A stretch of DNA of 64,000 bases. It comes from an uncultured Bacillota bacterium (GTDB taxonomy: Bacteria; Bacillota_I; Bacilli_A; RFN20; CAG-826). The position numbers and the translations under genes are program-made. Where the stretch lies: positions 1-64,000 of the forward strand of contig CASEFL010000003.1 in assembly GCA_949287245.1 (NCBI GenBank). The letters are read 5' to 3'. Of this stretch, positions 1 through 64,000 are shown piece by piece. The notes beneath the pieces were generated by a model. It saw only the letters and a list, made by a program, of their open reading frames with translations, made no database searches and was not told the DNA's origin. Positions within the stretch are counted from its first letter, which is position 1. Each line of letters begins with the position of its first letter.

Positions 1-79
1 CCTTTTCTGATACTGGTTCTTTCTTATAGCTTCTTATACTTCTTCTAGTTTCAATTAATTTGATAAAATCAGTTTCCAT
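1..79 (-). CDS. Nitroreductase family protein, N-terminal fragment at window edge
   Basis: Reading the minus strand from an ATG at 77-79 gives 26 residues with the motif IETRRSIRSYKKEPV, the conserved start of FMN-dependent nitroreductases (the RRSIRxY segment contacts FMN phosphate). A strong ribosome binding site (GGAAGGAG) lies just upstream. The rest of the gene lies outside the window, so the substrate cannot be judged. A TATAAT hexamer on the same strand at 192-197 could be its -10 box, leaving a leader of about 110 bases. Confidence 0.7.
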   Translation of the reverse strand, partial: METDFIKLIETRRSIRSYKKEPVSEK

Positions 80-368
80 AAATATCATTCTCCTTCCAAA
101 ATCATGATAAATGCAAAATTACTTATTCATCACTAGGTTGTGTGGCAAAAAGATGATGACTCCGGAAAAGTCCACGCTCGTTTTCGCCTTTATTATACTG
201 CTAAATAGTTGAATTTTAAATGATTGAGAAATAGATTAACTATCGTTTCTCTTGTAGACAAAAAAATTCTCTAGTAGCCTAAATATCGTCATTTTTGACT
301 ACTAGGCAAACGGAGCAATTTTCAAAAACGCCTATTTATCACATAAAAAAAGTCTGCATACCCTTTTT

Positions 369-392
369 TGAACTGAACCCCATTTAGTTCAC
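369..392 (+). repeat. Left inverted repeat of the IS3-family element
   Basis: This is a 24-bp terminal repeat, exactly complementary to 1571-1594. It begins TGAACTGAACCCC. Confidence 0.9.
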
Positions 393-407
393 ATGAAATG
401 TATCAGT

Positions 408-1274
408 TTAATTAATAAGAGGCTTAGGCTTCCTATTTTTTAATCTTTTTGTGTTATAAAAAATAATCCATTCTTCTACAAGATGAATATACTCATCTAA
501 TGATTTGATTTGATTGTTATATAGTGTTTCTTTTTTAAGGATACCGTGCCAACTTTCCATAGGAGAATCATCTATTGGGGTTCCTTTTCTACTCATTGAT
601 ATTTGTATACCATTTGCTAAACATATTTCTTTATATTGATTAGAAGTATATTGACTACCTTGATCACTATGGAGAATTAAGCCTTTAATATTTCCTTCTT
701 TTTGAATAGCCTCATTTAAAGTTTCTATAACGAATTGCAAATTATTAAATCTAGAAATTTTATATACAATAACTCTTCTATCATATAAATCAATAATGGT
801 TGATAAATAGGCGCGTTTATTACCAAACGTTAGGTAGGTAACGTCCGTACACCATATCTGATTTTTCTTTTCAGTATTAAAATTCCTTTTAACTAAGTTT
901 GGTCTAACATTTTCTTGTATTTTCTTATAACCACCAGAATTCCTAATTCTTTTTATATATTCAGGTTTAAGACCATATTTTCGCATTATTCTTGCAATTT
1001 TTTTATGATTGAATTTTACACCATATTCAATCATTAAGCCTTCTTCGATCCTACGATAACCATATGTCCCTTTTGAACTATCAAATACCTGTTTAATAAG
1101 AATATAATCTCGATAATCTTTGTCTTCTCTATCTCGATATTTATAGTAAGTTCTTTTTGAAATAGAAAGGGCAGCACATAGATTAGAAAGTTTATATTCT
1201 TTTCGATGGAGATTGATAAATATTATTTTTTCTTTTGTCGTGCTTTTAAGAAGGCTTGGTATTTTTTTAATATT
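408..1274 (-). CDS. IS3-family transposase OrfB (DDE integrase), made by frameshift from OrfA
   Basis: This is the catalytic subunit of the IS3 transposase. The open frame runs from 1274 to the stop at 408, in the -1 frame relative to orfA, and overlaps its end by about 50 bp. From the internal ATG at 1034 there are 208 residues; upstream sequence in frame (SISKRTYYKYRDRE, then GTYGYRRIEEGL) is the normal OrfB N-terminal part, so ATG 1034 is not the true start. The DDE triad is visible: D in WCTDVTY, D in LHSDQGSQY, and E in PMESWHG, the last two 35 residues apart. Expression probably needs -1 slippage in the A-rich run at about 1225-1240, as in other IS3 elements. It appears intact. Confidence 0.88.
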   Translation of the reverse strand, partial: NIKKIPSLLKSTTKEKIIFINLHRKEYKLSNLCAALSISKRTYYKYRDREDKDYRDYILIKQVFDSSKGTYGYRRIEEGLMIEYGVKFNHKKIARIMRKYGLKPEYIKRIRNSGGYKKIQENVRPNLVKRNFNTEKKNQIWCTDVTYLTFGNKRAYLSTIIDLYDRRVIVYKISRFNNLQFVIETLNEAIQKEGNIKGLILHSDQGSQYTSNQYKEICLANGIQISMSRKGTPIDDSPMESWHGILKKETLYNNQIKSLDEYIHLVEEWIIFYNTKRLKNRKPKPLIN

Positions 1275-1516
1275 TCATACCTTTCTTTGTAGTCATCAAT
1301 TGTTGGTTCTTTCTTTAGTCTACCTGAACGTGTTTTTCTTTTGTCTTCTTTTAATTTTCCATTCTTATCTCTTGTATCGAGCCAATATTTAATAGTAGAT
1401 GGTATTAATCCATATTTCTTAGCAAGGGCTCTTCTTCCTCCTTTCCCTTCAAGATATTCATTAATTACTTTTGCTTTAAATTCGTTAGTAAATCTCTTGG
1501 GTTTAGTCTTTTTCAT
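1223..1516 (-). CDS. IS3-family transposase OrfA (helix-turn-helix subunit)
   Basis: This 97-residue protein has an HTH near residues 12-50 (FKAKVINEYLEGKGGRRAL, then KKYGLIPSTIKYW) followed by a basic, helical C-terminus that normally carries the leucine-zipper-like contact to OrfB. It would bind the IS ends and regulate transposition. A strong ribosome binding site (TAGGAGG) precedes the ATG at 1516. The frame ends CAA AAG AAA AAA TAA, the likely slip site into OrfB, although the canonical A-AAA-AAG heptamer is not present. Confidence 0.87.
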   Translation of the reverse strand: MKKTKPKRFTNEFKAKVINEYLEGKGGRRALAKKYGLIPSTIKYWLDTRDKNGKLKEDKRKTRSGRLKKEPTIDDYKERYEILKKYQAFLKARQKKK

Positions 1517-1570
1517 AATAAAAAACCTCCTAAGTATATTTTAACTTAAGAGGTATCTAATCTGATAATG

Positions 1571-1594
1571 GTGAACTAAATGGGGTTCAGTTCA
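1571..1594 (-). repeat. Right inverted repeat of the IS3-family element
   Basis: This 24-bp terminal repeat is the exact reverse complement of 369-392. Confidence 0.9.
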
Positions 1595-1789
1595 TTAGGG
1601 GTGTTCGGGCTTTTTCTTTTTGTGCCGACAATTAAGGGCTTTTGAAAATCGTGACTTGTAATAGTGGTCGAACTCATGGATTTTTTGGAGCAACCATTAC
1701 AAGAAGAGGGTTCACAAATACAAGGCGCTCAACAATTACAAGGTGACGTAAACACCCTAGGTTTTTACTGATTTCAACAAGGATTAGCG

Positions 1790-2086
1790 GTGACTTTTTT
1801 TGATTTTTTCCTCGAGCAATCACTAGAATATTCAATTGAATTTTATCGAATAGATAGAAATAAGAGTGGCGAAATAAATGGCGAAATAAATGGCGAAATA
1901 AGCAAAGACGAGATTGCGATTTTAAATGTATTAAAGGATAACCATAGAGCAATTAAAGAAGAAATAATAATTAAAACCAATTTTTCTAGCAGAAAAATAG
2001 ATCGTTTAATTAAAAATTTAAAATCTAAAGGGTTAATAAAAAGAATTGGTTCTAATAAAACAGGCTATTGGGATGTCCTAAAATAA
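1790..2086 (+). pseudogene. C-terminal remnant of an AlbA_2-type ATP-binding / transcriptional regulator-like protein
   Basis: The 98-residue frame shows an FYRIDR segment, a GEINGEINGEIS repeat linker, then a winged helix ending SKGLIKRIGSNKTGYWDV. This order (repeat linker plus terminal wHTH) is typical of the end of long AlbA_2/HATPase proteins often annotated as RecG-like or putative DNA-binding proteins. The N-terminal AlbA_2 and ATPase domains are absent upstream, where 1595-1790 holds only short broken frames, including a 31-codon one at 1676-1771. It is best read as a fragment; expression as a stand-alone wHTH protein is possible but unproven, as no ribosome binding site is visible. 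Confidence 0.6.
1868..1903 (+). repeat. Three tandem 12-bp units encoding the GEIN linker
   Basis: GGCGAAATAAAT occurs twice in a row, followed by a third copy with two changes (GGCGAAATAAGC). The unit keeps the reading frame and codes for Gly-Glu-Ile-Asn. Such in-frame linker repeats are common in AlbA_2-type proteins and vary in copy number. Confidence 0.8.
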
Positions 2087-2371
2087 TGGCAAACGAAATC
2101 ATGTTTTATAAGGATGATATAATTTTAGTAATAACATTACTTATAGAATTATTAAATTAATTGATCATGGAAAAGGGGATATTGATTATGCGAAAAAGAT
2201 TAGAGAATATCGAGAAAGAAAGTTCTTAACCAAACACGAGTTAGGTAGAATATTAAATGTTAGTTATGTTTCTATATGTAGATAGGAAGAGGAAAATTCG
2301 AACCAAACATGGAAACGAAAAAGAAACCTGTCGCTTTCTTCAATGAGATTGGCATGAAATTAGATGAATAA
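2086..2371 (+). pseudogene. Broken XRE-family helix-turn-helix regulator
   Basis: From about 2184 the translation gives YAKKIREYRERKFLTKHELG, then ILNVSYVSIC, a clear XRE HTH. At the place where such proteins read RWERGK the Trp codon has become TAG, and a frame change follows; the next frame continues GRGKFEPNMETKK and runs to a stop at 2371. The first codons (ATG at 2086, overlapping the previous stop) also need a frame change to join. XRE domains of this style commonly precede DNA methyltransferases, which fits the methylase remnant just downstream. Confidence 0.65.
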
Positions 2372-2388
2372 TAATTGAGGTGAAGAGA

Positions 2389-2484
2389 ATGGCGAATGAA
2401 AAATTGGATTTATTTTTGGATGATAACCCTATCGATATTAGTCGCCAAGCTAATTTTATTTATCTGAACCATGAAGTAGCTTGA
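2389..2484 (+). pseudogene. N-terminal remnant of a type I restriction-modification methylase (HsdM-like)
   Basis: An ATG at 2389 behind a good ribosome binding site (GAGGTGAAGAG) opens a 31-codon frame with LFLDDNPIDISRQANFI, which resembles the start of HsdM proteins (NPIDxxxEANFIWSIAN). Homology stops after NFI and the frame ends at 2484, where terminase-like sequence begins. This looks like a recombination junction that removed almost the whole gene. The match rests on about 20 residues, so it is tentative. Confidence 0.5.
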
Positions 2485-2698
2485 GGCGGATTTGAGGAAC
2501 AATGCTCTTAATTACAATAACAACCCTATCATCAAGTGGTGCCTTGAAAATACACAAGCAAAAGTAGATGTGAAGAGAAATATCCAACCATCGAAACTTA
2601 ATTCAAGATTAAAGATGATAGATGGAACAGTAGCGACTATCATTGCTTATGCGACTTTAACTAGATATAAGTTAGATTATGAAAGTGTTGTGAAATAA
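2480..2698 (+). pseudogene. C-terminal remnant of a phage terminase large subunit
   Basis: The frame open from about 2480 reads LEADLRNNALNYNNNPII, then KWCLENT, and ends with DGTVATIIAYATL. NPVIKWCLxNT followed by a basic stretch and an IDG-AxxxAY segment is the typical end of the large terminase nuclease domain. The ATPase and most of the nuclease are missing, so this cannot function in packaging. It shows that a prophage once occupied, or recombined into, this locus. The TTG at 2492 is the only start-like codon and has no ribosome binding site. Confidence 0.65.
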
Positions 2699-2720
2699 CA
2701 GAAAATATCGTGTTTTATGG

Positions 2721-2726
2721 TAAAAT
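2721..2726 (+). promoter_or_regulatory. Possible -10 box for the Vat-like gene
   Basis: TAAAAT lies 21 bases before the start codon, with an AGGTGAT ribosome binding site in between. No good -35 is visible at the expected distance. Confidence 0.35.
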
Positions 2727-2746
2727 TTTAAAGAAAAGCAGGTGAT

Positions 2747-3376
2747 ATGATGATAGGGCCAGACAAAAACAAAATACATCCAAACCCTAATGTCCCCAGC
2801 GTTTGCTTTATAAAGAACATCGTTAAGAACCCAAACATCATTATTGGGGATTTTACATATTATGATGACTTCGAAAGCAATGGCGAGGATTTCGAGAAGC
2901 ACGTATCGCATCATTACCCCTTCATCGGCGATAAGCTGATAATCGGAAAATTCTGCGCGATTGCCAAAGGCATCAAGTTCATCATGAACGGTGCGAACCA
3001 TAGAATGAATGGCATTACAACATATCCATTCAACATCATGGGTAACGGCTGGGAAAAGGCGACTCCTAAACTAGAGGATTTGCCTCTTAAAGGCAACACC
3101 ATCATAGGGAATGACGTATGGATTGGCGAAAACGTCACCATAATTCCTGGTGTCCATATCAGAGATGGCGCGATAATCGGAGCGAATTCAGTCGTCGCAA
3201 AGGATATTGATCCTTATTCGATTGCCGTAGGTAATCCATGCAGAGTAGTCAAAAAGAGATTCGATGATGAGACAATCGAAAAACTGCTTGAACTCAAGTG
3301 GTGGGATTGGGACGAAGAGAGGATATTCGACAACCTCGAGGCGCTTACCAACGGAAGACTCGATTTAATCAAATAA
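2747..3376 (+). CDS. Vat-family xenobiotic O-acetyltransferase (streptogramin A resistance type)
   Basis: This 209-residue left-handed beta-helix acyltransferase matches the length and layout of Vat(D). Visible signatures are the N-terminal NPNVPSVCFIKN region, IGKFCAIAKGIKFIMNGANH carrying the catalytic His, then YPFNIMGNGWEK, hexapeptide repeats (IIGNDVWIGENVTI) and the C-terminal ELKWWDW. Known family members acetylate streptogramin A (virginiamycin M, dalfopristin) using acetyl-CoA; close relatives of unproven activity also exist. The gene is visibly richer in G and C than its neighbours and lies next to phage, restriction and IS debris, suggesting horizontal acquisition. An ATG at 2750 is an alternative start. 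Confidence 0.88.
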   Translation: MMIGPDKNKIHPNPNVPSVCFIKNIVKNPNIIIGDFTYYDDFESNGEDFEKHVSHHYPFIGDKLIIGKFCAIAKGIKFIMNGANHRMNGITTYPFNIMGNGWEKATPKLEDLPLKGNTIIGNDVWIGENVTIIPGVHIRDGAIIGANSVVAKDIDPYSIAVGNPCRVVKKRFDDETIEKLLELKWWDWDEERIFDNLEALTNGRLDLIK

Positions 3377-3718
3377 TATCGTCCGTATTCAAAGAGAGAA
3401 GCAATTCCATATGCTAATTCATGTCTAATACAAACTTAGTCAATAACTAAGGGTTTTGTTTCTTACTCCAACATTTCATGTGGCTTTAAGTTTTGTATCG
3501 ATTACACAAAATGTTGGAGAACCAAATACAATCAAAACATAAGAGAAATGCTTGAAGTAAAAATACAAAACAATAGGAACTATTCAAAAGATCATTAGAT
3601 TAATTACGAAGGAGGAAAATCCATCAAGAACAACTCATCACCGAAGAACAATAAAGATCATTCCTTTTTGTTTCTAAATTTGATACTTAAAGCTTTTGAA
3701 AACCTAGAAAATAAGGAA
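3377..3718. other. Intergenic, no gene recognised
   Basis: This is 342 bases between the end of the Vat-like gene and the end of the XRE regulator. It contains an 11-bp inverted repeat (3466-3476 and 3509-3519) and a GAAGGAGG sequence near 3610 that looks like an orphan ribosome binding site without a start codon at usual distance. No reading frame of note is present. It may be the worn remains of another mobile or phage segment. Confidence 0.5.
3466..3519. repeat. Inverted repeat with 11-bp perfect arms and 32-base loop
   Basis: CTCCAACATTT at 3466-3476 is the reverse complement of 3509-3519. It could be a transcript hairpin after the Vat-like gene or the ends of a very small decayed element; there is no T-run to make it an intrinsic terminator. 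Confidence 0.5.
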
Positions 3719-4174
3719 TTACTCAATTTCAATGGTTACTAATGTTCCCTCTTTCTCTTTCACTTCTAAGACTTTCCCGCGCACGCCTTGTTCAACAGCT
3801 TCTTCTAAGTTAAAGGAGGAAAATATTGTATCGCTTTTTTCCGTTCCTAAATGCATTCCCTTTTTAAGAAAAGTTTTAAGGATGAAATAAGGAAGATGAA
3901 TGTTAACCTCCTCTTGCCCTTCTTCTTGCACATGGATATGAATGGTCGGATTGGTATTTTGGCGATTTTTTGTTTCATCTTTCCCTAGAAGATAATCAAC
4001 GCTTACTCCATAAAAATCGGCAATAGAAGGCAATAAACTAATATCAGGATAAGTAAGGCCGTTTTCCCATTTAGAAACGCTTTGAGGTGAAACTCCTAAA
4101 TTTTTCGCGACCTCTTCTTGAGTGAGCCCCTTTTCTTTTCTAAGTTCGAATAAACGTTCGTTCAGTTTAAACAT
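3719..4174 (-). CDS. XRE-family transcriptional regulator
   Basis: This 151-residue protein has an N-terminal HTH (residues about 5-60: LRKEKGLTQEEVAKNLGVS, then VSKWENGLTYPDISLL, ADFYGVSVDYLLG), a textbook XRE domain. The C-terminal part has a beta-rich HIHVQEEG segment and an acidic tail ending VTIEIE, with no recognised ligand domain. A strong ribosome binding site (AAAGGAGGAG) precedes the ATG. No partner gene lies next to it in the same direction, so its target is unknown; autoregulation is usual in this family. Confidence 0.82.
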   Translation of the reverse strand: MFKLNERLFELRKEKGLTQEEVAKNLGVSPQSVSKWENGLTYPDISLLPSIADFYGVSVDYLLGKDETKNRQNTNPTIHIHVQEEGQEEVNIHLPYFILKTFLKKGMHLGTEKSDTIFSSFNLEEAVEQGVRGKVLEVKEKEGTLVTIEIE

Positions 4175-4563
4175 AAACTCCTCCTTTATCTTCCGTATTT
4201 TTGTTTAAAAAGAAACGAATAACAATCACGGAAAAGGGAAACTTATCACCTAAACGTTAACTTTACTAACTCACTAGTTGAATTTTCGTAAAAAAGAAAT
4301 TATGAAAATTTATTACTTTGTATAAAGTAGTTTTCAGTAATTTTTCATAACTTTTTTTCAAATTATTGTAATAGTATTTCTCATTACATTTGGTTAAGTA
4401 AATGTAAAGTATAAAAAACAAAACAAAATAAGCTTTAATTTCTTTCAAATAATGTCTATTTGTTAAATATATGGAAAGAAACACATTGATAGACTTTACA
4501 TAATATTTTCATAAATACGATAAATTTTGTGTTGTGTTTATTGTTTTTTGATAAAAAGGACCC
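4175..4563. other. AT-rich intergenic region with divergent promoters
   Basis: These 389 bases separate the leftward XRE regulator from the rightward MrcB_N-like gene. The stretch is very A+T rich and its short frames show no protein features. It must hold the promoters of both genes; TTGTGT and GATAAA near 4530-4555 are a possible pair for the rightward gene, with the -10-like box only 8 bases from the ATG. Confidence 0.45.
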
Positions 4564-5355
4564 ATGCAAACTTTACCAACCGCCTTGGGAGGGCTTCTTC
4601 GACGTTTTCTTCTTCAATACCCAAGTTATGTCGGTTCCCTTATCCAGAAAGAAGATGAAACGATTCTTTTATTAAGAAGAAACATTTCTTCTTCCCTAAA
4701 AGAACTTTTTCCTTCCTCGTTTTGTGTTGAAAGTTATGTTGGAAAAAGAAAATATTCGAATACACCTTATTTTCTTGTTCGTGACTCTTCCCTTTTTAAG
4801 AAAAACCATGGTGTATCTTTTATTTTTCTTTTTGATATGCATAAACGTTCTTTTTTTCTTGGTTTGAGTCATCAAAGTAGTAATCTTTTTTCTGAATTAA
4901 AAAGAAAAGAGAAAATTTCATGCACTTTTTTGCTTTCGGAAACCATGCGTTATTTGTTAGAAGAAAAAAGAAAAGAAAGACTCCCTGGTGTCCGTTTATC
5001 GTTAAAGAAATGTCCTTTCTTAAATGCCTCAACTTTTTTTGCCTTTCGTTATGATTATTTTTCCTTACAAGATGACTTGCTTCTTCTAGGAATAAAGAAA
5101 AGCCTACATTTCTATCAAGAAATCCTTGCCATAATTCATTGCGATTATGAAGGAATATGGGCCATTATAAAAAGTCAGATTTTATCTTCGACGTACAAAG
5201 AACTATCTTCTTTGAGAAATAAATTAAAAGAAAAAGACGCATCTATTTTTCAAGGTGCGTCTTTTTTTCATTATCCTGACTTGCTAAATAGGGAATTAGC
5301 TGCTCTACAACCACTAAATCTGGAGGAAGAAAGGAATAGGAAAGAAGATCATTAG
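4564..5355 (+). CDS. Solo protein with an MrcB_N-like (DUF3578) domain, function unknown
   Basis: This 263-residue protein has no signal peptide or membrane segment. Residues about 55-105 (VESYVGKRKYSNTPYFLV, then NHGVSFIFLFDMHKR and FFLGLSHQ) follow the spacing of the N-terminal domain of McrB restriction proteins: small G-rich start, P, D, then a hydrophobic strand ending LF and an LxLxxQ strand. No McrB AAA+ GTPase or McrC gene is nearby, so this is either a solo relative or a chance likeness. The ATG has AAAAGGA upstream. Its last 40 codons run through a bidirectional terminator and overlap the convergent Nudix gene by 113 bp, so the real 3' end may be shorter. Confidence 0.55.
   Translation: MQTLPTALGGLLRRFLLQYPSYVGSLIQKEDETILLLRRNISSSLKELFPSSFCVESYVGKRKYSNTPYFLVRDSSLFKKNHGVSFIFLFDMHKRSFFLGLSHQSSNLFSELKRKEKISCTFLLSETMRYLLEEKRKERLPGVRLSLKKCPFLNASTFFAFRYDYFSLQDDLLLLGIKKSLHFYQEILAIIHCDYEGIWAIIKSQILSSTYKELSSLRNKLKEKDASIFQGASFFHYPDLLNRELAALQPLNLEEERNRKEDH
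5231..5266. terminator. Bidirectional intrinsic terminator
   Basis: The 11-bp perfect stem AAAAAGACGCA (5231-5241) pairs with 5256-5266 around a 14-base loop, with a T-run on each strand. It lies inside the end of the rightward gene and contains the stop codon of the leftward Nudix gene in its loop. Confidence 0.8.
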
Positions 5356-5671
5356 GGAAGACAAAACGCGCGTCGATTGCTTCTTTTAAAGAGTAATGAG
5401 AATCAAGGAAAGAACAAAAATAACACGCCATATGTAGAAGAAATGATGGGTAATCATATTTCACACGCATAAAAAGGCGATGAACTTCAATTTCGGCGTC
5501 AAGTTCTTCCTTAATTTCTCTTTTTAAAGCCTCTTCCTCCTTCTCGAAAGGTTCTACTTTTCCCCCAGGAAATTCAAAAAAACCTTTCCCATTTCCTTTT
5601 CCTCTTTGGGTAATAAAAACTTTTCCTTCTTTGATTAGGATGGCCGCAACAACAGAAATCTCTTTCAGCAT
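5243..5671 (-). CDS. Nudix hydrolase, MutT-like (8-oxo-dGTP diphosphatase type)
   Basis: The 142-residue protein contains a Nudix box at residues 37-58: G-x5-E (G37, E43), then RE (51-52), EE (55-56), with Asp in place of the usual final Gly. The preceding FFEFPGGKVE and short length fit MutT-type sanitising of oxidised nucleotides, but Nudix substrate specificity cannot be read from sequence. ATG 5671 is chosen over TTG 5677 because a TAAAAT -10 box (5682-5687) lies only 10 bases upstream and no ribosome binding site is seen, matching the leaderless pattern of this genome. Confidence 0.85.
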   Translation of the reverse strand: MLKEISVVAAILIKEGKVFITQRGKGNGKGFFEFPGGKVEPFEKEEEALKREIKEELDAEIEVHRLFMRVKYDYPSFLLHMACYFCSFLDSHYSLKEAIDARFVFPNDLLSYSFLPPDLVVVEQLIPYLASQDNEKKTHLEK

Positions 5672-5681
5672 AGACAAAGAA

Positions 5682-5687
5682 ATTTTA
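5682..5687 (-). promoter_or_regulatory. -10 box, leaderless type, for the Nudix gene
   Basis: TAAAAT on the minus strand ends 10 bases before the ATG at 5671. No Shine-Dalgarno sequence lies between. Confidence 0.5.
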
Positions 5688-5720
5688 AAAGAATCTTCTC
5701 CTAAAAGACAATTATTCCTT

Positions 5721-5726
5721 TATCAT
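5721..5726 (+). promoter_or_regulatory. -10 box, leaderless type, for the Ser-rich lipoprotein
   Basis: TATCAT ends 6 bases before the ATG at 5733, too close for a ribosome binding site. Confidence 0.45.
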
Positions 5727-5732
5727 AGTCTT

Positions 5733-6539
5733 ATGAAAAAAGTTTTCCTTCTTACCTTGGGGCTTCTACTTGCCTCCTGCGCCCCAGTTATTTCTTCATC
5801 CTCTTCTCTTTTGGTGCAAGATTCTTCTTTTTCCTCTCTTTCTTCCTCATCCTCTAGTAGTTCTACACCCACACAAGAAAATTGGTCTAGCGAGGAACTT
5901 GCCTTACTTTCACCATATTTTGGAAAATATATTCCTCCTTTTTACGAGGAAGGATACAAGATTATTACGGGTGAAGATGAATATGGATATCCTTATGTTT
6001 CTTTTGAATGGGAAAAGAAAGAATATTCTGCAGTTACTGCCTACGTATCTTTATTTTTAGAAGTCGGTTATGAGGATGTTACCTCTTATGTCAGTGGCGG
6101 AGTATTGCCTGGCGAAAAAGTCTTAATTTATGAATTTTTAGGAGGAAGCATACAAGCTCAATTTGGTTTATACGATGAAGAATATAATGCGATAAAGGAA
6201 GGAGAAGGTACCTTTATCGTCGATTTATTCCCGGATGTTCCTTTCCCTTCTTTCCCAAAGGAAGAAATCTCCTCTTGGATCAAAGAGAAAGGAAGCAGTG
6301 CTTCTCTTCCTGCTTTAGAAGAAAATGTTGAAAGTTATGATTTAGTAGAAGCGGGAGATTCTTTATGGATTCAATGCTTTACTTCTACTGATCCTAGTAG
6401 TCTTTATGCTTCTTTACTAGAAAAGAATGGATGGGTGAAAAAGGAAGAAAATTATATAAGTAACGATTCTCTTCTTGCCCTCTCCTTTGCTTATTATCCT
6501 TCTACTTCTTGCTTTACAATTATTTTAGAAGTTGCTTAA
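5733..6539 (+). CDS. Ser-rich lipoprotein, function unknown
   Basis: The protein has 268 residues. It starts MKKVFLLTLGLLLASC, a lipoprotein signal with lipobox LASC and the lipidated Cys at residue 16, so it should be anchored on the outer face of the membrane. A Ser-rich linker (residues about 20-45) tethers a folded domain with repeated aromatic and acidic stretches, such as YFGKYIPPFYEEGYK, that I do not recognise. The longer frame beginning at 5631 is rejected because it would bury the signal peptide. It overlaps the convergent CNNM gene by 4 bp. Confidence 0.75.
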   Translation: MKKVFLLTLGLLLASCAPVISSSSSLLVQDSSFSSLSSSSSSSSTPTQENWSSEELALLSPYFGKYIPPFYEEGYKIITGEDEYGYPYVSFEWEKKEYSAVTAYVSLFLEVGYEDVTSYVSGGVLPGEKVLIYEFLGGSIQAQFGLYDEEYNAIKEGEGTFIVDLFPDVPFPSFPKEEISSWIKEKGSSASLPALEENVESYDLVEAGDSLWIQCFTSTDPSSLYASLLEKNGWVKKEENYISNDSLLALSFAYYPSTSCFTIILEVA

Positions 6540-7858
6540 TCTTCTTTTTCTTTGTTTTCTTCATCCTTCTTTGTTAAGGAAACAATTTTTACACGTCGTA
6601 TCGCGCGCCTTGCCCCTAAAGCAACAATCATAAAACGATATCCTTCATAGTCTAAAGAAGCGCCCATACGGATATTTTTTAAGGTAAGCATTTCGGTTAA
6701 AAAACCACCAAGAGTTTCGGATTCACTTCCCGATTCTTCAACATCAAGATCAAGTTCATCGAAAATTTCTTCTAAAGGAAGAGAACCATCCACAATGTAA
6801 TCCCCATTCTCTTGTTCGAGTAACGGCTCTTCTGCATGGTCAGTTTCATCCCAAATCTCACCTACAACTTCCTCAACAATATCTTCTTTCGTAATGACTC
6901 CTTCAAAACCACCATATTCATCAAGAACCGCGGCGAGTTCTTCTTTTTCTTTGCGGAATGAATTATAAATTTCACTTGCCTCTTCACTTCTTCCGAAGAA
7001 TAAAATGGGCCGAATAATAGGGTGAATATCTTCATCTTTTTGCTCAAAATGAAGACGGATAAGATCTTTTAAAGTGATATAACCAATTAAGTCATCGATT
7101 GTTTTACGATATACAGGAATTCTTGTATGAGTAAAGGCGCTTTCATCCTCAAGAATCTCTTCTCCTGTTGTATGTTCTTCCACGGCATAAACTTTTACAC
7201 GCGGAGTCATAATCTCATACGCTTTTGCCGTAGCATAGTCCATGGTACCCCTTAAAAATTCAGCTTCTTCTTCCCTTAAGGTCCCAAGTTCTTCGCTTTC
7301 TTCAATCATTGCTTCTAATCCTTCTTCAGAAGGCTTCCTCTCAGGAAGAAGTTTTAAAAAAGGATAAGAAACTACTTGTCCCAAACCCCCCACAAAGAAA
7401 GTAATAGGGAAAGTGAAATATAAGCAGAAAGAAAGGGGATAAGAATATAGCTTAGCAAGGGAAAGATTTTTTAATTTTCCCATGGATTTTGCAATGATTT
7501 CACCAAAAATAATCTTTAGAACTAAAATCGACATCGAAAAAATTAGACCATAATTTTCTAAAATATCTGGATTAGTAATTCCCAGGTATGTCGAGGCAAC
7601 TGCAATACCTAAAAGGGTGGAAACGCTATCTAAACCCGCATTAATCGCGTCATTCCATAAAAGAATGGTAGAAATCGTGCGGTCATAATGTTTTGCTAAA
7701 GCAAGTGCCCGTTTTCCCTTTTTAGAAGGTGCTTGCGTTAAATCTCGTTCTAAACGCGATAAAGATAAAGATCCATACGCCATATCAGCGCTTGAGAAAA
7801 GAAGAGATCCGCAAAGGAGAAAAACTAAAGCAATGGAATAACCAATAACAAGTTCCAT
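6536..7858 (-). CDS. CNNM/TlyC-type membrane protein with DUF21, CBS pair and CorC_HlyC domains
   Basis: This 440-residue protein has an N-terminal DUF21 domain (residues about 1-185, about four membrane segments), a CBS pair (about 205-330: VMTPRV-like IMTPRVKVYAVEE, then FRKEKEELAAVLDEYGGFEGVI), and a CorC_HlyC domain (about 345-425: DGSLPLEEIFDELDL). The family is linked to Mg2+ or Na+ transport and was once called hemolysin C. A ribosome binding site (AGGGGAG) and a 2-bp gap to the paralogous gene upstream show co-transcription. Confidence 0.88.
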   Translation of the reverse strand: MELVIGYSIALVFLLCGSLLFSSADMAYGSLSLSRLERDLTQAPSKKGKRALALAKHYDRTISTILLWNDAINAGLDSVSTLLGIAVASTYLGITNPDILENYGLIFSMSILVLKIIFGEIIAKSMGKLKNLSLAKLYSYPLSFCLYFTFPITFFVGGLGQVVSYPFLKLLPERKPSEEGLEAMIEESEELGTLREEEAEFLRGTMDYATAKAYEIMTPRVKVYAVEEHTTGEEILEDESAFTHTRIPVYRKTIDDLIGYITLKDLIRLHFEQKDEDIHPIIRPILFFGRSEEASEIYNSFRKEKEELAAVLDEYGGFEGVITKEDIVEEVVGEIWDETDHAEEPLLEQENGDYIVDGSLPLEEIFDELDLDVEESGSESETLGGFLTEMLTLKNIRMGASLDYEGYRFMIVALGARRAIRRVKIVSLTKKDEENKEKED

Positions 7859-7860
7859 AC

Positions 7861-8970
7861 TTATTCTCCCCTCCCTACAGGAATAATTTCGTCCAAAACA
7901 TCATCAAGACTTAATAATCCAACTAACGAACCATCAATCCCTCTTACTAAGGCAAGATGAATCTGTTCCTCTGTTAAGGAATTGAAGGCCACAAGAAGAT
8001 CGTCATCTTCCTTTACTTCTAAAGCATCAAGCAAGAAACTTCTTGGATCTAAATGCTCATCTTGAAAGTATTCTCGGAAAAAGGTTTTTGTGGATAAAAC
8101 ACCAAGACAATTGCCTTCTTTATTAAAAACGGGAAGACGAGTATAAGGAAGAGAAAGAAGTTTTTCTGGAAGCGTTAAAGGAGATAAATCTTCTTCTTTT
8201 AAATAAACTGCTTTTTCTTTTGGGGTCATAACATCGCGAACTTTTTTGTGCGAAAGCGTTAAAGCTTTTTTAAGCATGCTGACCTCTTCTGGTTCTAAAA
8301 GTTCCTCTTCTTCTTTTGTAAGTTCGTTTTCGGTTACTGCTTCATCCGCTTTTTCTAAAATATCTTCTTTTGATAAAAGATTTTCTTCTCCAATATGGAA
8401 GATTTTATGCACTAACTTAAGCAGTTGACGAAAAACCCAGGAAATTGGGAATAAAAGGACATAAACAAGAAAATCAGGCCAAGCTAAAAAAGAAGCCATT
8501 CGATTCGGCATTGCTTTGCTTAAAATTTTAGGCACAGTATCCGAAACTACATATACAAGGAAGGCCATAACAACCGTTGATAAAACGGCTTCAATCGCAT
8601 CTCCTAGTCCATAGGCTTGACAAATGTTATAGAAAATAATCGCGGAGATAGAGGACATTAAGGTTTGAACAATATTATTGGCCACAAGCACCGATACCAA
8701 AGTTCCCTCAAAGCGTTCCGCAAGAAAAGTAACAATCTTGGCCGTTTTATTTCCTTTCTCAGCTTCGGCTTTAAAGGCAAAGCGGTCACAATTAGAAAAA
8801 GCGTTCTCACTCGCCGAAAATATTGCACTTACTAATAAAAGTATAGCAATAACAAGCCATGCCCCCCACATTGGCATGCCTAAAATTTGCACCGTATTAA
8901 GATCTACGGTTTCTGCTTGTATATTTGCAGTTACTAATAGAGGGTCTATGTGTTCAGGTCCAGCGTCCAT
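7861..8970 (-). CDS. Second CNNM/TlyC-type membrane protein, lacking the CorC domain
   Basis: This 369-residue protein has DUF21 (residues about 25-200, including SAIFSASENAFSN), a CBS pair (VRDVMTPKEKAVYL to SLVGLLSLDDVLDEI) and then ends, so the CorC_HlyC domain of its neighbour is missing. The two paralogues may form a heteromeric transporter. ATG 8970 is chosen: TATAAT at 8981-8986 ends 10 bases before it. A longer version from TTG 9057 (398 residues, with AAAGGG upstream) is possible but would add a Phe-rich tail not expected in the family. Confidence 0.85.
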   Translation of the reverse strand: MDAGPEHIDPLLVTANIQAETVDLNTVQILGMPMWGAWLVIAILLLVSAIFSASENAFSNCDRFAFKAEAEKGNKTAKIVTFLAERFEGTLVSVLVANNIVQTLMSSISAIIFYNICQAYGLGDAIEAVLSTVVMAFLVYVVSDTVPKILSKAMPNRMASFLAWPDFLVYVLLFPISWVFRQLLKLVHKIFHIGEENLLSKEDILEKADEAVTENELTKEEEELLEPEEVSMLKKALTLSHKKVRDVMTPKEKAVYLKEEDLSPLTLPEKLLSLPYTRLPVFNKEGNCLGVLSTKTFFREYFQDEHLDPRSFLLDALEVKEDDDLLVAFNSLTEEQIHLALVRGIDGSLVGLLSLDDVLDEIIPVGRGE

Positions 8971-8980
8971 GCGTTTATAA

Positions 8981-8986
8981 ATTATA
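8981..8986 (-). promoter_or_regulatory. -10 box, leaderless type, for the CNNM operon
   Basis: A perfect TATAAT on the minus strand ends 10 bases before ATG 8970. A CTTGCG element lies about 16 bases further upstream as a weak -35. Confidence 0.5.
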
Positions 8987-9166
8987 AGAAAAAATGAGAA
9001 TACGCAAGATGAGATTTCATTAAGCCTGTAGAATTCCGTTCTTTTTTTAGAAAACAATTATCCCTTTAAAACCGACGTTTTTTTGAATGAATGAAGAGAA
9101 TTCCCTGCAAAAAGGAAGTATTTTTTCTATTTTTTTATTTCTTCCTAAAATTTTAAAGATCCATCA

Positions 9167-10105
9167 TCAAAGATAAAAGGACGTTTTTTTATTTATCGTT
9201 AATGCATCGTGAAAAGAATAAGAAGAGAAAGAGAAATCTTTTTCTTTTTTATAAAAATAATGCCCATTTTTTAAGTCCATTAAGGACTGATATAAGGTCA
9301 CTTCTTCCTCGTTCCCTTTTTCGATAACCTCTCCGCGAATAAAACGAACCGAATCTAAGATTTGTGATAGGTGAAGGAGACTCTCCTCTTGATTCGTTTC
9401 TTTTGTATGAAGATTAGCGTAAGCGACTTTTTGAAAGCGAGAAGGAGAGGACCAGTCTCCTGGCAAACCAATCGTACCAGTTCCAACTCCTGTAAAATCT
9501 AGTCGAGATAAAAAGTTATCTTTTGGTGCACTAGGACCCACTCCTCTTAATTTCCGCAAGTTTTCGACTTGATAAAAGAAGGAAGGACTATTTGTTAAAA
9601 CTCCATAGGGATTTTCATAAAGATGAAGACCATCTTTATCTTGTTCAAGAACAAGACATTCTTGGGAATCTACAAAAATATAGTGAAGTGGTGCTAATGG
9701 TAAAGAGGAAGAGAACGGTTCATTTACAAGTACTGCCTTCGAAAAGAAACGACGAATTTCATCTACCTTTTCATATTTTCTTAATAAGTAAGTAAAAAGT
9801 TCATAAGGGGCAATTTCTTTATGCTTTGGATTCTCTTCGTGAGGATAAAAACAGGCGTTATGCGGATAATTTAATCCTGCTAAGGCCAAACCTTTTTCAT
9901 TCATGGCATCAAAGAATAAAGGATAATCATTAACAAGAATCCCTGTTCCTAATAAAGCATAACCTTCCTTTAAAGAAGGAAGATAACGATAAGAAAAGGG
10001 CTGTTCTCGAGGAGTGAAAAGCACTTTTTCTCCATATGAATTAGGAACATCAAGATTACGCCCAAAAACGGGGTAAGGTTCTTTTTTAAATACTGCAGTG
10101 CACAT
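9167..10105 (-). CDS. Choloylglycine hydrolase family protein (bile salt hydrolase / penicillin V acylase type)
   Basis: This 312-residue Ntn hydrolase begins MCTAVF, so Cys2 becomes the N-terminal nucleophile after Met removal. Other active-site positions are present: R16 and D19 (FGRNLD), N79 (AGLNYP), N172 (LTNSP) and R223 (SSPSRF). The family deconjugates glycine- or taurine-linked bile salts or cleaves penicillin V; choosing between them needs assay, although the LxNYP and TNSP contexts fit bile salt hydrolases. No signal peptide is seen, so it acts in the cytoplasm. A -10 box lies 5 bases before the ATG. Confidence 0.87.
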   Translation of the reverse strand: MCTAVFKKEPYPVFGRNLDVPNSYGEKVLFTPREQPFSYRYLPSLKEGYALLGTGILVNDYPLFFDAMNEKGLALAGLNYPHNACFYPHEENPKHKEIAPYELFTYLLRKYEKVDEIRRFFSKAVLVNEPFSSSLPLAPLHYIFVDSQECLVLEQDKDGLHLYENPYGVLTNSPSFFYQVENLRKLRGVGPSAPKDNFLSRLDFTGVGTGTIGLPGDWSSPSRFQKVAYANLHTKETNQEESLLHLSQILDSVRFIRGEVIEKGNEEEVTLYQSLMDLKNGHYFYKKEKDFSFSSYSFHDALTINKKTSFYL

Positions 10106-10110
10106 ACTTC

Positions 10111-10116
10111 ATTCTA
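10111..10116 (-). promoter_or_regulatory. -10 box, leaderless type, for the bile salt hydrolase gene
   Basis: TAGAAT on the minus strand ends 5 bases before ATG 10105. The same bases overlap the promoter region of the divergent transposase gene. Confidence 0.4.
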
Positions 10117-10144
10117 AATTCATAAAGAGAAAAAGAAAAGAGCA

Positions 10145-11293
10145 ATGAAACGCTTAACAATTGATGATCGTATGGCCATCCAAGCTTGTTTGCTTGAAAA
10201 GATGAACATCACAAAAATTGCCGCCAGACTTCACGTTCATAAATCCACCATTTCTCGTGAGTTAAAGAATAATTCTATCCACAAAAAAGGAAACAATATT
10301 CCTTGTACTAGAAAATTTAATGGGCTTTGTAACAAATGTCCTATCAATGGATATTGCTCACGAGAAAAAACTTACTACAACTTTATAGAAGCTGAAAAGA
10401 AGAGTAGGAGAAAACGTTCTCTTTCTAGAAGCACTCCAAAAACTTCTGAATCGACCATTCTTTTAATTGATGAGATTGTTTCTAAAGGAGTATCTCTTGG
10501 TCACTCACTTCATCATATCTATGTTTCGAATCCCATCTTATCTTCTTTAGTTTCTGAGCAAACAATCCGCAGGCTATGTTATAAAGGCTTTCTCTTAGTT
10601 AAAGCTCATGAGTTAAGAAGATACGTACGCTATAAACGTAGCTATGAAAAAGATATCAAAAATGTTCAATTGCGAGATATCCGTGTCTTAATCGGAAGAA
10701 CGTATCAAGATTATCAAAATGAAGTAAAACATCATCCAACTTGGAATATTGTTCAATACGATTCTATTATTGGAAAAAGAGAAGATCAAAAGGCTCTTTT
10801 GACGATTACCTTTCCGAAATATGCTTTCCAATTTGGGTATCTTATCGATAAAGGAAGTCCTTCTAGTGTCTTAAGAGTATTACGAAAACTTTTCAATCTC
10901 TTCGATAAGGAAGAAGTGAAACATATCTTCCCTATCAATCTTGCTGATAATGGAACGGAATTCTCTTATTTTTCAAAAATTGAAGAAAATGAGGAAGGAG
11001 AGAAGATTTGTTCGACTTACTTTACTAGCCCTTATAAAGCTACCGATAAAGCGACTTGCGAAAGACTTCATGAACTGGTTCGTTATTTTCTTCCAAAAGG
11101 GCATAGCCTTAATGACTTAACCCAAGAAATGATTGAAGAAATGTATTCTCATATCAATTCTTACGTAAGAAAAAGTCAAGGAGATCAAACTCCTTATGAC
11201 CTTATTAAAAGGAAGTTTGGGGAAGACTTCCTTAAGACTCTTGGGATTCGTAAAATTCCAAAGAAAAAGGTTAGATTACTACCATTAATCTAA
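10145..11293 (+). CDS. IS30-family transposase
   Basis: This 382-residue protein starts with an HTH (residues about 4-40: LTIDDRMAIQACLLEKMNIT, then ARLHVHKSTISRELKNN) and a Cys cluster (CNKCPINGYC) found in one IS30 branch. The rve-type catalytic core shows D in QYDSIIGKR, D in NLADNGTEFS and E in TCERLHEL, so the DDE triad is intact. The coding region looks complete, yet only 39 bp separate it from the divergent intact hydrolase gene and no left terminal repeat could be matched, so the element may be immobile. A GAG-rich ribosome binding site precedes the ATG. Confidence 0.9.
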   Translation: MKRLTIDDRMAIQACLLEKMNITKIAARLHVHKSTISRELKNNSIHKKGNNIPCTRKFNGLCNKCPINGYCSREKTYYNFIEAEKKSRRKRSLSRSTPKTSESTILLIDEIVSKGVSLGHSLHHIYVSNPILSSLVSEQTIRRLCYKGFLLVKAHELRRYVRYKRSYEKDIKNVQLRDIRVLIGRTYQDYQNEVKHHPTWNIVQYDSIIGKREDQKALLTITFPKYAFQFGYLIDKGSPSSVLRVLRKLFNLFDKEEVKHIFPINLADNGTEFSYFSKIEENEEGEKICSTYFTSPYKATDKATCERLHELVRYFLPKGHSLNDLTQEMIEEMYSHINSYVRKSQGDQTPYDLIKRKFGEDFLKTLGIRKIPKKKVRLLPLI

Positions 11294-11603
11294 CCCCATC
11301 AACCTAAGCAAAGAAGGCAACGCACAACAACAATTAACCCTGTTGCAATGAGTTAGTCAAACTCATCATAGGGGCCCTTTTGCTATGTTTAAATTGTCCT
11401 TAAAATCATAGATATTTGTCAAACTTTGTTGAACTCATTGCAACAAAAAAAGAATAAACAAGAGATTCCATCGGATTTTAAAATTTTGTTGCGATAACTT
11501 TGTTACCTAATATATTTTGTTTTTTTGTTTAGCCACTAACAAAAATTAAAAAAGAGGAGACATTATTTATCCCCTCTTATTTATATCCTTTTTCTTTTAA
11601 AAA
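11294..11603. other. Intergenic region after the IS30 transposase with nested inverted repeats
   Basis: These 310 bases hold a 14-bp perfect inverted repeat (11341-11354 and 11432-11445), inside it a 7-bp hairpin (11348-11366) and the palindrome AGGGGCCCT near 11369. No coding frame is apparent. It could include the right end of the IS30 element. Confidence 0.5.
11341..11445. repeat. 105-bp unit with 14-bp terminal inverted repeats
   Basis: TGTTGCAATGAGTT at 11341-11354 is exactly complementary to 11432-11445. The size and ends resemble a miniature element or an IS end pair, but no target duplication is seen. Confidence 0.55.
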
Positions 11604-11792
11604 TTATTTTTCCTTCTTTTGAAGAAATAAGCCAAGAAGACCAATAAAAGCAAAAAGTCCCCCAAGAACAAAGAATACAATAGAGGCAGGGTTAAAAGTC
11701 TCGGGAAGTGCGTATACAATCGACCCACTCAATAGAAGAACACTACCTAAAACAACAAGGGAAAAATAAAACAAAGCCCGAGAATGTTTCAT
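11604..11792 (-). CDS. Small membrane protein with two transmembrane helices
   Basis: This 62-residue protein starts MKHSRALFYF, has a first helix (about residues 7-27), a short PETFNPAS loop and a second helix (about 33-55), and ends with basic QKKEK. ATG 11792 is chosen because AGGAGG lies 10 bases upstream; a longer frame from 11864 lacks a ribosome binding site. A TATACT -10 box is upstream. Its function is unknown. Confidence 0.65.
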   Translation of the reverse strand: MKHSRALFYFSLVVLGSVLLLSGSIVYALPETFNPASIVFFVLGGLFAFIGLLGLFLQKKEK

Positions 11793-11963
11793 CTTAGAAA
11801 CCTCCTTCTTTATTAGTATAGACCATAACATCAATTTATTTTTTATTTGATAACAAACCTTCACAAATAATCTGTTGAAAATAACAATTATTCTGCTGAA
11901 AACGCAAATAATCTGTCGACAGATTTCAACAGATTCTTTGAAAATATATATTTTTATAGAAAA

Positions 11964-11986
11964 AGGGCTACCGACTCGATAGCCCT
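11964..11986 (-). terminator. Intrinsic terminator of the truncated surface protein gene
   Basis: AGGGCTA (11964-11970) pairs with 11980-11986 around a 9-base loop. On the minus strand a TTTTT run follows the stem. Confidence 0.75.
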
Positions 11987-12004
11987 ATAACAATTTTAGA
12001 ACAA

Positions 12005-12675
12005 CTATTTTGTTTGCTTACTCTTATGAATAAAGTAGATGATTGCCCCTGCAATTAAAGCAACACCAAGAACTCCTCCAATCGTCCCCCCAACAATAGC
12101 AGGAACATTGAGTGGAGTTTCTTCAGGAGTGGTTGGTTCGCTTGGATCACTTGGATTATTCGGATTGTCTGGTAATTCCGAAGAGGAGGATGCTTCTTCC
12201 CATTCTGCATAAACATTGATGCTGCTATTTGGCATTTCTTCAAAGGAAATACTCCAACCCTTAAATACATACCCTTCACGAGTAGGAGTACCAATATCAG
12301 TAGGGATTTCTTCTCCGACGGTTACTTCTTTTGTCGCAAAAGGAGTTTTATCACCATTTAAGGCATAATAACGAACTTCCCAAGTATTAAGGGTGACACC
12401 ACTAACGGTAATCGTAATATTTTCTTGAATATTGGTGATGTGATAATGGCCATCTTCACCCTTGGTAAGGACTTCATCATTTGCCTTAACAACAATTTCA
12501 CTTTTTGAATAATTATCTTCTAATTCAACATCAAATGTTGTTTCTTCTCCGGCAATAATAGGAGAAGTGAGATTGGTAATTTCATATCCAGTTCCTGTAG
12601 AGGCAGTAATGGTATATTCCGCCAAATGTTCCCCTTCAACTAACTGAATGAAATCATAATTTAACCATCCGCCAT
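12005..12675 (-). pseudogene. 5'-truncated surface protein with InlB B-type repeat and C-terminal membrane anchor
   Basis: The translation shows a beta-rich repeat (EYTITASTGTGYEITN), a Listeria-Bacteroides/InlB-B repeat (EGYVFKGWSISFEEMPNSS, then YAEWEE), a Ser-Pro linker (NPNNPSDPSEP), a membrane helix (GGVLGVALIAGAIIYFI) and a basic tail HKSKQTK. The frame stays open to about 12680 with plausible protein sequence (NNGGWLNYDFIQLVEGEHLAE) but no signal peptide; the upstream DNA belongs to another broken gene. A TTG at 12625 with AAGGGG upstream could start a 206-residue product, which would lack export. No LPXTG motif is present. Confidence 0.65.
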
Positions 12676-12680
12676 TATTT

Positions 12681-12869
12681 AAAGCAAAAGTGGATGTAGC
12701 AGAGCTTATGGGGCGCGAATACGACTTACATTTCTCCTTTGGAGGAAAAGATGTCGTGGCAAAAACGGATGCAAGAAAAGTAATCCTAGTAGGAGATGAA
12801 GTTGGCGTTTCTTTCGATTCAGAAAAAGCTCATCTTTTCGATCCTATTTCAACAAAAGCAATTTATTAA
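12681..12869 (+). pseudogene. C-terminal remnant of a sugar ABC transporter ATPase (MsmK/UgpC type)
   Basis: The rightward frame reads KAKVDVAELMGREYDLHFSF and ends HLFDPISTKAIY before the stop at 12867-12869. That is the C-terminal regulatory (TOBE/MOP-like) end of carbohydrate ABC ATPases, where VAExMGxE and HLFDxxTxxAI are conserved. The nucleotide-binding domain is entirely missing. It meets the truncated surface gene 5' end to 5' end at about 12675. Confidence 0.7.
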
Positions 12870-12945
12870 TTCTTTTTATTTTGTGTATTAAAAAATTCTT
12901 TTTTCCCATTGAGTTTTGCTAATCTTATCTTCCTTAACAAGATTA

Positions 12946-12951
12946 TATAAT
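12946..12951 (+). promoter_or_regulatory. -10 box, leaderless type, for the YjbR-like gene
   Basis: A perfect TATAAT ends 6 bases before ATG 12958, leaving no room for a ribosome binding site. Confidence 0.55.
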
Positions 12952-12957
12952 TAAAAG

Positions 12958-13614
12958 ATGAATGAACTCCTAAATAGAGAAGATTTGATAAAAGAAGGAT
13001 TTCTATGTAAGGAAAAAGAAGCAGTAAAAGAAATCCCTATCAAAGATCATCAATTTCTTTTAATAATCAAAATCAATTTAATTGACATTGATTATTCTTA
13101 TGAAGTAATCGAAAGTGACACAAGGGAACCTTTTTTCCTTTTTCATGTTTCTTCCGCGCATAATGCCTTCTTAGAAGAATTAAGAAGTGAAGTAGAAACA
13201 GAAGTCCAAAATATTCTTTGGAAAGTTGGATATCCTTTATCTCCTTATCTTTACCAGGGAGAAAAGGCCATGGAAATTATCGAGAAACGATATGGAGAGG
13301 TTGCCACTTATCCTTTTAGCGATCATGAAACGTTAGCCTTAAAAATTAAAGAGAAATGGTATGGCTTATTTTTATTTGCCCCGGGGAAATATTTTTCTAA
13401 AAAAGAAAAAGAAGTGCCAGTATTAAACGTGAAAGTTCAACCTGACACTTTATTCGAAATTATTGATGAAAAGAAAGTCTTTCCGGCATATCACATGGAT
13501 AAGAAACATTGGGTTTCCTATCTTCTATCAGAATGTAAGGTAGAAGACCTAGTTAAAGCCCTTGAGACTTCGCGAAGTTTAGTCATTAAAGAACACAATA
13601 TCTTTGCAAAATAG
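12958..13614 (+). CDS. MmcQ/YjbR family protein
   Basis: In this 218-residue protein the C-terminal half (about 105-210) has the YjbR pattern: KWYGLFLFAP, VPVLNVKVQPDTLFEI, FPAYHMDKKHWVSYLL. These small DNA-binding-like folds are widespread and of unknown function. The N-terminal 100 residues are an extra domain found in longer family members, which I cannot assign. A leaderless start at ATG 12958 is implied by the adjacent TATAAT. It stands alone between a rearranged region and convergent membrane protein genes. Confidence 0.78.
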   Translation: MNELLNREDLIKEGFLCKEKEAVKEIPIKDHQFLLIIKINLIDIDYSYEVIESDTREPFFLFHVSSAHNAFLEELRSEVETEVQNILWKVGYPLSPYLYQGEKAMEIIEKRYGEVATYPFSDHETLALKIKEKWYGLFLFAPGKYFSKKEKEVPVLNVKVQPDTLFEIIDEKKVFPAYHMDKKHWVSYLLSECKVEDLVKALETSRSLVIKEHNIFAK

Positions 13615-13621
13615 GCTTAAA

Positions 13622-14089
13622 TTATTTGTTTTCTTCCTTTTTCTCATCTGTAAGAAAAATAAGAGACAAAAGAGTCATGATTGCCATCAAGAATAAGAAA
13701 ATCGCAATGATTAAAAGCAAAAAGGTAGGAACATTCACGTTCATATTTAAATTTCCTGCCTCCGCGGTTTCTTGAAGTAAAAGAATCACATCCGTAAAAG
13801 TCATGGTAAAAATAATGACCGGAACAAGCATCAAACCCACACCCAAAATACTTAAGGTTTTTTGGTGAGAAAAAATGGCAAACGAGGTTCCCCCAACAAA
13901 ACTAAAAATTAAAAAGAAGAACAGAAGACTATTATTTTGGAAATTATCCATGAAATAGTAATCAGTCATCGAATCTTCTAATCCTCGGCTATATAAAGGA
14001 TAAATATACGCAATTAAAAACATCACAATGGATAAAACTAGAACAAGAACCTCTGCTAGTTTTACCCATTTATTTTGTAACCATTTCAT
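13622..14089 (-). CDS. Membrane protein, four predicted helices, function unknown
   Basis: This 155-residue protein has hydrophobic segments at about 8-30, 52-72, 78-100 and 120-145, and a basic-acidic tail (TDEKKEENK). It overlaps the end of the gene upstream by 20 bp, so the two are translated together. No family recognised. Confidence 0.65.
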   Translation of the reverse strand: MKWLQNKWVKLAEVLVLVLSIVMFLIAYIYPLYSRGLEDSMTDYYFMDNFQNNSLLFFFLIFSFVGGTSFAIFSHQKTLSILGVGLMLVPVIIFTMTFTDVILLLQETAEAGNLNMNVNVPTFLLLIIAIFLFLMAIMTLLSLIFLTDEKKEENK

Positions 14090-14696
14090 CTAGGGTCTCC
14101 TTTCGAAGATAGGCATATTCTTCTTCCGTAATCAAGCCTTGCTCGTGCATAGAATTTAAACGCACAAGCTTCTCTTCAACCGTAAGAATAGGCTTTTGTT
14201 TCTTTTGAATATAAGCCTCCACTTTCTCATAACCATAAAGGAAGAATACATCCGTAAGAATAAGAAGAATGGCAAAGGTAGAAGCAGCAACAAGGCAGTT
14301 TAACCCACCCATCGTATAAGAAAAGGCACTGCTCATACTGTCTTCAAGCATAGCTAAGTAGTAAGAAAGCTCAGAATGACGCGCAAAAACCCATGTAGAA
14401 GCACTTAAAAGAAAAGCATAACCAACATAATTAAGAGGTGTTTTCTCTTTTAAGAAGGTTAAGAAGAAAGAACCAACAACAAGAAGAATGCAGATGAATA
14501 AACAAGAAAGATCATCAAAGAAACTTGCTCCTACTGTTGAACCACTTTCATTTAAAAATCCGAAAAAATAAATCGGAGAATCAGCCCCGCCTGAACTCAC
14601 CACAAAAGCAGGGATACAAAAAGCAATTACTGTTAAAAGAAGAGTCAGTAACGCAAGTCCTAGACGAAGATAGGAAGGAAGTTTTGTGTTTTTCAT
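14070..14696 (-). CDS. Membrane protein with C-terminal SHOCT-like motif
   Basis: In this 208-residue protein membrane segments lie near residues 10-30, 55-75, 85-105 and 125-150. The C-terminus reads EKLVRLNSMHEQGLITEEEY, then LRKETLDEM, the SHOCT short oligomerisation motif found at protein ends (L..LHe.GiiTeEEF...K..LL). ATG 14696 is chosen because AAAGGAG sits 7 bases upstream, with TATAAT about 25 bases before; the longer frame from 14732 would start before that ribosome binding site. Function unknown. Confidence 0.72.
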   Translation of the reverse strand: MKNTKLPSYLRLGLALLTLLLTVIAFCIPAFVVSSGGADSPIYFFGFLNESGSTVGASFFDDLSCLFICILLVVGSFFLTFLKEKTPLNYVGYAFLLSASTWVFARHSELSYYLAMLEDSMSSAFSYTMGGLNCLVAASTFAILLILTDVFFLYGYEKVEAYIQKKQKPILTVEEKLVRLNSMHEQGLITEEEYAYLRKETLDEMVTK

Positions 14697-14753
14697 ATTA
14701 TCTCCTTTAAAGCCATTATATGCATAAATCATAGTTTCTAAAAGATAAGAAAA

Positions 14754-14773
14754 ACGCCTAGTTTCCTAGGCGT
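14754..14773 (-). terminator. Intrinsic terminator after pepF
   Basis: The perfect 8-bp stem ACGCCTAG / CTAGGCGT has a 4-base loop and a T-run on the minus strand. Confidence 0.85.
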
Positions 14774-14788
14774 AAATCGGAAAATCCG

Positions 14789-16492
14789 TTAAAATCCGTA
14801 AGATTTGAGGACTTTTTTCAGTGGCGTAATTGTTTTCTTCAACGTTCCTTCATCGAAGGGGTCTTTTAATCCGGCCTTCTTTAAAAGCGTGCGGAAGGGA
14901 TACTTTCCTCCTAGGCGACAAAGTTTAAGATATTTCTTCCATGCTTTTTCGTGATTCTTGCGATCAAGATTAAAGAATTGGAAAGCCACCACTTGCGCTA
15001 AAGTGTAGTCAATATAATAGAAAGGAGAGGCAAAGATATGACTTTGTGTTAACCACCGGCACCCCTCCATCATATAAGAACAACCTTCGTAAGCTTTTAC
15101 TTTCCATGGAGTGTATTTTAGTTCTAATTCATGCCACTTTGCGTTTCGTTGCTCTGCCGTCGCGTTAGGATTTTCATAAACCCAATGTTGGAACTCATCA
15201 ACCGTGACCCCATAGGGTAAGAAGGAAATGCTATCCGCAAGATGGAGATAACAATATTTCTTTGGATCCTCAAAGAATAAATCCATGTAAGGCTCGGCGA
15301 AAAATTCCATCGACATAGAATCAATCTCACAGGCTTCCATTGTGGGCATATGATATTCAGGAATCTTAATATCTTTTGCAAGGAAAGCTTGGAAACTATG
15401 ACCAAATTCATGGGTTAAAACATCAACGTCTCCAGAAGTTCCATTAAAGTTACTAAAGATAATCGCACATTCTTCAATAGGGAAATAAGTCATATATCCT
15501 CCCGACTGTTTCCCTGGTTTTGCCTCTAAGAATAAAAGGTGATGGTCAACCATGAAATGAAAGAAATAATCTGTCTCAGGAGATAAAACGTGATACATCT
15601 TTTTTGCCGCTTCCACTTTATCTTCCGTACTGCCTAAAGGAATCGGATTCCCATCCAAAAATTGCACATTTAAGTCATAAACTTTTAAAGAATGAACATG
15701 TAAACGTCTGGCTTGATCATGGGCGATTTTACTCGCCAAAGGAGTGACAAAATCATGAATCGCCTCGCGATAAGAAGCAACCTCTTCTGGAGTATAGTCA
15801 AAGCGGTTCATACGGATATAGCCTAATTCCGTATAAGAAGAATATCCTAATTTCTTCGCCATTTTATCGCGTACTTTCACTAAACGATCATAGATGTCTT
15901 CTAATTTTCCTTTAATAGTTTCTAAATACGAATAATAAGCCTTCGAGGCTTCTTCTCTCACCTTACGATCAACATTTGTCATGAATTTTCCCATTTGAGG
16001 TAAGTTATAAATTTCTCCATTAAAGGAAACTTCTGCAGAAGCGATGCAAGCGTTATATTCGGAAACTAACTTATTTTCTTCAATACATTCTTCAATAACC
16101 CGTTCATCAAAGGCCTTTAAAGAGTAGTCATACATGGTAAAAAGAAAACAACCAAGTTTCTTCTCTAAAAAAGGCCGATAAGGACTTTCTACTAAAGCTT
16201 TTGCGAATCGTTGATTTTTTGCCCCAATTAAGGGAGAGTTTTCATCCATCGCATCGTTGGCTTTTTTATATTTTGGATTTCTTGTATCTAAGGAGAATAA
16301 AACCGAAATATGAGTAAGTTGGTCGTTCACTTTCTCATTAAAACGGCTCATAGCCTTAAAAGCTTTTAAGGCTTCTTTCTCATCTTTGGCGTGAATAAAA
16401 GCGTCTGTGAGTTCGTCAATTTTTGTTAAAACCTTCTGCCAATTCGGAACACGAAATGGCCAGTCTTCAAATTTTGCAATTTCTTTTTTCAT
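14789..16492 (-). CDS. pepF: M3 family oligoendopeptidase (PepF/OEPF)
   Basis: This 567-residue cytoplasmic zinc peptidase digests short peptides. The zinc motif is in DVLTHEFGHSFQAF (HExxH), with the downstream Glu in the EACEIDSMSMEF segment typical of M3. The first 120 residues are the helical N-terminal domain. The length fits the 560-600 residue M3B group. AAGGAAG before the ATG supports the start, and a strong terminator follows, so it is monocistronic. Confidence 0.92.
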   Translation of the reverse strand: MKKEIAKFEDWPFRVPNWQKVLTKIDELTDAFIHAKDEKEALKAFKAMSRFNEKVNDQLTHISVLFSLDTRNPKYKKANDAMDENSPLIGAKNQRFAKALVESPYRPFLEKKLGCFLFTMYDYSLKAFDERVIEECIEENKLVSEYNACIASAEVSFNGEIYNLPQMGKFMTNVDRKVREEASKAYYSYLETIKGKLEDIYDRLVKVRDKMAKKLGYSSYTELGYIRMNRFDYTPEEVASYREAIHDFVTPLASKIAHDQARRLHVHSLKVYDLNVQFLDGNPIPLGSTEDKVEAAKKMYHVLSPETDYFFHFMVDHHLLFLEAKPGKQSGGYMTYFPIEECAIIFSNFNGTSGDVDVLTHEFGHSFQAFLAKDIKIPEYHMPTMEACEIDSMSMEFFAEPYMDLFFEDPKKYCYLHLADSISFLPYGVTVDEFQHWVYENPNATAEQRNAKWHELELKYTPWKVKAYEGCSYMMEGCRWLTQSHIFASPFYYIDYTLAQVVAFQFFNLDRKNHEKAWKKYLKLCRLGGKYPFRTLLKKAGLKDPFDEGTLKKTITPLKKVLKSYGF

Positions 16493-16591
16493 ATAATCTT
16501 CCTTAAAAAATAATCATCGTTGAGGCAAATTGCCTCCACTTGCGTTATATTACTCCGCGAAAGAGAAAGTGTCTTGAAACGAGTAAGAAAA

Positions 16592-16888
16592 ATGGAAGAA
16601 ATTGAACAAAAAATAGAAGAAGTGCTAGATAAAATTCGCCCTTTTTTAAGAAGAGAGGGCGGAGATATTGAATATGTTGGCTTTCAAGATGGCGTTGTCT
16701 ACGTAAAAATGGTAGGAGCATGCGAAGGCTGTGCCTATGTTGATCAAGATATTTCTGCAGGAGTGGAAATCATTCTTATTGAAGAAGTACCAGGCGTTAT
16801 TCGTTGCGACGCCTCTATGAAACTTCCCCCTTCTGTTATGGACGCTTATTTAGCAAGAAAAGAAAAAGAAGCTTCTCTTAATAAATAA
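16592..16888 (+). CDS. NifU C-terminal domain protein (Nfu-type Fe-S carrier)
   Basis: This 98-residue protein has IRPFLRREGGDIEYVGFQDG followed by GACEGCAYVD, the CxxC motif by which Nfu proteins hold a bridging 4Fe-4S cluster between two monomers. It would pass clusters made by the SUF system (encoded at 50526-55103) to target enzymes. ATG 16592 is chosen on homology; a TTG at 16574 would add six residues. TATATT near 16544 is a likely -10 box. The gene stands alone with its own terminator. Confidence 0.85.
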   Translation: MEEIEQKIEEVLDKIRPFLRREGGDIEYVGFQDGVVYVKMVGACEGCAYVDQDISAGVEIILIEEVPGVIRCDASMKLPPSVMDAYLARKEKEASLNK

Positions 16889-16890
16889 AA

Positions 16891-16919
16891 AGCGGCAGAA
16901 ATGCCGCTATTTTCTTTTT
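16891..16919 (+). terminator. Intrinsic terminator after the Nfu gene
   Basis: AGCGGCA pairs with TGCCGCT across a GAAA tetraloop, followed by ATTTTCTTTTTT. Confidence 0.85.
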
Positions 16920-16926
16920 TATGCCC

Positions 16927-17181
16927 TTAATTATTTGAGGAAATAAAATCGTCAAAGACGAAGATTTTCCCTGTTAATAAATAATAAATAATATCGATAA
17001 GCCACCAAAAGGGGATTCCTATAATCAATAAAATAATCGACAAAAGAAGAGAGATATTATTTTTGTTATTTAAGGCATAAATAATACGATAAACCCACCA
17101 AAAGATATCAAGGAAGGGAATCATTAAAAGGATTTTTACCCAGATAGGGAGTTTATCGACTTCTTGAATGAATTCGTTCAT
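16927..17181 (-). CDS. Small membrane protein, paralogue A of a tandem pair
   Basis: This 84-residue protein has two hydrophobic segments (about 15-35 and 42-68) and the pattern KILLMIPFLDIFWWVYRI, which matches the next gene's KLILLIIPVVNWWVVLFVRI. It is rich in Trp and Ile and has no Cys. The 3-bp gap to its paralogue upstream shows co-transcription. Function unknown. Confidence 0.65.
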   Translation of the reverse strand: MNEFIQEVDKLPIWVKILLMIPFLDIFWWVYRIIYALNNKNNISLLLSIILLIIGIPFWWLIDIIYYLLTGKIFVFDDFISSNN

Positions 17182-17184
17182 AAA

Positions 17185-17418
17185 TTATTTTGTTTTGGCA
17201 AAAGTAAGGTGGTTAAAGAGTAAGACCCAAATAAAGTCAATAAACGCCCAGCCCCATCCTAAGAAGATGTAGAGAATCATGATAATAAGGCGGAGTAAAC
17301 TCGGCTTATTTAGCCATGCCGCAATCCGAACAAAAAGAACGACCCACCAGTTCACCACAGGGATGATAAGAAGAATTAATTTCACAATACGACTTGTGTT
17401 GTTAAACCATTTCAACAT
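17185..17418 (-). CDS. Small membrane protein, paralogue B of a tandem pair
   Basis: This 77-residue protein has the same build as the gene downstream: an N-terminal amphipathic start, helix 1 with IPVVNWWVVLF, a basic turn, helix 2 ending IDFIWVLLFNHLTF. A strong AAAGGAG precedes the ATG. The pair looks like an old tandem duplication; the partner or substrate is not evident. Confidence 0.65.
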   Translation of the reverse strand: MLKWFNNTSRIVKLILLIIPVVNWWVVLFVRIAAWLNKPSLLRLIIMILYIFLGWGWAFIDFIWVLLFNHLTFAKTK

Positions 17419-17458
17419 AAAAATGCTCCTTTCGTATATTTCATTATAGAACTTTTTT

Positions 17459-18244
17459 CTAAAGAAGGAAATTTTCTAAGCGGTTTCCTACTAAATAACC
17501 TTCTTTGTTATATACATCTTCACGATTTTGAAGATACCGCGTTTTGTCTGGTTTTAAAAAGAAACCACCTGCCTCTTCCACTAAAAGAGCCCCAGAAGCC
17601 GTGTCCCATTCTTTGGTACCTGGAGAATATCGCCAGCTCAGTTCCGCCTCCCCTTCCGCAATTAAGCAAAATTTTGTAGCTGCACCGCAACTTCTTACAG
17701 ACTCTATGAGACTCTTATGTCTCGTTAAAGCCTCTTCTTCCGCCTTTTGTAAATGCGAACGGCTGATTAAAACTCGTAAATGATCCACTCTTGAAGAAAC
17801 AGATAAGCGAACCTCTTTTCCCGTCTTTTTATTCCGTTTATAAGCACCTTCTCCTTTAAGGGCATAATAAATCCAATCCGATAAACACCAGTTAATTACA
17901 CCAATGATGGTCTCGTGATTATGTACGTAGGCAATATTTGTAGTAAATTCTCCTGTCCTTGAAACAAAATCGCTTGTTCCATCCACAGGATCCACAATAA
18001 TTAAGTCCTCTTTTTGAAGACGTGAAAGATCATCTTTGCTTTCTTCGGTAAGAAAAGCAAAATCAGGATGTTCTTTTTGCAAAACTGTGCGAATAAATAA
18101 ATCCGCGCCTTTATCCGCTTCCGTAACTGGAGAATTGTCGCTTTTGATTTCAACAGAAAAATTTTCTTTATATATCGAAAGGATATGTTTTTCTGCCTCC
18201 ATTGCCGCATCAATCATTTCTTGTAGTAAAAGTCTTTTATCCAT
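17459..18244 (-). CDS. Inositol monophosphatase family protein, CysQ-like (3'(2'),5'-bisphosphate nucleotidase)
   Basis: This 261-residue protein carries the metal-binding motifs of the family: SPVTEADKGAD (Glu of site 1), IIVDPVDGTSDF (DPxDGT) and EWDTASGALLVEEAGG (WDxAA-like). The variant WDTASG and the overall order resemble CysQ, which hydrolyses pAp to AMP, more than inositol phosphatases, but this is a judgement. TATAAA lies 6 bases before the ATG, a leaderless arrangement. Confidence 0.82.
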   Translation of the reverse strand: MDKRLLLQEMIDAAMEAEKHILSIYKENFSVEIKSDNSPVTEADKGADLFIRTVLQKEHPDFAFLTEESKDDLSRLQKEDLIIVDPVDGTSDFVSRTGEFTTNIAYVHNHETIIGVINWCLSDWIYYALKGEGAYKRNKKTGKEVRLSVSSRVDHLRVLISRSHLQKAEEEALTRHKSLIESVRSCGAATKFCLIAEGEAELSWRYSPGTKEWDTASGALLVEEAGGFFLKPDKTRYLQNREDVYNKEGYLVGNRLENFLL

Positions 18245-18250
18245 GACTTC

Positions 18251-18256
18251 TTTATA
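18251..18256 (-). promoter_or_regulatory. -10 box, leaderless type, for the CysQ-like gene
   Basis: TATAAA on the minus strand ends 6 bases before ATG 18244. Confidence 0.45.
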
Positions 18257-18404
18257 ACTCTTAACAAAAGAAAGAAAAAGAAAATCTTATCCTTCATTAA
18301 AAGAAAAGAACTATTTTTTAAACCATAAATACTTATCTTTTCTTATAAAAACCTAACCATTTAAATAAATCGAAATTTGAATTTCTTTCCTTTTAACAAA
18401 GAAA

Positions 18405-18426
18405 AAGAGGAGATTACTCTCCTCTT
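18405..18426 (-). terminator. Intrinsic terminator after the aldolase gene
   Basis: The 8-bp perfect stem AAGAGGAG / CTCCTCTT has a 6-base loop and is followed by TTTCTTTG on the minus strand. Confidence 0.8.
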
Positions 18427-18454
18427 CATTTATTCAGTAAAGTCAGAACGGAAA

Positions 18455-19312
18455 TTAAAGGGCTTTCCCAATGCAGCCAAACCATTCACAATGTTCTTGC
18501 ATGGTTTCTTGAATGCCTTTTTTGCCCGGTCCGATAATCTTACGAGGATCGTAAACTTTATCGTCTTTGGCAAGAACTTCACGTACAATCTTTGCCCAAT
18601 ATTGTTGACATTCTGTATTTACATTAATCTTGCAAGTTCCCCGTGCAATCGCCTTTTCGATTTGATCTCTAGGAATTCCTGAACCACCATGGAGGACTAA
18701 AGGAAGTTTGACAAGATTATGGATTTCTTCCATTTGATCAAAACCAAGTTTTGGTTCGCCATGATATGGTCCGTGTACCGAACCAAGAGCAGGGGCTAAA
18801 CAATCAATATGAGTTTCTTTGACCATCCGTACACATTCTTCAGGAATGGCATACATGCTTTCCGCGACAACATCATCTTCTTGTCCACCAACACGTCCAA
18901 GTTCTGCTTCAACAGAAACGTTCCGTACATGAGCATAATCCACAACTTCCTTAACGATACGAATATTTTCTTCTAAAGGATGTTTTGATCCATCAATCAT
19001 GACACTAGTAAAGCCAGCATCAATCGCTGCTTTACAGGCTTCAAAACTGCTGCCGTGGTCAAGATGAATCGCAACGGGCACCGTAATATTTTTATCTTGA
19101 ATATATCCCTTAACCATTCCGACAACGGTATGCCAACCGCCCATATAGCACATCGCGCCTTCAGAAACGCCTAAAATAACAGGGGTTTTTAATTCTTGAG
19201 CTTTATCTAAAATCGCTCCTACCCATTCGACGTTGTTGATGTTGAATTGACCAACAGCATAATGACCTGCTTGCGCTTTTGTAAGCATGTCAACCATGTT
19301 TTCTAAAGCCAT
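18455..19312 (-). CDS. fba: Class II fructose-bisphosphate aldolase
   Basis: This 285-residue zinc aldolase of glycolysis shows HLDHGSSFE (zinc His pair), [25 protein letters not shown] and [12 protein letters not shown], all signature segments of class IIB enzymes. The start is set at ATG 19312 (MALENMV) because AAGGAG lies just upstream; a longer frame from 19339 would include that ribosome binding site. A TATAAC -10 box lies about 40 bases before the start. It lies downstream of rpoE with its own promoter, as in Bacillus where rpoE, pyrG and fba are near each other. Confidence 0.95.
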
Positions 19313-19379
19313 GTTTTTCTCCTTAAATTTCAATACCAAAATTGGTTAATTAGTTATACCACACTACAGAAGAAAGTGC

Positions 19380-19802
19380 TTACACAAGGTTGGGAGAATC
19401 TTCATCTTCTCCACTAAGAGAGGAATCGTCTCCTTCTTCTCCGCTTGTCGCCACCTCACCTTTCATAGCGGCGTCATATTCCAAATTCTCTTTCTTATCA
19501 ATGGAATCTTGAGCTTGTTCTTCTTCAACTTCGTCTTGTTTTGTTGCGGATTTTGTATCAAAGTGCGCCTTATCAAAAATATGACGAGAACGTAAATCCC
19601 AATAATTGTCCGCATTAAGAGGGATAAACCGTCCATCAAGAGTTAAATCGGTGTAGAAATGACCAATATGAGCATCTTTTTCTTCATCCGTCATTTCTAA
19701 AATCAAGGCCACTTCATCATAAAGATCCTTGAATAAGAGAGAACTAGTAGCTTCTTTTAAACATTCTTCGGCTACATCAATCATGCTTTTATCGTATTTC
19801 AT
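19380..19802 (-). CDS. rpoE: DNA-directed RNA polymerase delta subunit
   Basis: This 140-residue protein has a HARE-HTH domain (residues about 3-75: SMIDVAEECLKEATSSLLFK, then LTLDGRFIPLNADNYWDLRS) followed by a disordered acidic tail rich in Glu and Asp. This two-part build is diagnostic for the delta subunit of Firmicutes RNA polymerase, which speeds recycling and alters promoter and initiating-NTP selection. AAGGAG precedes the ATG. It follows argS by 18 bp. Confidence 0.9.
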   Translation of the reverse strand: MKYDKSMIDVAEECLKEATSSLLFKDLYDEVALILEMTDEEKDAHIGHFYTDLTLDGRFIPLNADNYWDLRSRHIFDKAHFDTKSATKQDEVEEEQAQDSIDKKENLEYDAAMKGEVATSGEEGDDSSLSGEDEDSPNLV

Positions 19803-19820
19803 AAGAAATCTCCTTTTCTT

Positions 19821-21449
19821 TTACATTCTATCGGGAGCGCTAACGCCAAGAAGAGATAGAGCGTTTTCCATTACTATCTTAGCCGCTTTCAATAAATATA
19901 ATCTAGCCCCCGTTAGTTGTGGATTGTTTTGATCAAGAATACGCACAACTTGATAGTATTCGTGAATCGCACTGGCTAAGGTTTGGGCATAGTTTGCAAC
20001 CTTATAAGGGGCACGCGCCTTAGCAGCAACTTGAATCATACTCGGAAATTCTGCAAGTTGCTTCATGATTGTGCCTTCTTCTTTTAAGGTAAGCAAAGAA
20101 ACATTCTCATTAAGAGGGAAATCTTCTCCCATTTTTAGTAAAGAAGCACACCGCGCATGGGCGTATTGAGCATAATAAACTGGATTATCCTTGCTTTGAG
20201 AAAGAGCCAAATCCAAATTGAAATCAAGATGGCTTCCCGATGCTCTTTCGGTAAAGAAATAACGCACAGCATCTTTCCCGACCATGTCCACTAAGTCACG
20301 ATGAGTAATTGCCTTCCCTGTTCTTTTGCTCATTCGCACCTCTTCCCCATCTTTAAAGACGCGAACAATTTGATAAATTTCGCAGGCTAAGGTATCTTCT
20401 TTTGCTCCTTTCATCATGAGTGCGCTTTTCATGCGGTTAATGTAGCCATGGTGATCAGCTCCAAGCATATCCACAAGCAAATCATAGCCGCGCTCTAATT
20501 TGTTGTAATGGTAAGCAATATCCGGCATAAAGTACGTGTAATTTCCATCTTTCTTAATTACGGGACGGTCCTTATCGTCTAAAAAGGCACTTGTTTTTAA
20601 AAACTTCGCACCATCTTCTTCGTAAATGAAACCCTTCTTATTTAAATATTCGTATGCTTTTTCCACTTCATGATGATTCCGAATATCCGATTCATAAGTA
20701 AATACATCAAATTTGACTCCAAAATCCGCTAAATCTTTTTTGATTTTTGCTAACTCGTGGTCAATCCCGTAGCGGACAAAAAAGCGTTCTGTTTCTTCAT
20801 TATCTACTAAATATTTATCGCCAAATTCATCTTTGATCGATTTAGCAATCGCGATCAAATCTTCCCCATGATAATCATCAGGGCCTAAAAGGCATTCTTC
20901 CCCAAAAAGTTCATGGTAGCGGGCACGCAAAGATAAGCCTAAATGTCGAACTTGATTCCCGCAATCGTTCACATAATATTCTCTTGTTACTTGATAACCT
21001 GCTTTTTGATAAAGATTAGAAACAGCGTCCCCTAAAGCCGCTCCTCTTGTGTGGCCAAGATGAAGATCTCCTGTAGGATTTGCAGAAACGTATTCCACAT
21101 TAATTTTTATATTCTTCTTTTCTCCATCTCCAAAATGACTTTCTTTTTCAATAATTTCGTGAAGAATTGAACCAAGAGATTCTTTTTTTAAGAAAAAGTT
21201 GATAAAACCTGGTCCGGCAATTTCTACTTTAAGGAAGGCATCCTCTGATAAATGAGCAAGGATATCCTTTGCGACCTCTAAAGGGGCTTTATGAAATAAA
21301 CGTGCAGATTTTAAAGCTAAATTCGTAGCATAATCCCCGTGATTTTCATCTTTACTCCGCTCAACAAGAATGGTACTAGGGTCAATATCGTGCCCAAGTT
21401 CTTTCATTGCCTGAGTGAGAGCTTTTTGAATTATTTCCTCATTCTGCAT
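19821..21449 (-). CDS. argS: Arginyl-tRNA synthetase
   Basis: This 542-residue class I enzyme has the N-terminal tRNA-recognition domain (residues about 1-90), HLGHTRGAALGDAVSN (HIGH-type motif), EEVRMSKRTGKA (KMSKS-type) and a C-terminal DALR anticodon-binding domain. Its start overlaps the end of ispF by 11 bp, showing translational coupling in the ychF-ispF-argS-rpoE run. Confidence 0.96.
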   Translation of the reverse strand: MQNEEIIQKALTQAMKELGHDIDPSTILVERSKDENHGDYATNLALKSARLFHKAPLEVAKDILAHLSEDAFLKVEIAGPGFINFFLKKESLGSILHEIIEKESHFGDGEKKNIKINVEYVSANPTGDLHLGHTRGAALGDAVSNLYQKAGYQVTREYYVNDCGNQVRHLGLSLRARYHELFGEECLLGPDDYHGEDLIAIAKSIKDEFGDKYLVDNEETERFFVRYGIDHELAKIKKDLADFGVKFDVFTYESDIRNHHEVEKAYEYLNKKGFIYEEDGAKFLKTSAFLDDKDRPVIKKDGNYTYFMPDIAYHYNKLERGYDLLVDMLGADHHGYINRMKSALMMKGAKEDTLACEIYQIVRVFKDGEEVRMSKRTGKAITHRDLVDMVGKDAVRYFFTERASGSHLDFNLDLALSQSKDNPVYYAQYAHARCASLLKMGEDFPLNENVSLLTLKEEGTIMKQLAEFPSMIQVAAKARAPYKVANYAQTLASAIHEYYQVVRILDQNNPQLTGARLYLLKAAKIVMENALSLLGVSAPDRM

Positions 21450-21927
21450 TTTTCTTCTCCTCTAGTAATACATTTGCCACCGCACGTATGGCTTTTCCTT
21501 TTCCTACTTCATCTAAACCCTCATTCGTCATTGCTTTGATGGCAATTTGTGAACCTTCAATATGAAGAAGTTTTGCTAAATTTTCTTTACAAGAATCGAT
21601 ATAAGGGGAAAGTTTGTAATGTTCTAACACAACTAATACATCTAAATTAGCAATCATGTAATGAGCATCTCTTACTTTGTCCATTATTTCTTTGATGATA
21701 ATTTCACTACGAATGCCTTTTGTTTTTGCGCTTGTATCAGGGTAGTAATAACCAATATCGCGAAGCCCTAACGCCCCTAAAAGAGCATCAGCAATCGCAT
21801 GGAGTGCGACATCTCCATCGCTATGGGCAATCGGGTGAACTGGATAAGGGAGAAGAACTCCACAAAGGTAAAACTCTCCCCCATCTTCAAGGCAGTGAAT
21901 GTCTTCACCATAACCAATACGCATCAT
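21439..21927 (-). CDS. ispF: 2-C-methyl-D-erythritol 2,4-cyclodiphosphate synthase
   Basis: This 162-residue enzyme of the MEP isoprenoid pathway has GYGEDIHCL (zinc ligands Asp and His), AHSDGDVALHAIADALLGA (third zinc His region), RDIGYYYPD and AIKAMTNEGLDEVGKGKAI. It overlaps ychF by 4 bp and argS by 11 bp. Its presence implies isoprenoid synthesis through MEP rather than mevalonate. Confidence 0.95.
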   Translation of the reverse strand: MMRIGYGEDIHCLEDGGEFYLCGVLLPYPVHPIAHSDGDVALHAIADALLGALGLRDIGYYYPDTSAKTKGIRSEIIIKEIMDKVRDAHYMIANLDVLVVLEHYKLSPYIDSCKENLAKLLHIEGSQIAIKAMTNEGLDEVGKGKAIRAVANVLLEEKKNAE

Positions 21928-23039
21928 TTTGAAACATTAAATCTAAAGAAAACGATATCGCCGTCTTTCATTAGATAATCCTTTCCTTCTTGTCGAAGTT
22001 TTCCCGCTTCTTTTACCGCTAATTCTGATCCATAAGTAACAATATCTTCGTAGCGATATACTTCCGCTTTAATAAACCCTTTTTCGAAATCAGTATGAAT
22101 AATACCTGCACATTCTGGTGCCTTCATACCCACATGAAAAGTCCATGCACGACATTCATCTTTTCCAACAGTAAAAAATGTTGCTAAATCAAGTAAGCGA
22201 TAAGAAGCCTTTACGAGTTTATCAAGTCCAGACTCTGTAGCGCCTAAAGAATTTAAGAATTCTTTCCTTTCTTCTTTAGGAAGTAGAGAAATTTCTGCCT
22301 CAATTTCACAAGACACCGGAATGACTTGCGCATGTTGGCTTTCCGCTAAAGTTTTAACAGTTTGATAATGGACGCAATGTTCTAAATCCACATAATCAGA
22401 ATCAGCTACATTAGCAACATACAAAATCGGTTTTAAGGTTAAAAGGAAAAAATTCTTTCGCGCATAAAGCATTTGTTCTTCACTTAATTCCGAACAAAGT
22501 CGAGCAGAGATTCCTTGTTCTAAAACTTTTTTTAAAGCAAGAAGAATCGGCATTTCAAAAGAGGCAACTTTATCATGTGCCACACGTGCTTTAATTTCTT
22601 GTTTAGCAATTCGATTATTTACAGAATCTAAGTCCGCCATCGCGAGTTCTAAATCAATAATCTCAATATCGCGCTTTGGATCAACGGTATTTTCCACGTG
22701 CACAATATCTTGCGATTCAAAGCAGCGTACCACTTCAACAATCGCATCACATTCCCGAATGGCAGCAAGAAATTGGTTTCCTAACCCTTCTCCTTTTGAA
22801 GCGCCTTTGACTAAACCTGCAATATCATAAAATTCAAAACTTGCAGGAATGGTCTTTTTTGGCTCAAACATGGAAGAAAGTTTATCTAGGCGCTCATCAG
22901 GTACTTGCACAACACCAGTATTCTTATCAATCGTAGCAAAAGGATAGTTTTCTGCTAAAACATGCGAATTTGTAATCGCATTGAATAATGTTGATTTTCC
23001 CACATTGGGTAATCCGACAATTCCAGCTTTTAAAGACAT
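21924..23039 (-). CDS. ychF: YchF/OLA1-type ribosome-associated ATPase
   Basis: This 371-residue Obg-family P-loop protein has LPNVGKSTLFNAI (Walker A), FYDIAGLVKGASKGEG (G3 region), a coiled-coil insertion (about 140-190) and a C-terminal TGS domain (FEKGFIKAEVYRYEDI). The usual GTP-specifying NKxD is replaced by NVADSD, as in the ATP-using YchF group. TATAAT lies upstream with AGGGGAA before the start. It heads the ychF-ispF-argS-rpoE run. Confidence 0.95.
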   Translation of the reverse strand: MSLKAGIVGLPNVGKSTLFNAITNSHVLAENYPFATIDKNTGVVQVPDERLDKLSSMFEPKKTIPASFEFYDIAGLVKGASKGEGLGNQFLAAIRECDAIVEVVRCFESQDIVHVENTVDPKRDIEIIDLELAMADLDSVNNRIAKQEIKARVAHDKVASFEMPILLALKKVLEQGISARLCSELSEEQMLYARKNFFLLTLKPILYVANVADSDYVDLEHCVHYQTVKTLAESQHAQVIPVSCEIEAEISLLPKEERKEFLNSLGATESGLDKLVKASYRLLDLATFFTVGKDECRAWTFHVGMKAPECAGIIHTDFEKGFIKAEVYRYEDIVTYGSELAVKEAGKLRQEGKDYLMKDGDIVFFRFNVSK

Positions 23040-23164
23040 ATAATTTCAATTCCCCTAAAGGGCGACTAATTATAGCGATAGATAATCCTTCCTTAAAGGA
23101 AGGAATATGAAAAGTTAAGAAAGAATGAAGGAAAAAATTGGAACCAATTTATGGTTAAAAACCA

Positions 23165-23193
23165 AATTATCCTTGCAGAAATTAAGGATAATT
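23165..23193 (-). terminator. Likely intrinsic terminator after the anchored protein gene
   Basis: The 10-bp perfect stem AATTATCCTT / AAGGATAATT has a 9-base loop. On the minus strand TTGGTTTTT follows. The A+T-rich stem makes it weaker than the others. Confidence 0.55.
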
Positions 23194-23200
23194 ACCAATT

Positions 23201-23764
23201 TTAAATATCTACTTGGAAAGGACTCTCATAGAAACCATAGAAATAACTTCGATTAAAAGAAAGCGTAAAGTAACGGAAAATCCCATCTTCCTCAATTTCT
23301 TGATGGGTAAAAGTAAGGACAACAGAGGAAGAGTAATTTTTCTCCCCAAAAGTATAAGTATATTCGTAGAAATCCCAATTCTGATATATCGGATAATTAG
23401 GAAAGTTTAAATACGTGGTTATCTCTCCATCTATAAAATTTACCGTGAAATAGATTTCCTTAGATTCATTGGGATTGCTTGAGGTCTTAGCGAATATTTT
23501 GTTCGAAGTTTGATGCACTGCATTCTCCGTAAAATAAGCATAACCGCATGGGTTTTCATCGCTTGGAGAATAAGAATCGTAAAGTGAATATTTTCCTAGT
23601 TGAATCACAGGACAATTCGGACAACTAGAGATTTCGGGAAGAAGTTTAAAAAGAGAATGGAAAACAAAATAATAACTAAAAAAAGAAACACCAAAAATAA
23701 GAGCTTCTCCTACAATAGTCGCGATAACAACAGACGCTACAGATCGGTTTTTCTTTCTTCCCAT
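23201..23764 (-). CDS. Membrane-anchored extracytoplasmic protein, function unknown
   Basis: The 187-residue protein has a basic start (MGRKKNRS), one long membrane segment (about 10-40, ending FSYYFVFHSLF) and an extracellular domain rich in Tyr, Phe and Ser with a CPNCP motif (residues about 48-52) plus a third Cys in ENPCGY. No family recognised. TATAAT ends 10 bases before the ATG, so the start is leaderless. A terminator follows. Confidence 0.65.
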   Translation of the reverse strand: MGRKKNRSVASVVIATIVGEALIFGVSFFSYYFVFHSLFKLLPEISSCPNCPVIQLGKYSLYDSYSPSDENPCGYAYFTENAVHQTSNKIFAKTSSNPNESKEIYFTVNFIDGEITTYLNFPNYPIYQNWDFYEYTYTFGEKNYSSSVVLTFTHQEIEEDGIFRYFTLSFNRSYFYGFYESPFQVDI

Positions 23765-23774
23765 TGTCTTGATG

Positions 23775-23780
23775 ATTATA
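23775..23780 (-). promoter_or_regulatory. -10 box, leaderless type, for the anchored protein gene
   Basis: A perfect TATAAT on the minus strand ends 10 bases before ATG 23764. Confidence 0.5.
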
Positions 23781-23787
23781 AAGAAAA

Positions 23788-23809
23788 AAGGCCCTAGAGA
23801 TAAGGCCTT
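23788..23809 (-). terminator. Intrinsic terminator after the cold shock gene
   Basis: The AAGGCC / GGCCTT stem has a 10-base loop and a TTTTTTC run on the minus strand. Confidence 0.75.
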
Positions 23810-23825
23810 ACTCCATTATTGTTAC

Positions 23826-24029
23826 TTAATTTCCAACTTTTTGAACGTGTTCAGCGCGGAGTCCACGAGTTCCCTCAGTAGCCTCAAATTCCACTTCTTC
23901 GCCTTTATCGGCGGTTTTGTAGGAATCCATAAGAATCGCACTATAATGGAAGAAATAATCTTTTCCATCCTCACCAGTAATAAAGCCAAAGCCTTTTTGC
24001 TGGTTAAACATTTTAACGGTGCCCTTCAT
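23826..24029 (-). CDS. Cold shock protein (CspA family)
   Basis: This 67-residue single cold-shock domain has RNP1 as KGFGFITGED and RNP2 as DYFFHYSAI. Both motifs bind single-stranded nucleic acids and act as RNA chaperones. The start MKGTVKMFN is typical. AAAGGTGG precedes the ATG. The gene is monocistronic, with its own terminator. Confidence 0.93.
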   Translation of the reverse strand: MKGTVKMFNQQKGFGFITGEDGKDYFFHYSAILMDSYKTADKGEEVEFEATEGTRGLRAEHVQKVGN

Positions 24030-24145
24030 TGTTCCACCTTTCTAAGCCACTGGAATCGGAATGGCTCACGAGAAATATACTCTTAAATGGAAAATTGTGT
24101 ATTTTTTCTTTACGATTATTTTATAGGGAAACGGATATTTTTTAC

Positions 24146-26884
24146 TTACTGCCTTTTTTGTTTCAAAAAATTGTAAAAATAAAGAATTAACGCAATCCAT
24201 AAAGTAAAAGAAAAAGGGAGTAAAATTGAAAATAAATCAGGAATAAATAGGAATAAATTTACCTCTCCATAAAGAGTTTGGTGGAGAAAATATTCAATCA
24301 TATAAAGGGAAAAACTACTTGTTATTCCCGAAGAAATTAATAGGATTAAAAGCGGAAAAGTTTGATTTCGTGCTCGTTCTTCATGCGAAAATCCCAACAA
24401 ACTAAGAATATTTGTTTCGTTTTTTCCTTCCTGGTTAAATAACGATGATGTTGTAAACAAAAGAAGAGTTGCTAAGAAAAAACTACCAATCGATAAAAAG
24501 AACAAGAAGAAAGTTAAATAATGTTCTGTCTCTTCTAAACTGTCCTTTAAAGTTAGGGAGGGGAACGAAACGTTATACTCTGGAAAGTTTCCAGCAAAAT
24601 AATCAAGATAAGGTTCTAATAGAACTTTCTCTCCTATCTGTATACCTAGAGCGTTAGGAAAAGTCTCCCTTATGGATAAGCCAACCTCATAAAGAAAGAA
24701 ATCTCTTGTCCAATAAGGATGATGATGAATACTCTTCCCTCCACCCTTAATAACACCTACAACAGTTAAAGGAATTCTCCGATAAAAATAACGGTAACTG
24801 TCCTTATTTTCTTCAATACGGTACGGATATAGACTAACGATCTCTTGAGGCTGACCTAATAAAGTATAAAGTTCTTCCCCTAAAACAATTTCCTTTAAAG
24901 ATTGAGGTTCTTCTCCTTTTATATCCTTAAAAGAGGAAGAAAAACGGATTCCTTCATTTTTCGGTAATAAATAAGAACCACAAGCAGTCTGTTCTGGAAG
25001 ATTGAGAAAGATCGGATCTTCTAAGCGCGTTACAAGTGAAGAAGAATCTTCAATTAGATCGGCCTCATATGAACTTTTTGTTAAGAAAAATGGACGTAAA
25101 AAACCTTCGGTAAAAGAGGAAGGAAAACATTGATAACTTTGAGTGAAAATACGAAAACTTTCAATTCCATTCAATTTCTTTATTCGATCAAGAACTACGC
25201 TTTCTTTCATTCCTCCTTCTTTATGAAAGACATAAAGTCGATTTGCTTGATAATCTTCATTGAAATTTCCATAAGATTCATTAGGAGGTTCAAAAAGGAA
25301 AAATTGTTCAAGTTCTTTTTTGCTGATGAGATTTATCATGTTCTCATAAGAATCTTGAAAGTGAAGATAAGGAATCTTCTCCATAATCCAAGGTTTTGAA
25401 GTATCTATAGTTGGTGAGGTAGGAAAACGCATCTTAAATTCCAACATCCATTCATTCCAAAAAGGATCAAGATGTGCAAAAAAGGGTTCACCTTGACTAT
25501 CAAGTACCGCTTTTACACTTAAAATTTGTTCATCTTCATATTGCCAAGAATCGTTTTTCATTCGCAAAAGAATCTCAAAAGAGTTTGTCGCAAGATAATG
25601 TCCTAAATTTTCAAATGAAGGAGAAATTCTTAAAGCAAAACATAAACGACTCATTTCTGAAAAAGGAAGTCCTAAAACAACTTCTTCCTGTTCCAAAACT
25701 TTTGGAATTTCTGGATAAAAGGTTTCTTCTTCAAGATCAGAAAGCCACCGAAAAGATTCCACATCTTCTATATTTAAATTTGTAAAAACATGTGTAGTCA
25801 TTGCATTGATTGGGAATATACACTCCCGCTCATCAGGAAAATAAGAAGAAAAATCAACTCGATACCCATAACCATAGCCATCAACTAGCCCATCAAACTG
25901 ATATAAAAGAGAAGAAATTTCTCCATCCGAGGCTGCCTCATAGGAAGGAAGACCATTTCTTGATTCCAACAAAACTTCTTGATTCCCAATATAAGAAGAA
26001 AGAGATTTTTCCACTTCATTTGCAAGATTTTTGCTTAAATAGAATGAAGTTCCTAAAAGAATCAAGGAAAGAGATAAAATCGAAGAAAAAAAGAAAACAC
26101 GGTACTTTTTTGCCTTTAGAATTCGAAGACTATGACGAATGAAAGGGAAAGAAGAAACTTTTTTCCGTTGTTTAACCCCACCATCCATTATCGATAATGG
26201 GAGGGTTTTTCCTTCCTCTTTTCTTTCTTCCCAAAAAATATTCTCGTTGATAAGTCTCCCAATGATTCCCCCACTTTCTTTTGCAAGATTTTCATCGTGA
26301 GTCACCACAAGTACTAAACGATTAAAGGAAGCTCTCTTTAAAAGAGTCATCATCTCTTTTGCCATCTTTTTATCCAAGGCTCCTGTTGGTTCATCACATA
26401 AAAGAATTTTTGGGTTATTGATTAAAGAACGCGCTAAAGATAAACGTCCCCGTTCCCCACCAGATAAAGTATTCGCGCGTGCGTCTTCTTTTCCTTCTAA
26501 ACCAACTTCCCTTAATAAATCACTTGCTCTTTTATTACATGCATTTTGATGAGTAGAAAACGCATAAGAAGGAAAAAGAACATTTTCTTTTGCTGTCTCA
26601 AGTTCCAATAAACCATTATCTTGTCTAAGAAAACCAATGTTTTTTAAACGGAAGCTTCCTCTTTCATCTTCCTCCATTCTTTTCGGATTATGACCAAAAA
26701 TTCTTAACTCACCCGAAAAGGAAGTATCAATCATTGAAATAAGAGATAAAAAAGTACTTTTTCCTGATCCAGAAGGTCCAAGGAGAAAATATAAACCTTT
26801 ATGTGGCAAGGAAAAACTAACATCCTTAAGAATTTCTCTTTTGGGAAAACTTTTTCCTAAATGCACCACTTCAATCGCGTTCAT
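24146..26884 (-). CDS. ABC transporter with fused ATPase and FtsX-type permease (subunit 2 of a pair)
   Basis: In this 912-residue protein residues 1-220 form an ABC ATPase (LGPSGSGKSTFLSL Walker A, TLSGGERGRLSLA signature, ILLCDEPTGALD Walker B). A membrane helix (about 265-285) precedes a very large extracellular part (about 290-790), and three helices (about 795-905) complete the MacB/FtsX fold. The ATG overlaps the stop of the gene upstream by 4 bp. The architecture suggests a mechanotransmission or peptide-export transporter; the substrate is unknown. Confidence 0.85.
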   Translation of the reverse strand: MNAIEVVHLGKSFPKREILKDVSFSLPHKGLYFLLGPSGSGKSTFLSLISMIDTSFSGELRIFGHNPKRMEEDERGSFRLKNIGFLRQDNGLLELETAKENVLFPSYAFSTHQNACNKRASDLLREVGLEGKEDARANTLSGGERGRLSLARSLINNPKILLCDEPTGALDKKMAKEMMTLLKRASFNRLVLVVTHDENLAKESGGIIGRLINENIFWEERKEEGKTLPLSIMDGGVKQRKKVSSFPFIRHSLRILKAKKYRVFFFSSILSLSLILLGTSFYLSKNLANEVEKSLSSYIGNQEVLLESRNGLPSYEAASDGEISSLLYQFDGLVDGYGYGYRVDFSSYFPDERECIFPINAMTTHVFTNLNIEDVESFRWLSDLEEETFYPEIPKVLEQEEVVLGLPFSEMSRLCFALRISPSFENLGHYLATNSFEILLRMKNDSWQYEDEQILSVKAVLDSQGEPFFAHLDPFWNEWMLEFKMRFPTSPTIDTSKPWIMEKIPYLHFQDSYENMINLISKKELEQFFLFEPPNESYGNFNEDYQANRLYVFHKEGGMKESVVLDRIKKLNGIESFRIFTQSYQCFPSSFTEGFLRPFFLTKSSYEADLIEDSSSLVTRLEDPIFLNLPEQTACGSYLLPKNEGIRFSSSFKDIKGEEPQSLKEIVLGEELYTLLGQPQEIVSLYPYRIEENKDSYRYFYRRIPLTVVGVIKGGGKSIHHHPYWTRDFFLYEVGLSIRETFPNALGIQIGEKVLLEPYLDYFAGNFPEYNVSFPSLTLKDSLEETEHYLTFFLFFLSIGSFFLATLLLFTTSSLFNQEGKNETNILSLLGFSHEERARNQTFPLLILLISSGITSSFSLYMIEYFLHQTLYGEVNLFLFIPDLFSILLPFSFTLWIALILYFYNFLKQKRQ

Positions 26885-28899
26885 TCTTCTTTTAACTCCT
26901 CTGATAAATTGTTTCTAAGAGAAATTCTTAGAGGAAATAATGCGGATAACATAGGAAGAAGTAGGGAAATGAAGAAAGAAAGAATAGGCAGGAAATACGG
27001 AACTCCCAAATAGGAAGTTAAGGGCACACGAAATAAATTTCCGATTCCGACTTGTGTTTCTAGATAGGATGAAAGGAAAAACGAAACCGGAAGCGATAAA
27101 AATAAAGAGAGAAAAAAGGCAAAAAAAGACCCAAGGACACCCGGAGAAGAATAAAGCAAGAATAAAGAGAGAAAAGAAGAACCTTCTCCATAAAGGATTG
27201 CCGCTTCCCTACGTTTCTTTAAAAACGAAGAAAGTAACAATATGGCGACTATAAACATTGTGGCAAGAATCTCAAAAATAACAAAAGGCATGCATAAGGA
27301 GGAGAACGAATTTGTTAGGGAGGAGAAGCCATTTGCTAATTCATAAGCTTCTGAACGAACAACAAACGGATTATTTTCTTTCGCAAGATGAAAAAGGGTT
27401 TTTCGAAGGTCGGTAGTTGGAGCGTATAAATTCCACGAGTCAGAATGATAAGGAGAGTCATCAGGAAGAAAGGATAAAAAGGAAAGAATATTAATGTTTT
27501 CCTTATAAAGGGAGGAAAGATTCGGTAAAGAAATTTCTTTTAAAAAAGATACAAAAGCTTGATAAGAGTAATAGGCACGCGGTACCCCAAGAAAAGGAAA
27601 TTCTTTTATGATCGCGGCAATTTTAAAACGTTTTGTAAAAGAAAAATTATCATGAATGCCTTCAAACTCTATCCCACAAGAAACTGAAATATCAATATAT
27701 TGATCGAAAGGGTTACTAGGCAAAATCTCTGCAAAATCTTCATTAATAATTAAATAATCAAATGTTTCTGCGTAAGGCAAATCTCCTGCGATAAGTAAAT
27801 TCTCAAACCCATCTTTTAATGAAAAATCATATATAGGATAAAAAGAAGCTTCTTGATGAGGAAAACCGTTAACTTTAAAAGCAGTATTTGGTGGAAAAAA
27901 GAAAGAGAAATTTTCTTTAATTTGCATTTCTTTTGGTAAATAACTTTTCAACTCATCAAGATTAGGACGTGTACTTTGAATAAGAGATAAAGGACTATTT
28001 TCGTAAGAAATTACATGTTCTTTTGAAATAGATGCTTGTGAATATAAAAGAGTATTTCGACTTTCTTCTGTTAAAATTTCTTGTGATGAATTCTGAAAAG
28101 ATAAAGTAATAAAAAGAGATAAATAAGCGATGAAACATGCGCCTAAAGTAGAAAAAAATGTTGAATTTTTCATTCTTTTTCCTTTTAAAAGAGATAGAAA
28201 CCACCATTTATTCTCTTGGCTATCCCCCTTTTTCTTAAGGGATTTAATAGGCGTGATTTTTCCTTCTTGTTTTTCTAAATCATAATAAGAATCAGCAAAT
28301 TCTCTTACATATTTTGTTTCATGAGTCACAAGTAAAACTAATGAATCTTGTGATGCTTTTTTTAAACTCTCCATCACAATTTGTGTATTTTCTTTATCTA
28401 AAGAACCTGTAGGCTCATCCGCGAATATTACATTTGGTTTTTTCGCCAGTACCCGAATTAAAGAAACTCTTGCTTTTTCTCCTCCTGATAAAAAAGAAAC
28501 CGGCTTATCCTCCAAGTCTTCTATGTTAAAAGTTTTAAAAAGAGGAGATAAAGTTTTCTTAATCTCACTCTCCTTTAATCCTTGAATTCTTAATGGTATT
28601 GCTGCATTTTCAAAAGCTGTCTCTTCTTCTAATAAATTGTGATTTTGATAAAGAAAACCGAAATCATTTTTTCTTAAAAGCCGCAATTCTTTTAAAGTAC
28701 ATTTTTGAAGTGAAGTATTTCCATAATAAACTTCTCCTTCATCTGGCTTTAAATTCCCTGATAAAAGAGATAAGAAAGTGCTTTTGCCTGACCCGCTTCT
28801 TCCAATAAAAGCAACAAGTCCTTTTTCACCTAAATCAAGATTTAAATCCTTAAAAAGAACTTGATCCCCAAATCTTTTGCTTAACTTATTAACTTTCAA
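26881..28899 (-). CDS. ABC transporter with fused ATPase and FtsX-type permease (subunit 1 of a pair)
   Basis: This protein of about 672 residues has an N-terminal ATPase (IGRSGSGKSTFLSLLSG, FLSGGEKARVSL, VIFADEPTGSLD), one helix near residue 250, an extracellular region of about 280 residues and three C-terminal helices. TTG 28899 is chosen as start because AAGGGGGATG lies directly upstream and the frame then begins with the usual LKVNKLSKRFG. With the next gene it forms a two-gene transporter in which both halves carry their own ATPase and permease, so the working unit is probably a heterodimer. Confidence 0.83.
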   Translation of the reverse strand: MKVNKLSKRFGDQVLFKDLNLDLGEKGLVAFIGRSGSGKSTFLSLLSGNLKPDEGEVYYGNTSLQKCTLKELRLLRKNDFGFLYQNHNLLEEETAFENAAIPLRIQGLKESEIKKTLSPLFKTFNIEDLEDKPVSFLSGGEKARVSLIRVLAKKPNVIFADEPTGSLDKENTQIVMESLKKASQDSLVLLVTHETKYVREFADSYYDLEKQEGKITPIKSLKKKGDSQENKWWFLSLLKGKRMKNSTFFSTLGACFIAYLSLFITLSFQNSSQEILTEESRNTLLYSQASISKEHVISYENSPLSLIQSTRPNLDELKSYLPKEMQIKENFSFFFPPNTAFKVNGFPHQEASFYPIYDFSLKDGFENLLIAGDLPYAETFDYLIINEDFAEILPSNPFDQYIDISVSCGIEFEGIHDNFSFTKRFKIAAIIKEFPFLGVPRAYYSYQAFVSFLKEISLPNLSSLYKENINILSFLSFLPDDSPYHSDSWNLYAPTTDLRKTLFHLAKENNPFVVRSEAYELANGFSSLTNSFSSLCMPFVIFEILATMFIVAILLLSSFLKKRREAAILYGEGSSFLSLFLLYSSPGVLGSFFAFFLSLFLSLPVSFFLSSYLETQVGIGNLFRVPLTSYLGVPYFLPILSFFISLLLPMLSALFPLRISLRNNLSEELKEE

Positions 28900-28943
28900 A
28901 ACATCCCCCTTCTTTATATACAAAAGGGGGAAGAGAAAGTGCC

Positions 28944-29168
28944 TTATTCTTGATTAAAAGGAAGAACTTTTTTAGGAGAAGAGATGACTCTTTTTACTTT
29001 CTGATTGAAGGAATAACGATCCATTAAAATATAGTTTCCGCATCCTAGGCAGCGAATCTTAATGTCACTTCCTACCATGACAATTTGAAATTTTTTGGTT
29101 CTATTCTTACAAGGGTGCGGTCGTTTCATTTCAACCACATCATATAATTCATATTCCGTAAACATCAT
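28944..29168 (-). CDS. DUF951 family protein (YyzM-like)
   Basis: The 74-residue protein shows the family pattern YDVVEMKRPHPCKNR, then GSDIKIRCLGCGNYILMDRY. The CPxC-like HPC and CLGC cysteines suggest a zinc-binding fold. Family members are small cytoplasmic proteins of unknown function, in Bacillus found near ychF. The ATG overlaps the fhs stop, so it is co-translated with fhs. Confidence 0.85.
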   Translation of the reverse strand: MMFTEYELYDVVEMKRPHPCKNRTKKFQIVMVGSDIKIRCLGCGNYILMDRYSFNQKVKRVISSPKKVLPFNQE

Positions 29169-30772
29169 TCATCTTCCATTTTTACTGCCGCAGGAACTTT
29201 AGGGAGTCCTGGCATCGTAACAATTCCTTTTAATAAAGGCACAATAAGTCTTGCCCCTTCATATAAACGCACATCACGAACATAAATAGACTCCCCATCT
29301 GGGGCATTTAGTTTTTTAGGATCATCGGTGAAACTATTGGGTGTTTTTGCCATGCAAATCGGATAAGAAGCAAATTTACTTCCCACTAAGCCATTTAATT
29401 TCTCTTTTGCAAGGGGAGAATATTCCACTTCTGTACGGTAAATTTCTTTGGCAATTATCTCAATATTCGAAAAAGGATTGGCTTTTTGCGGAGAATATAA
29501 AGGATGATAACAAGAAGTGTTATTCTTTAATGTATTTAAAAGTACCTTCGCTAAAGACACTGCTCCCTCCCCTCCTTTTTGGTAGCCTTCCATATAAGCA
29601 TAGGGTGCTTGAATATTTTTTGCCCACTTTTCAAACTCTTTTCTTTCAGAGTCATAATCATCATCAAAATGATTTAAAGAAATGATCACGGGAACACCAT
29701 ATTTTTGTAAGTTCTCATAGTGGCGAGCAATATTGGCAAGGCCTATTTTTAAAGCGTTTGGGTTTTCTTCTTTTAGTCTCTCATAAGGGACACCTCCATG
29801 AAGTTTTAAGGCTTTTATTGTTCCTACTAAAATCACGGCATCCGGATGAAGATTTCCTATAGGAGCAACAATATCCATAAACTTTTCTGCCCCTAAATCT
29901 GCACCGAATCCTGCTTCTGTGATTACTAACGGACTAAGAGAAAGAGCCAAATTTGTCGCAATAAGAGAATTTGCGCCATGAGCAATATTGGCAAAAGGAC
30001 CACCATGTATAAGAACTGGATTTCCTTCTTGAGTAGCAACTAAATTGGGCAACAAAGCATCTTCTAATAAAGACATCAAAGCCTTTGTAATCGATAAGTC
30101 TTTGACATGAAGTGTCTTGCCTTCATATGTTTTTGCAACAGCAATATTTTCTAAACGAGAAATGAAATCATCGCGGTCAATCGCAAGACAAAGAATAGCC
30201 ATTAACTCGGAGGCTACAGTAATCACAAATTCTTCATTTCGAGGTGTACCTATTTTTCCTCCTTCCGCAATGGTCATTTTTCTTAAGGCTCGGTCATTCA
30301 TGTCTAATGCACGGTGCCAAAGTACTTGATTTGGATCAATATTTAAGGGATTTCCTTGAAAAATAGAATTATCAATAACCGCAGATATTAGATTATTTGC
30401 AGAAGTTAATGCGTGTATATCGCCAGTAAAGTGTAAATTAATTTTATCGGATGGTTCAATCGTAGCTTTCCCCGAACCTGTTGCGCCCCCTTTAACTCCA
30501 AAAACAGGTCCAATTGCTGGCTCTCTTAAGCAAAGAAGAGCAGGTTCGTTTAATCTTCCCAGTCCTTCTGCTAAAGAAATTGAAGTTAAAGTCTTTCCTT
30601 CACCAAATTTTGTTGGTGTCATCGCTGTGACTAAAACAAGTTTTCCTTTTCTTTCCTTGTGAGAAGCAATAAAAGAGGGAGATATTTTCCCAATTTTATC
30701 GGTATAAGGGATAATTTCTTCAGGAGGAATTCCTGCTTTTTCCGCAAGGGAATCAATAAAAAGGTTTCGCAT
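29165..30772 (-). CDS. fhs: Formate--tetrahydrofolate ligase
   Basis: This 535-residue enzyme joins formate to tetrahydrofolate with ATP, feeding one-carbon metabolism. TPTKFGEGKTLTSISLAEGL contains the P-loop, and KGGATGSGKATIEPSDKIN and ITEAGFGADLGAEKFMDI are family signatures. It is about 20 residues shorter than typical (about 556) but looks complete at both ends. TATACT at 30778-30783 ends 5 bases before the ATG, so this promoter lies between fhs and tcdA, and the gene may be read both from its own start and from the upstream run. Confidence 0.95.
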   Translation of the reverse strand: MRNLFIDSLAEKAGIPPEEIIPYTDKIGKISPSFIASHKERKGKLVLVTAMTPTKFGEGKTLTSISLAEGLGRLNEPALLCLREPAIGPVFGVKGGATGSGKATIEPSDKINLHFTGDIHALTSANNLISAVIDNSIFQGNPLNIDPNQVLWHRALDMNDRALRKMTIAEGGKIGTPRNEEFVITVASELMAILCLAIDRDDFISRLENIAVAKTYEGKTLHVKDLSITKALMSLLEDALLPNLVATQEGNPVLIHGGPFANIAHGANSLIATNLALSLSPLVITEAGFGADLGAEKFMDIVAPIGNLHPDAVILVGTIKALKLHGGVPYERLKEENPNALKIGLANIARHYENLQKYGVPVIISLNHFDDDYDSERKEFEKWAKNIQAPYAYMEGYQKGGEGAVSLAKVLLNTLKNNTSCYHPLYSPQKANPFSNIEIIAKEIYRTEVEYSPLAKEKLNGLVGSKFASYPICMAKTPNSFTDDPKKLNAPDGESIYVRDVRLYEGARLIVPLLKGIVTMPGLPKVPAAVKMEDE

Positions 30773-30777
30773 ACCTT

Positions 30778-30783
30778 AGTATA
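30778..30783 (-). promoter_or_regulatory. -10 box, leaderless type, for fhs
   Basis: TATACT on the minus strand ends 5 bases before ATG 30772. It lies in the 12-bp gap after the tcdA stop codon. Confidence 0.45.
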
Positions 30784-30784
30784 C

Positions 30785-31474
30785 TCACTCTTTATTCTTT
30801 AATAGAGTTTTTATTGCTAAAAATGCCATGATTAAACCAGCAGAGGAGGGTACCATCATGTAAGAACCAAGAACATTCCCACTTTCTTTTTGAATTTTTT
30901 CTTTGCTATAGATAGCAAGATAGTTGCTTAAATTTAACCCTCGCTCTCGAGCAAGTTTACGAATTCTTTTGCCTAATGGATCGCCTCCTGTTTGTTCTAA
31001 AGAGGAATAACTTACTAAAGAAGGGTCGAATCTTCTTGCCATACCTAAAGAAAGAATAAGAGGGATTTGATGGGAAGCAGAATATTCCATTAAATGAATT
31101 TTTCCTTCTACATCATCAATAGCGTCTAGCATTACATCAAAAGGTACATCAGAAGAAAAATCGCTACTAATTCTTAAAAAATGAGGAACAACAAGGACAT
31201 CTTTACGTATGCACTGTGCTCTTTTAAGAGCTACATCAACCTTTCTCTTTCCAAGGTCTTCTTTTGTAAACAAAATTTGACGATTCAAATTCGATTCATC
31301 AACAACATCATAATCATAAAGATGAATTTCCTTCACTCCCAAACGAAGTAAAGCTTCAAAAGCAGTACCCCCAACTCCTCCAATACCAAAAAGAGCAATT
31401 TTTGCTTTTTGAATGCGTTGAAGTGCTTCTTCTCCAAGCAAAGCGATGCTGCGATCATCAATAGAACAACTCAT
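30785..31474 (-). CDS. tcdA: tRNA threonylcarbamoyladenosine dehydratase (ThiF/E1-like)
   Basis: The 229-residue E1-like protein has GIGGVGGTAFEALLRLGVKE (ATP-binding GxGxxG), LYDYDVVDESNLNRQILF and DAIDDVEGKIHLMEYSAS, the order seen in TcdA/CsdL, which cyclises t6A37 to ct6A in ANN-decoding tRNAs. It is encoded next to two other tRNA position-37 enzymes (MiaA, MiaB), which supports that role over MoeB or ThiF. It overlaps miaA by 4 bp. Confidence 0.86.
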   Translation of the reverse strand: MSCSIDDRSIALLGEEALQRIQKAKIALFGIGGVGGTAFEALLRLGVKEIHLYDYDVVDESNLNRQILFTKEDLGKRKVDVALKRAQCIRKDVLVVPHFLRISSDFSSDVPFDVMLDAIDDVEGKIHLMEYSASHQIPLILSLGMARRFDPSLVSYSSLEQTGGDPLGKRIRKLARERGLNLSNYLAIYSKEKIQKESGNVLGSYMMVPSSAGLIMAFLAIKTLLKNKE

Positions 31475-32322
31475 AAAAATATCTCCTCAACATTATCAAA
31501 TTGATGACGGAAAAAAGTAAGTTGCCTCTTTGCATAATGCCTTGTATCAAGAAGTACTTGATGAAAAGCATCTTCTTTGGATATTTTTCCTTCATACCAA
31601 GGAATTACTTCCTTTACGCCAATAGCCTTAAATGCTGGACAACTTGTCCCAAACTTATCGAATATAGGAAATATTTGTTCTTCTATCTGTTTTCCAGAAA
31701 AAAGATTCGATAGTCTTTCTTCAATCCGTTGATATAAAACATTTCTGTCTCTGTTGATTAAAATAAATTTAACATCTTTATAAAATAATGAGGGGCCGTT
31801 TTTTGGTAGTTGTTCCGTTTTGGTTCTTCCACTTGATAAATAAATACTTAGTGCACGTAATACCCGTACACGATTATGAGGATGAATTTTTTTGGCTTCT
31901 ATGGGATCTAATTTTTCGAGTTCGTAATGAAGTTCATCATCAGAAAAATTCAAATATGGCTGCAAATCAGGAATATTTTTTTCTTTTTTTAATGAATAAT
32001 CATATAAAGCAGCGCGAATATATAGTCCACTTCCCCCAACAAGAATCGGAGTTTTCTTTCTTGATAAAATATCTTCAATACATTCTCTAGCATGCTTTTG
32101 GTACTGAAAAATATCATAACTTTCATTCACATTTAAAAATGAATAAAGATGGTGTGGTACAAGCTTTTTTTCTTCTATGCTTGGTGCACATGACATTAAT
32201 TCAATCTCTTTATATACCTGTAAAGCATCCGCGTTAATAATTTCGCCATGAAGAGAACGAGCAAGATCAAGAGCATATTGGCTTTTTCCTGAGGCAGTTG
32301 GTCCCATGATGGCGTAAATCAT
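31471..32322 (-). CDS. miaA: tRNA dimethylallyltransferase
   Basis: This 283-residue enzyme adds the isopentenyl group to A37 of tRNAs reading UNN codons. IMGPTASGKSQYALDLA is the P-loop with the catalytic Thr/Ser; NADALQVYKEIELMSCAP, VGGSGLYIRAALYDY and PHNRVRVLRALSIY are family segments. It is 1 bp downstream of miaB, whose product methylthiolates the same base, so the two steps are encoded together. Confidence 0.95.
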   Translation of the reverse strand: MIYAIMGPTASGKSQYALDLARSLHGEIINADALQVYKEIELMSCAPSIEEKKLVPHHLYSFLNVNESYDIFQYQKHARECIEDILSRKKTPILVGGSGLYIRAALYDYSLKKEKNIPDLQPYLNFSDDELHYELEKLDPIEAKKIHPHNRVRVLRALSIYLSSGRTKTEQLPKNGPSLFYKDVKFILINRDRNVLYQRIEERLSNLFSGKQIEEQIFPIFDKFGTSCPAFKAIGVKEVIPWYEGKISKEDAFHQVLLDTRHYAKRQLTFFRHQFDNVEEIFL

Positions 32323-32323
32323 T

Positions 32324-34057
32324 TTATTCTCCTAAAAAGTCCGCAATGACACGTAATTCCTCTTTTACTTCTTCCCCTAAAATATCTAAATTTTGTAAAA
32401 GAGGAGAATTCTCTAAATTTTTCTTTAACGCAAGATATTCATTTTTAATTTGACGGATATCTTGATGACGATTTGAAAGGTCAATCATCTCCTTTTTTAA
32501 CTGAGGAAGTTTTATCTTTAAGGCGTCAAGTTCCCCGCTTTCCTTTGCTTTTTTTACTAAAGAATGATATTCAGAAAACAAAGGGTCTTTTGATAAAAGA
32601 TAGGCGATATCCTTTGCCTTATAAATAAGAGGATCATCTACTAACTCGCCTTGTAAACTATAGACGTGTGACTCTTTTACAAGAACATCCACAAGACACC
32701 CTTTTAAATATTTCGGCCCTTTAAAATGAATTAGTTTTCCGTTTGTCGCATATCCAGAAAGCATTTCCTCATTTCTTTTTGAAGGACCTAAAACTAGTAC
32801 TTCAAAAGTTTTGCCAACCATGGAAGAAGAATGGTTTGCCGTACATTCATCAATCACTTCTTTTAAACGATTAAAGCGATCATGCGCAACAGAGGAAGGA
32901 ATTTGCTCTTTTTTTGCCGCTGGGGTACCTGGTCTTGGAGAATAAATAAAAGTAAAGGCACTACTAAATCCTACTTCTTTGCATAACGACAAAGTCTCTT
33001 CAAAATCTTCTTCCGTCTCGCCAGGAAAAGCCACAATGATGTCGGTAGTTATCGCAATATCAGGAATTTTCTTTTTTAATTGCTGAACAAGAGATAAATA
33101 TTCTTCTCTTGTATATCTTCTCCCCATCGCTTTTAAAACATGATTGCTTCCACTTTGCACAGGAAAATGTAACCAAGGGATGATATTTTTATATTTTGCC
33201 ATGACATCAATCATGCGCCCTGTAAATTGACTTGGATAAGAGGTAATAAATCGCAAACGAGGAATGCCTAATTTTGCTACTTCTTCAAGCAAAATCGGGA
33301 AGGCGTCCTCTTCTCCTAAATCAAGTCCATAAGAATTAACATTTTGTCCTAATAAAGTAATTTCTTTGTATCCTTCCTCAACAAGTTTTTTGCATTCTGC
33401 TAAAACATCGCCTTTTCTTCGGGAACGTTCTCTCCCCCTTGTATAAGGAACAATACAGTAGGTGCAAAATTTATCGCATCCATAGGAAATGTTTACAAAG
33501 GCACTATCTGAATCTAAGCGCAATGAGGGAAGAGATTCAATGACTTCCCCTGACATAGAACGAATACGAATTAAGGATTTCTTCTCTTGGAAATATGTCG
33601 ATAAATGCTCAAGTAAATGAGGAACTTCGTGTGTGCCAATAAAAAGACGCACCCAAGGATAGGTTGCCTGTAATTTTTCCGCTAACCCCTCTTCCTCCAT
33701 CGCACATCCAGCAAGAATTAAAATAAAAGAATGGCTTTCGTCCCAATTTGCTTTAAAAGAACCAATTTCACCATAAATTTTATCTACGGCATTTTCTCTT
33801 ACTGCGCAGGTATTAATAATGGCTAAATTAGAAAGATGGGGATTATCTACTTTTTCCATCCCGGCATTTTTTAAAAATCCCGCCATAATTTCTTCATCAC
33901 GAATATTGGCTTGGCAACCAAAGGTTCGAATATAAAATTTTTTATGCTCTAGTTCTTTTTTTACAATTGAAGGAACTTCTCCACCCCATTCTTTCCGAAT
34001 GGGGGCAATCTTTTTTGCGCCTTCTTTAAAATTTGCACGAAAATTTTCTTCCTTCAT
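32324..34057 (-). CDS. miaB: tRNA methylthiotransferase MiaB with C-terminal YmcA/RicA-like domain
   Basis: Numbering here counts from TTG 34075; the chosen start is ATG 34057 (GAGGAG upstream), giving 577 residues. The N-terminal UPF0004 domain carries cluster cysteines C54, C90 and C124; the radical-SAM motif is C200, C204, C207 (YGCDKFCTYC); a TRAM domain follows at about 415-478. Normal MiaB ends there. Here another 100 residues (DDPLIYKAKDIAYLLSKD, later NEYLALKKNLENSPLLQN) form a helical domain with the pattern of the YlbF/YmcA (Com_YlbF) family. In Bacillus ymcA is the separate gene next to miaB, so this is a gene fusion. YmcA is part of the RNase Y specificity complex, and rny is two genes upstream. 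Confidence 0.9.
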   Translation of the reverse strand: MKEENFRANFKEGAKKIAPIRKEWGGEVPSIVKKELEHKKFYIRTFGCQANIRDEEIMAGFLKNAGMEKVDNPHLSNLAIINTCAVRENAVDKIYGEIGSFKANWDESHSFILILAGCAMEEEGLAEKLQATYPWVRLFIGTHEVPHLLEHLSTYFQEKKSLIRIRSMSGEVIESLPSLRLDSDSAFVNISYGCDKFCTYCIVPYTRGRERSRRKGDVLAECKKLVEEGYKEITLLGQNVNSYGLDLGEEDAFPILLEEVAKLGIPRLRFITSYPSQFTGRMIDVMAKYKNIIPWLHFPVQSGSNHVLKAMGRRYTREEYLSLVQQLKKKIPDIAITTDIIVAFPGETEEDFEETLSLCKEVGFSSAFTFIYSPRPGTPAAKKEQIPSSVAHDRFNRLKEVIDECTANHSSSMVGKTFEVLVLGPSKRNEEMLSGYATNGKLIHFKGPKYLKGCLVDVLVKESHVYSLQGELVDDPLIYKAKDIAYLLSKDPLFSEYHSLVKKAKESGELDALKIKLPQLKKEMIDLSNRHQDIRQIKNEYLALKKNLENSPLLQNLDILGEEVKEELRVIADFLGE

Positions 34058-34058
34058 C

Positions 34059-34844
34059 CTAGTTCTCCTCAACACGTTTGTTTACACCACATATGGCAGT
34101 AGGCAAGTGGGTGTCATCATCAATATCAACATAACACCCTTGCAATACAAGATGTCCGCTTTCTCCTGTTTGAAAAGGGATTCTTTTCCCAAACCGCAAT
34201 TTATCTAAGGTTATTTGTGGGTCAAAGCCAATTATGCCAGGAAAATCTCCACATAACCCTAAATCCGTAATGTAGGCAACCTTTCCCTCAATAATTTGAG
34301 CATCATCTGTTTTCACATGTGTATGCGTGCCTACAACAATTGTTGCATGTTCCCTTACTAAATAGGCAAAACATTTCTTTTCACTACTCGATTCTGCATG
34401 ATAATCAACAATATGAATTGCATTAGGATATTCCTGAAAGGCTTCATCAAAAGCCTGCACCGGATCAAGAACATCTTCATTCATAAAGGCAGTGCCTAAT
34501 AAATTTGTTACAGCAAGAGAAAAGCCATCTCCTTCAAAATATATCGTGCCTTCTCCTTGCTCATAATCAAAAAGATTTCGTGGACGAATTAAGGAAGATA
34601 CATCATCAATCCATGTATCAATATCAGGTTTCCCATGGTAATGATTTCCTAAAGTTATTGCATCTACCCCGGTATTTAAGATTCTATGATAATCACGTTC
34701 GAATAAACCAGAACCAAAAGAAGCATTTTCTCCGTTTACTAAAACAAAATCTGGTTTAAGGCTTGCTTTTAAAGAAGGAAGGCCAAGTTCTAAGGCACGA
34801 AGACCAGCCTCTCCGACAACGTCTCCGAGTAAGAGAATCCGCAT
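34059..34844 (-). CDS. ymdB: YmdB family metallophosphoesterase
   Basis: The 261-residue protein shows metal-binding motifs LLGDVVGEAG, VLVNGENASFGSGL, TLGNHYHGKPDID, DYHAESSSEKKCFAYL and VVGTHTHVKTDDAQI. YmdB of Bacillus is a 2',3'-cyclic nucleotide phosphodiesterase that influences RNA turnover and biofilm choice and is encoded with RNase Y. Here it lies 2 bp after rny and 1 bp before the miaB start. Confidence 0.92.
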   Translation of the reverse strand: MRILLLGDVVGEAGLRALELGLPSLKASLKPDFVLVNGENASFGSGLFERDYHRILNTGVDAITLGNHYHGKPDIDTWIDDVSSLIRPRNLFDYEQGEGTIYFEGDGFSLAVTNLLGTAFMNEDVLDPVQAFDEAFQEYPNAIHIVDYHAESSSEKKCFAYLVREHATIVVGTHTHVKTDDAQIIEGKVAYITDLGLCGDFPGIIGFDPQITLDKLRFGKRIPFQTGESGHLVLQGCYVDIDDDTHLPTAICGVNKRVEEN

Positions 34845-34846
34845 GG

Positions 34847-36412
34847 TTATTTTGCCGTTTCAACCGCGCGATACTCACGAATAACAGAAACTTTAACCGT
34901 TCCAGGATATTTCACGTCGGCTTGAATTTTATCTTTAATTTGTTGTGCCAATAAAGTCGCTTGGGCATCAGAAACTTTTTCAGGAATGACCATAACACGC
35001 ACTTCTCTTCCAGCAGAGACAGCAAAAGCTTGAGAAACTCCCTCAAAAGATTTTGCCGATTCCTCTAATTGCGCAACCCGCTGTACATAAGTATCAAGTG
35101 ACTCGTTACGTACACCAGGACGTGCAGCCGATAAAGTATCAGCGGCAACAACTAAATGAGAGATAACATATTTCTTTTCCACATCGCCGTGATGGGCCTC
35201 AATTGCATTGACGACAACGTCCGGCTCATTATTTCTTCTTGCCAAATCTGCACCTAACTGGACATGTGATCCCTCAATTTCTACCGAAATAGCCTTACCA
35301 ATGTCATGGAGAAGTCCTGCTCTTTTGGCTAAATTTTGGTCAAGTCCTAATTCCGCAGCCATCGCCCCTGTTAAACGGGCCACTTCAATAGAATGTTCTA
35401 AAACATTTTGTCCATACGAAGTGCGGTATTTGAGCTTCCCTAAATAACTTAAAATTTCTTTTGGAAGACGAGGTAAACCTAACCGGCGTACAGCTTCTTC
35501 GCCTGCTTTATAAGTTTCCTCATTCACTTCTTTTTCATATTTTGCTGCTAATTCTTCAATCCTTGATGGTTGAATACGACCATCTTTAACAAGAGCAAGC
35601 AAGGTACGCCTTGCAATTTCTCGACGAATCGGATTAAAGCAAGAAACGGAAATAATTTCTGGAGTATCGTCTACTTCTAAATCAACCCCTAAAGTATTTT
35701 CAATAACTTTAATATTTCTTCCTTCACGGCCAATAATTCTTCCTTTTAGATCATCCGATGGTAAAGGTATGGCTGCCGTAGTGTGTTCAACAGTGAATTC
35801 TTGTGCGTATCGCTCTGCCGCATCCGCTAAAAGTTGTTTTGCTTTTGTTTCGGCAAATTCTTCTGCCTCATCTTCCCGATTTTTAATATAAGCAGAAATT
35901 TCAATCGCCATTTTTTCCTCTACCCGTCTCATAATCTCATCACGAGCATCTTTTACGGATAAACCAGAAACTTTCTCAAGTTCCGTAATAATGGCGCTAA
36001 TCTTTTCTTGTAAATCAGCCGCTTTTTCTTCGTAAGCATCGATTTTTTCTTCTAAAACTTCTTTTCGCTGATCAATTGCTCTTTCGCGATTATCAAGTTG
36101 AGATTCTCGACGAGTAAGTTCTTGTTCTCTTGCCGTAACTTGTGCGCGAATCTCTGTCGCTTTTACTCGAGCATCAGCAAGCATTTTCTCAGCATTTTGT
36201 TTTGTCTCAAGCATTGCTTCTTTTGCATCAAGACGCGACTTTGCAATTAATGCTTGTCCTTGACGTTCCGCGTCTTTTAAAAGTTGTTCTGCCTCTTTTC
36301 CTGTTGCTTTTTTCCGAAAACTTGGAATAGCAAAAAGCACACCACCAACAAGCGCTCCTCCAAGTAAAAAAGTAACCAAACAAACAACGACACAAATCCA
36401 TGAATCAATCAT
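34847..36412 (-). CDS. rny: Ribonuclease Y
   Basis: This 521-residue endoribonuclease starts mRNA decay at the membrane. It has an N-terminal membrane helix (residues about 5-30), a long coiled coil (about 40-205), a KH domain (GRIIGREGRNIKVIENTLG) and an HD domain with AGLLHDIGKAI. AGGAG precedes the ATG. About 270 bases separate it from recA, so it probably has its own promoter heading rny-ymdB-miaB-miaA-tcdA. Confidence 0.96.
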   Translation of the reverse strand: MIDSWICVVVCLVTFLLGGALVGGVLFAIPSFRKKATGKEAEQLLKDAERQGQALIAKSRLDAKEAMLETKQNAEKMLADARVKATEIRAQVTAREQELTRRESQLDNRERAIDQRKEVLEEKIDAYEEKAADLQEKISAIITELEKVSGLSVKDARDEIMRRVEEKMAIEISAYIKNREDEAEEFAETKAKQLLADAAERYAQEFTVEHTTAAIPLPSDDLKGRIIGREGRNIKVIENTLGVDLEVDDTPEIISVSCFNPIRREIARRTLLALVKDGRIQPSRIEELAAKYEKEVNEETYKAGEEAVRRLGLPRLPKEILSYLGKLKYRTSYGQNVLEHSIEVARLTGAMAAELGLDQNLAKRAGLLHDIGKAISVEIEGSHVQLGADLARRNNEPDVVVNAIEAHHGDVEKKYVISHLVVAADTLSAARPGVRNESLDTYVQRVAQLEESAKSFEGVSQAFAVSAGREVRVMVIPEKVSDAQATLLAQQIKDKIQADVKYPGTVKVSVIREYRAVETAK

Positions 36413-36679
36413 ATAAAAACTCCTAGTAATTGCCTAAGAAGACGCTTCAAGCAGGAAGTTCTTTTAACAGAAAGAAGGAATTACTTTGCTATATCAATAA
36501 TAAATATTAATCAATTCGCGCCTTTTTGGCGTTTTCATTTTAGTGCGCTTCTTAATAATTTACTACTTAGGAATATAAAGGCCTTTTATAAAATTTTAAA
36601 AATAGAAAATGGGAAATTTAAAAATAGAAAAAAATATATTAGTTTTGCATTGTTTTTTGAAAATTAGTTTATGAAATCC

Positions 36680-37711
36680 TTATTCCTCTTCGCTAGAAAT
36701 TCCCTTGCCATTTTTCATAATTTCGCGGATTTTTGCTTCTAAAGAGTTGCAAGCATCAACATGAGTCTTCAAAAAGGCTTTGGCAGCCTCTTTCCCATTT
36801 CCAATTTTTTCTCCTTCGTATTCATACCAGTTACCACTTTTGGATAGGAAATTATTTTGTACCGCTAGATCAATAATCTCCCCTTCTTTGCTAATTCCTT
36901 TTCCATACATGATGTCAATTAGACAAGAGCGGAAAGGAGGAGCAACTTTATTTTTTACCACTTTTACTTTTACGGAGTTGCCAATAATTTCGGAACCACT
37001 TTTAATTGCTTCTGCTCTTCTTAAATCTAAGCGAATCGAGGCATAAAACTTCAATGCATTGCCACCCGTTGTTGTTTCTGGATTGCCATACATTACACCA
37101 ACCTTCATGCGAATTTGGTTGATAAAAATCACAAGACAATTCGTTTTTGAAAGGATACCCGTTAGTTTTCTCATTGCTTTGCTCATTAACCGCGCTTGTA
37201 AACCAACTTGATTTTCACTCATGAGCCCATCAAGTTCTGCTTGTGGAACAAGTGCAGCTACCGAATCAACAATAATTAAATCAATTGCTCCACTTTCTGC
37301 TAGCATTTCCACAATTTCTAATCCTTGTTCTCCACTATCCGGTTGAGAAAGAATTAATTCGTCAATATCGACACCAAGTTTTTCTGCATAATCTGGATCA
37401 ATTGCGTGTTCCGCATCAATATAAGCCGCTCGACCACCTTTCTTTTGAATTTCCGCAACCGCATGTAAGGCAAGCGTACTTTTCCCTGAACTTTCAGGTC
37501 CATAAATTTCAACAATTCTTCCTCTTGGATAACCACCAACACCTAAAGTTGCATCCAAAAGCAAAGAACCTGTAGGAATCACATCAACATCAACTTTGGG
37601 CTGCTCACCCATTCGCATAATGGAACCTTTTCCGTAAGCTCTTTCAATGGTTTTTAACGCTTCCTTTAAAGCTTCCTCTTTATTTTTTTCTATCGTTTCT
37701 TCTTTTGCCAT
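36680..37711 (-). CDS. recA: Recombinase RecA
   Basis: This 343-residue protein has [17 protein letters not shown] (Walker A), [18 protein letters not shown] (Walker B region) and [20 protein letters not shown] (L2 loop). It is the strand-exchange protein of homologous recombination. TAGGAG lies before the ATG. No LexA-type operator was seen in the 53 bp upstream. The order pgsA, cinA-type gene, recA, rny is that of Bacillus. Confidence 0.97.
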
Positions 37712-37764
37712 ATCTTGTCTCCTATCGACAATGATTTACTAGCTCTTCAAAAGAAAGTGCCCTT

Positions 37765-38241
37765 TTAACCAAAAATTGCACTTAAATAATCAAGCATCAT
37801 CTCTACCGCTTTTTCCTGAATATCAATTCTTAAACCATTAAAATCAGCAGAAAGTTCAACAAGTCCTCTTTTAGTAGATATTGTCATGTGAACACGGCCT
37901 ACTGGCGCCCTACCAGGCTCATGAGTGGGTCCGGCGTTTCCTGTAAAAGAAACACAAACATCAACTCCTAGAGCCTTTCTTCCACCCATGGCCATTTCAT
38001 TGGCAACAGGTTGAGAAACAACACCATATTTCTTGATAAGTTCATGTGGAACATGAACGTATTTTTCCTTTAAAGGTGTGGAATAAGTAATAAAACCTCC
38101 ACGAAAAACATCACTCGCTCCAGGAATAGAAACTAAAGAAGAAGCAAAAAGCCCACCGGTAATCGATTCTACACAACCTAAAGTTAAGTGTTTTTCTCGT
38201 AACATCGATAATACACGTCGACATTTTTCTCTAGAAATCAT
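37765..38241 (-). CDS. CinA C-terminal domain protein (nicotinamide-nucleotide amidase PncC type)
   Basis: The 158-residue protein consists only of the CinA C-terminal domain: LGCVESITGGLFASSLVSIP, FRGGFITYSTPLKEKYV, AMGGRKALGVDVCVSFTGNAGP. This domain deamidates nicotinamide mononucleotide to nicotinic acid mononucleotide. The N-terminal MoaB-like domain of full CinA is absent. It is positioned between pgsA and recA as full-length cinA is in Bacillus. Confidence 0.9.
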   Translation of the reverse strand: MISREKCRRVLSMLREKHLTLGCVESITGGLFASSLVSIPGASDVFRGGFITYSTPLKEKYVHVPHELIKKYGVVSQPVANEMAMGGRKALGVDVCVSFTGNAGPTHEPGRAPVGRVHMTISTKRGLVELSADFNGLRIDIQEKAVEMMLDYLSAIFG

Positions 38242-38243
38242 AG

Positions 38244-38876
38244 TTATTCCTCCTTGGTTTGATAAAAAAGAGAACGATTTTGAATAACATAAATTATTCC
38301 ACTAAGAAGAGAAACGGCAGTTGTAAGATAAACGAGGAAGTCAAGAATATGTAGTCCCTTTGGCCATGAAGCATCAAAATATGAAAACGGCCATCCTCCT
38401 AAAAAGAGGAAAGGAATGGTTATCATTTGACAAACTGTTTTTATTTTTCCAAAAGGATTTGCGGCTACAACTTTTCCTTTTATAGCAGCAATTTGGCGAA
38501 TACCATCCACAACGAAGTCACGCGCAATCATTAAAATCACAAAGAAAAAGGAAATCGAATAACTCTCTCCATGGTAAAAATTAGGAATGGCTAAATAAAT
38601 AAAAGAAGCATCCACTAACAGTTTATCGGCAATAGGATCAAGAAACTTGCCAAGAGTAGTAACTTGATTCCATTTTCTTGCTAAATATCCATCTAGAAAA
38701 TCAGTAGAAGCCGCAAGGACAAAAACAATCATTGCCGCAAGATTAAGATAAAGAATGGGCGTTCCTGGAAGAAATGCTGTCATTACACTTTCAAAAAAGG
38801 AACAAATGAAAAGAGTAAGAATTAATACAAAAATCGCACCAATACGAATAAGGGTAATTTTTGTAGGGATATTCAT
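38244..38876 (-). CDS. pgsA: CDP-diacylglycerol--glycerol-3-phosphate 3-phosphatidyltransferase
   Basis: The 210-residue membrane enzyme makes phosphatidylglycerol phosphate. The CDP-alcohol phosphotransferase motif is seen as TDFLDGYLARKWNQVTTLG, then FLDPIADKLLVDAS. Five to six membrane segments are apparent. AAAGGAG precedes the ATG. It is transcribed after rnpB in the same direction and followed 2 bp later by the CinA-domain gene. Confidence 0.94.
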   Translation of the reverse strand: MNIPTKITLIRIGAIFVLILTLFICSFFESVMTAFLPGTPILYLNLAAMIVFVLAASTDFLDGYLARKWNQVTTLGKFLDPIADKLLVDASFIYLAIPNFYHGESYSISFFFVILMIARDFVVDGIRQIAAIKGKVVAANPFGKIKTVCQMITIPFLFLGGWPFSYFDASWPKGLHILDFLVYLTTAVSLLSGIIYVIQNRSLFYQTKEE

Positions 38877-38897
38877 TCTTGCTCCTTTCTATTATGA

Positions 38898-39231
38898 GTA
38901 TCCGACCCGATAAGCCATGTTCTGTCGAGGGTGGTAATTAATCTCCGTTTAAACGGGGAAACGCAACTTCGTTTTGTCTTGTTTCCTTCCCCTACCAAAT
39001 TTGGGTTTCTCGCTTGTGGGGTTTACCGCGTTTCACCCTAGCCTCACGACTAGGCTCGTCTCTGTGGCACCTTAGGGATTCCCTTCTATGTAAGAAGTTC
39101 TTCCGCCGTTACGCGCTCCCGCGTACCCAAGGTTATTTTTTCCCTTGGCACAGGCACTGCGGACATCACAGTCCGCGCGAGCATGGACTTTCCTCTTCCA
39201 ATGGAAGCAACCACCTGGGTCGGATTAACGT
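38898..39231 (-). ncRNA. rnpB: RNase P RNA, B type
   Basis: The minus-strand transcript begins with a stem CCGACCC that pairs with GGGTCGG near its 3' end, carries GAGGAAAGTCCATGCTCGC (the P4/J region conserved in all bacterial RNase P RNAs) and ends with ACAGAACATGGCTTATCGGG, which includes the 3' half of P4 and the GG of the CCA-binding region. The length of about 334 bases fits. Ends are estimated. It starts immediately after gpsB, whose stop codon lies inside the first bases of the RNA, and precedes pgsA. Confidence 0.93.
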
Positions 39232-39638
39232 CCTTTAATTGCTTTGTTTGGATCAATTCCTATGGAATAAAGATAATTTTCTAAAGCATTTATCCTCTGT
39301 ATATATTGAAGATTTTCCGCTGTAGGAGAATCACTAGGCTTAATGTTTCGAAGTTTTTCTCGTAAACTCGCATTATCTAATTCTAATTTACGTAGAGATT
39401 CCCGTAATGAATCTTCTTTCTCAGAAGCTTCATTTGCCTTTTTTTCTGCGTTCTCTAATTTTGCTGACATCTCTTCAATATGAGACGACATTGCTTTTTG
39501 ATAAGCAAGAAAGACTTCATAATCTTTCATGATTAAATCCAAAAAAGCGTCCACTTCACCCGATTGATATCCTTTTACGTCTTTCGTAAATTTCTTTTTC
39601 AAGATTTTTTGGGGAGTTAATTCAATACGGTATTCCAT
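39225..39638 (-). CDS. gpsB: Cell division protein GpsB / DivIVA-family
   Basis: The 137-residue protein has the DivIVA N-terminal domain (LTPQKILKKKFTKDVKGYQS, then EVDAFLDLIMKDYE) and a coiled coil (about 50-95), followed by a short C-terminal segment. GpsB coordinates septal and side-wall growth. In Bacillus gpsB also lies directly before rnpB, which decides for GpsB over DivIVA. TATAAT ends 9 bases before the ATG. Confidence 0.88.
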   Translation of the reverse strand: MEYRIELTPQKILKKKFTKDVKGYQSGEVDAFLDLIMKDYEVFLAYQKAMSSHIEEMSAKLENAEKKANEASEKEDSLRESLRKLELDNASLREKLRNIKPSDSPTAENLQYIQRINALENYLYSIGIDPNKAIKGR

Positions 39639-39647
39639 GGTTCTTCT

Positions 39648-39653
39648 ATTATA
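39648..39653 (-). promoter_or_regulatory. -10 box, leaderless type, for gpsB (and probably rnpB)
   Basis: A perfect TATAAT on the minus strand ends 9 bases before ATG 39638. Confidence 0.5.
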
Positions 39654-39735
39654 AACATTCTTTGAAGACTCTCCGAGTACGTTTAAAAGAAATTACAATT
39701 TTTAAGATGCAAACCTCAGAAGAAGAAAGCGATGG

Positions 39736-39741
39736 TAAAAT
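39736..39741 (+). promoter_or_regulatory. -10 box, leaderless type, for the DEDDh exonuclease gene
   Basis: TAAAAT ends 6 bases before the GTG start at 39748. Confidence 0.5.
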
Positions 39742-39747
39742 ATTTTT

Positions 39748-40473
39748 GTGAAAAATTTACAAAAGGCGTTAAAAGGAAGGAAAGCTATCGCCTTCCTTGA
39801 TTTAGAAGGAACCCAAATCAGTCATGAAATGATTGAACTTGGTGCGGTGCTTGTGACTTTAGATAATGAAAATAAAATTCGCAAGAAAAAAGAACCATTC
39901 CGTCTTTATGTCAAACCTATTGGTCCTATCGGAAAAATTGTTCAACGTCTAACTGGGATTAGTGAGAAACTACTTGTCGAAAAAGCGGTAAGTTATCCTG
40001 AGGCACAACGTTTATTTCGTCAATATATAGGAAAATATTGGCAAAAAGCGCTCTTTTGTACTTTTGGAAATCATGATTTACGAATTATTGAACAAACAAC
40101 TCTTCGTCAAAAAAATGCTGACCATGACTGGGCCGCAACAATATGCCATAATCATTTCGATTTATCTTCTTGGTTATCTCAATATGTAGAAGATGAACAT
40201 GGGAATTCCTATTCCTTAGAAAACTATCTTAAAATTTTTGAGATTCATTTCCACGGGAAAGCTCATGATGCACAAGATGATGCCATTAATTTAATGCTTC
40301 TTTATCAAGCAATCATGGATAGAAAAGATATCCTAGAAAAAGAATATTTAAAAACTTTATCAAAACTTCATAAAATCCCTGAGCCCGTAAGAAAAATCCT
40401 GCAAAGGATCGCAGAGGGAGAAACAATCTCACGTGTTGATTTAGAAAAGGAAATTCATCAATATTTTTTATGA
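39748..40473 (+). CDS. DEDDh 3'-5' exonuclease (RNase T / KapD-like)
   Basis: The 241-residue protein has the DEDDh motifs: IAFLDLEGTQISHEMIELGA (D and E), CTFGNHDLRIIEQ (D) and HGKAHDAQDDAINLM (H and D). It resembles DNA polymerase III epsilon and KapD-type exonucleases, but the substrate cannot be told. The start is GTG 39748, chosen because a -10 box lies 6 bases upstream and no ribosome binding site is present. It overlaps recU by 4 bp, so both probably serve nucleic acid processing. Confidence 0.85.
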   Translation: MKNLQKALKGRKAIAFLDLEGTQISHEMIELGAVLVTLDNENKIRKKKEPFRLYVKPIGPIGKIVQRLTGISEKLLVEKAVSYPEAQRLFRQYIGKYWQKALFCTFGNHDLRIIEQTTLRQKNADHDWAATICHNHFDLSSWLSQYVEDEHGNSYSLENYLKIFEIHFHGKAHDAQDDAINLMLLYQAIMDRKDILEKEYLKTLSKLHKIPEPVRKILQRIAEGETISRVDLEKEIHQYFL

Positions 40474-41069
40474 AATATCCAAGGGGCATAACTCCTCCAA
40501 GCGAAGGAGTCATTAAGAAAAAGAGAATCATTAACAAAAAAGGAAATGCCGCGAATCGAGGCATGGTTTTTGAAAACGACATTAATGCTTCTAATGACTT
40601 TTATTTAAAACACAATCGAGCCTTAATTTCAAAAAGACCAACCCCTATTAATATTGTAAAAGTGGATTATGCAAGAGGAGCTAAAATTAAAGAAGCATAT
40701 TTTGAAAAACAATCGACCACAGACTATAACGGGGTTTATCGCGGAAAATACTTAGATTTCGAAGCAAAAAGTACCCAGTCTAAAACTTCCTTTCCTTTAC
40801 ACAATATCGCCCCTCAACAAGTCGAACATCTAAAATCGGTTATACGCCATGGAGGCATTGCCTTTTTTCTTATAAACTTCGCTCTTTTAAATGAAACCTA
40901 TCTTTTATCTGCCGAATATATTTGTCAGTTTTATGAAGAACAACCTAGAAAATCAATCCCTATAAAGGATATCCGTGCAAAAGGCATACTTTGTAAGGAA
41001 AGTTTTTTGCCTCGTTATGACTATCTTGCAGCAGTCGATGAATTTTATTTTTCAAAAAAAGAGAAATAA
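40470..41069 (+). CDS. recU: Holliday junction resolvase RecU
   Basis: The 199-residue protein has the RecU pattern: MKYPRGITPP, NRGMVFENDINASNDFYL, KRPTPINIVKVDY, GKYLDFEAKSTQSKTSFPL. The DFEAK segment carries the metal-binding nuclease residues. It cuts Holliday junctions in Gram-positive bacteria. The start overlaps the exonuclease stop (ATGA). Its end overlaps the convergent nth gene by 25 bp. Confidence 0.94.
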   Translation: MKYPRGITPPSEGVIKKKRIINKKGNAANRGMVFENDINASNDFYLKHNRALISKRPTPINIVKVDYARGAKIKEAYFEKQSTTDYNGVYRGKYLDFEAKSTQSKTSFPLHNIAPQQVEHLKSVIRHGGIAFFLINFALLNETYLLSAEYICQFYEEQPRKSIPIKDIRAKGILCKESFLPRYDYLAAVDEFYFSKKEK

Positions 41070-41686
41070 GAGGGGCAAATCTCTTGTAAAGGGCAGTGTT
41101 TGCAAAGGGGTTTTTGCGCCTTACAAAAGCGGCGACCCAAAGTAATAAAAGCGCGATGCATATAACTTGCCTTCTCTTTAGGGTAAAGACGAAATAGTTT
41201 TTCTCCCGCTTTACTAGGAGTTTTTTCCTTTTGTAAAGCTAGACGATGAGTGACACGAAAAATATGCGTATCAACAGGAAAGCTTATCGCTTTATCACGT
41301 TCAATAAGAAAAACACCGGCAGTTTTCTCACCAACCCCCGGTAAGGAGACTAAGAAAGAAAAATCATGAGGAATATTCTCTTCTCCCCTCTCTTTAAAAA
41401 TCTTTCCTAAAAGAAATAAAGACTTTGCTTTGTTTTTATATAGACCTAAAGAGTGAATATATCCTTCAATTTCTTCTACACTACTTTCGGCAAAAGAGGC
41501 AAATGTAGGATAACGTTCCCATAATGAGGGAGTCACTTTATTAACGGAAATATCCGTGGTTTGCGCGGATAATAATATCGCAATCAAACATTCCCGGTCA
41601 TTTTTGAAACAAAGAGTAGGCCCTAAAGGTCCAAACTCTGAAGACAACTTTTCCTCTATATAGGAGGCACGTTCAACTTTTCTCAT
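41045..41686 (-). CDS. nth: Endonuclease III
   Basis: This 213-residue DNA glycosylase/AP lyase excises oxidised pyrimidines. The helix-hairpin-helix (FLVSLPGVGEKTAGVFL) carries the catalytic Lys, VDTHIFRVTHRL carries the catalytic Asp, and the C-terminal cluster C-x6-C-x2-C-x5-C (CKAQKPLCKHCPLQEIC) binds 4Fe-4S. It overlaps dnaD by 4 bp, the same pair as in Bacillus. Confidence 0.95.
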   Translation of the reverse strand: MRKVERASYIEEKLSSEFGPLGPTLCFKNDRECLIAILLSAQTTDISVNKVTPSLWERYPTFASFAESSVEEIEGYIHSLGLYKNKAKSLFLLGKIFKERGEENIPHDFSFLVSLPGVGEKTAGVFLIERDKAISFPVDTHIFRVTHRLALQKEKTPSKAGEKLFRLYPKEKASYMHRAFITLGRRFCKAQKPLCKHCPLQEICPSYFSFFEK

Positions 41687-42225
41687 TCCTTCTTTTCTCG
41701 TTCTCGATTTTGTTTTAATTCCAACTCAATCCCCCGAAGATTCGAACGATGAGGTACGTTTTTTATCGCCAAATCAATTTCCTCATCGGAAAAGCCATCT
41801 TCTAACCAATTTCGAATCGTTTCGCGTTCCAAAGGGGCTAAAGGACGTTTTAAATAATCTTCAAATAAATGGGAAAAATGAGACACGCGTTTTTGAATAT
41901 CACGATCTTCATCCTTAAGGATTTCTTCCATTAAAGTACGATAAACAACCGCTTTTAATGGTTCAATCGAACATTGATTCGATCCATTAAAGCCATAGAC
42001 AAAATATTTTTTTAGCATCAAACGCGATAAAACTTGATCAATTTCCATTTCATCATAATTCATGACCATCGCTAAAGTGCTAGGGACAATAAATGCATTC
42101 CCTTTTTTTAAAAGATGATCCACCATTAAAATTACCATCACATCTTTTTCATCAAGATGAAGTTTTTTATAAGTCTCAAGTAAGGCGTATTCAAACGATA
42201 CACCATTTTCTAATGTTGGATTCAT
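41683..42225 (-). CDS. dnaD: DnaD family replication initiation protein
   Basis: This 180-residue protein has an N-terminal winged helix (about 20-100, VDHLLKKGNAFIVPSTLA) and the C-terminal DnaD domain (FSHLFEDYLKRPLAPLERE, then WLEDGFSDEEIDLAIK). DnaD helps load the helicase at the origin and at restart sites. It is shorter than Bacillus DnaD (232). The start ATG 42225 has TAAAAT 9 bases upstream. Confidence 0.88.
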   Translation of the reverse strand: MNPTLENGVSFEYALLETYKKLHLDEKDVMVILMVDHLLKKGNAFIVPSTLAMVMNYDEMEIDQVLSRLMLKKYFVYGFNGSNQCSIEPLKAVVYRTLMEEILKDEDRDIQKRVSHFSHLFEDYLKRPLAPLERETIRNWLEDGFSDEEIDLAIKNVPHRSNLRGIELELKQNREREKKE

Positions 42226-42234
42226 ACTGTCTTT

Positions 42235-42240
42235 ATTTTA
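42235..42240 (-). promoter_or_regulatory. -10 box, leaderless type, for dnaD-nth
   Basis: TAAAAT on the minus strand ends 9 bases before ATG 42225. Confidence 0.45.
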
Positions 42241-42286
42241 ACGAATTTAAAGGACATGGGAAATTGAAAGAAAGATAAAAGAAAAA

Positions 42287-42304
42287 CCCTTCCATGCGGA
42301 AGGG
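42287..42304 (-). terminator. Intrinsic terminator after hup
   Basis: The CCCTTCC / GGAAGGG stem has a 4-base loop and TTTTTC on the minus strand. Confidence 0.85.
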
Positions 42305-42321
42305 CTTAACATAGACAACAA

Positions 42322-42594
42322 TTAGTTGAGTTTTTCTTTTAAGGTCTTGCTGAGCTTAAAGGAAACAGTTGCCGAGGCGGGAATCTCAATCTTTTGTTGG
42401 TTCGAAGGATTGGTTCCAATACGTGGTCCACGGACCTTTTTCTCAAAAATACCAAAGCCGGAGAGTTTTACGGTGTCACCATCAAGTAACGCTTTTTCAA
42501 TCGCTACTAAGACCGCATCAACTGCAGCTTCAGCATCTTTTTTGGAGAGGTCGGTGATGTCAACCACCTTGGCAACAAGTTCAGTTTTGTTCAT
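42322..42594 (-). CDS. hup: HU-type DNA-binding protein
   Basis: The 90-residue protein matches the family throughout: MNKTELVAKVVDITDLSKKD, LSGFGIFEKKVRGPRIGTNP (the beta arm with the conserved RxGxNP) and PASATVSFKLSKTLKEK. It bends and packages DNA. TAGGAGG precedes the ATG. It lies beside der as in Bacillus, and has its own terminator. Confidence 0.95.
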   Translation of the reverse strand: MNKTELVAKVVDITDLSKKDAEAAVDAVLVAIEKALLDGDTVKLSGFGIFEKKVRGPRIGTNPSNQQKIEIPASATVSFKLSKTLKEKLN

Positions 42595-42660
42595 GGATAT
42601 ATATCCTCCTATATACTGATTATTTGGACAAAAAGTAGCCTATCATGGTCAATAAAGATA

Positions 42661-42674
42661 TGCAAGCGCTTTCA
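42661..42674. promoter_or_regulatory. cre-like palindrome upstream of hup
   Basis: TGCAAGCGCTTTCA differs at one position from the CcpA operator pattern (TGWAANCGNTNWCA). It lies 67 bases before the hup ATG, in the hup promoter region. CcpA itself is not in this window, so the role is a guess. Confidence 0.3.
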
Positions 42675-42759
42675 AGTGATTTTTTTATCGATGATATCGG
42701 AAATATTTCTACAATTGTCACCAAATTCAGAAAAACAAGTTTAAGACAAAGTGGAGAAA

Positions 42760-44061
42760 TTACTTTTTCTTCCGGTAAAGAATGTCAATCGGTGTACCAC
42801 GAAAATCAAAACTTTGACGAATTTGATTTTCTAAATAACGCGTATAACTAAAGTGTGCATGTTTTGGATCATTAACAAATAAAACAAACGTAGGAGGAGC
42901 TACTCGAGCCTCGGAGGCATAAGAAATACGTAACCGACCATGATTAAAATCCGGTGCAGGATTCATTTCTTGAGCATCGAAAATAATAGAATTAAGTAAA
43001 TTGGTGGGGATTCTGCGGTTATATGCATCATAACAAGCATCAATTAAGGGCAAAATCTTATCAACTCCCTCATTTGTCTTAGCGGAAATATATAAAATCG
43101 GTGCATATTCAAGGAATTTCATCTGATTTTTTAATTTTTCCGTAAACTCCTCTTTTGTAAATTTATTTTTCCCTTCATCCCACTTGTTTACCAAAATAAT
43201 AATCGCCTTTTTTTCTTCAATGGCATAACCAACAACGTGTTTATCTTGCTCACGAAGACCTTCTTCCCCATCGATTAAGAAAAGAACAATTTCAGCACGA
43301 GAAATTGCGGATAAGGCACGGAGGGCAGCATATTTATCAATGGACTCATAAATTTTCCCACGCTTGACAAGACCTGCAGTATCAATCGCGACATACTTTT
43401 TTCCGTTTTTTTCAAAAGGTGTGTCAATTGAATCTCTCGTTGTACCAGCAATAGAAGAAACAATCGTTCTTTTTTCTCCTAGTAAACGATTGGATAAGGA
43501 ACTTTTTCCTACGTTTGGACGACCAATTAAGGCAAAAGAAATTGCCCCATCAAAAGTTTTTGTTTCTTTTTCTGGAAGAAGCGAAATTACTTTATCAAGT
43601 AAATCTCCAATTCCAATTCCGTGCGCGCCAGATACAGCCAAAGGTTCGCCAATTCCTAAACGATAAAAATCAGCAGTCTCTGGTATTTCCGCAACATTAT
43701 CAATTTTATTAACAACCAAAATAACCGGTTTTTTACTCTGCTGCAGTAAGCGGGCGATAAATTTATCATCACCAGTTAACCCTTTCTTACCATCTGTAAC
43801 AAAGACAATGACATCTGCTTCCTCAATGGCAATTTCAACCTGCGCACGAATCTCCTCTTGAAAGGGAGCGTCTTTAATTTGAATGCCACCAGTATCAATA
43901 ACGGTGAACTGTTTTGTTAACCATTCGGCATGGGCATATAAACGATCACGCGTCACACCCGGCGTTTCTTCAACAATCGATCGTCTTTCACCAACAATAC
44001 GATTAAAAATTGTGCTTTTCCCTGATGATGGTGAACCAACTAAAGCAACACTTCCTAGCAT
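42760..44061 (-). CDS. der: Ribosome biogenesis GTPase Der (EngA)
   Basis: The 433-residue protein has two tandem G domains: GSPSSGKSTIFN with NKID (about residue 118), and GRPNVGKSSLSN with NKWD (about residue 291), then a C-terminal KH-like domain. This double GTPase is unique to Der, which matures the 50S subunit. Its start overlaps the end of cmk by 7 bp. Confidence 0.96.
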   Translation of the reverse strand: MLGSVALVGSPSSGKSTIFNRIVGERRSIVEETPGVTRDRLYAHAEWLTKQFTVIDTGGIQIKDAPFQEEIRAQVEIAIEEADVIVFVTDGKKGLTGDDKFIARLLQQSKKPVILVVNKIDNVAEIPETADFYRLGIGEPLAVSGAHGIGIGDLLDKVISLLPEKETKTFDGAISFALIGRPNVGKSSLSNRLLGEKRTIVSSIAGTTRDSIDTPFEKNGKKYVAIDTAGLVKRGKIYESIDKYAALRALSAISRAEIVLFLIDGEEGLREQDKHVVGYAIEEKKAIIILVNKWDEGKNKFTKEEFTEKLKNQMKFLEYAPILYISAKTNEGVDKILPLIDACYDAYNRRIPTNLLNSIIFDAQEMNPAPDFNHGRLRISYASEARVAPPTFVLFVNDPKHAHFSYTRYLENQIRQSFDFRGTPIDILYRKKK

Positions 44062-44738
44062 AAAGGAACGACTCCTGTTTTATCTTTTACTACTTTAAGA
44101 ACTGCCTCTACAGACTCTTCAATGGATAAAAAGGAAGTATCAATTAAAACGGAATCGGAAGCAGGTTTTAAAGGAGCAAATTCCCGATGACTATCGATAT
44201 AATCACGTTTTCTTACATCTTCTTCCACTTCTTGAAGAGAAGTGTGAATTCCTTTTTCTAAATTTTCCTCGTAACGTCTTACTGCCCTAGTTTCTACAGA
44301 AGCAATTTGGAAGATTTTTACTTCCGCATTTGGAAGAACATACGTGCCAATGTCTCGTCCATCCATGACAACAGATTTAGAGTCCGCCATCTTTCTTTGC
44401 ATTTCCACAAGTGCTAAACGAATAGGTTTCATAGCGGCAATATAGGAAACATTTCCCGAAACGATAGGTTGACGAATATAACAACTTACATCTTCTCCCC
44501 AAAGAAGAGTTTTCCCCTCTTCATCAAATTCAATGGATAAAGAAGGGAGTAACGATGCTGCCTGAGCTTCATCTTTCGGGTCAAGACCTTTTTTAATACA
44601 AGCAAGTGTAACGGCACGATACATCGCCCCCGTGTCAATGTAAATAAATCCAAGACGTTCTGCGACTTTTTTCGCTACAGTACTTTTCCCTGCTGCTGCA
44701 GGGCCGTCAATGGCAATTGCAATGTTTTTTTCACTCAT
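44055..44738 (-). CDS. cmk: Cytidylate kinase
   Basis: The 227-residue kinase phosphorylates CMP and dCMP. IDGPAAAGKSTVAKKVAERL is the P-loop; YIDTGAMYRAVTLACI and VVMDGRDIGTYVLPNAEVK are signatures. The cmk-der order is conserved in many Firmicutes. It lies 3 bp after a small membrane protein gene that starts the run. Confidence 0.95.
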   Translation of the reverse strand: MSEKNIAIAIDGPAAAGKSTVAKKVAERLGFIYIDTGAMYRAVTLACIKKGLDPKDEAQAASLLPSLSIEFDEEGKTLLWGEDVSCYIRQPIVSGNVSYIAAMKPIRLALVEMQRKMADSKSVVMDGRDIGTYVLPNAEVKIFQIASVETRAVRRYEENLEKGIHTSLQEVEEDVRKRDYIDSHREFAPLKPASDSVLIDTSFLSIEESVEAVLKVVKDKTGVVPLC

Positions 44739-44741
44739 AAA

Positions 44742-45044
44742 CTAATCCACTACCCAAAAAAGATAAAGAAGAACAAACAAAACAACGACAATAAAAAAAG
44801 CCGCTATTTCTAAAATTAAAAATACACGTTCTCTTTTACGGTAATTGGCATAAGGAGTACCTCTTTTTCCTTTTTTACCCAAAACCACATTATTAAGAGA
44901 AGAAATAGAAGATGACTCATTTACAGAAACTTGATCTTCTAATGATAAGGGCACCGCAAGGGTGTCATGAGGAGGAAAGGCTTCCTCAGGAAGCGCTTCA
45001 ATGCGCTCACGATATTTTTGCCATTTCTCCATCCGGGTTTTCAT
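44742..45044 (-). CDS. Small protein with one C-terminal transmembrane helix, function unknown
   Basis: In this 100-residue protein a polar, charged N-terminal part (MEKWQKYRERIEALPEEAF) is followed by a basic stretch (KKGKRGTPYANYRKRERV) and a single hydrophobic helix (about residues 74-97). The basic residues just before the helix suggest the N-terminus stays in the cytoplasm. It leads the cmk-der run; no family recognised. TAAAAT ends 6 bases before the ATG. Confidence 0.65.
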   Translation of the reverse strand: MKTRMEKWQKYRERIEALPEEAFPPHDTLAVPLSLEDQVSVNESSSISSLNNVVLGKKGKRGTPYANYRKRERVFLILEIAAFFIVVVLFVLLYLFWVVD

Positions 45045-45050
45045 GGTTTT

Positions 45051-45056
45051 ATTTTA
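45051..45056 (-). promoter_or_regulatory. -10 box, leaderless type, for the cmk-der run
   Basis: TAAAAT on the minus strand ends 6 bases before ATG 45044. Confidence 0.5.
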
Positions 45057-45144
45057 GCCTCTTTTTCCCCCTTCTTCACTAAATGCAAATCCTTTTTAAC
45101 AATTTTCTGAAGAAAACTCATACTCCTTATAGGAAGAAAAGGGA

Positions 45145-45150
45145 TATAAT
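45145..45150 (+). promoter_or_regulatory. -10 box for the ferredoxin gene
   Basis: A perfect TATAAT is followed by a 21-base gap holding ACGGAGGA, a normal leader with Shine-Dalgarno, in contrast to the leaderless starts elsewhere. Confidence 0.5.
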
Positions 45151-45171
45151 GCGTTTACGGAGGAATAACAA

Positions 45172-45360
45172 ATGGCAAAAAAAGTCAAAGTCAACCTTGA
45201 TGCCTGCATTGGTTGTGGTGTTTGCGTTTCTGCAGCTCCTGATGTCTTTGCTTTTACCGATGATGGAAAAAGCGAAGTGGTGGGAGAAGTAACAGACGAA
45301 GCTGCAATGGATGACGTTGTGGCAAGCTGCCCTGTCGGCGCCATCGAAGTTGAAGAATAA
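45172..45360 (+). CDS. fer: 4Fe-4S ferredoxin
   Basis: The 62-residue protein has CIGCGVC near the start (residues about 11-17) and a distant fourth ligand in SCPVGAIEVEE. Only one cluster is possible, as in the Bacillus Fer type. It is a small soluble electron carrier; possible partners are not encoded nearby. GGAGG precedes the ATG. Confidence 0.92.
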   Translation: MAKKVKVNLDACIGCGVCVSAAPDVFAFTDDGKSEVVGEVTDEAAMDDVVASCPVGAIEVEE

Positions 45361-45382
45361 TTCTTCCCTCGTTGAGGTTTAT

Positions 45383-45406
45383 AAAAAGAGGCAAATGCCT
45401 CTTTTT
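45383..45406. terminator. Bidirectional intrinsic terminator between fer and ribU
   Basis: AAAAAGAGGC (45383-45392) pairs with GCCTCTTTTT (45397-45406) around a 4-base loop, giving a T-run in both directions. The two genes converge here. Confidence 0.85.
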
Positions 45407-46120
45407 TTAATTTGCTGCCCTTCTTTTCTTATCTCCCTCATAATGTAAAAGCCGACCAATGGAGCGATAAATAAGGAAAGTTAAAACAATGACAATCGCA
45501 TCTTTAATTAAATTTAGGGGAAGCACAGCCATAAAAGCATATGGCCAGCCAAGATCAGTAATTGCGGGATTTACGCTTTGACACATTCCTAAAATCGTTT
45601 CATAACTTAGTCCCATGACAAACATATAAAAAGGGAGCATCGCGTAAACATTTAAAACCAAAGCCACAATAAGTTGGGCTAAGGTTCCCACACCAAAACC
45701 TATGGCTACCCCTTTTAAATTTCTCTTTTTTTGATAAATAAAAGCAGCGGGCAAAATAAAAGCGCAGGAAAAAATAAAGTCCGCTAATTCCCCTACACAT
45801 AATGTGGAGGTAAAAGGAAGCTTAATAATCGTTTTAATAATAAGGACAGCAAGACCAGTCCATGGGCCATAAGCATAAGCGGCAATAAAGACAGGAACTT
45901 CATCAAAATGAAGAGCCAAAAATGGTGGTAAAAAGGGAAGATTAATCGAAAAAATCGGAACAACATAAAGCACGGAAGCAAGAGCACTAAAAATCCCTAC
46001 TCGCGCCGCTAACCGAGCGTATGAAAACTTTGGCCGCGGAAAATAGGAAAAATATAGTTTTAGGAAAAATACAACAGCAAGAATTCCTAAAATGATGAGC
46101 ACAATTGAGCGGTAATCCAT
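45407..46120 (-). CDS. ribU: Riboflavin ECF transporter S component
   Basis: The 237-residue integral membrane protein has six or so membrane segments and the ECF S-component pattern (ARVGIFSALASVLYVVPI, then LALHFDEVPVFIAAYAYGPW, AAFIYQKKRN). An FMN riboswitch directly upstream identifies the substrate as riboflavin. It needs the shared EcfA/A'/T module, which is not in this window. The ribosome binding site GGGGGA is part of the riboswitch hairpin. Confidence 0.92.
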   Translation of the reverse strand: MDYRSIVLIILGILAVVFFLKLYFSYFPRPKFSYARLAARVGIFSALASVLYVVPIFSINLPFLPPFLALHFDEVPVFIAAYAYGPWTGLAVLIIKTIIKLPFTSTLCVGELADFIFSCAFILPAAFIYQKKRNLKGVAIGFGVGTLAQLIVALVLNVYAMLPFYMFVMGLSYETILGMCQSVNPAITDLGWPYAFMAVLPLNLIKDAIVIVLTFLIYRSIGRLLHYEGDKKRRAAN

Positions 46121-46273
46121 AAAAAATCCCCCAAGTTTTTAGGCTTCGGGGCAACAAAATACCGCGTCTTTCATCCGGACTTTACCGTTGGCGCCGGAAT
46201 TTCACCGGACTCATGCTTAATTTAAGCGCGCGGGCTTTACCGCCAGTTGACGAATCTCACGTCACCCTGAAGC
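46121..46273 (-). promoter_or_regulatory. FMN riboswitch with terminator / Shine-Dalgarno-sequestering hairpin
   Basis: The minus-strand leader contains RFN-element segments: CTTCAGGGTGAC, CTGGCGGTAAAGCCCGCG, GAGTCCGGTGAAATTCCGG, and GGTAAAGTCCGGATGAAAG. Downstream, CCCCGAAG (46144-46151) can pair with CTTGGGGG (46128-46135) before a T-run (46121-46126), making a terminator whose 3' arm is the ribU ribosome binding site. The same CCCCGAAGC can instead pair with GCTTCAGGG at the aptamer 5' end (46265-46273). Confidence 0.93.
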
Positions 46274-46279
46274 AGAGAA

Positions 46280-46285
46280 AGTATA
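46280..46285 (-). promoter_or_regulatory. -10 box for the riboswitch-ribU transcript
   Basis: TATACT on the minus strand lies 7 bases before the riboswitch 5' arm. It sits at the end of parB; no clear -35 seen. Confidence 0.4.
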
Positions 46286-47143
46286 TCACTTCTTAGAAAA
46301 AGGGGGCTCTTTTGTGAAAAGAAACTGGATAAACTTTTCTTTTTCTTCTTCAGAAGGAAAACCAAAATAACAAGATTTCCGACCAACGCTAATTTTTATA
46401 GCACCTGTTACCTCTTCTAATTGCTCCAATAAATTATCTTTTTGCGCTTTACTTCCTAAAGTTTTTGCTAAAAATTCCGTTTCCCGTACAGACAAATGGT
46501 TTTTATGAATTAAACGAACAGCCTCATAAATTTCTTCCTCACTTAAAGGGGCAATTGCCCGAGCATGTCCATAAGAAAGACGACCTTTTGAAACTTCACG
46601 AATAATCGAATCAGGAAGAGTTAATAACCGTAAAGAATTGGTTACTTGACTACGAGATTGATGAGATAAGTTTGCTAACGTTTTTTGGCGATAATGAAAG
46701 CGGCGGATTAGTTCATCATAAAGCAAGGCCATCTCAACAATATTAGAATCCCTTTGATCACGGCTATCGGCTAAAATCATTAACAAAGTTTCTTCATCAC
46801 TTACTTGACAAATAACACAAGGTACGGTTTCTAAACCAGCTTTTTTCGCACCGAAGTATCGTTTTCGTCCTAAAATCACTTCGTAATGTGAACCGGCAGG
46901 ACGAACAACTAAAGGAGAAAAAATTCCTTTTTCTTTTACCGATTTTCCTAACTCTTCAATTCGTTCAGGAGAAAAAATAGCTTTTTTGATAAAAGGAGAA
47001 TCGTCTATTTGGGAAAGAGGAATATCCCGCGAATTGTGCGTTTGATATTCTTTTTCTAATTCAGCAATAACATCATTACGGGCAAATTTCTTAATAAGAT
47101 CAGAAAGATTATTTGCGGACACTGCTGCTTTTTTTCTAGCCAT
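46286..47143 (-). CDS. parB: ParB/Spo0J family chromosome partitioning protein
   Basis: The 285-residue protein has the ParB N-terminal nuclease-like (CTPase) domain: LSQIDDSPFIKKAIFSPERI, LVVRPAGSHYEVILGRKRYF (box II, here GRKRY in place of GERRW). An HTH follows (KTLANLSHQSRSQVTNSLRL) and a C-terminal dimerisation part. It binds parS DNA and spreads by CTP-driven clamping. It overlaps parA by 8 bp. Confidence 0.92.
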   Translation of the reverse strand: MARKKAAVSANNLSDLIKKFARNDVIAELEKEYQTHNSRDIPLSQIDDSPFIKKAIFSPERIEELGKSVKEKGIFSPLVVRPAGSHYEVILGRKRYFGAKKAGLETVPCVICQVSDEETLLMILADSRDQRDSNIVEMALLYDELIRRFHYRQKTLANLSHQSRSQVTNSLRLLTLPDSIIREVSKGRLSYGHARAIAPLSEEEIYEAVRLIHKNHLSVRETEFLAKTLGSKAQKDNLLEQLEEVTGAIKISVGRKSCYFGFPSEEEKEKFIQFLFTKEPPFSKK

Positions 47144-47903
47144 TGTTTAATAACTCCCTTGCCAAAGCAAAATATGCCAGTGATCCTTGCGCGTTCGGGC
47201 GGAAAGTTGTTACCGGTTTCCCTTGCATCGTGCTATCAGGAATCGAAATATTTCGAGGAATGACTGTTTCAAAAGTGCTTTCACGAAATAATCCTCGAAC
47301 TTGTCTTGCTACTTCGGTTGCTAAAGCCGTTCTTGCATCATACATCGTAAGCAAAAATCCTTCGATGCGAAGATTAGAGTTATAAGAATTTTGGATGCGT
47401 GAAATCGAAGAAAGGATTGCCGCTACTGCCTCCATTGCAAAATATTCACATTGCACCGGAATAATCACAGAATCACTTGCGACTAAAGCATTAATATTTA
47501 AAAGTCCTAAAGAAGGCGGGCAATCAATAATTACATAATCATATTGATAACGAACATTTGTTAGAGCCTCTTTTAAAACATAAAAGGCTCGTTTTTTCCC
47601 TGTTTGAATAAAATAGGAATCTAAAGATGCTAGCTTTAAATTACTTGGTAGCAAATCTAAATGAGGCTCACTTGTTTCAATAAGAACTGCTTTTAAGTCT
47701 TTTTCTTCCGTTAATAAATCGTAAATGGTAAAAGGCAAAGCAGTTACATCGACCCCAAGTCCACGTCCTGCATTACCTTGAGAATCAAAATCAACCAAAA
47801 GCACTCGTTTTCCATAATGAGCTAAAGCACTTGATAAATTAATAGCGGTTGTGGTTTTCCCAACACCACCTTTTTGATTCGCGATTGCAATAACTTTTCC
47901 CAT
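47136..47903 (-). CDS. parA: ParA/Soj family ATPase
   Basis: This 255-residue Walker-type ATPase shows IANQKGGVGKTTTAINLSSA (deviant Walker A), LLVDFDSQGNAGRGLG and YVIIDCPPSLGLLNINAL. With ParB it segregates the replicated origin region. A TAAAAT box ends 10 bases before the ATG and a 12-bp palindrome sits just upstream of that box. Confidence 0.95.
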   Translation of the reverse strand: MGKVIAIANQKGGVGKTTTAINLSSALAHYGKRVLLVDFDSQGNAGRGLGVDVTALPFTIYDLLTEEKDLKAVLIETSEPHLDLLPSNLKLASLDSYFIQTGKKRAFYVLKEALTNVRYQYDYVIIDCPPSLGLLNINALVASDSVIIPVQCEYFAMEAVAAILSSISRIQNSYNSNLRIEGFLLTMYDARTALATEVARQVRGLFRESTFETVIPRNISIPDSTMQGKPVTTFRPNAQGSLAYFALARELLNNG

Positions 47904-47913
47904 AAGTAATGTT

Positions 47914-47934
47914 ATTTTATCTGTTTCATGAAAC
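47914..47934 (-). promoter_or_regulatory. parA promoter with palindrome GTTTCATGAAAC
   Basis: The -10 box TAAAAT is at 47914-47919 on the minus strand. The 12-bp perfect palindrome at 47923-47934 lies between the -10 and -35 positions. It looks like the two halves of a ParB site (GTTTCAC-GTGAAAC) with the central CG removed, and could be an operator. Confidence 0.4.
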
Positions 47935-47965
47935 CAATAATAGAAAATCTCAAAAAAGAAAAAGA

Positions 47966-48661
47966 TTAAAGGGGTTTTGCTTTGATTTTAGAATATTCGC
48001 GAGGATATCCAGCAGGCGAATTCTTCACTTTTTCTATCCAAATATTCACCCTTTTCCCCTGATCAAAGGGCAAATAATCAACAGGAGAACAAAGTACATT
48101 TCCTCCTAAAACATGGATAGCCCGTTCGCTTGCCTTTAATTCATCTAAACCAAAGCTTCCTTTCATTGCGCACATTCTTCCTCCTGTTTTCACAAAGGGA
48201 AGAGTAAGTTCAAGAAGGATAGGTAAACTAGCAACTGCACGAGCAATAACAAAATCACTAGATAAAATTGATAAATAATCCTCTATACGACCGTGAATAA
48301 TCCGTACATTAGATAAATTTAAAGCCTTTTTCACTGCTTCTAAAAATTTACATTTCTTCTCAGTAGCATCAATTAAAGTCCAGGATACTTCGGGATAAAT
48401 AATAGCTAAAACCATTCCGGGGAAACCCGCACCACTGCCAACATCTAATGCCGTTTGAAAAGCAAAGTCTTGCATGTATTTCATAGGAAGTAAGGAATCA
48501 TAAAAATGCTTTTCAATAATATCTCCTTCCTCCTTAATCGAAGTAAGATTCATTTTCTTGCTCCACTCAATAAGAAGAGATAAATACACATTAAATTTTT
48601 CAATCACAGACGAGGATAAAGAAAGAAACGAAACATTTTCGATTAATTCTTCCCATGTCAT
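47966..48661 (-). CDS. rsmG: 16S rRNA (guanine-N7) methyltransferase RsmG
   Basis: The 231-residue SAM-dependent enzyme methylates G527 of 16S rRNA. TALDVGSGAGFPGMVLAI binds SAM; WTLIDATEKKCKFLEA and VIARAVASLPILLEL are signatures. It overlaps mnmG by 4 bp. Mutants of RsmG in other bacteria show low-level streptomycin resistance. Confidence 0.95.
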   Translation of the reverse strand: MTWEELIENVSFLSLSSSVIEKFNVYLSLLIEWSKKMNLTSIKEEGDIIEKHFYDSLLPMKYMQDFAFQTALDVGSGAGFPGMVLAIIYPEVSWTLIDATEKKCKFLEAVKKALNLSNVRIIHGRIEDYLSILSSDFVIARAVASLPILLELTLPFVKTGGRMCAMKGSFGLDELKASERAIHVLGGNVLCSPVDYLPFDQGKRVNIWIEKVKNSPAGYPREYSKIKAKPL

Positions 48662-50526
48662 ATTACCTTCCTCCTTTTAAGTTCTAAAAGTAATGCTGTA
48701 ATATCCGCCGGGTTTACCCCATAAATTCTTGAAGCTTGTCCAACAGTAAATGGTTGAATTTTTGCTAAGCGTTCTCTTGCCTCCATCGAGATGCCGCCAA
48801 TAGATAGATATGGAAGGTCACGAGGAATAGAAACTTTTTCTAGTTTCCTCTGGCGTTCACATTCTGCTTCCTCTCTTGCAATATATCCAGCGTACTTTAT
48901 CTTTGTTTCTAGAGTCATTTTATCGTTTTCATTTAAAAGAGGGCAACTAGGAATAAAAGGAAGAATATCATTTAAAGAAATTCTTGGACGAAGAACAAGT
49001 TCACATGCACGATGCCCTTTTTCACCATCAAAGTATCCTTTCTTTTCAAGAAGCGAGATCGTTAAGGGATTCGATGGAATCGTTACTTCGTGTAAAAGAT
49101 GTTCCGTCTTGTCGATTCTTTCTTTCCTTGCTAAATATTCTTGATAAGCCTCTTCATGTAAAGTCCCTAGGTCATGACCATAAAAGGCAAGGCGGAAGTC
49201 GGCATTATCGTGACGCAACAGTAAACGATGTTCCGCACGTGACGACATTAATCGATAAGGTTCTTCTGCACCCTTATTTACCAAGTCATCAATCATCACA
49301 CCAATATAGGCTTCGTCTCTTTGCAAAACAAAAGGAGGTTTGTTATCTAAAGCTAAAGCAGCATTCACTCCTGCCATAAAACCAAGAGTAGCCGCTTCTT
49401 CATAACCACTTGTTCCAAGCACTTGTCCAGCGGCATACAAACCTTCATATAGTTTTGATTTTAAGTCAGGACCAAAGGATAAAGGATCAAGACAATCGTA
49501 TTCAATTTGATATGCATATTTTAAGAATTCCGCTTTTTCTAAACCGGGCAAAGTATGAACGAGTTCTTCTTGAATAGAAGGCGCAAACCCATTCGAAAAT
49601 CCTTGTAAATAAATACTTTCTCCTTCCCGGAATTCTGGTTCTAAAAAAAGTTGATGACGAATTTTATCGGGAAATCTCTCTACTTTTGCTTCAATAGAAG
49701 GACAATAACGCGGGCCAATCCCGTGCATTAATCCATTATGCAAAGAACTTTCTTTTAAATGGAAATGGACAAGACGAATTGTTTCTTCATTTGTATAAGT
49801 TAAAAAACAAGGAAGTTGTTTCTCTAAAGGAAGAAAAGTTTTTGTTGTATATGAGAAAGCCAGTTCCCCTTCCATACCTGGCTGGATATCCGTTTTAGAA
49901 AAATCAATTGAGGACTTTTTTAATCGTGGCGGTGTTCCTGTTTTAAAGCGACGAATCGGTAAAGAAAGTTCTTTTAAGGAAGAGGAAAGACCATAACTCC
50001 CCTTTTCTCCATCAGGACCCTCTTTCGACACATAAGGACCACGAAAAATGGAAGCTTCCAAATATGTTCCCGAAGTAAGAATGGTCGCTTTTGCACAAAT
50101 GTCTTCCCCACTTTTTAACCGCACACCGACTATGGTTTTTCCTTCATTTAAAAGAGAAATTGCTTCCCCTTCAACAAAGCTTAAATTTGGCGTTTTCTTT
50201 AAAAGTAACTGGATATTGCGGGGATATTCTGTTTTATCTTCTTGTGCTCTTAAACACTGTACACCAGGACCTTTCCCTGTATTAAGCATTTTGATTTGTA
50301 AAGGAGATATATCCGCGGCAATGCCCATTAATCCTCCTAGCGCATCAAGTTCCCGCACTAGTATTCCTTTTGCACTTCCTCCGATATGAGGATTGCATGG
50401 CATATTTCCCATCATGGATAAATGTAGCGTTAAAAGAATGGTTTTCTTTCCCATCATAGCGGCTGCATGAGCAGCTTCAATACCGGCATGTCCACCTCCT
50501 ATAACCAATACATCACATTCCATCAT
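48658..50526 (-). CDS. mnmG: tRNA uridine 5-carboxymethylaminomethyl modification enzyme MnmG (GidA)
   Basis: The 622-residue FAD enzyme works with MnmE to modify U34 of tRNAs. VIGGGHAGIEAAHAAAMMG binds FAD, NPHIGGSAKGILVRE and KTGTPPRL are conserved, and the C-terminal helical domain ends ALLLELKRRK. The start overlaps the sufB stop (TAATG), coupling it to the SUF operon. Confidence 0.96.
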   Translation of the reverse strand: MMECDVLVIGGGHAGIEAAHAAAMMGKKTILLTLHLSMMGNMPCNPHIGGSAKGILVRELDALGGLMGIAADISPLQIKMLNTGKGPGVQCLRAQEDKTEYPRNIQLLLKKTPNLSFVEGEAISLLNEGKTIVGVRLKSGEDICAKATILTSGTYLEASIFRGPYVSKEGPDGEKGSYGLSSSLKELSLPIRRFKTGTPPRLKKSSIDFSKTDIQPGMEGELAFSYTTKTFLPLEKQLPCFLTYTNEETIRLVHFHLKESSLHNGLMHGIGPRYCPSIEAKVERFPDKIRHQLFLEPEFREGESIYLQGFSNGFAPSIQEELVHTLPGLEKAEFLKYAYQIEYDCLDPLSFGPDLKSKLYEGLYAAGQVLGTSGYEEAATLGFMAGVNAALALDNKPPFVLQRDEAYIGVMIDDLVNKGAEEPYRLMSSRAEHRLLLRHDNADFRLAFYGHDLGTLHEEAYQEYLARKERIDKTEHLLHEVTIPSNPLTISLLEKKGYFDGEKGHRACELVLRPRISLNDILPFIPSCPLLNENDKMTLETKIKYAGYIAREEAECERQRKLEKVSIPRDLPYLSIGGISMEARERLAKIQPFTVGQASRIYGVNPADITALLLELKRRKVI

Positions 50527-51932
50527 TATCCAATTGACCCCGACATATCTAATTTAATTAATTGATTTAACTCAACCGCATATTCCATAGGAAGTTCACG
50601 ACTAAAGGGTTCAATAAATCCCATAACAATCATCTCAGTTGCTTCTTTTTCACTTAAACCTCTACTCATGAGATAAAAGAGTTGTTCTTCATTTATTTTA
50701 CTAACCGTTGCTTCATGTTCAATATAACTTGTCCCGTTATATAGCTCATTTTTAGGATAAGTATCCGAAGAAGAATTATCATCAAGAATCAAAGTGTCAC
50801 ATTCCACATGGCTATGGCCATTACTTGCAGTTGGAAGCATCCGTACCGTTCCCCGATAATTAACAATCCCTCCATCATGGCAAATACTTTTAGAAATAAT
50901 GGTACTAGAAGTGTCTTTCCCGACATGAATCATTCGTGCGCCATTATCTTGGAATTGATTTTTCCCTCCTACTGCAATAGAAATTACCGAGCCACGTGCA
51001 CGATCTCCTTGAAGAATGCAGCCAGGATATTTCATGTTTCTAAAACTACCAATATTCCCATCAACCCATTCCATTAAGCCATCTTCAAAAACTTTTGCCC
51101 GTTGGGTAACTAAATTCACAATATTTGTCGACCAATTTTGAACGGTTGTATAGCGGCATCTTGCTCCTTTTGCGACCACAATTTCTACAACTGCAGCGTG
51201 TAGAGACTCTTTGCTATATATAGGCGCAGTACACCCTTCCACATAATTGACTTCAGCCCCTTCATCAACAATGATTAAAGTCCGTTCAAATTGTCCCGTT
51301 TTCTCATTATTAATACGGAAATAACTTTGTAGAGGTTTTTCTAAATGTACACCTTTTGGAACATAAATAAAGGAACCTCCAGACCACACCGCTCCGTTTA
51401 AGGCGGCAAATTTGTTGTCTTTAAGCGGAACTACGCTTCCAAAATATTTTTTAAATAAGTCTGGACATGCTTTTAACCCCATGTCAGTAGAAAGAAAAAT
51501 GACTCCTTTTTCCTGTACTTCTTGAAGCATATTGTGATAAACGACTTCTGATTCATATTGTGTAGTAACACCGGCAAAAAATTTCCGTTCTGCTTCAGGG
51601 ATACCTAATTTCTCAAAAGTGTTTTTTACTGCTTCGGGAACATCCTCCCAGGATTGTTCTTCATTGCCACTTACCCTTGTGAAATAGGTATAGCTAGGAA
51701 AATCAAGGAAATTCAAATCCGGTCCATAGGAAGGAAGAGGCATACTCTCAAAAGCCTTAAGTGCTTCTAAACGATATTGAAGCATCCAATCCGGCTCCTC
51801 TTTTAAGCGAGAAATGGTTCGAACGACATCTTCATTTAACCCTTTTCCTGTAGAAAAAAGAATTTTTGCTTCATCACGAAAGCCAGCGTCGTATTCTTTT
51901 TTTTCAAAAATAGGGATCTTTTTCTCACTCAT
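50526..51932 (-). CDS. sufB: Fe-S cluster assembly protein SufB
   Basis: The 468-residue scaffold subunit of SufBCD has [39 protein letters not shown] (conserved Cys) and the beta-helix core ending with the C-terminal [20 protein letters not shown]-type tail. It is full length. It overlaps sufU by 8 bp and is the last suf gene before mnmG. Confidence 0.96.
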
Positions 51933-52374
51933 TGTTTTTCTTCCCTTCTAATAATTCTTTTGCGGCAACCCACGCCATTGTTGCACAATGAATTCTCGCA
52001 GCCTGCTTTCCGGTATTCATAAACGCTAAAGCTTCCTCTAATACTTCTTTGTTATAAGGCTTCTCAGCAATCATTGCTAAGTATTGTTCAATTAAATAAA
52101 GAGCGTCTTCCTTTTTCATTCCAATTAATTTTTCGCAAAGAATATCCGTAGAAGAGGTAGAAATTGCACAAGCCACCCCTTCCCACATGGCATCTTCGAC
52201 AACCCCTTCTTTGATAAGAAGAAAAAGATCAAAGTCATCAATACAGTTTGTTGAATCAGCATGAATAATTTGATAATTCTCTTTTGCTTCCGGAACCCCT
52301 TTTCTTTGTGGATGAGAATAATGATCAAGAATAATCTCACGCATCATCTCTGGAGAAAATTCATAAATAGGCAT
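51925..52374 (-). CDS. sufU: SufU-type zinc sulfur acceptor
   Basis: The 149-residue protein has cysteine motifs [25 protein letters not shown] and [17 protein letters not shown], the three-Cys pattern of SufU, which takes sulfur from SufS in Gram-positive bacteria. The usual CGD of the first motif reads CID here. It overlaps sufS by 14 bp. Confidence 0.93.
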
Positions 52375-53584
52375 TTAAAAACTCCTTTCCGTGGCGGACC
52401 GCATCCACCAAAGCATCGATATCTTCCTTTGTTGTATAAAAATAAAAACTTGCACGAACCGTGGCAACTTCATGCAAAAAGTTCACGAGAATTTTTGCGC
52501 AGTGATTGCCAGATCGACAAGCAATTCCCCGTGAATTTAAGAAAGTTGCAGCATCTTGAGCAAAAACACCATTAATATTAAAAGTAACGATCCCTGCTTC
52601 ACTATTCGCATTGTAAACAGTAGCCATTCCTGTTTTTAAAAGTTCAGAAACAGCATATTGTTTTAATTCTCTTTCATGATGAGTAATTTCATCCATTCCA
52701 ATTTCTTGAAGATAGTTAATAGCAGCTTTTAATCCTAATATTCCTTCAAGGTTTTGCGTACCTGCTTCAAATCGAAGAGGAGGCGCTAAGAAATTAACAT
52801 CACCGCAAATATCAAATTTGGCATTCATCCCCCCACCCGTCATGAAAGGCTCGGTTTCTAAAAGCAAAGAATATTTTCCATAAAGAACACCAATTCCTGT
52901 AGGACCACACATTTTATGACCAGAGAAGGCAAAAAAGTCACAATCCATGTCCTTTACATCAATTTTCATATGTGGTGCAGATTGCGCACCATCTACCACA
53001 AATACTGCACCAGATTCATGCACAATTTTTGCTAACTCTTTAATAGGAGCAAGGAATCCTAAAACATTGCTTACATGAGCAATGGCAACAATTTTTGTGT
53101 TTTTGGTGATAGTTTTGCGGAGATTTTCAACCGTTAGCCTTCCTTCTTTATCCAAAGGAATATAACGTATTTTTGCACCAGTCATTTCGCTAACCTTAAA
53201 CCAAGGCAAAACATTAGAAGCGTGTTCTGCTTCCGTTAATAAAATTTCATCCCCGGATTTAATGTGTGTTAATCCATATCCAAAAGCGACTAAATTTAAA
53301 GAGGAAGTACAGCCGCTTGTGAAGACAACTTCTTCCTCCTTAGCGTGAATAAAATCCGCAACCGTTTTTCTTGCCTCTGCAACCATAGCGTCCATTTGAT
53401 AACAAAGATCATAATCTCCACGATGGCTATTGCTTGTATAGGTTGTGTAATAAGATTCCACCGCTTTTAATACAGAAAAAGGTTTAAAGGTTGTCGAAGC
53501 ATTATCTAACCATACAAGAGGATGCCCTTGCATACTCTTTCCTTGAAGCATAGGAAAATCTTGTAAAAACCGTTTTTGATCCAT
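52361..53584 (-). CDS. sufS: Cysteine desulfurase SufS
   Basis: The 407-residue PLP enzyme takes sulfur from cysteine. FAFSGHKMCGPTGIGVLYGK contains the PLP lysine, GCTSSLNLVAFGYG is the cofactor loop and CRSGNHCAKILV has the catalytic Cys of group II desulfurases. The start abuts the sufD stop. Confidence 0.96.
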   Translation of the reverse strand: MDQKRFLQDFPMLQGKSMQGHPLVWLDNASTTFKPFSVLKAVESYYTTYTSNSHRGDYDLCYQMDAMVAEARKTVADFIHAKEEEVVFTSGCTSSLNLVAFGYGLTHIKSGDEILLTEAEHASNVLPWFKVSEMTGAKIRYIPLDKEGRLTVENLRKTITKNTKIVAIAHVSNVLGFLAPIKELAKIVHESGAVFVVDGAQSAPHMKIDVKDMDCDFFAFSGHKMCGPTGIGVLYGKYSLLLETEPFMTGGGMNAKFDICGDVNFLAPPLRFEAGTQNLEGILGLKAAINYLQEIGMDEITHHERELKQYAVSELLKTGMATVYNANSEAGIVTFNINGVFAQDAATFLNSRGIACRSGNHCAKILVNFLHEVATVRASFYFYTTKEDIDALVDAVRHGKEFLNAYL

Positions 53585-54283
53585 TTAAATTCCCCCTTCG
53601 GAAGAAGATAAAATCTTTTCCTTAATTTCTTCATGAAAATAACGCGATACTGGAGATAAATAACCAAAAGCTATTAATCTTCTTGCCTCTTTTTCTTCAA
53701 TTCCACGGCTTTCCAAATAGAAAAGTTCTAAATCGGATAATCTCCCTTCAACAGCCCCATGACTGGCAATAACATCATTTTCCTCAATCTTTAAAGCAGG
53801 AGAACATCGAGAAAAGGAAGATTGATCAAACATAATAATTTTCGCTTCTTGGCGTGTTTCACTTTTCTTTGCGCCTTTATTAATCTTTGATAATCCCGAA
53901 AAGATTAAATGACTGTTTCCACTAGCAATACCATGCATGGAGGTAAGGCTTTTCGTTCCTTGAGTTTGGTGAATTACATTTACCTCAATATTTTTACTAT
54001 CTTCCTTTGTGGCTAAAGAGGAGCCATCAAAAAGAAAAGAAGCTCCTTCCCCAAGAAGAGAAGCGTCGAAATGAAGATTTCCTTTTCCTTTTGAAAAATC
54101 GGCAAGGGCCACAATAAGAGAAGAATTTTTTTCTAATACAAAAGAAAATTTTCTCGAATGGAATAATGAAAAATCTGCAATTTGCACAAGGATTTGCGTG
54201 TTTTCTTTAATAACAAGAGAACAGTCCTTCTCTCCATCAAGAAACAAATAAGGACGATAATTTCCTAACATCTTATTTTCCAT
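53585..54283 (-). CDS. sufD: SufD-like subunit, short form
   Basis: The 232-residue protein is about half the length of usual SufD (about 420). The C-terminal core is recognisable (HGAVEGRLSDLELFYLESRG, then EARRLIAFGYLSPVSRYF), and upstream is a beta-rich stretch (LIVALADFSKGKGNLHFDAS). The N-terminal helical domain is missing without any frameshift trace; adjacent genes overlap or abut it. It would still pair with SufB. Confidence 0.88.
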   Translation of the reverse strand: MENKMLGNYRPYLFLDGEKDCSLVIKENTQILVQIADFSLFHSRKFSFVLEKNSSLIVALADFSKGKGNLHFDASLLGEGASFLFDGSSLATKEDSKNIEVNVIHQTQGTKSLTSMHGIASGNSHLIFSGLSKINKGAKKSETRQEAKIIMFDQSSFSRCSPALKIEENDVIASHGAVEGRLSDLELFYLESRGIEEKEARRLIAFGYLSPVSRYFHEEIKEKILSSSEGGI

Positions 54284-55103
54284 TGCCTAAGGCTTCCTTT
54301 GTTGCGCATACACCAATAGAGGTAGAACTCATTGGGGCATCAATTTCTTTTTCAAGAGAAATACCAAGTTCTTTATGAATCCATTCATAACCTTCGTGAT
54401 CGATTCTTTTAATTAACTCAGGCCCGCCTTCAAGAACAATTCTCCCATTCACCATAACCACAGCGCGGCTTGGATGAATTAAATCGTAAAGTCTTGCATA
54501 ATGGGAAATAACCAAGAAGGCTGTTCCCTCTTCTTTTTCTTTTAAAATTTCTTTTGCCACAACATCAATCGCGTCAACATCCAATCCAGAGTCAATTTCG
54601 TCTAACATGGCAAAACTAGGTTTTAAAAGTTTCATTTGTAAAATTTCGTTACGTTTCTTTTCTCCCCCAGAAAATCCTTCATTTAGTCCTCTTTGAGCCA
54701 TTTCAAAGGGGATGCCCATCTCTTTATAAGCCTTCTCAATTTCCCGGATAAATTGGAAGAGAGATAAGGGTTTTTCTCGATGACTATTTATGGCAGTTTT
54801 TAGGAAATCGGAATAGTTAACACCGCTAATTTCTATAGGGTTTTGCATTGCTAGAAATATGCCCATCTTACTGCGTTCACTCACCGAATGAGATAACAGA
54901 TTTTCTCCGTTATAATCGATACTTCCGCCAAATATTTTAAAAGAAGGATTTCCCATAATCGCCGATAACAATGTGCTTTTCCCGTGACCATTTGGGCCAA
55001 GAAGAGCAACCATTTCTCCTGGAGCAATTTTTAAATTTACTCCGCGTAAAATTTCTTTATCATGAACGCCGGCTTTGAGGTCTTTAATCACTAATTCTTT
55101 CAT
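54273..55103 (-). CDS. sufC: Fe-S cluster assembly ATPase SufC
   Basis: In this 276-residue ABC ATPase Walker A is LLGPNGHGKSTLLSAIMG, the signature FSGGEKKRNEILQM, and Walker B FAMLDEIDSGLDVDAID, all standard for SufC. A C-terminal tail of about 25 residues (EIDAPMSSTSIGVCATKE) exceeds the usual length. ATG 55103 is chosen because AAAGGAGG lies directly upstream. It is the first gene of sufCDSUB. Confidence 0.95.
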   Translation of the reverse strand: MKELVIKDLKAGVHDKEILRGVNLKIAPGEMVALLGPNGHGKSTLLSAIMGNPSFKIFGGSIDYNGENLLSHSVSERSKMGIFLAMQNPIEISGVNYSDFLKTAINSHREKPLSLFQFIREIEKAYKEMGIPFEMAQRGLNEGFSGGEKKRNEILQMKLLKPSFAMLDEIDSGLDVDAIDVVAKEILKEKEEGTAFLVISHYARLYDLIHPSRAVVMVNGRIVLEGGPELIKRIDHEGYEWIHKELGISLEKEIDAPMSSTSIGVCATKEALGNGK

Positions 55104-55190
55104 GGTTTTCCTCCTTTTTTGCTTGCTAATCCTAATCGTTAAAATAGCAGGCTTCAAACAGAATGATAAGAAATGTAATTTCTTTAATCG

Positions 55191-55219
55191 TTGCAGGGAT
55201 TCTCTTTAGAGAATAAAAT
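55191..55219 (+). promoter_or_regulatory. Promoter of the lipoprotein operon with an inverted repeat in the spacer
   Basis: TTGCAG (55191-55196) and TAAAAT (55214-55219) are separated by exactly 17 bases. The spacer holds ATTCTCT-TT-AGAGAAT (55199-55214), two 7-bp complementary arms, well placed for a repressor. A good AGGAGG follows about 15 bases before the ATG. Confidence 0.55.
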
Positions 55220-55260
55220 GCTCGCGCATTATATTGCCAGGAGGAACTCTGACTTCGATA

Positions 55261-57467
55261 TGAATACAAAGAAATGCGCAATCCTAATGGCCGGCTTATT
55301 CGCTGGAGCTATTGGTCTTAGCGCCTGTGATTCTCCGACTTGGAATGCGGAAGGAGCAATCTTCACTTATACCGACGCGCAAGGAAATCGTGTTGCCTAT
55401 ACTGCCGAAGACTTACTTAACGATTATCGCCAAGACGGAACAAGCCTCAGCACAGAATTTGACCATGTGTATGAGGTACTGATTCGTAACTATTACGAAG
55501 ACCCAAGCCAAGCAACCGTGCTTGCAGAATTAGAACAAAACGCAACTGCGGCTGTCTTAGAAGATCGTCAAACTGCGGAAACCAACGCCGAAAGCAATGG
55601 TACTTCCTATGAGGAAGAATTTGAATCAATTCTTGATGCAGCAGGTGTGGATAATATTGATGAACTTTTCCAACACCATCTTTATGAAGAAGAACAACAA
55701 CGCTTCCAACAAGATTTAGAACAAAACTTTGGAACAGGAAATAATTCTGTTAATGGTGTGGATGCCATGAGAGATGGTGAATACACCATCGATGGAGAAA
55801 CCTATGAGGCGTTCCCCGAAAGTGAAAAATGGGGGCTTGGAAATGACGGTTGGCTTAAAGAACAAATGCCTTATCATTTCCGCCACATCCTTGTTCAATT
55901 ATCTAGTGGTGTTTCTAAAGAATACACACAAGATAAAATTAGCGAACCCACTGCTGTTGATGAAGGGGGAGAAGCAACCGATTTAGCGAATGTTGTTATT
56001 GCTCTTGCTGGTGCCCGTGTTGTCGATAACGCCGATGGCACACGTAGCCTTCAAGCTTTACAAGGAAATGATCGTTGGTCCTTTGGAAGGATTGCTAACG
56101 TTTATAGTGATGATTCTGGGTCTGCTGCCGCCTATGGTGATTCAGGCATTGTAACTAAAGTCATGGAAAATGACTACGTTCCTGAATTTAAACTTGGTGC
56201 CTATGCCTTTGAATCCTTATATAACGCGCGTAATAAAGAATCGACATATGGAAAAGAAAATGCCTACCGTATTACCCCGGGTTTACGGGAAGATGCAGAA
56301 GTAGGAGAAAATGGTGTAATTACCGCCGAGATGATTGACGAAAACCAAACCATTGACGTTGGTGGTGTAGAAAAGACCATTTACGAATTCTTTAATGATT
56401 TCAATAAGAGCGAAGGCGATGCTAGTAATAAAAGTGGCATCGGACAAATCCCCTTTGGTGCGGCAATTGCTCTTCTTGAAGAGGGAAAAGTACAACAAGA
56501 TAACGACGGAAACCCTGTGAACAATTCTGTTGATACCTTCTTCCCCAGAAACGTTATCTATAACAAATATTTCAATCATCACAATATTTGTGTTATCACT
56601 CCTAACGAAATTGCTACCAATAGCATCGGGGATATCGTTGATACCACACATACATGGGAAGATTTCATGACTGTTCAAGATGGGAAAGTCACCAAAGAAG
56701 ACTATAACGGAATTTATAATGCTGATTTTGGCGCGCTTCCTGGTTTCCAAGTGAACACCCAAAATGTTCTTCCTGAATTTGAACATAATGTTCTTACCAA
56801 TGATAAAGGACAAATTGTCCTTGCTGTCCGTGCTGGTTCAGATTCTTATCAAGGAATTCACTTTATTGTTATTGAACGTTCTGGATTATCAGAATATGGC
56901 CAAACATTAGATAGTAACAATCAAGTGATTGAAAATACGGCACCCGTTGAAAATGAAGATATTGCTACCTTAAGCGAATACTACACAACCGCAACACCAA
57001 GCATGTCTCGTTATCCAACCTATACTGTTGATGGAGAAAAGGAAAGCAAGACCACTTATGTCAACTTTAATAACTCCTCAACCACTTCTCAAACCGAAAG
57101 AGCCGATGAAGTTTCTAATCTCATCACCTCTTATAACACCAATCTTTCTTCCTATAACTTCCAACGCTTAGTGGAAAATGGATCAATTGAATTTGCGGAT
57201 AAACAAGTCGAGCAAGAAATGGAAACTTATGTCCAAACCTCTCGTCAAGCAAAGCGCGATACAGATTTCAATAACTGGAGTAACAACTGGAAAGCTTATG
57301 CAGAAATGCTTGCTGCTCAAGAACAAGCAAGAGCTTTTGGGGAAGGAACAGGAACGGGTTATTTAATCTCGGAAATTTGTGCTGTTGACTACCAAACACA
57401 AAATATTGCCGGTATTTGGGACGTAAATGGCGCCTGCTACTACCCCACTTCAGGGGCGGCAGCCTAA
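55261..57467 (+). CDS. Large PrsA-like foldase lipoprotein with interrupted parvulin domain
   Basis: This 735-residue protein has a lipoprotein signal (MNTKKCAILMAGLF, lipobox LSAC, Cys about residue 23). YHFRHILVQLSSG (about residue 210) matches the first strand of parvulin peptidyl-prolyl isomerases, WSFGRIANVYSDDSGSAA and GDSGIVTK the middle, and GIHFIVIERSG (about residue 550) the last strand; between the last two lie about 190 extra residues. PrsA helps exported proteins fold. In Bacillus prsA lies near yhaM and hit, as here, which supports the call. ATG 55261 is chosen over TTG 55191, which would precede the signal. Confidence 0.72.
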
Positions 57468-57484
57468 TAAGGAGGAATGAAAAG

Positions 57485-59287
57485 ATGAAATCGAAGAAAA
57501 TTACATCTGGACTTCTTGTTTTAGCCGCAGGAGTTTTGCTTCTAGCCGGTTGCGATAATGTGGAAGCACGTCCTACAAAAGATTTTGAAGATGCTCCTAT
57601 TCTTAATTTAGAAAATCCTGTCGTAAACAATACGATGGGCGAAATCTATGATGCTTTAGTTACCTCTGGCGATAGCAATAGTGAAACTGTTTTAAATAAT
57701 GTCCTTTATTTATATTCCACAACAATTTATGGAAACTTCTTTGACAAGACGGATGAAGAAGGGAATGTCACTAAGGGATTAAGAACAGTCTCAGAAGCTT
57801 ATTTAGCGGACAATTCGAAAACTGAAGATATCACTGCCTTTGCTTCTTCTTACAAAGTCTATCAAGATGAAGAGGGAAAACCTCAAATTGCCAAAGTCAT
57901 CAACTTCTATGAGGAAATCTTATATCGCGTTCGTAATGTATTCTGGGGTTATGTACAAAATAGTTCTTACCAAGTACGCAGCGAATTCAGCGAGAAGATG
58001 TTCTATGATGCGCAAACCAAAAACTATTACGATTTAGCGCAAAAAGAAGGGGATGCTTATCCTTATAATGAAGGATATAAACAAGTTGAAGGTTCTTTCC
58101 GTTTAACTGAAGAAGCGGAAGAAACTGGCACGATCAAACTTGATGGTGGCAACCGTTTAGTCGAAGGCGATATTGAAGATAGTTACTTCAAAGACATTTT
58201 CGGAACTTACGAGAATTATATTGAAGATGCTGTCTTACCTGATATTTATCGTACTGAACTTACTGCTCAATATCTTATTGATCAAAATATTGGACAAATT
58301 CGTCTTACCGCAGCAAGAAAAGTCGACATGATTGCCTTACCGGATAATCCTCTTGATCATACAAGTGTCTTAAATCTTGTTGATTCCTACGCCAAAAATG
58401 TCATTGAGGCAGGATTAGACGTTAACAAATATGGCATGACTTTCCTTGATACTCTTTATAAAGGAACTGTGGATGAATTCTCTAACGAAGATCAAGAGTT
58501 GCAAGCACTTGTTGCAAAAATTTATCAAGATGCTGGTTGGAATCAAAAAACGATTGAGGTCAACGATATTGAATATACTTACTGGGCGGAGTCAAGTTAT
58601 GGCGCCATTATGGAACGCTATCAACGTTTAGCGGATAATCGTTTCCTTGATGATGAGACCATCCGTGACGAGTTCACCAATAATGGTGAATACACGATTG
58701 AAACTGGTTTACTTATTCAAGAAAGAAATCTCCGTTTAGCGAATAACACGACTAGTGGCTGGTATACTTCTTCTAGTATCACCTTAAATAACGAAGAATT
58801 AAAAAATCGTTTATTCCGCGTTCAAGTTGCAAACGAGGTCGATTCTACTACTTGGAATGCTCAAACCGGATACGCTAATGATACAAAAGAAGATAATTTC
58901 CAATACGGGCACTATCGTGGCGGTAATTATTATCTTACACAAAGAGATCCTGAAACTGGTTCCAACTATCCTTACATTACCTATGATGAAACCGCGGATA
59001 CAACCTATTTAATCCGTGTTGATGAAGCAGTTAAGGCAGCAAAATTAACGGATAGCGATACCGTTTCTAGCGATCCTTCAAGCCGCTATTATGATGATAT
59101 GGCAAAACACGCTGACGAACCTTATTATGGGGAAGTTATTGCCCGAAAGGTTGCCTATCAACTTGCCAGTGGCGATACATGGAAGAATGCAGCAAACGAA
59201 TACTACGTTGATCAAATGGCGCTTGTTTATCACGACACCGCAATCTACGAATATTTCGTTTCTACTTTCCCAGATTTGTTTGATTAA
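57485..59287 (+). CDS. Large lipoprotein, partner of the PrsA-like protein, function unknown
   Basis: This 600-residue protein starts MKSKKITSGLLVLAAGVLLLAGC, a clear lipobox. The rest is an acidic, Tyr- and Asn-rich extracellular protein without recognised domain; no parvulin motif is seen, though the C-terminal helical part (DDMAKHADEPYYGEVIARKV) could resemble the tail of foldases. AAGGAGG lies 10 bases before ATG 57485. It is 17 bp downstream of the PrsA-like gene, so the two are made together and may form a surface folding complex. Confidence 0.65.
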   Translation: MKSKKITSGLLVLAAGVLLLAGCDNVEARPTKDFEDAPILNLENPVVNNTMGEIYDALVTSGDSNSETVLNNVLYLYSTTIYGNFFDKTDEEGNVTKGLRTVSEAYLADNSKTEDITAFASSYKVYQDEEGKPQIAKVINFYEEILYRVRNVFWGYVQNSSYQVRSEFSEKMFYDAQTKNYYDLAQKEGDAYPYNEGYKQVEGSFRLTEEAEETGTIKLDGGNRLVEGDIEDSYFKDIFGTYENYIEDAVLPDIYRTELTAQYLIDQNIGQIRLTAARKVDMIALPDNPLDHTSVLNLVDSYAKNVIEAGLDVNKYGMTFLDTLYKGTVDEFSNEDQELQALVAKIYQDAGWNQKTIEVNDIEYTYWAESSYGAIMERYQRLADNRFLDDETIRDEFTNNGEYTIETGLLIQERNLRLANNTTSGWYTSSSITLNNEELKNRLFRVQVANEVDSTTWNAQTGYANDTKEDNFQYGHYRGGNYYLTQRDPETGSNYPYITYDETADTTYLIRVDEAVKAAKLTDSDTVSSDPSSRYYDDMAKHADEPYYGEVIARKVAYQLASGDTWKNAANEYYVDQMALVYHDTAIYEYFVSTFPDLFD

Positions 59288-59303
59288 AAAAGAGTAAACT
59301 ATA

Positions 59304-59326
59304 GGGGATGGGACACCATCCCCTTT
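59304..59326 (+). terminator. Intrinsic terminator after the lipoprotein pair
   Basis: The GGGGATGG / CCATCCCC stem has a GACA loop, followed by TTTTC. Confidence 0.8.
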
Positions 59327-59341
59327 TCTATAGGAGATATT

Positions 59342-59761
59342 ATGAAAGATATATTTTGTCGGATTATTGATGGAGAAATCCCTTCTTCAAAAGTGTATGA
59401 AGACGATGATGTTTTAGCTATTTTGGACATTTCGCAAATCACCAAGGGCCATACCCTTGTCATGCCAAAAAAGCATTGCCAAGACTTTTTAAGTTGTCCA
59501 CAAGAAATTCTCCATAAAGTAATGGATGTTGCTCAACGAATTGGCCAAGCAGAAATGCTCGTTTTAGGTGCAGTAGGAGTCAATATCTTATCCAATGTCG
59601 GTGAAATTGCCGGGCAATCTGTCATACATTTTCATGTACACGTTATTCCCCGTTATTTATCTCAAGAACCTGGTTTTCAAATCACGATGCAAAGTCAAGA
59701 TATCGCGGCAATTGATATGCAGGATCTTGCTAAAACGATCCACGAAAAAATGGAAAAATAA
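59342..59761 (+). CDS. hit: HIT family protein (HinT-like)
   Basis: The 139-residue protein has the histidine triad HFHVHVIPR and the typical start DIFCRIIDGEIPSSKVYEDD, then DISQITKGHTLVMPKKH. HinT-type enzymes hydrolyse purine nucleoside phosphoramidates. TAGGAG precedes the ATG just after the terminator hairpin. Confidence 0.93.
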   Translation: MKDIFCRIIDGEIPSSKVYEDDDVLAILDISQITKGHTLVMPKKHCQDFLSCPQEILHKVMDVAQRIGQAEMLVLGAVGVNILSNVGEIAGQSVIHFHVHVIPRYLSQEPGFQITMQSQDIAAIDMQDLAKTIHEKMEK

Positions 59762-59763
59762 AA

Positions 59764-59780
59764 AGCTCCGTAAAGGAGCT
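59764..59780 (-). terminator. Intrinsic terminator for the leftward yhaM-recX run
   Basis: The AGCTCC / GGAGCT stem has a 5-base loop. On the minus strand TTTTATTTTT follows. It lies 17 bases beyond the yhaM stop and directly after hit. Confidence 0.65.
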
Positions 59781-59797
59781 ATGAAAGAAGAGGCTCT

Positions 59798-60748
59798 TTA
59801 TTCCTCTTCTTTTTTTGTACATAGAGGCTTATAGAAACAACGTTCATCAAGGGCGTGTTGTTTTGTTGACCATTCGCCTTCTTCAACGATGGAAAGTACT
59901 CTGTCTAAAAGATTAATTTTTGCATCAAGATCATCAATCATCCCTAAGACCAAAGCCTCCTTTGTTAATGGAGGGATTGGGGAGCCAAATTCAGGTTTTG
60001 AATGATGCGAGACAACCATATGTTCAAGGAGAATAGCCTCCTCGCCTTCTAAATTTAATTTCCTTGCTTCTTCCCTAATTTCTCCTACTAAAAGCACAAT
60101 ATGTCCAATAAGTTTCCCCTCTAAGGTGTAATAGGTCGCCATAGGGCCAGATAATTCAATTGTCTTTCCAATATCATGAATTAACGCACCTGCAATTAAA
60201 TAGTCACGATCTAAAGAAGGATATAAATGACAAATCGCGTCCGCTAAACGGGCCATACATAAAGAATGATAAACTAAACCCCCAAGAAAAGCGTGATGAT
60301 TGGTAACCGCAGCAGGAAAGGTAAAATATTCTTTCTTATGACGATGAATTAAAGATGTCGCTAAATCATGTATTTTTTTATTTTTAATGGAAGATAAAAA
60401 ATTCATCACATCTTTTTCCATATCTTCTACTTTTTCTGGAGCCTCAGGAAGAAGACGAGAATAATCAATTAAAGCAGGATCAACAGAATCTCCTGAAAAT
60501 ACCTTTACTTGTAATTGTCCTTTATAAGAAAGCACCGCGCCTTCAATAAGAACAACTTCCCCTGCAGCAAAAAGTTTTTCATCTCCTGCAAGAACTTCCC
60601 ATTTTTTTGCCCCAACCGTGCCAGAGGCATCTTGCAAAATTAGACTCAAATAACTTTTCCCGGCATTTGAAGTTAAAACTTCCATGGACTTAATCATGTA
60701 TTGACCAAAAACACGATCACCATCCTTTAAATCACAAATTTTTCCCAT
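59798..60748 (-). CDS. yhaM: 3'-5' exoribonuclease YhaM
   Basis: The 316-residue protein has an N-terminal OB fold (residues about 10-85, GKSYLSLILQDASGTVGAKK) and an HD domain with NHHAFLGGLVYHSLCMARLA and AGALIHDIGKTIE. YhaM trims RNA, and its Staphylococcus homologue Cbf1 also binds DNA. It overlaps recX by 17 bp. Confidence 0.94.
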   Translation of the reverse strand: MGKICDLKDGDRVFGQYMIKSMEVLTSNAGKSYLSLILQDASGTVGAKKWEVLAGDEKLFAAGEVVLIEGAVLSYKGQLQVKVFSGDSVDPALIDYSRLLPEAPEKVEDMEKDVMNFLSSIKNKKIHDLATSLIHRHKKEYFTFPAAVTNHHAFLGGLVYHSLCMARLADAICHLYPSLDRDYLIAGALIHDIGKTIELSGPMATYYTLEGKLIGHIVLLVGEIREEARKLNLEGEEAILLEHMVVSHHSKPEFGSPIPPLTKEALVLGMIDDLDAKINLLDRVLSIVEEGEWSTKQHALDERCFYKPLCTKKEEE

Positions 60749-61526
60749 AAAGGTATTCCTCCTTTTTTACCATCGAAGAAGAATATCCAGTGTGAATTAA
60801 CACAAGATAAGTTCTTTCTCTTGCTTCTTCTTCATTATAATGCAATTCATATTTCTTTCTTAAAAGAATATATCGATTATGTAAATATCTTTGCAAATCT
60901 TCTCTATTTTCTCGGATTTCTGATGCAATTTTAAGCGCTAAAGAAGAGGAAAATCCTTTTCGATACAAAAACTCTGATGCTTTTCTTTCTCTTTCAACTT
61001 TAGGAAGCATAGAAAATTTTCTTTCTAATAAAGGAAGATATTCTCGAATATTCCTTTCTTTTTCTTCAATCGGTATTCTATCTAAAGTTTCTTCCTTAAT
61101 TCCCTTATGACGTAAATCCTCTTTAATTTTTCGCGGACCTTCTTTCAGCATTAATCGTTCTTCAACATAACTTTTGGCATAAGTTTCTTCATTTAAATAG
61201 CCTTTCTCTCTTAAAAAAGACATTACCCGAAGTGTTAAATTCTTGTTTCCTTCTGCTTTTTTTAATATTCGTTCATAAACTTTTTTTGGTGGTAAGTTAA
61301 CTCGATTGACTAAGCGTTCTCCAAAGAGGAAAACGTTTCCCTCTTTCGTTAAGCGAGAATATATTTTTTCTTCTTCCTTACTTAAAACTTTCCCTATATA
61401 AGGACGGAGTTCCGTATAATCATTCACATTTAAAAGATAGATGTTATTTCCACAGACGATACGAAACTTCCCGCCTTTAAGTGAGCGAATGGCGGTTATT
61501 TTTTCACCAGTTTTTGCGTAAGGCAC
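60732..61526 (-). CDS. recX: Regulatory protein RecX
   Basis: RecX modulates RecA filaments. Three-helix repeats are visible (RVMSFLREKGYLNEETYAKS, RKIKEDLRHKGIKEETL, KASEFLYRKGFSSSLALKI). GTG 61526 is chosen because GGAGAG lies 9 bases upstream and gives 264 residues, the length of Bacillus RecX; the ATG at 61589 would overlap the glycosyltransferase gene by 86 bp and precede this site. recA itself is 24 kb away. Confidence 0.85.
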   Translation of the reverse strand: MPYAKTGEKITAIRSLKGGKFRIVCGNNIYLLNVNDYTELRPYIGKVLSKEEEKIYSRLTKEGNVFLFGERLVNRVNLPPKKVYERILKKAEGNKNLTLRVMSFLREKGYLNEETYAKSYVEERLMLKEGPRKIKEDLRHKGIKEETLDRIPIEEKERNIREYLPLLERKFSMLPKVERERKASEFLYRKGFSSSLALKIASEIRENREDLQRYLHNRYILLRKKYELHYNEEEARERTYLVLIHTGYSSSMVKKEEYLYGKNL

Positions 61527-62688
61527 GGTCGTAAACTCTCCGGATGTTTTTATAAAATTGTTCCATGGAATAAGGTTCAATAATTTCAAGAGCTTTCTCC
61601 TCCATCTCTTTCTTTTTACTAGGAGATAGAAGAAGTAGGCCCTGCATTTTTAAGGCTAAATCATGTTCGTCTACATAAAAGAATCCCGTCTCTCCATCTT
61701 TAACCGTTTCTAAAAGAGCATCATCATAACGTGCTACTAAAAGAAGATGGGCCGCAATGGCTTCTTGAAAGGTTAAACCCTGAGTCTCAGTAATTGATGC
61801 GGATAAGAAAATATCCCCTAATTGATAATATAAAGGAGTAACATCAGGATTTACTGCACCGGTAAAAATAACATTATTTTCAATCCCTAGTTCCATGGAA
61901 AGAGACTTTAATTCTTCTAGCGCTGGACCACCGCCAACAATGACAAATCTCGTTTCGCGTTTTGGTTTTGTACTCAGAAACTCCGCGTAACCACGCAAAA
62001 GAAGATCAACTGACTTTTCCTTTGCAATTCGTCCAAGGAACAAAAAAGTTAAAGCCTCACGAGGAATTTCATAACGATTTTTTAATTCACGAATTTCCTC
62101 CTTAGATATATTTTGAGGATCAAAAAGAGAAAAATCTGTACCTGTTGGAACAATATTCATATGCGCATCAACTCCTATGGTACGCATATATTCACGAATT
62201 TTTTCACTAGGAGTAATAAATTCATTTGCCGTTAAAGACATATGGCGAATATACGTACGGACAATGCCTTTTGCAGCACGGTCAAAAACGCCCCTTGTTA
62301 CATAATAGGTGTAATCTTCCACCATCGTATGAAAAGTATAAACAGTAGGAATATGTAAACTTCTTGCCACCAAAAACCCAAATTGACCAATTCCTGCATC
62401 CGTTTGAATATGAACCAAATCAGGTTTTAACTCCTTCAAAATCTTCATTGTTGAGGGAGAATAAAATGTTGCCGCGCGGTAATTATACAAATGACGAAGC
62501 AAAATTCCTGGAAGTCGAATAATTGAACCATCCTCGCCCTCCCTTTGAATTCCTCTTCCTTCAGGATTTGTCGTAACTACATAACAAGTATCTCCGTGTT
62601 TCCTTAACGTTCGATATAAAGAACGACAGGATGTAGCTACTCCGTTTCTTTCAGGAGGAAAAGTATCACTAAAAAGTACAACTTTCAT
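61504..62688 (-). CDS. GT4 glycosyltransferase, probable diacylglycerol glucosyltransferase
   Basis: The 394-residue GT-B enzyme has MKVVLFSDTFPPERNGVATS (nucleotide-sugar side glycine loop), FLGRIAKEKSVDLLL and the catalytic-site EX7E motif in ITETQGLTFQEA. The N-terminal pattern (FSDTFPPxxNGVATS) and pairing with a flippase-type membrane protein resemble enzymes that make monoglucosyldiacylglycerol in Gram-positive bacteria and Acholeplasma, but the acceptor is inferred. It lies 2 bp after the membrane protein gene. Confidence 0.85.
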   Translation of the reverse strand: MKVVLFSDTFPPERNGVATSCRSLYRTLRKHGDTCYVVTTNPEGRGIQREGEDGSIIRLPGILLRHLYNYRAATFYSPSTMKILKELKPDLVHIQTDAGIGQFGFLVARSLHIPTVYTFHTMVEDYTYYVTRGVFDRAAKGIVRTYIRHMSLTANEFITPSEKIREYMRTIGVDAHMNIVPTGTDFSLFDPQNISKEEIRELKNRYEIPREALTFLFLGRIAKEKSVDLLLRGYAEFLSTKPKRETRFVIVGGGPALEELKSLSMELGIENNVIFTGAVNPDVTPLYYQLGDIFLSASITETQGLTFQEAIAAHLLLVARYDDALLETVKDGETGFFYVDEHDLALKMQGLLLLSPSKKKEMEEKALEIIEPYSMEQFYKNIRRVYDRALRKNW

Positions 62689-62690
62689 TC

Positions 62691-64000
62691 CTAACGACCT
62701 CTTCTTCCCTCGTTCTTTTTTGATATGCCATCTTTTTTGATTCGGGGCAAGGGATAATCAATTTCTGGATCGCCCGTTTCTTGACCATTTGGCAATTCTT
62801 GCATCTCCATCATAATCGCTTGGCGGGAAAGCTGTTTTGTTTCATATAACGTATTTACCGTTTTTCTTCTTTCTTCAAAAGTAGAAAGCTGCAAATCCAC
62901 GAATGTTTGTCGATTGGCATAGCGATACATTTCTTTTGGTCTACTCCGATATAAGGCTGCGGCAAGTCCACCAAAAAGAAGAACTAAATAGTAGGTAGCA
63001 ACACGCCAAATGATTTGTATGGTCATCATATTAGCGGATGCACTACGAATAACAACTAACTCGCCAATGCCATTAGTCCCTATGGTCGCTAAATAGAAAT
63101 CATTAAACATTGCCGTAAAGAATAATTCCGATACACCTGCAGAACCTGGAGTAGGAATAAGACCTGTAACCATTTGATGAAAAGAACTACGGAAAATTCC
63201 ATCCCACATTTCGTAAAAATCATAACCTTGCTGATAACCATAAGCATCCAAGGATAAACCGGCAAAATAAGGTACAGAAAAACGCAAAAGAAGAATAATA
63301 GACAGAAGAATGAAAACTAAAATAAAAGCAGGAATATTACTAAATAAACGCTTTAACTCAATACGGAAATTCTCCACCTGGATACGGAGATTTTCTCTTG
63401 TTTTATCTGGGTTCTTAAGAATACGTAATTTTGCTAAAAAAGTAACAATATAATGAAGAACAAAGTTTTGGAAACGCCTAGATAAACTCATAAGCAAAAC
63501 AATGCCTATGACTGATATATTCAAAACAAAGCCAAAAATAATAAGCGGAATCATGGGAATTTCTCCATGCCATCCGCCAATGGAAATCCCAGGAATAGCA
63601 AAGGAAGTAATAGCCATAATTTGATCCCATTCAATCCCAATAGCAACAACATCTAATGCAATTAAAGAAATTTGATAACAAATAAACCACATGACCATAA
63701 TTGAAGCGGCATTACTTATTTCAATTCCCTGTGTTTTCATCACATAAGCTTGCATTGGTTGACCACCAGAGGCAGACGGGGTCACATTGTTATAAAAGGC
63801 GCCAATCATTGCGACCATAAAGCCTTGATAAAAATGGTACTTTCTTGTGTATAGTCTGGCAAAAACATAAAGAACGAGACCATCTAAAGCCATCGCACAA
63901 AGAAGAATCGCTAAGATAACTAAAAGCCAATAAACATTAGCAGATTTTAATGCCTCAACAACTTGTGTCCACCCAGCAACAATGTCACCGTTTCCTGCTC
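62691..64000 (-). CDS. Flippase-like / lysylphosphatidylglycerol synthase TM-domain family protein, 5' end outside window
   Basis: The frame continues upstream of the ATG at 63893 through the window edge with a further membrane segment (NVYWLLVILAILLCA), so that ATG is internal and about 436 residues are visible. NVTPSASGGQPMQAYVMKTQ is the conserved loop of the UPF0104/MprF N-terminal flippase family, and FSVPYFAGLSLD and PTPGSAGVSELFFTA follow the family pattern. A charged cytoplasmic tail of about 70 residues ends the protein. No MprF synthase domain is attached. It likely moves or supplies the lipid used with the GT4 enzyme, which is an inference. Confidence 0.82.
   Translation of the reverse strand, partial: AGNGDIVAGWTQVVEALKSANVYWLLVILAILLCAMALDGLVLYVFARLYTRKYHFYQGFMVAMIGAFYNNVTPSASGGQPMQAYVMKTQGIEISNAASIMVMWFICYQISLIALDVVAIGIEWDQIMAITSFAIPGISIGGWHGEIPMIPLIIFGFVLNISVIGIVLLMSLSRRFQNFVLHYIVTFLAKLRILKNPDKTRENLRIQVENFRIELKRLFSNIPAFILVFILLSIILLLRFSVPYFAGLSLDAYGYQQGYDFYEMWDGIFRSSFHQMVTGLIPTPGSAGVSELFFTAMFNDFYLATIGTNGIGELVVIRSASANMMTIQIIWRVATYYLVLLFGGLAAALYRSRPKEMYRYANRQTFVDLQLSTFEERRKTVNTLYETKQLSRQAIMMEMQELPNGQETGDPEIDYPLPRIKKDGISKKNEGRRGR

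Follow-up and report, generated by a model that had tools for sequence, protein, structure and literature searches.

The miaB gene in the window, the 64,000-nucleotide stretch of DNA that was analysed, was found to be fused in frame to its neighbour ricA. With a probability of about 0.72, the fused gene encodes a working RicA on an intact MiaB; judged from sequence, its tail would pair with RicF and then deliver RicT to RNase Y. MiaB, an enzyme that chemically modifies transfer RNA, and the neighbouring RicA, which assists the RNA-cutting enzyme RNase Y, have merged repeatedly among a group of uncultured gut bacteria. No publication on a MiaB-RicA fusion was found in the literature searched and, as far as that literature shows, this is an unreported, repeatedly evolved architecture.

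The fused gene occupies 32324..34057 on the reverse strand. Its frame opens with an ATG at 34057, which is preceded by GAGGAG and lies 1 base after the ymdB stop, and it closes with a stop codon at 32326-32324, giving a protein of 577 aa (583 aa if counted from an in-frame GTG). Three MiaB domains were recognised on the same strand. The UPF0004 domain (33635..33940; PF00919, 8.5e-23) carries the auxiliary-cluster cysteines C48, C84 and C118 (ATG numbering), the radical SAM domain (32984..33496; PF04055, 3.1e-30) carries C194, C198 and C201, and the TRAM domain (32639..32824; PF01938, 3.5e-8) has its last strand ending at residue 472 in the structure model. The MiaB part matched TIGR01574 end to end (E 1.4e-141, 472.5 bits, cut-off 355.3), and both the CX3CX2C radical SAM motif and the three auxiliary-cluster cysteines were invariant among 16 aligned MiaB sequences. 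The MiaB part is complete, and on these sequence features it should still methylthiolate i6A37 in tRNA. Both the TIGR01574 match and the MiaB part end at residue 479 in the 583-aa numbering, which confirmed the proposal of the initial annotation that residues from about 480 to 583 are additional to a normal MiaB.

The additional portion (32327..32641, reverse strand; residues 473-577, about 105 residues) was predicted with a pLDDT of 90 to form a domain of five helices, at residues 476-490, 492-506, 508-529, 535-549 and 552-576. Modelling of the whole protein placed the last TRAM strand at residues 467-472 and the beginning of the first extra helix at 476, leaving a linker of only 3 residues. 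The best PDB fold matches of the predicted domain were the YmcA/RicA structures 2PIH, 6PRK_B and 6PRH; the Z scores of the RicA structures were 11.2, 11.2 and 10.9 compared to 8.6 for the next match, although such values can be common among helical bundles. By fold RicA came first with RicF close behind, and 2OEQ, 2IAZ and 2OEE were lower.

Sequence profiles pointed the same way. A profile built from the fused tails only, with no Bacillus sequence, retrieved B. subtilis RicA as the top PDB entries (6PRH/6PRK and 2PIH, at 1.4e-7 and 2.4e-7) and reached RicF only at 0.095. Conversely, a profile made from the family's separate RicA proteins matched the window tail at 2.2e-12, where the best of the shuffled tails gave 0.05. 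Membership of Com_YlbF (PF06133), as first suggested, held for the fused tails of ten relatives, which passed the Pfam cut-off, but not for the window tail taken alone, which scored 19.5 bits (E 0.0014) against a cut-off of 23.9; at E<=0.1, 18 of the 19 fused tails matched. On profiles and predicted fold together, the tail is a RicA/YmcA domain, as the initial annotation had it. The other Com_YlbF proteins (RicF, YheA, SP1372 2IAZ and DUF964 2OEQ) share the helical fold and scored below RicA in the profile comparison. An assignment of the tail to RicF was rejected, since the fused-tail profile favours RicA and a separate RicF is present elsewhere in the genome. The fused protein therefore combines the same two families in the same order as B. 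subtilis MiaB and RicA (2PIH, 6PRH, 6PRK), with the MiaB cysteines and the five-helix RicA fold conserved. In B. subtilis the two are encoded by adjacent separate genes, whereas here they form one polypeptide.

To place the fusion in context, the 3' end of miaB was read in 107 of the 116 genomes surveyed in the family. It was fused in 19, followed by a separate ORF in 78 and without anything ricA-like behind it in 10, so that both fused and split forms exist among relatives. A recognisable ricA was found in 76 of the 78, the other two ORFs (G113 and G085) being too divergent for the RicA profile. These two genomes (L174, L175, L268) have a diverged ORF of about 127 aa at the place of ricA, which is possibly a very diverged RicA. 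The fusion was present in all 15 sampled genomes of the window's own genus, one of which is a single 1.1 Mb contig; an assembly error was rejected on these grounds, and the fusion is real. All eight genomes of genus g18 were also fused, as were two of the seven genomes read in g26 and one of three in g8. Named records with the fusion include JAKSVB010000001.1, JAFUHI010000009.1, JALEUF010000060.1 and CASGAD010000014.1. The other families sampled in the order and class yielded no fusion; the candidates G228, G249, G300, G256, G172, G292 and G197 were rejected as split genes or plain MiaB.

When only the MiaB part was used to build the tree, the fused/split label changed at least four times, with three of these changes forced by well-supported branches. 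Constraining all fused sequences to a single origin cost 340 log units (p-AU 1.7e-65), and a single origin was therefore rejected on the MiaB phylogeny. The junction sequences of the g26 and g8 fusions also differ from that of the window lineage. From these comparisons, the fusion probably arose four times, and at least three.

The split relatives suggest how the genes were joined. As the initial annotation had supposed for neighbouring genes, ricA lies directly behind miaB as a gene of its own in these genomes, and the two overlap in different frames (e.g. G-ATG-AAT-GA), the ricA start falling just inside the end of miaB. In 62 of 88 unfused genomes this overlap, counted from the ricA start to the end of the miaB stop, is 8 nt. 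The split relative G004 reads GTTGATGAATGATCCT, giving V-D-E-stop in the MiaB frame and M-N-D-P in the RicA frame, whereas the window junction reads GTAGATGATCCT and gives V-D-D-P in a single frame. Four bases make up the difference, and the former ATG is still found at unchanged spacing, now out of frame. This ATG (32635..32637, reverse strand) sits where ricA begins in split relatives, 7 nt past the Gly-Glu codons, and is probably the relic of a former ricA start codon. The junction comparisons are thus consistent with a small indel, here equivalent to a 4-nt loss (GATGAATGATCC to GATGATCC), that would have removed the miaB stop and joined both frames; the fusions elsewhere in the family likewise appear to be small indels joining two overlapping reading frames. 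Production of a separate RicA from an internal start of the window gene was rejected, as the first 20 codons after the junction contain no in-frame ATG, GTG or TTG and no Shine-Dalgarno-like site was found at the junction. Some fused relatives (e.g. L007 and L008) do have an in-frame ATG at this position, from which RicA could be produced as a separate protein.

The remainder of the Ric system was found in the window genome. The fused gene is its only RicA, with a family-profile match of E 8.9e-33 (the window tail is itself among the profile rows). A search with the RicA profile found no second, separate ricA; a separate ymcA elsewhere in the genome would have spoken against the initial interpretation. 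The other Com_YlbF gene is RicF, recognised by its ylbF-rsmD-coaD synteny, and a single RicT (NF041131, 5.9e-58) with the motif CX4CCX30CX4CC was present; RicF and RicT thus accompany the fused RicA in the same genome. As in the RicAFT/Y-complex that acts with RNase Y (PMC6751060, PMC10470536), there is an RNase Y, a RicF at ylbF-rsmD-coaD, a six-Cys RicT and one RicA, the difference being that RicA is here a domain of MiaB. The PSP1 domain of RicT scored 55-61 bits in the window's subgroup (G000, G047, G096 and G111) compared to mostly 80-115 elsewhere in the family; RicT is thus diverging in that subgroup.

The distribution of RicF across the family bears on the function of the fused domain. 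Of the ten genomes with no ricA next to miaB, nine lacked any kind of Com_YlbF match; the tenth, G106, gave a single weak match to Pfam and nothing with the profiles of the family. RicA and RicF were jointly missing from G008, G039, G061, G078 and G091 (g9), G052 and G072 (g35), G009 and G001; the two go together, in about four separate lineages. MiaB was kept in all ten genomes, and RicT in all except G078, which is 66% complete. RicF was, by contrast, kept in 18 of the 19 fused genomes, which makes it most likely that the fused domain continues to act as RicA. In G102, whose genome is 92% complete, RicF was not found alongside the fused MiaB-RicA, by gap or loss. The substitution data agree with a functioning RicA domain: divergence relative to MiaB on the log-identity scale was 2.56 for the fused domain and 3.33 for separate RicA, and two close pairs gave dN/dS values of 0.064 and 0.155 for the tail. 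That the RicA-like extension has decayed or been put to another use, such as only stabilising MiaB or aiding tRNA binding, might be suspected from the Pfam score of the window tail, from the fused tails being 27-43% identical where MiaB is 60-70% identical and from the missing cluster-2 cysteines described below. It is improbable, however, given a relative rate no higher than that of separate RicA, the full five-helix fold, and the retention of RicF in fused genomes when it is lost where RicA is lost.

A working RicA domain leaves two views of what being joined does. The fusion may be neutral: overlapping, translationally coupled genes would merge easily by an indel, the tail would stay RicA and its attachment would add nothing. 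This is compatible with the working RicA favoured above, differing from it only on the effect of being joined, and its chances are put at a little under even. It accords with the 8-nt overlap that is the rule in the family, with at least three fusions of differing junction sequence, and with a divergence rate of the tail that, at about 2.6 times that of MiaB on the log-identity scale, resembles the rate of separate RicA. MiaB is also kept where RicA is lost, which indicates that the two functions are separable. Less easily accommodated are the persistence of the fusion through the whole deep g1+g18 clade, with no reversal in 23 sampled genomes, and the lack of any observed read-through fusion into miaA, even though the fused gene commonly overlaps miaA by 4 nt. 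The RicT tails that go with the fusion, described below, also count against neutrality. Of itself, the joining means that RicA is made one-to-one with MiaB and that the RicA-RicF-RicT intermediate would be tethered to it.

The cluster ligands of the Ric proteins were then compared to those of B. subtilis, in which cluster 1 is held by RicT alone and cluster 2 by RicT C167, RicF C134 and C146, and RicA C141 (PMC6751060). The window RicA domain contains no cysteine and ends with helix 5, lacking the C-terminal tail and ligand C141 of B. subtilis RicA. Separately encoded RicA proteins in the family measure 71-108 aa, compared to roughly 140 for Bacillaceae. A cysteine among the final 12 residues occurs in only three of the family's proteins, inside the helix. 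As the separate proteins also lack the ligand, its loss from RicA predates the fusion. Of 55 longer, Bacillus-type RicA, 47 have a C-terminal cysteine, which is absent from many others, e.g. that of Staphylococcus. The RicF proteins of the family mostly have one C-terminal cysteine and at most one or two (L001:1480-1851, L219-L238); that of the window genome has none, as in several other genomes of the family. The six-cysteine motif of RicT was intact in all 51 sequences checked, the window genome included. With the cluster-2 cysteines of RicA and RicF missing, the canonical cluster 2 of B. subtilis cannot form, which calls for a different mechanism or may mean that RicT delivery is altered. 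The iron-sulfur link put forward in the initial annotation was not upheld, since only the six cysteines of RicT remain; without cysteines in its RicA domain, the fusion brings no cluster to MiaB through RicA itself. Nor need it tie MiaB to the nuclease, because RicA and RicF of B. subtilis hand RicT to RNase Y and neither remains on that enzyme, to which RicA does not bind stably (PMC10470536).

Regulatory coupling between tRNA methylthiolation and RNase Y is possible. A Ric complex held by MiaB could let methylthiolation, or the Fe-S state of MiaB, regulate RNase Y specificity, or RicT could help to rebuild the sacrificial cluster of MiaB. The recurrence of the fusion, the adjacency of miaB and ricA, which is conserved across Bacilli and was noted in PMC6751060, the short linker that puts RicA directly behind the TRAM domain and the conserved RicT cysteines are in favour of such coupling. 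It is nonetheless unlikely, as RicA and RicF are lost together while MiaB and RicT are not, and RicA has no cluster ligand here.

RicT itself differs in many of the fused genomes. Past the six-cysteine motif it extends for 65-94 residues in 56 split genomes and for 120-226 residues in 14 of the 19 fused ones. The added part is long, disordered and rich in N, Q, R, K, H and G (RicT loci L269-L331 and L002), a basic tail not seen in the RicAFT/Y-complex. It was found in none of the 56 split genomes and in two of eight without RicA, both from g35. Within g26 it was present in both fused genomes and absent from the five unfused ones. The fused genomes without it were that of the window (94 residues), G068, G083, G104 and G060. 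Among independent pairs, two agreed with an association between RicT tail and fusion, none went against it and one was a tie, and three pairs are too few for significance. It is rather doubtful that MiaB-RicA is a selected coupling device in which the Ric complex is assembled on MiaB and RNase Y specificity follows from tRNA modification or from the cluster status of MiaB, with a disordered, possibly RNA-binding RicT tail that co-evolved in the fused lineages and lets RicT do without the old cluster 2.

The neighbouring genes were as described initially, with rny and ymdB immediately upstream. On the reverse strand, rny (34847..36412; TIGR03319, 2.3e-179; PF12072) encodes the only RNase Y of the genome, 521 aa long, in a run with ymdB (34059..34844; TIGR00282 metallophosphoesterase), an inherited neighbour, and the fused gene. 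Downstream lies miaA (31471..32322, reverse strand; 283 aa; TIGR00174, 2.5e-73), whose product supplies MiaB with its i6A37 substrate. The presence of rny and ymdB here is inherited and uninformative on the fusion, because G009, a relative that has lost RicA, has the same rny-ymdB-miaB run. A candidate fusion of the G009 MiaB to its upstream gene (open frame 1343) was rejected, the gene being an ordinary 475-aa ORF.

With the fusion repeated and RicF kept, the reason for the adjacency of miaB and ricA in many Bacilli becomes testable in one protein. The fusion is also a hint that RicA can function, or at any rate survive, in the absence of its cluster-2 cysteine, a point relevant to the claim that delivery of RicT to RNase Y requires both RicAFT clusters.
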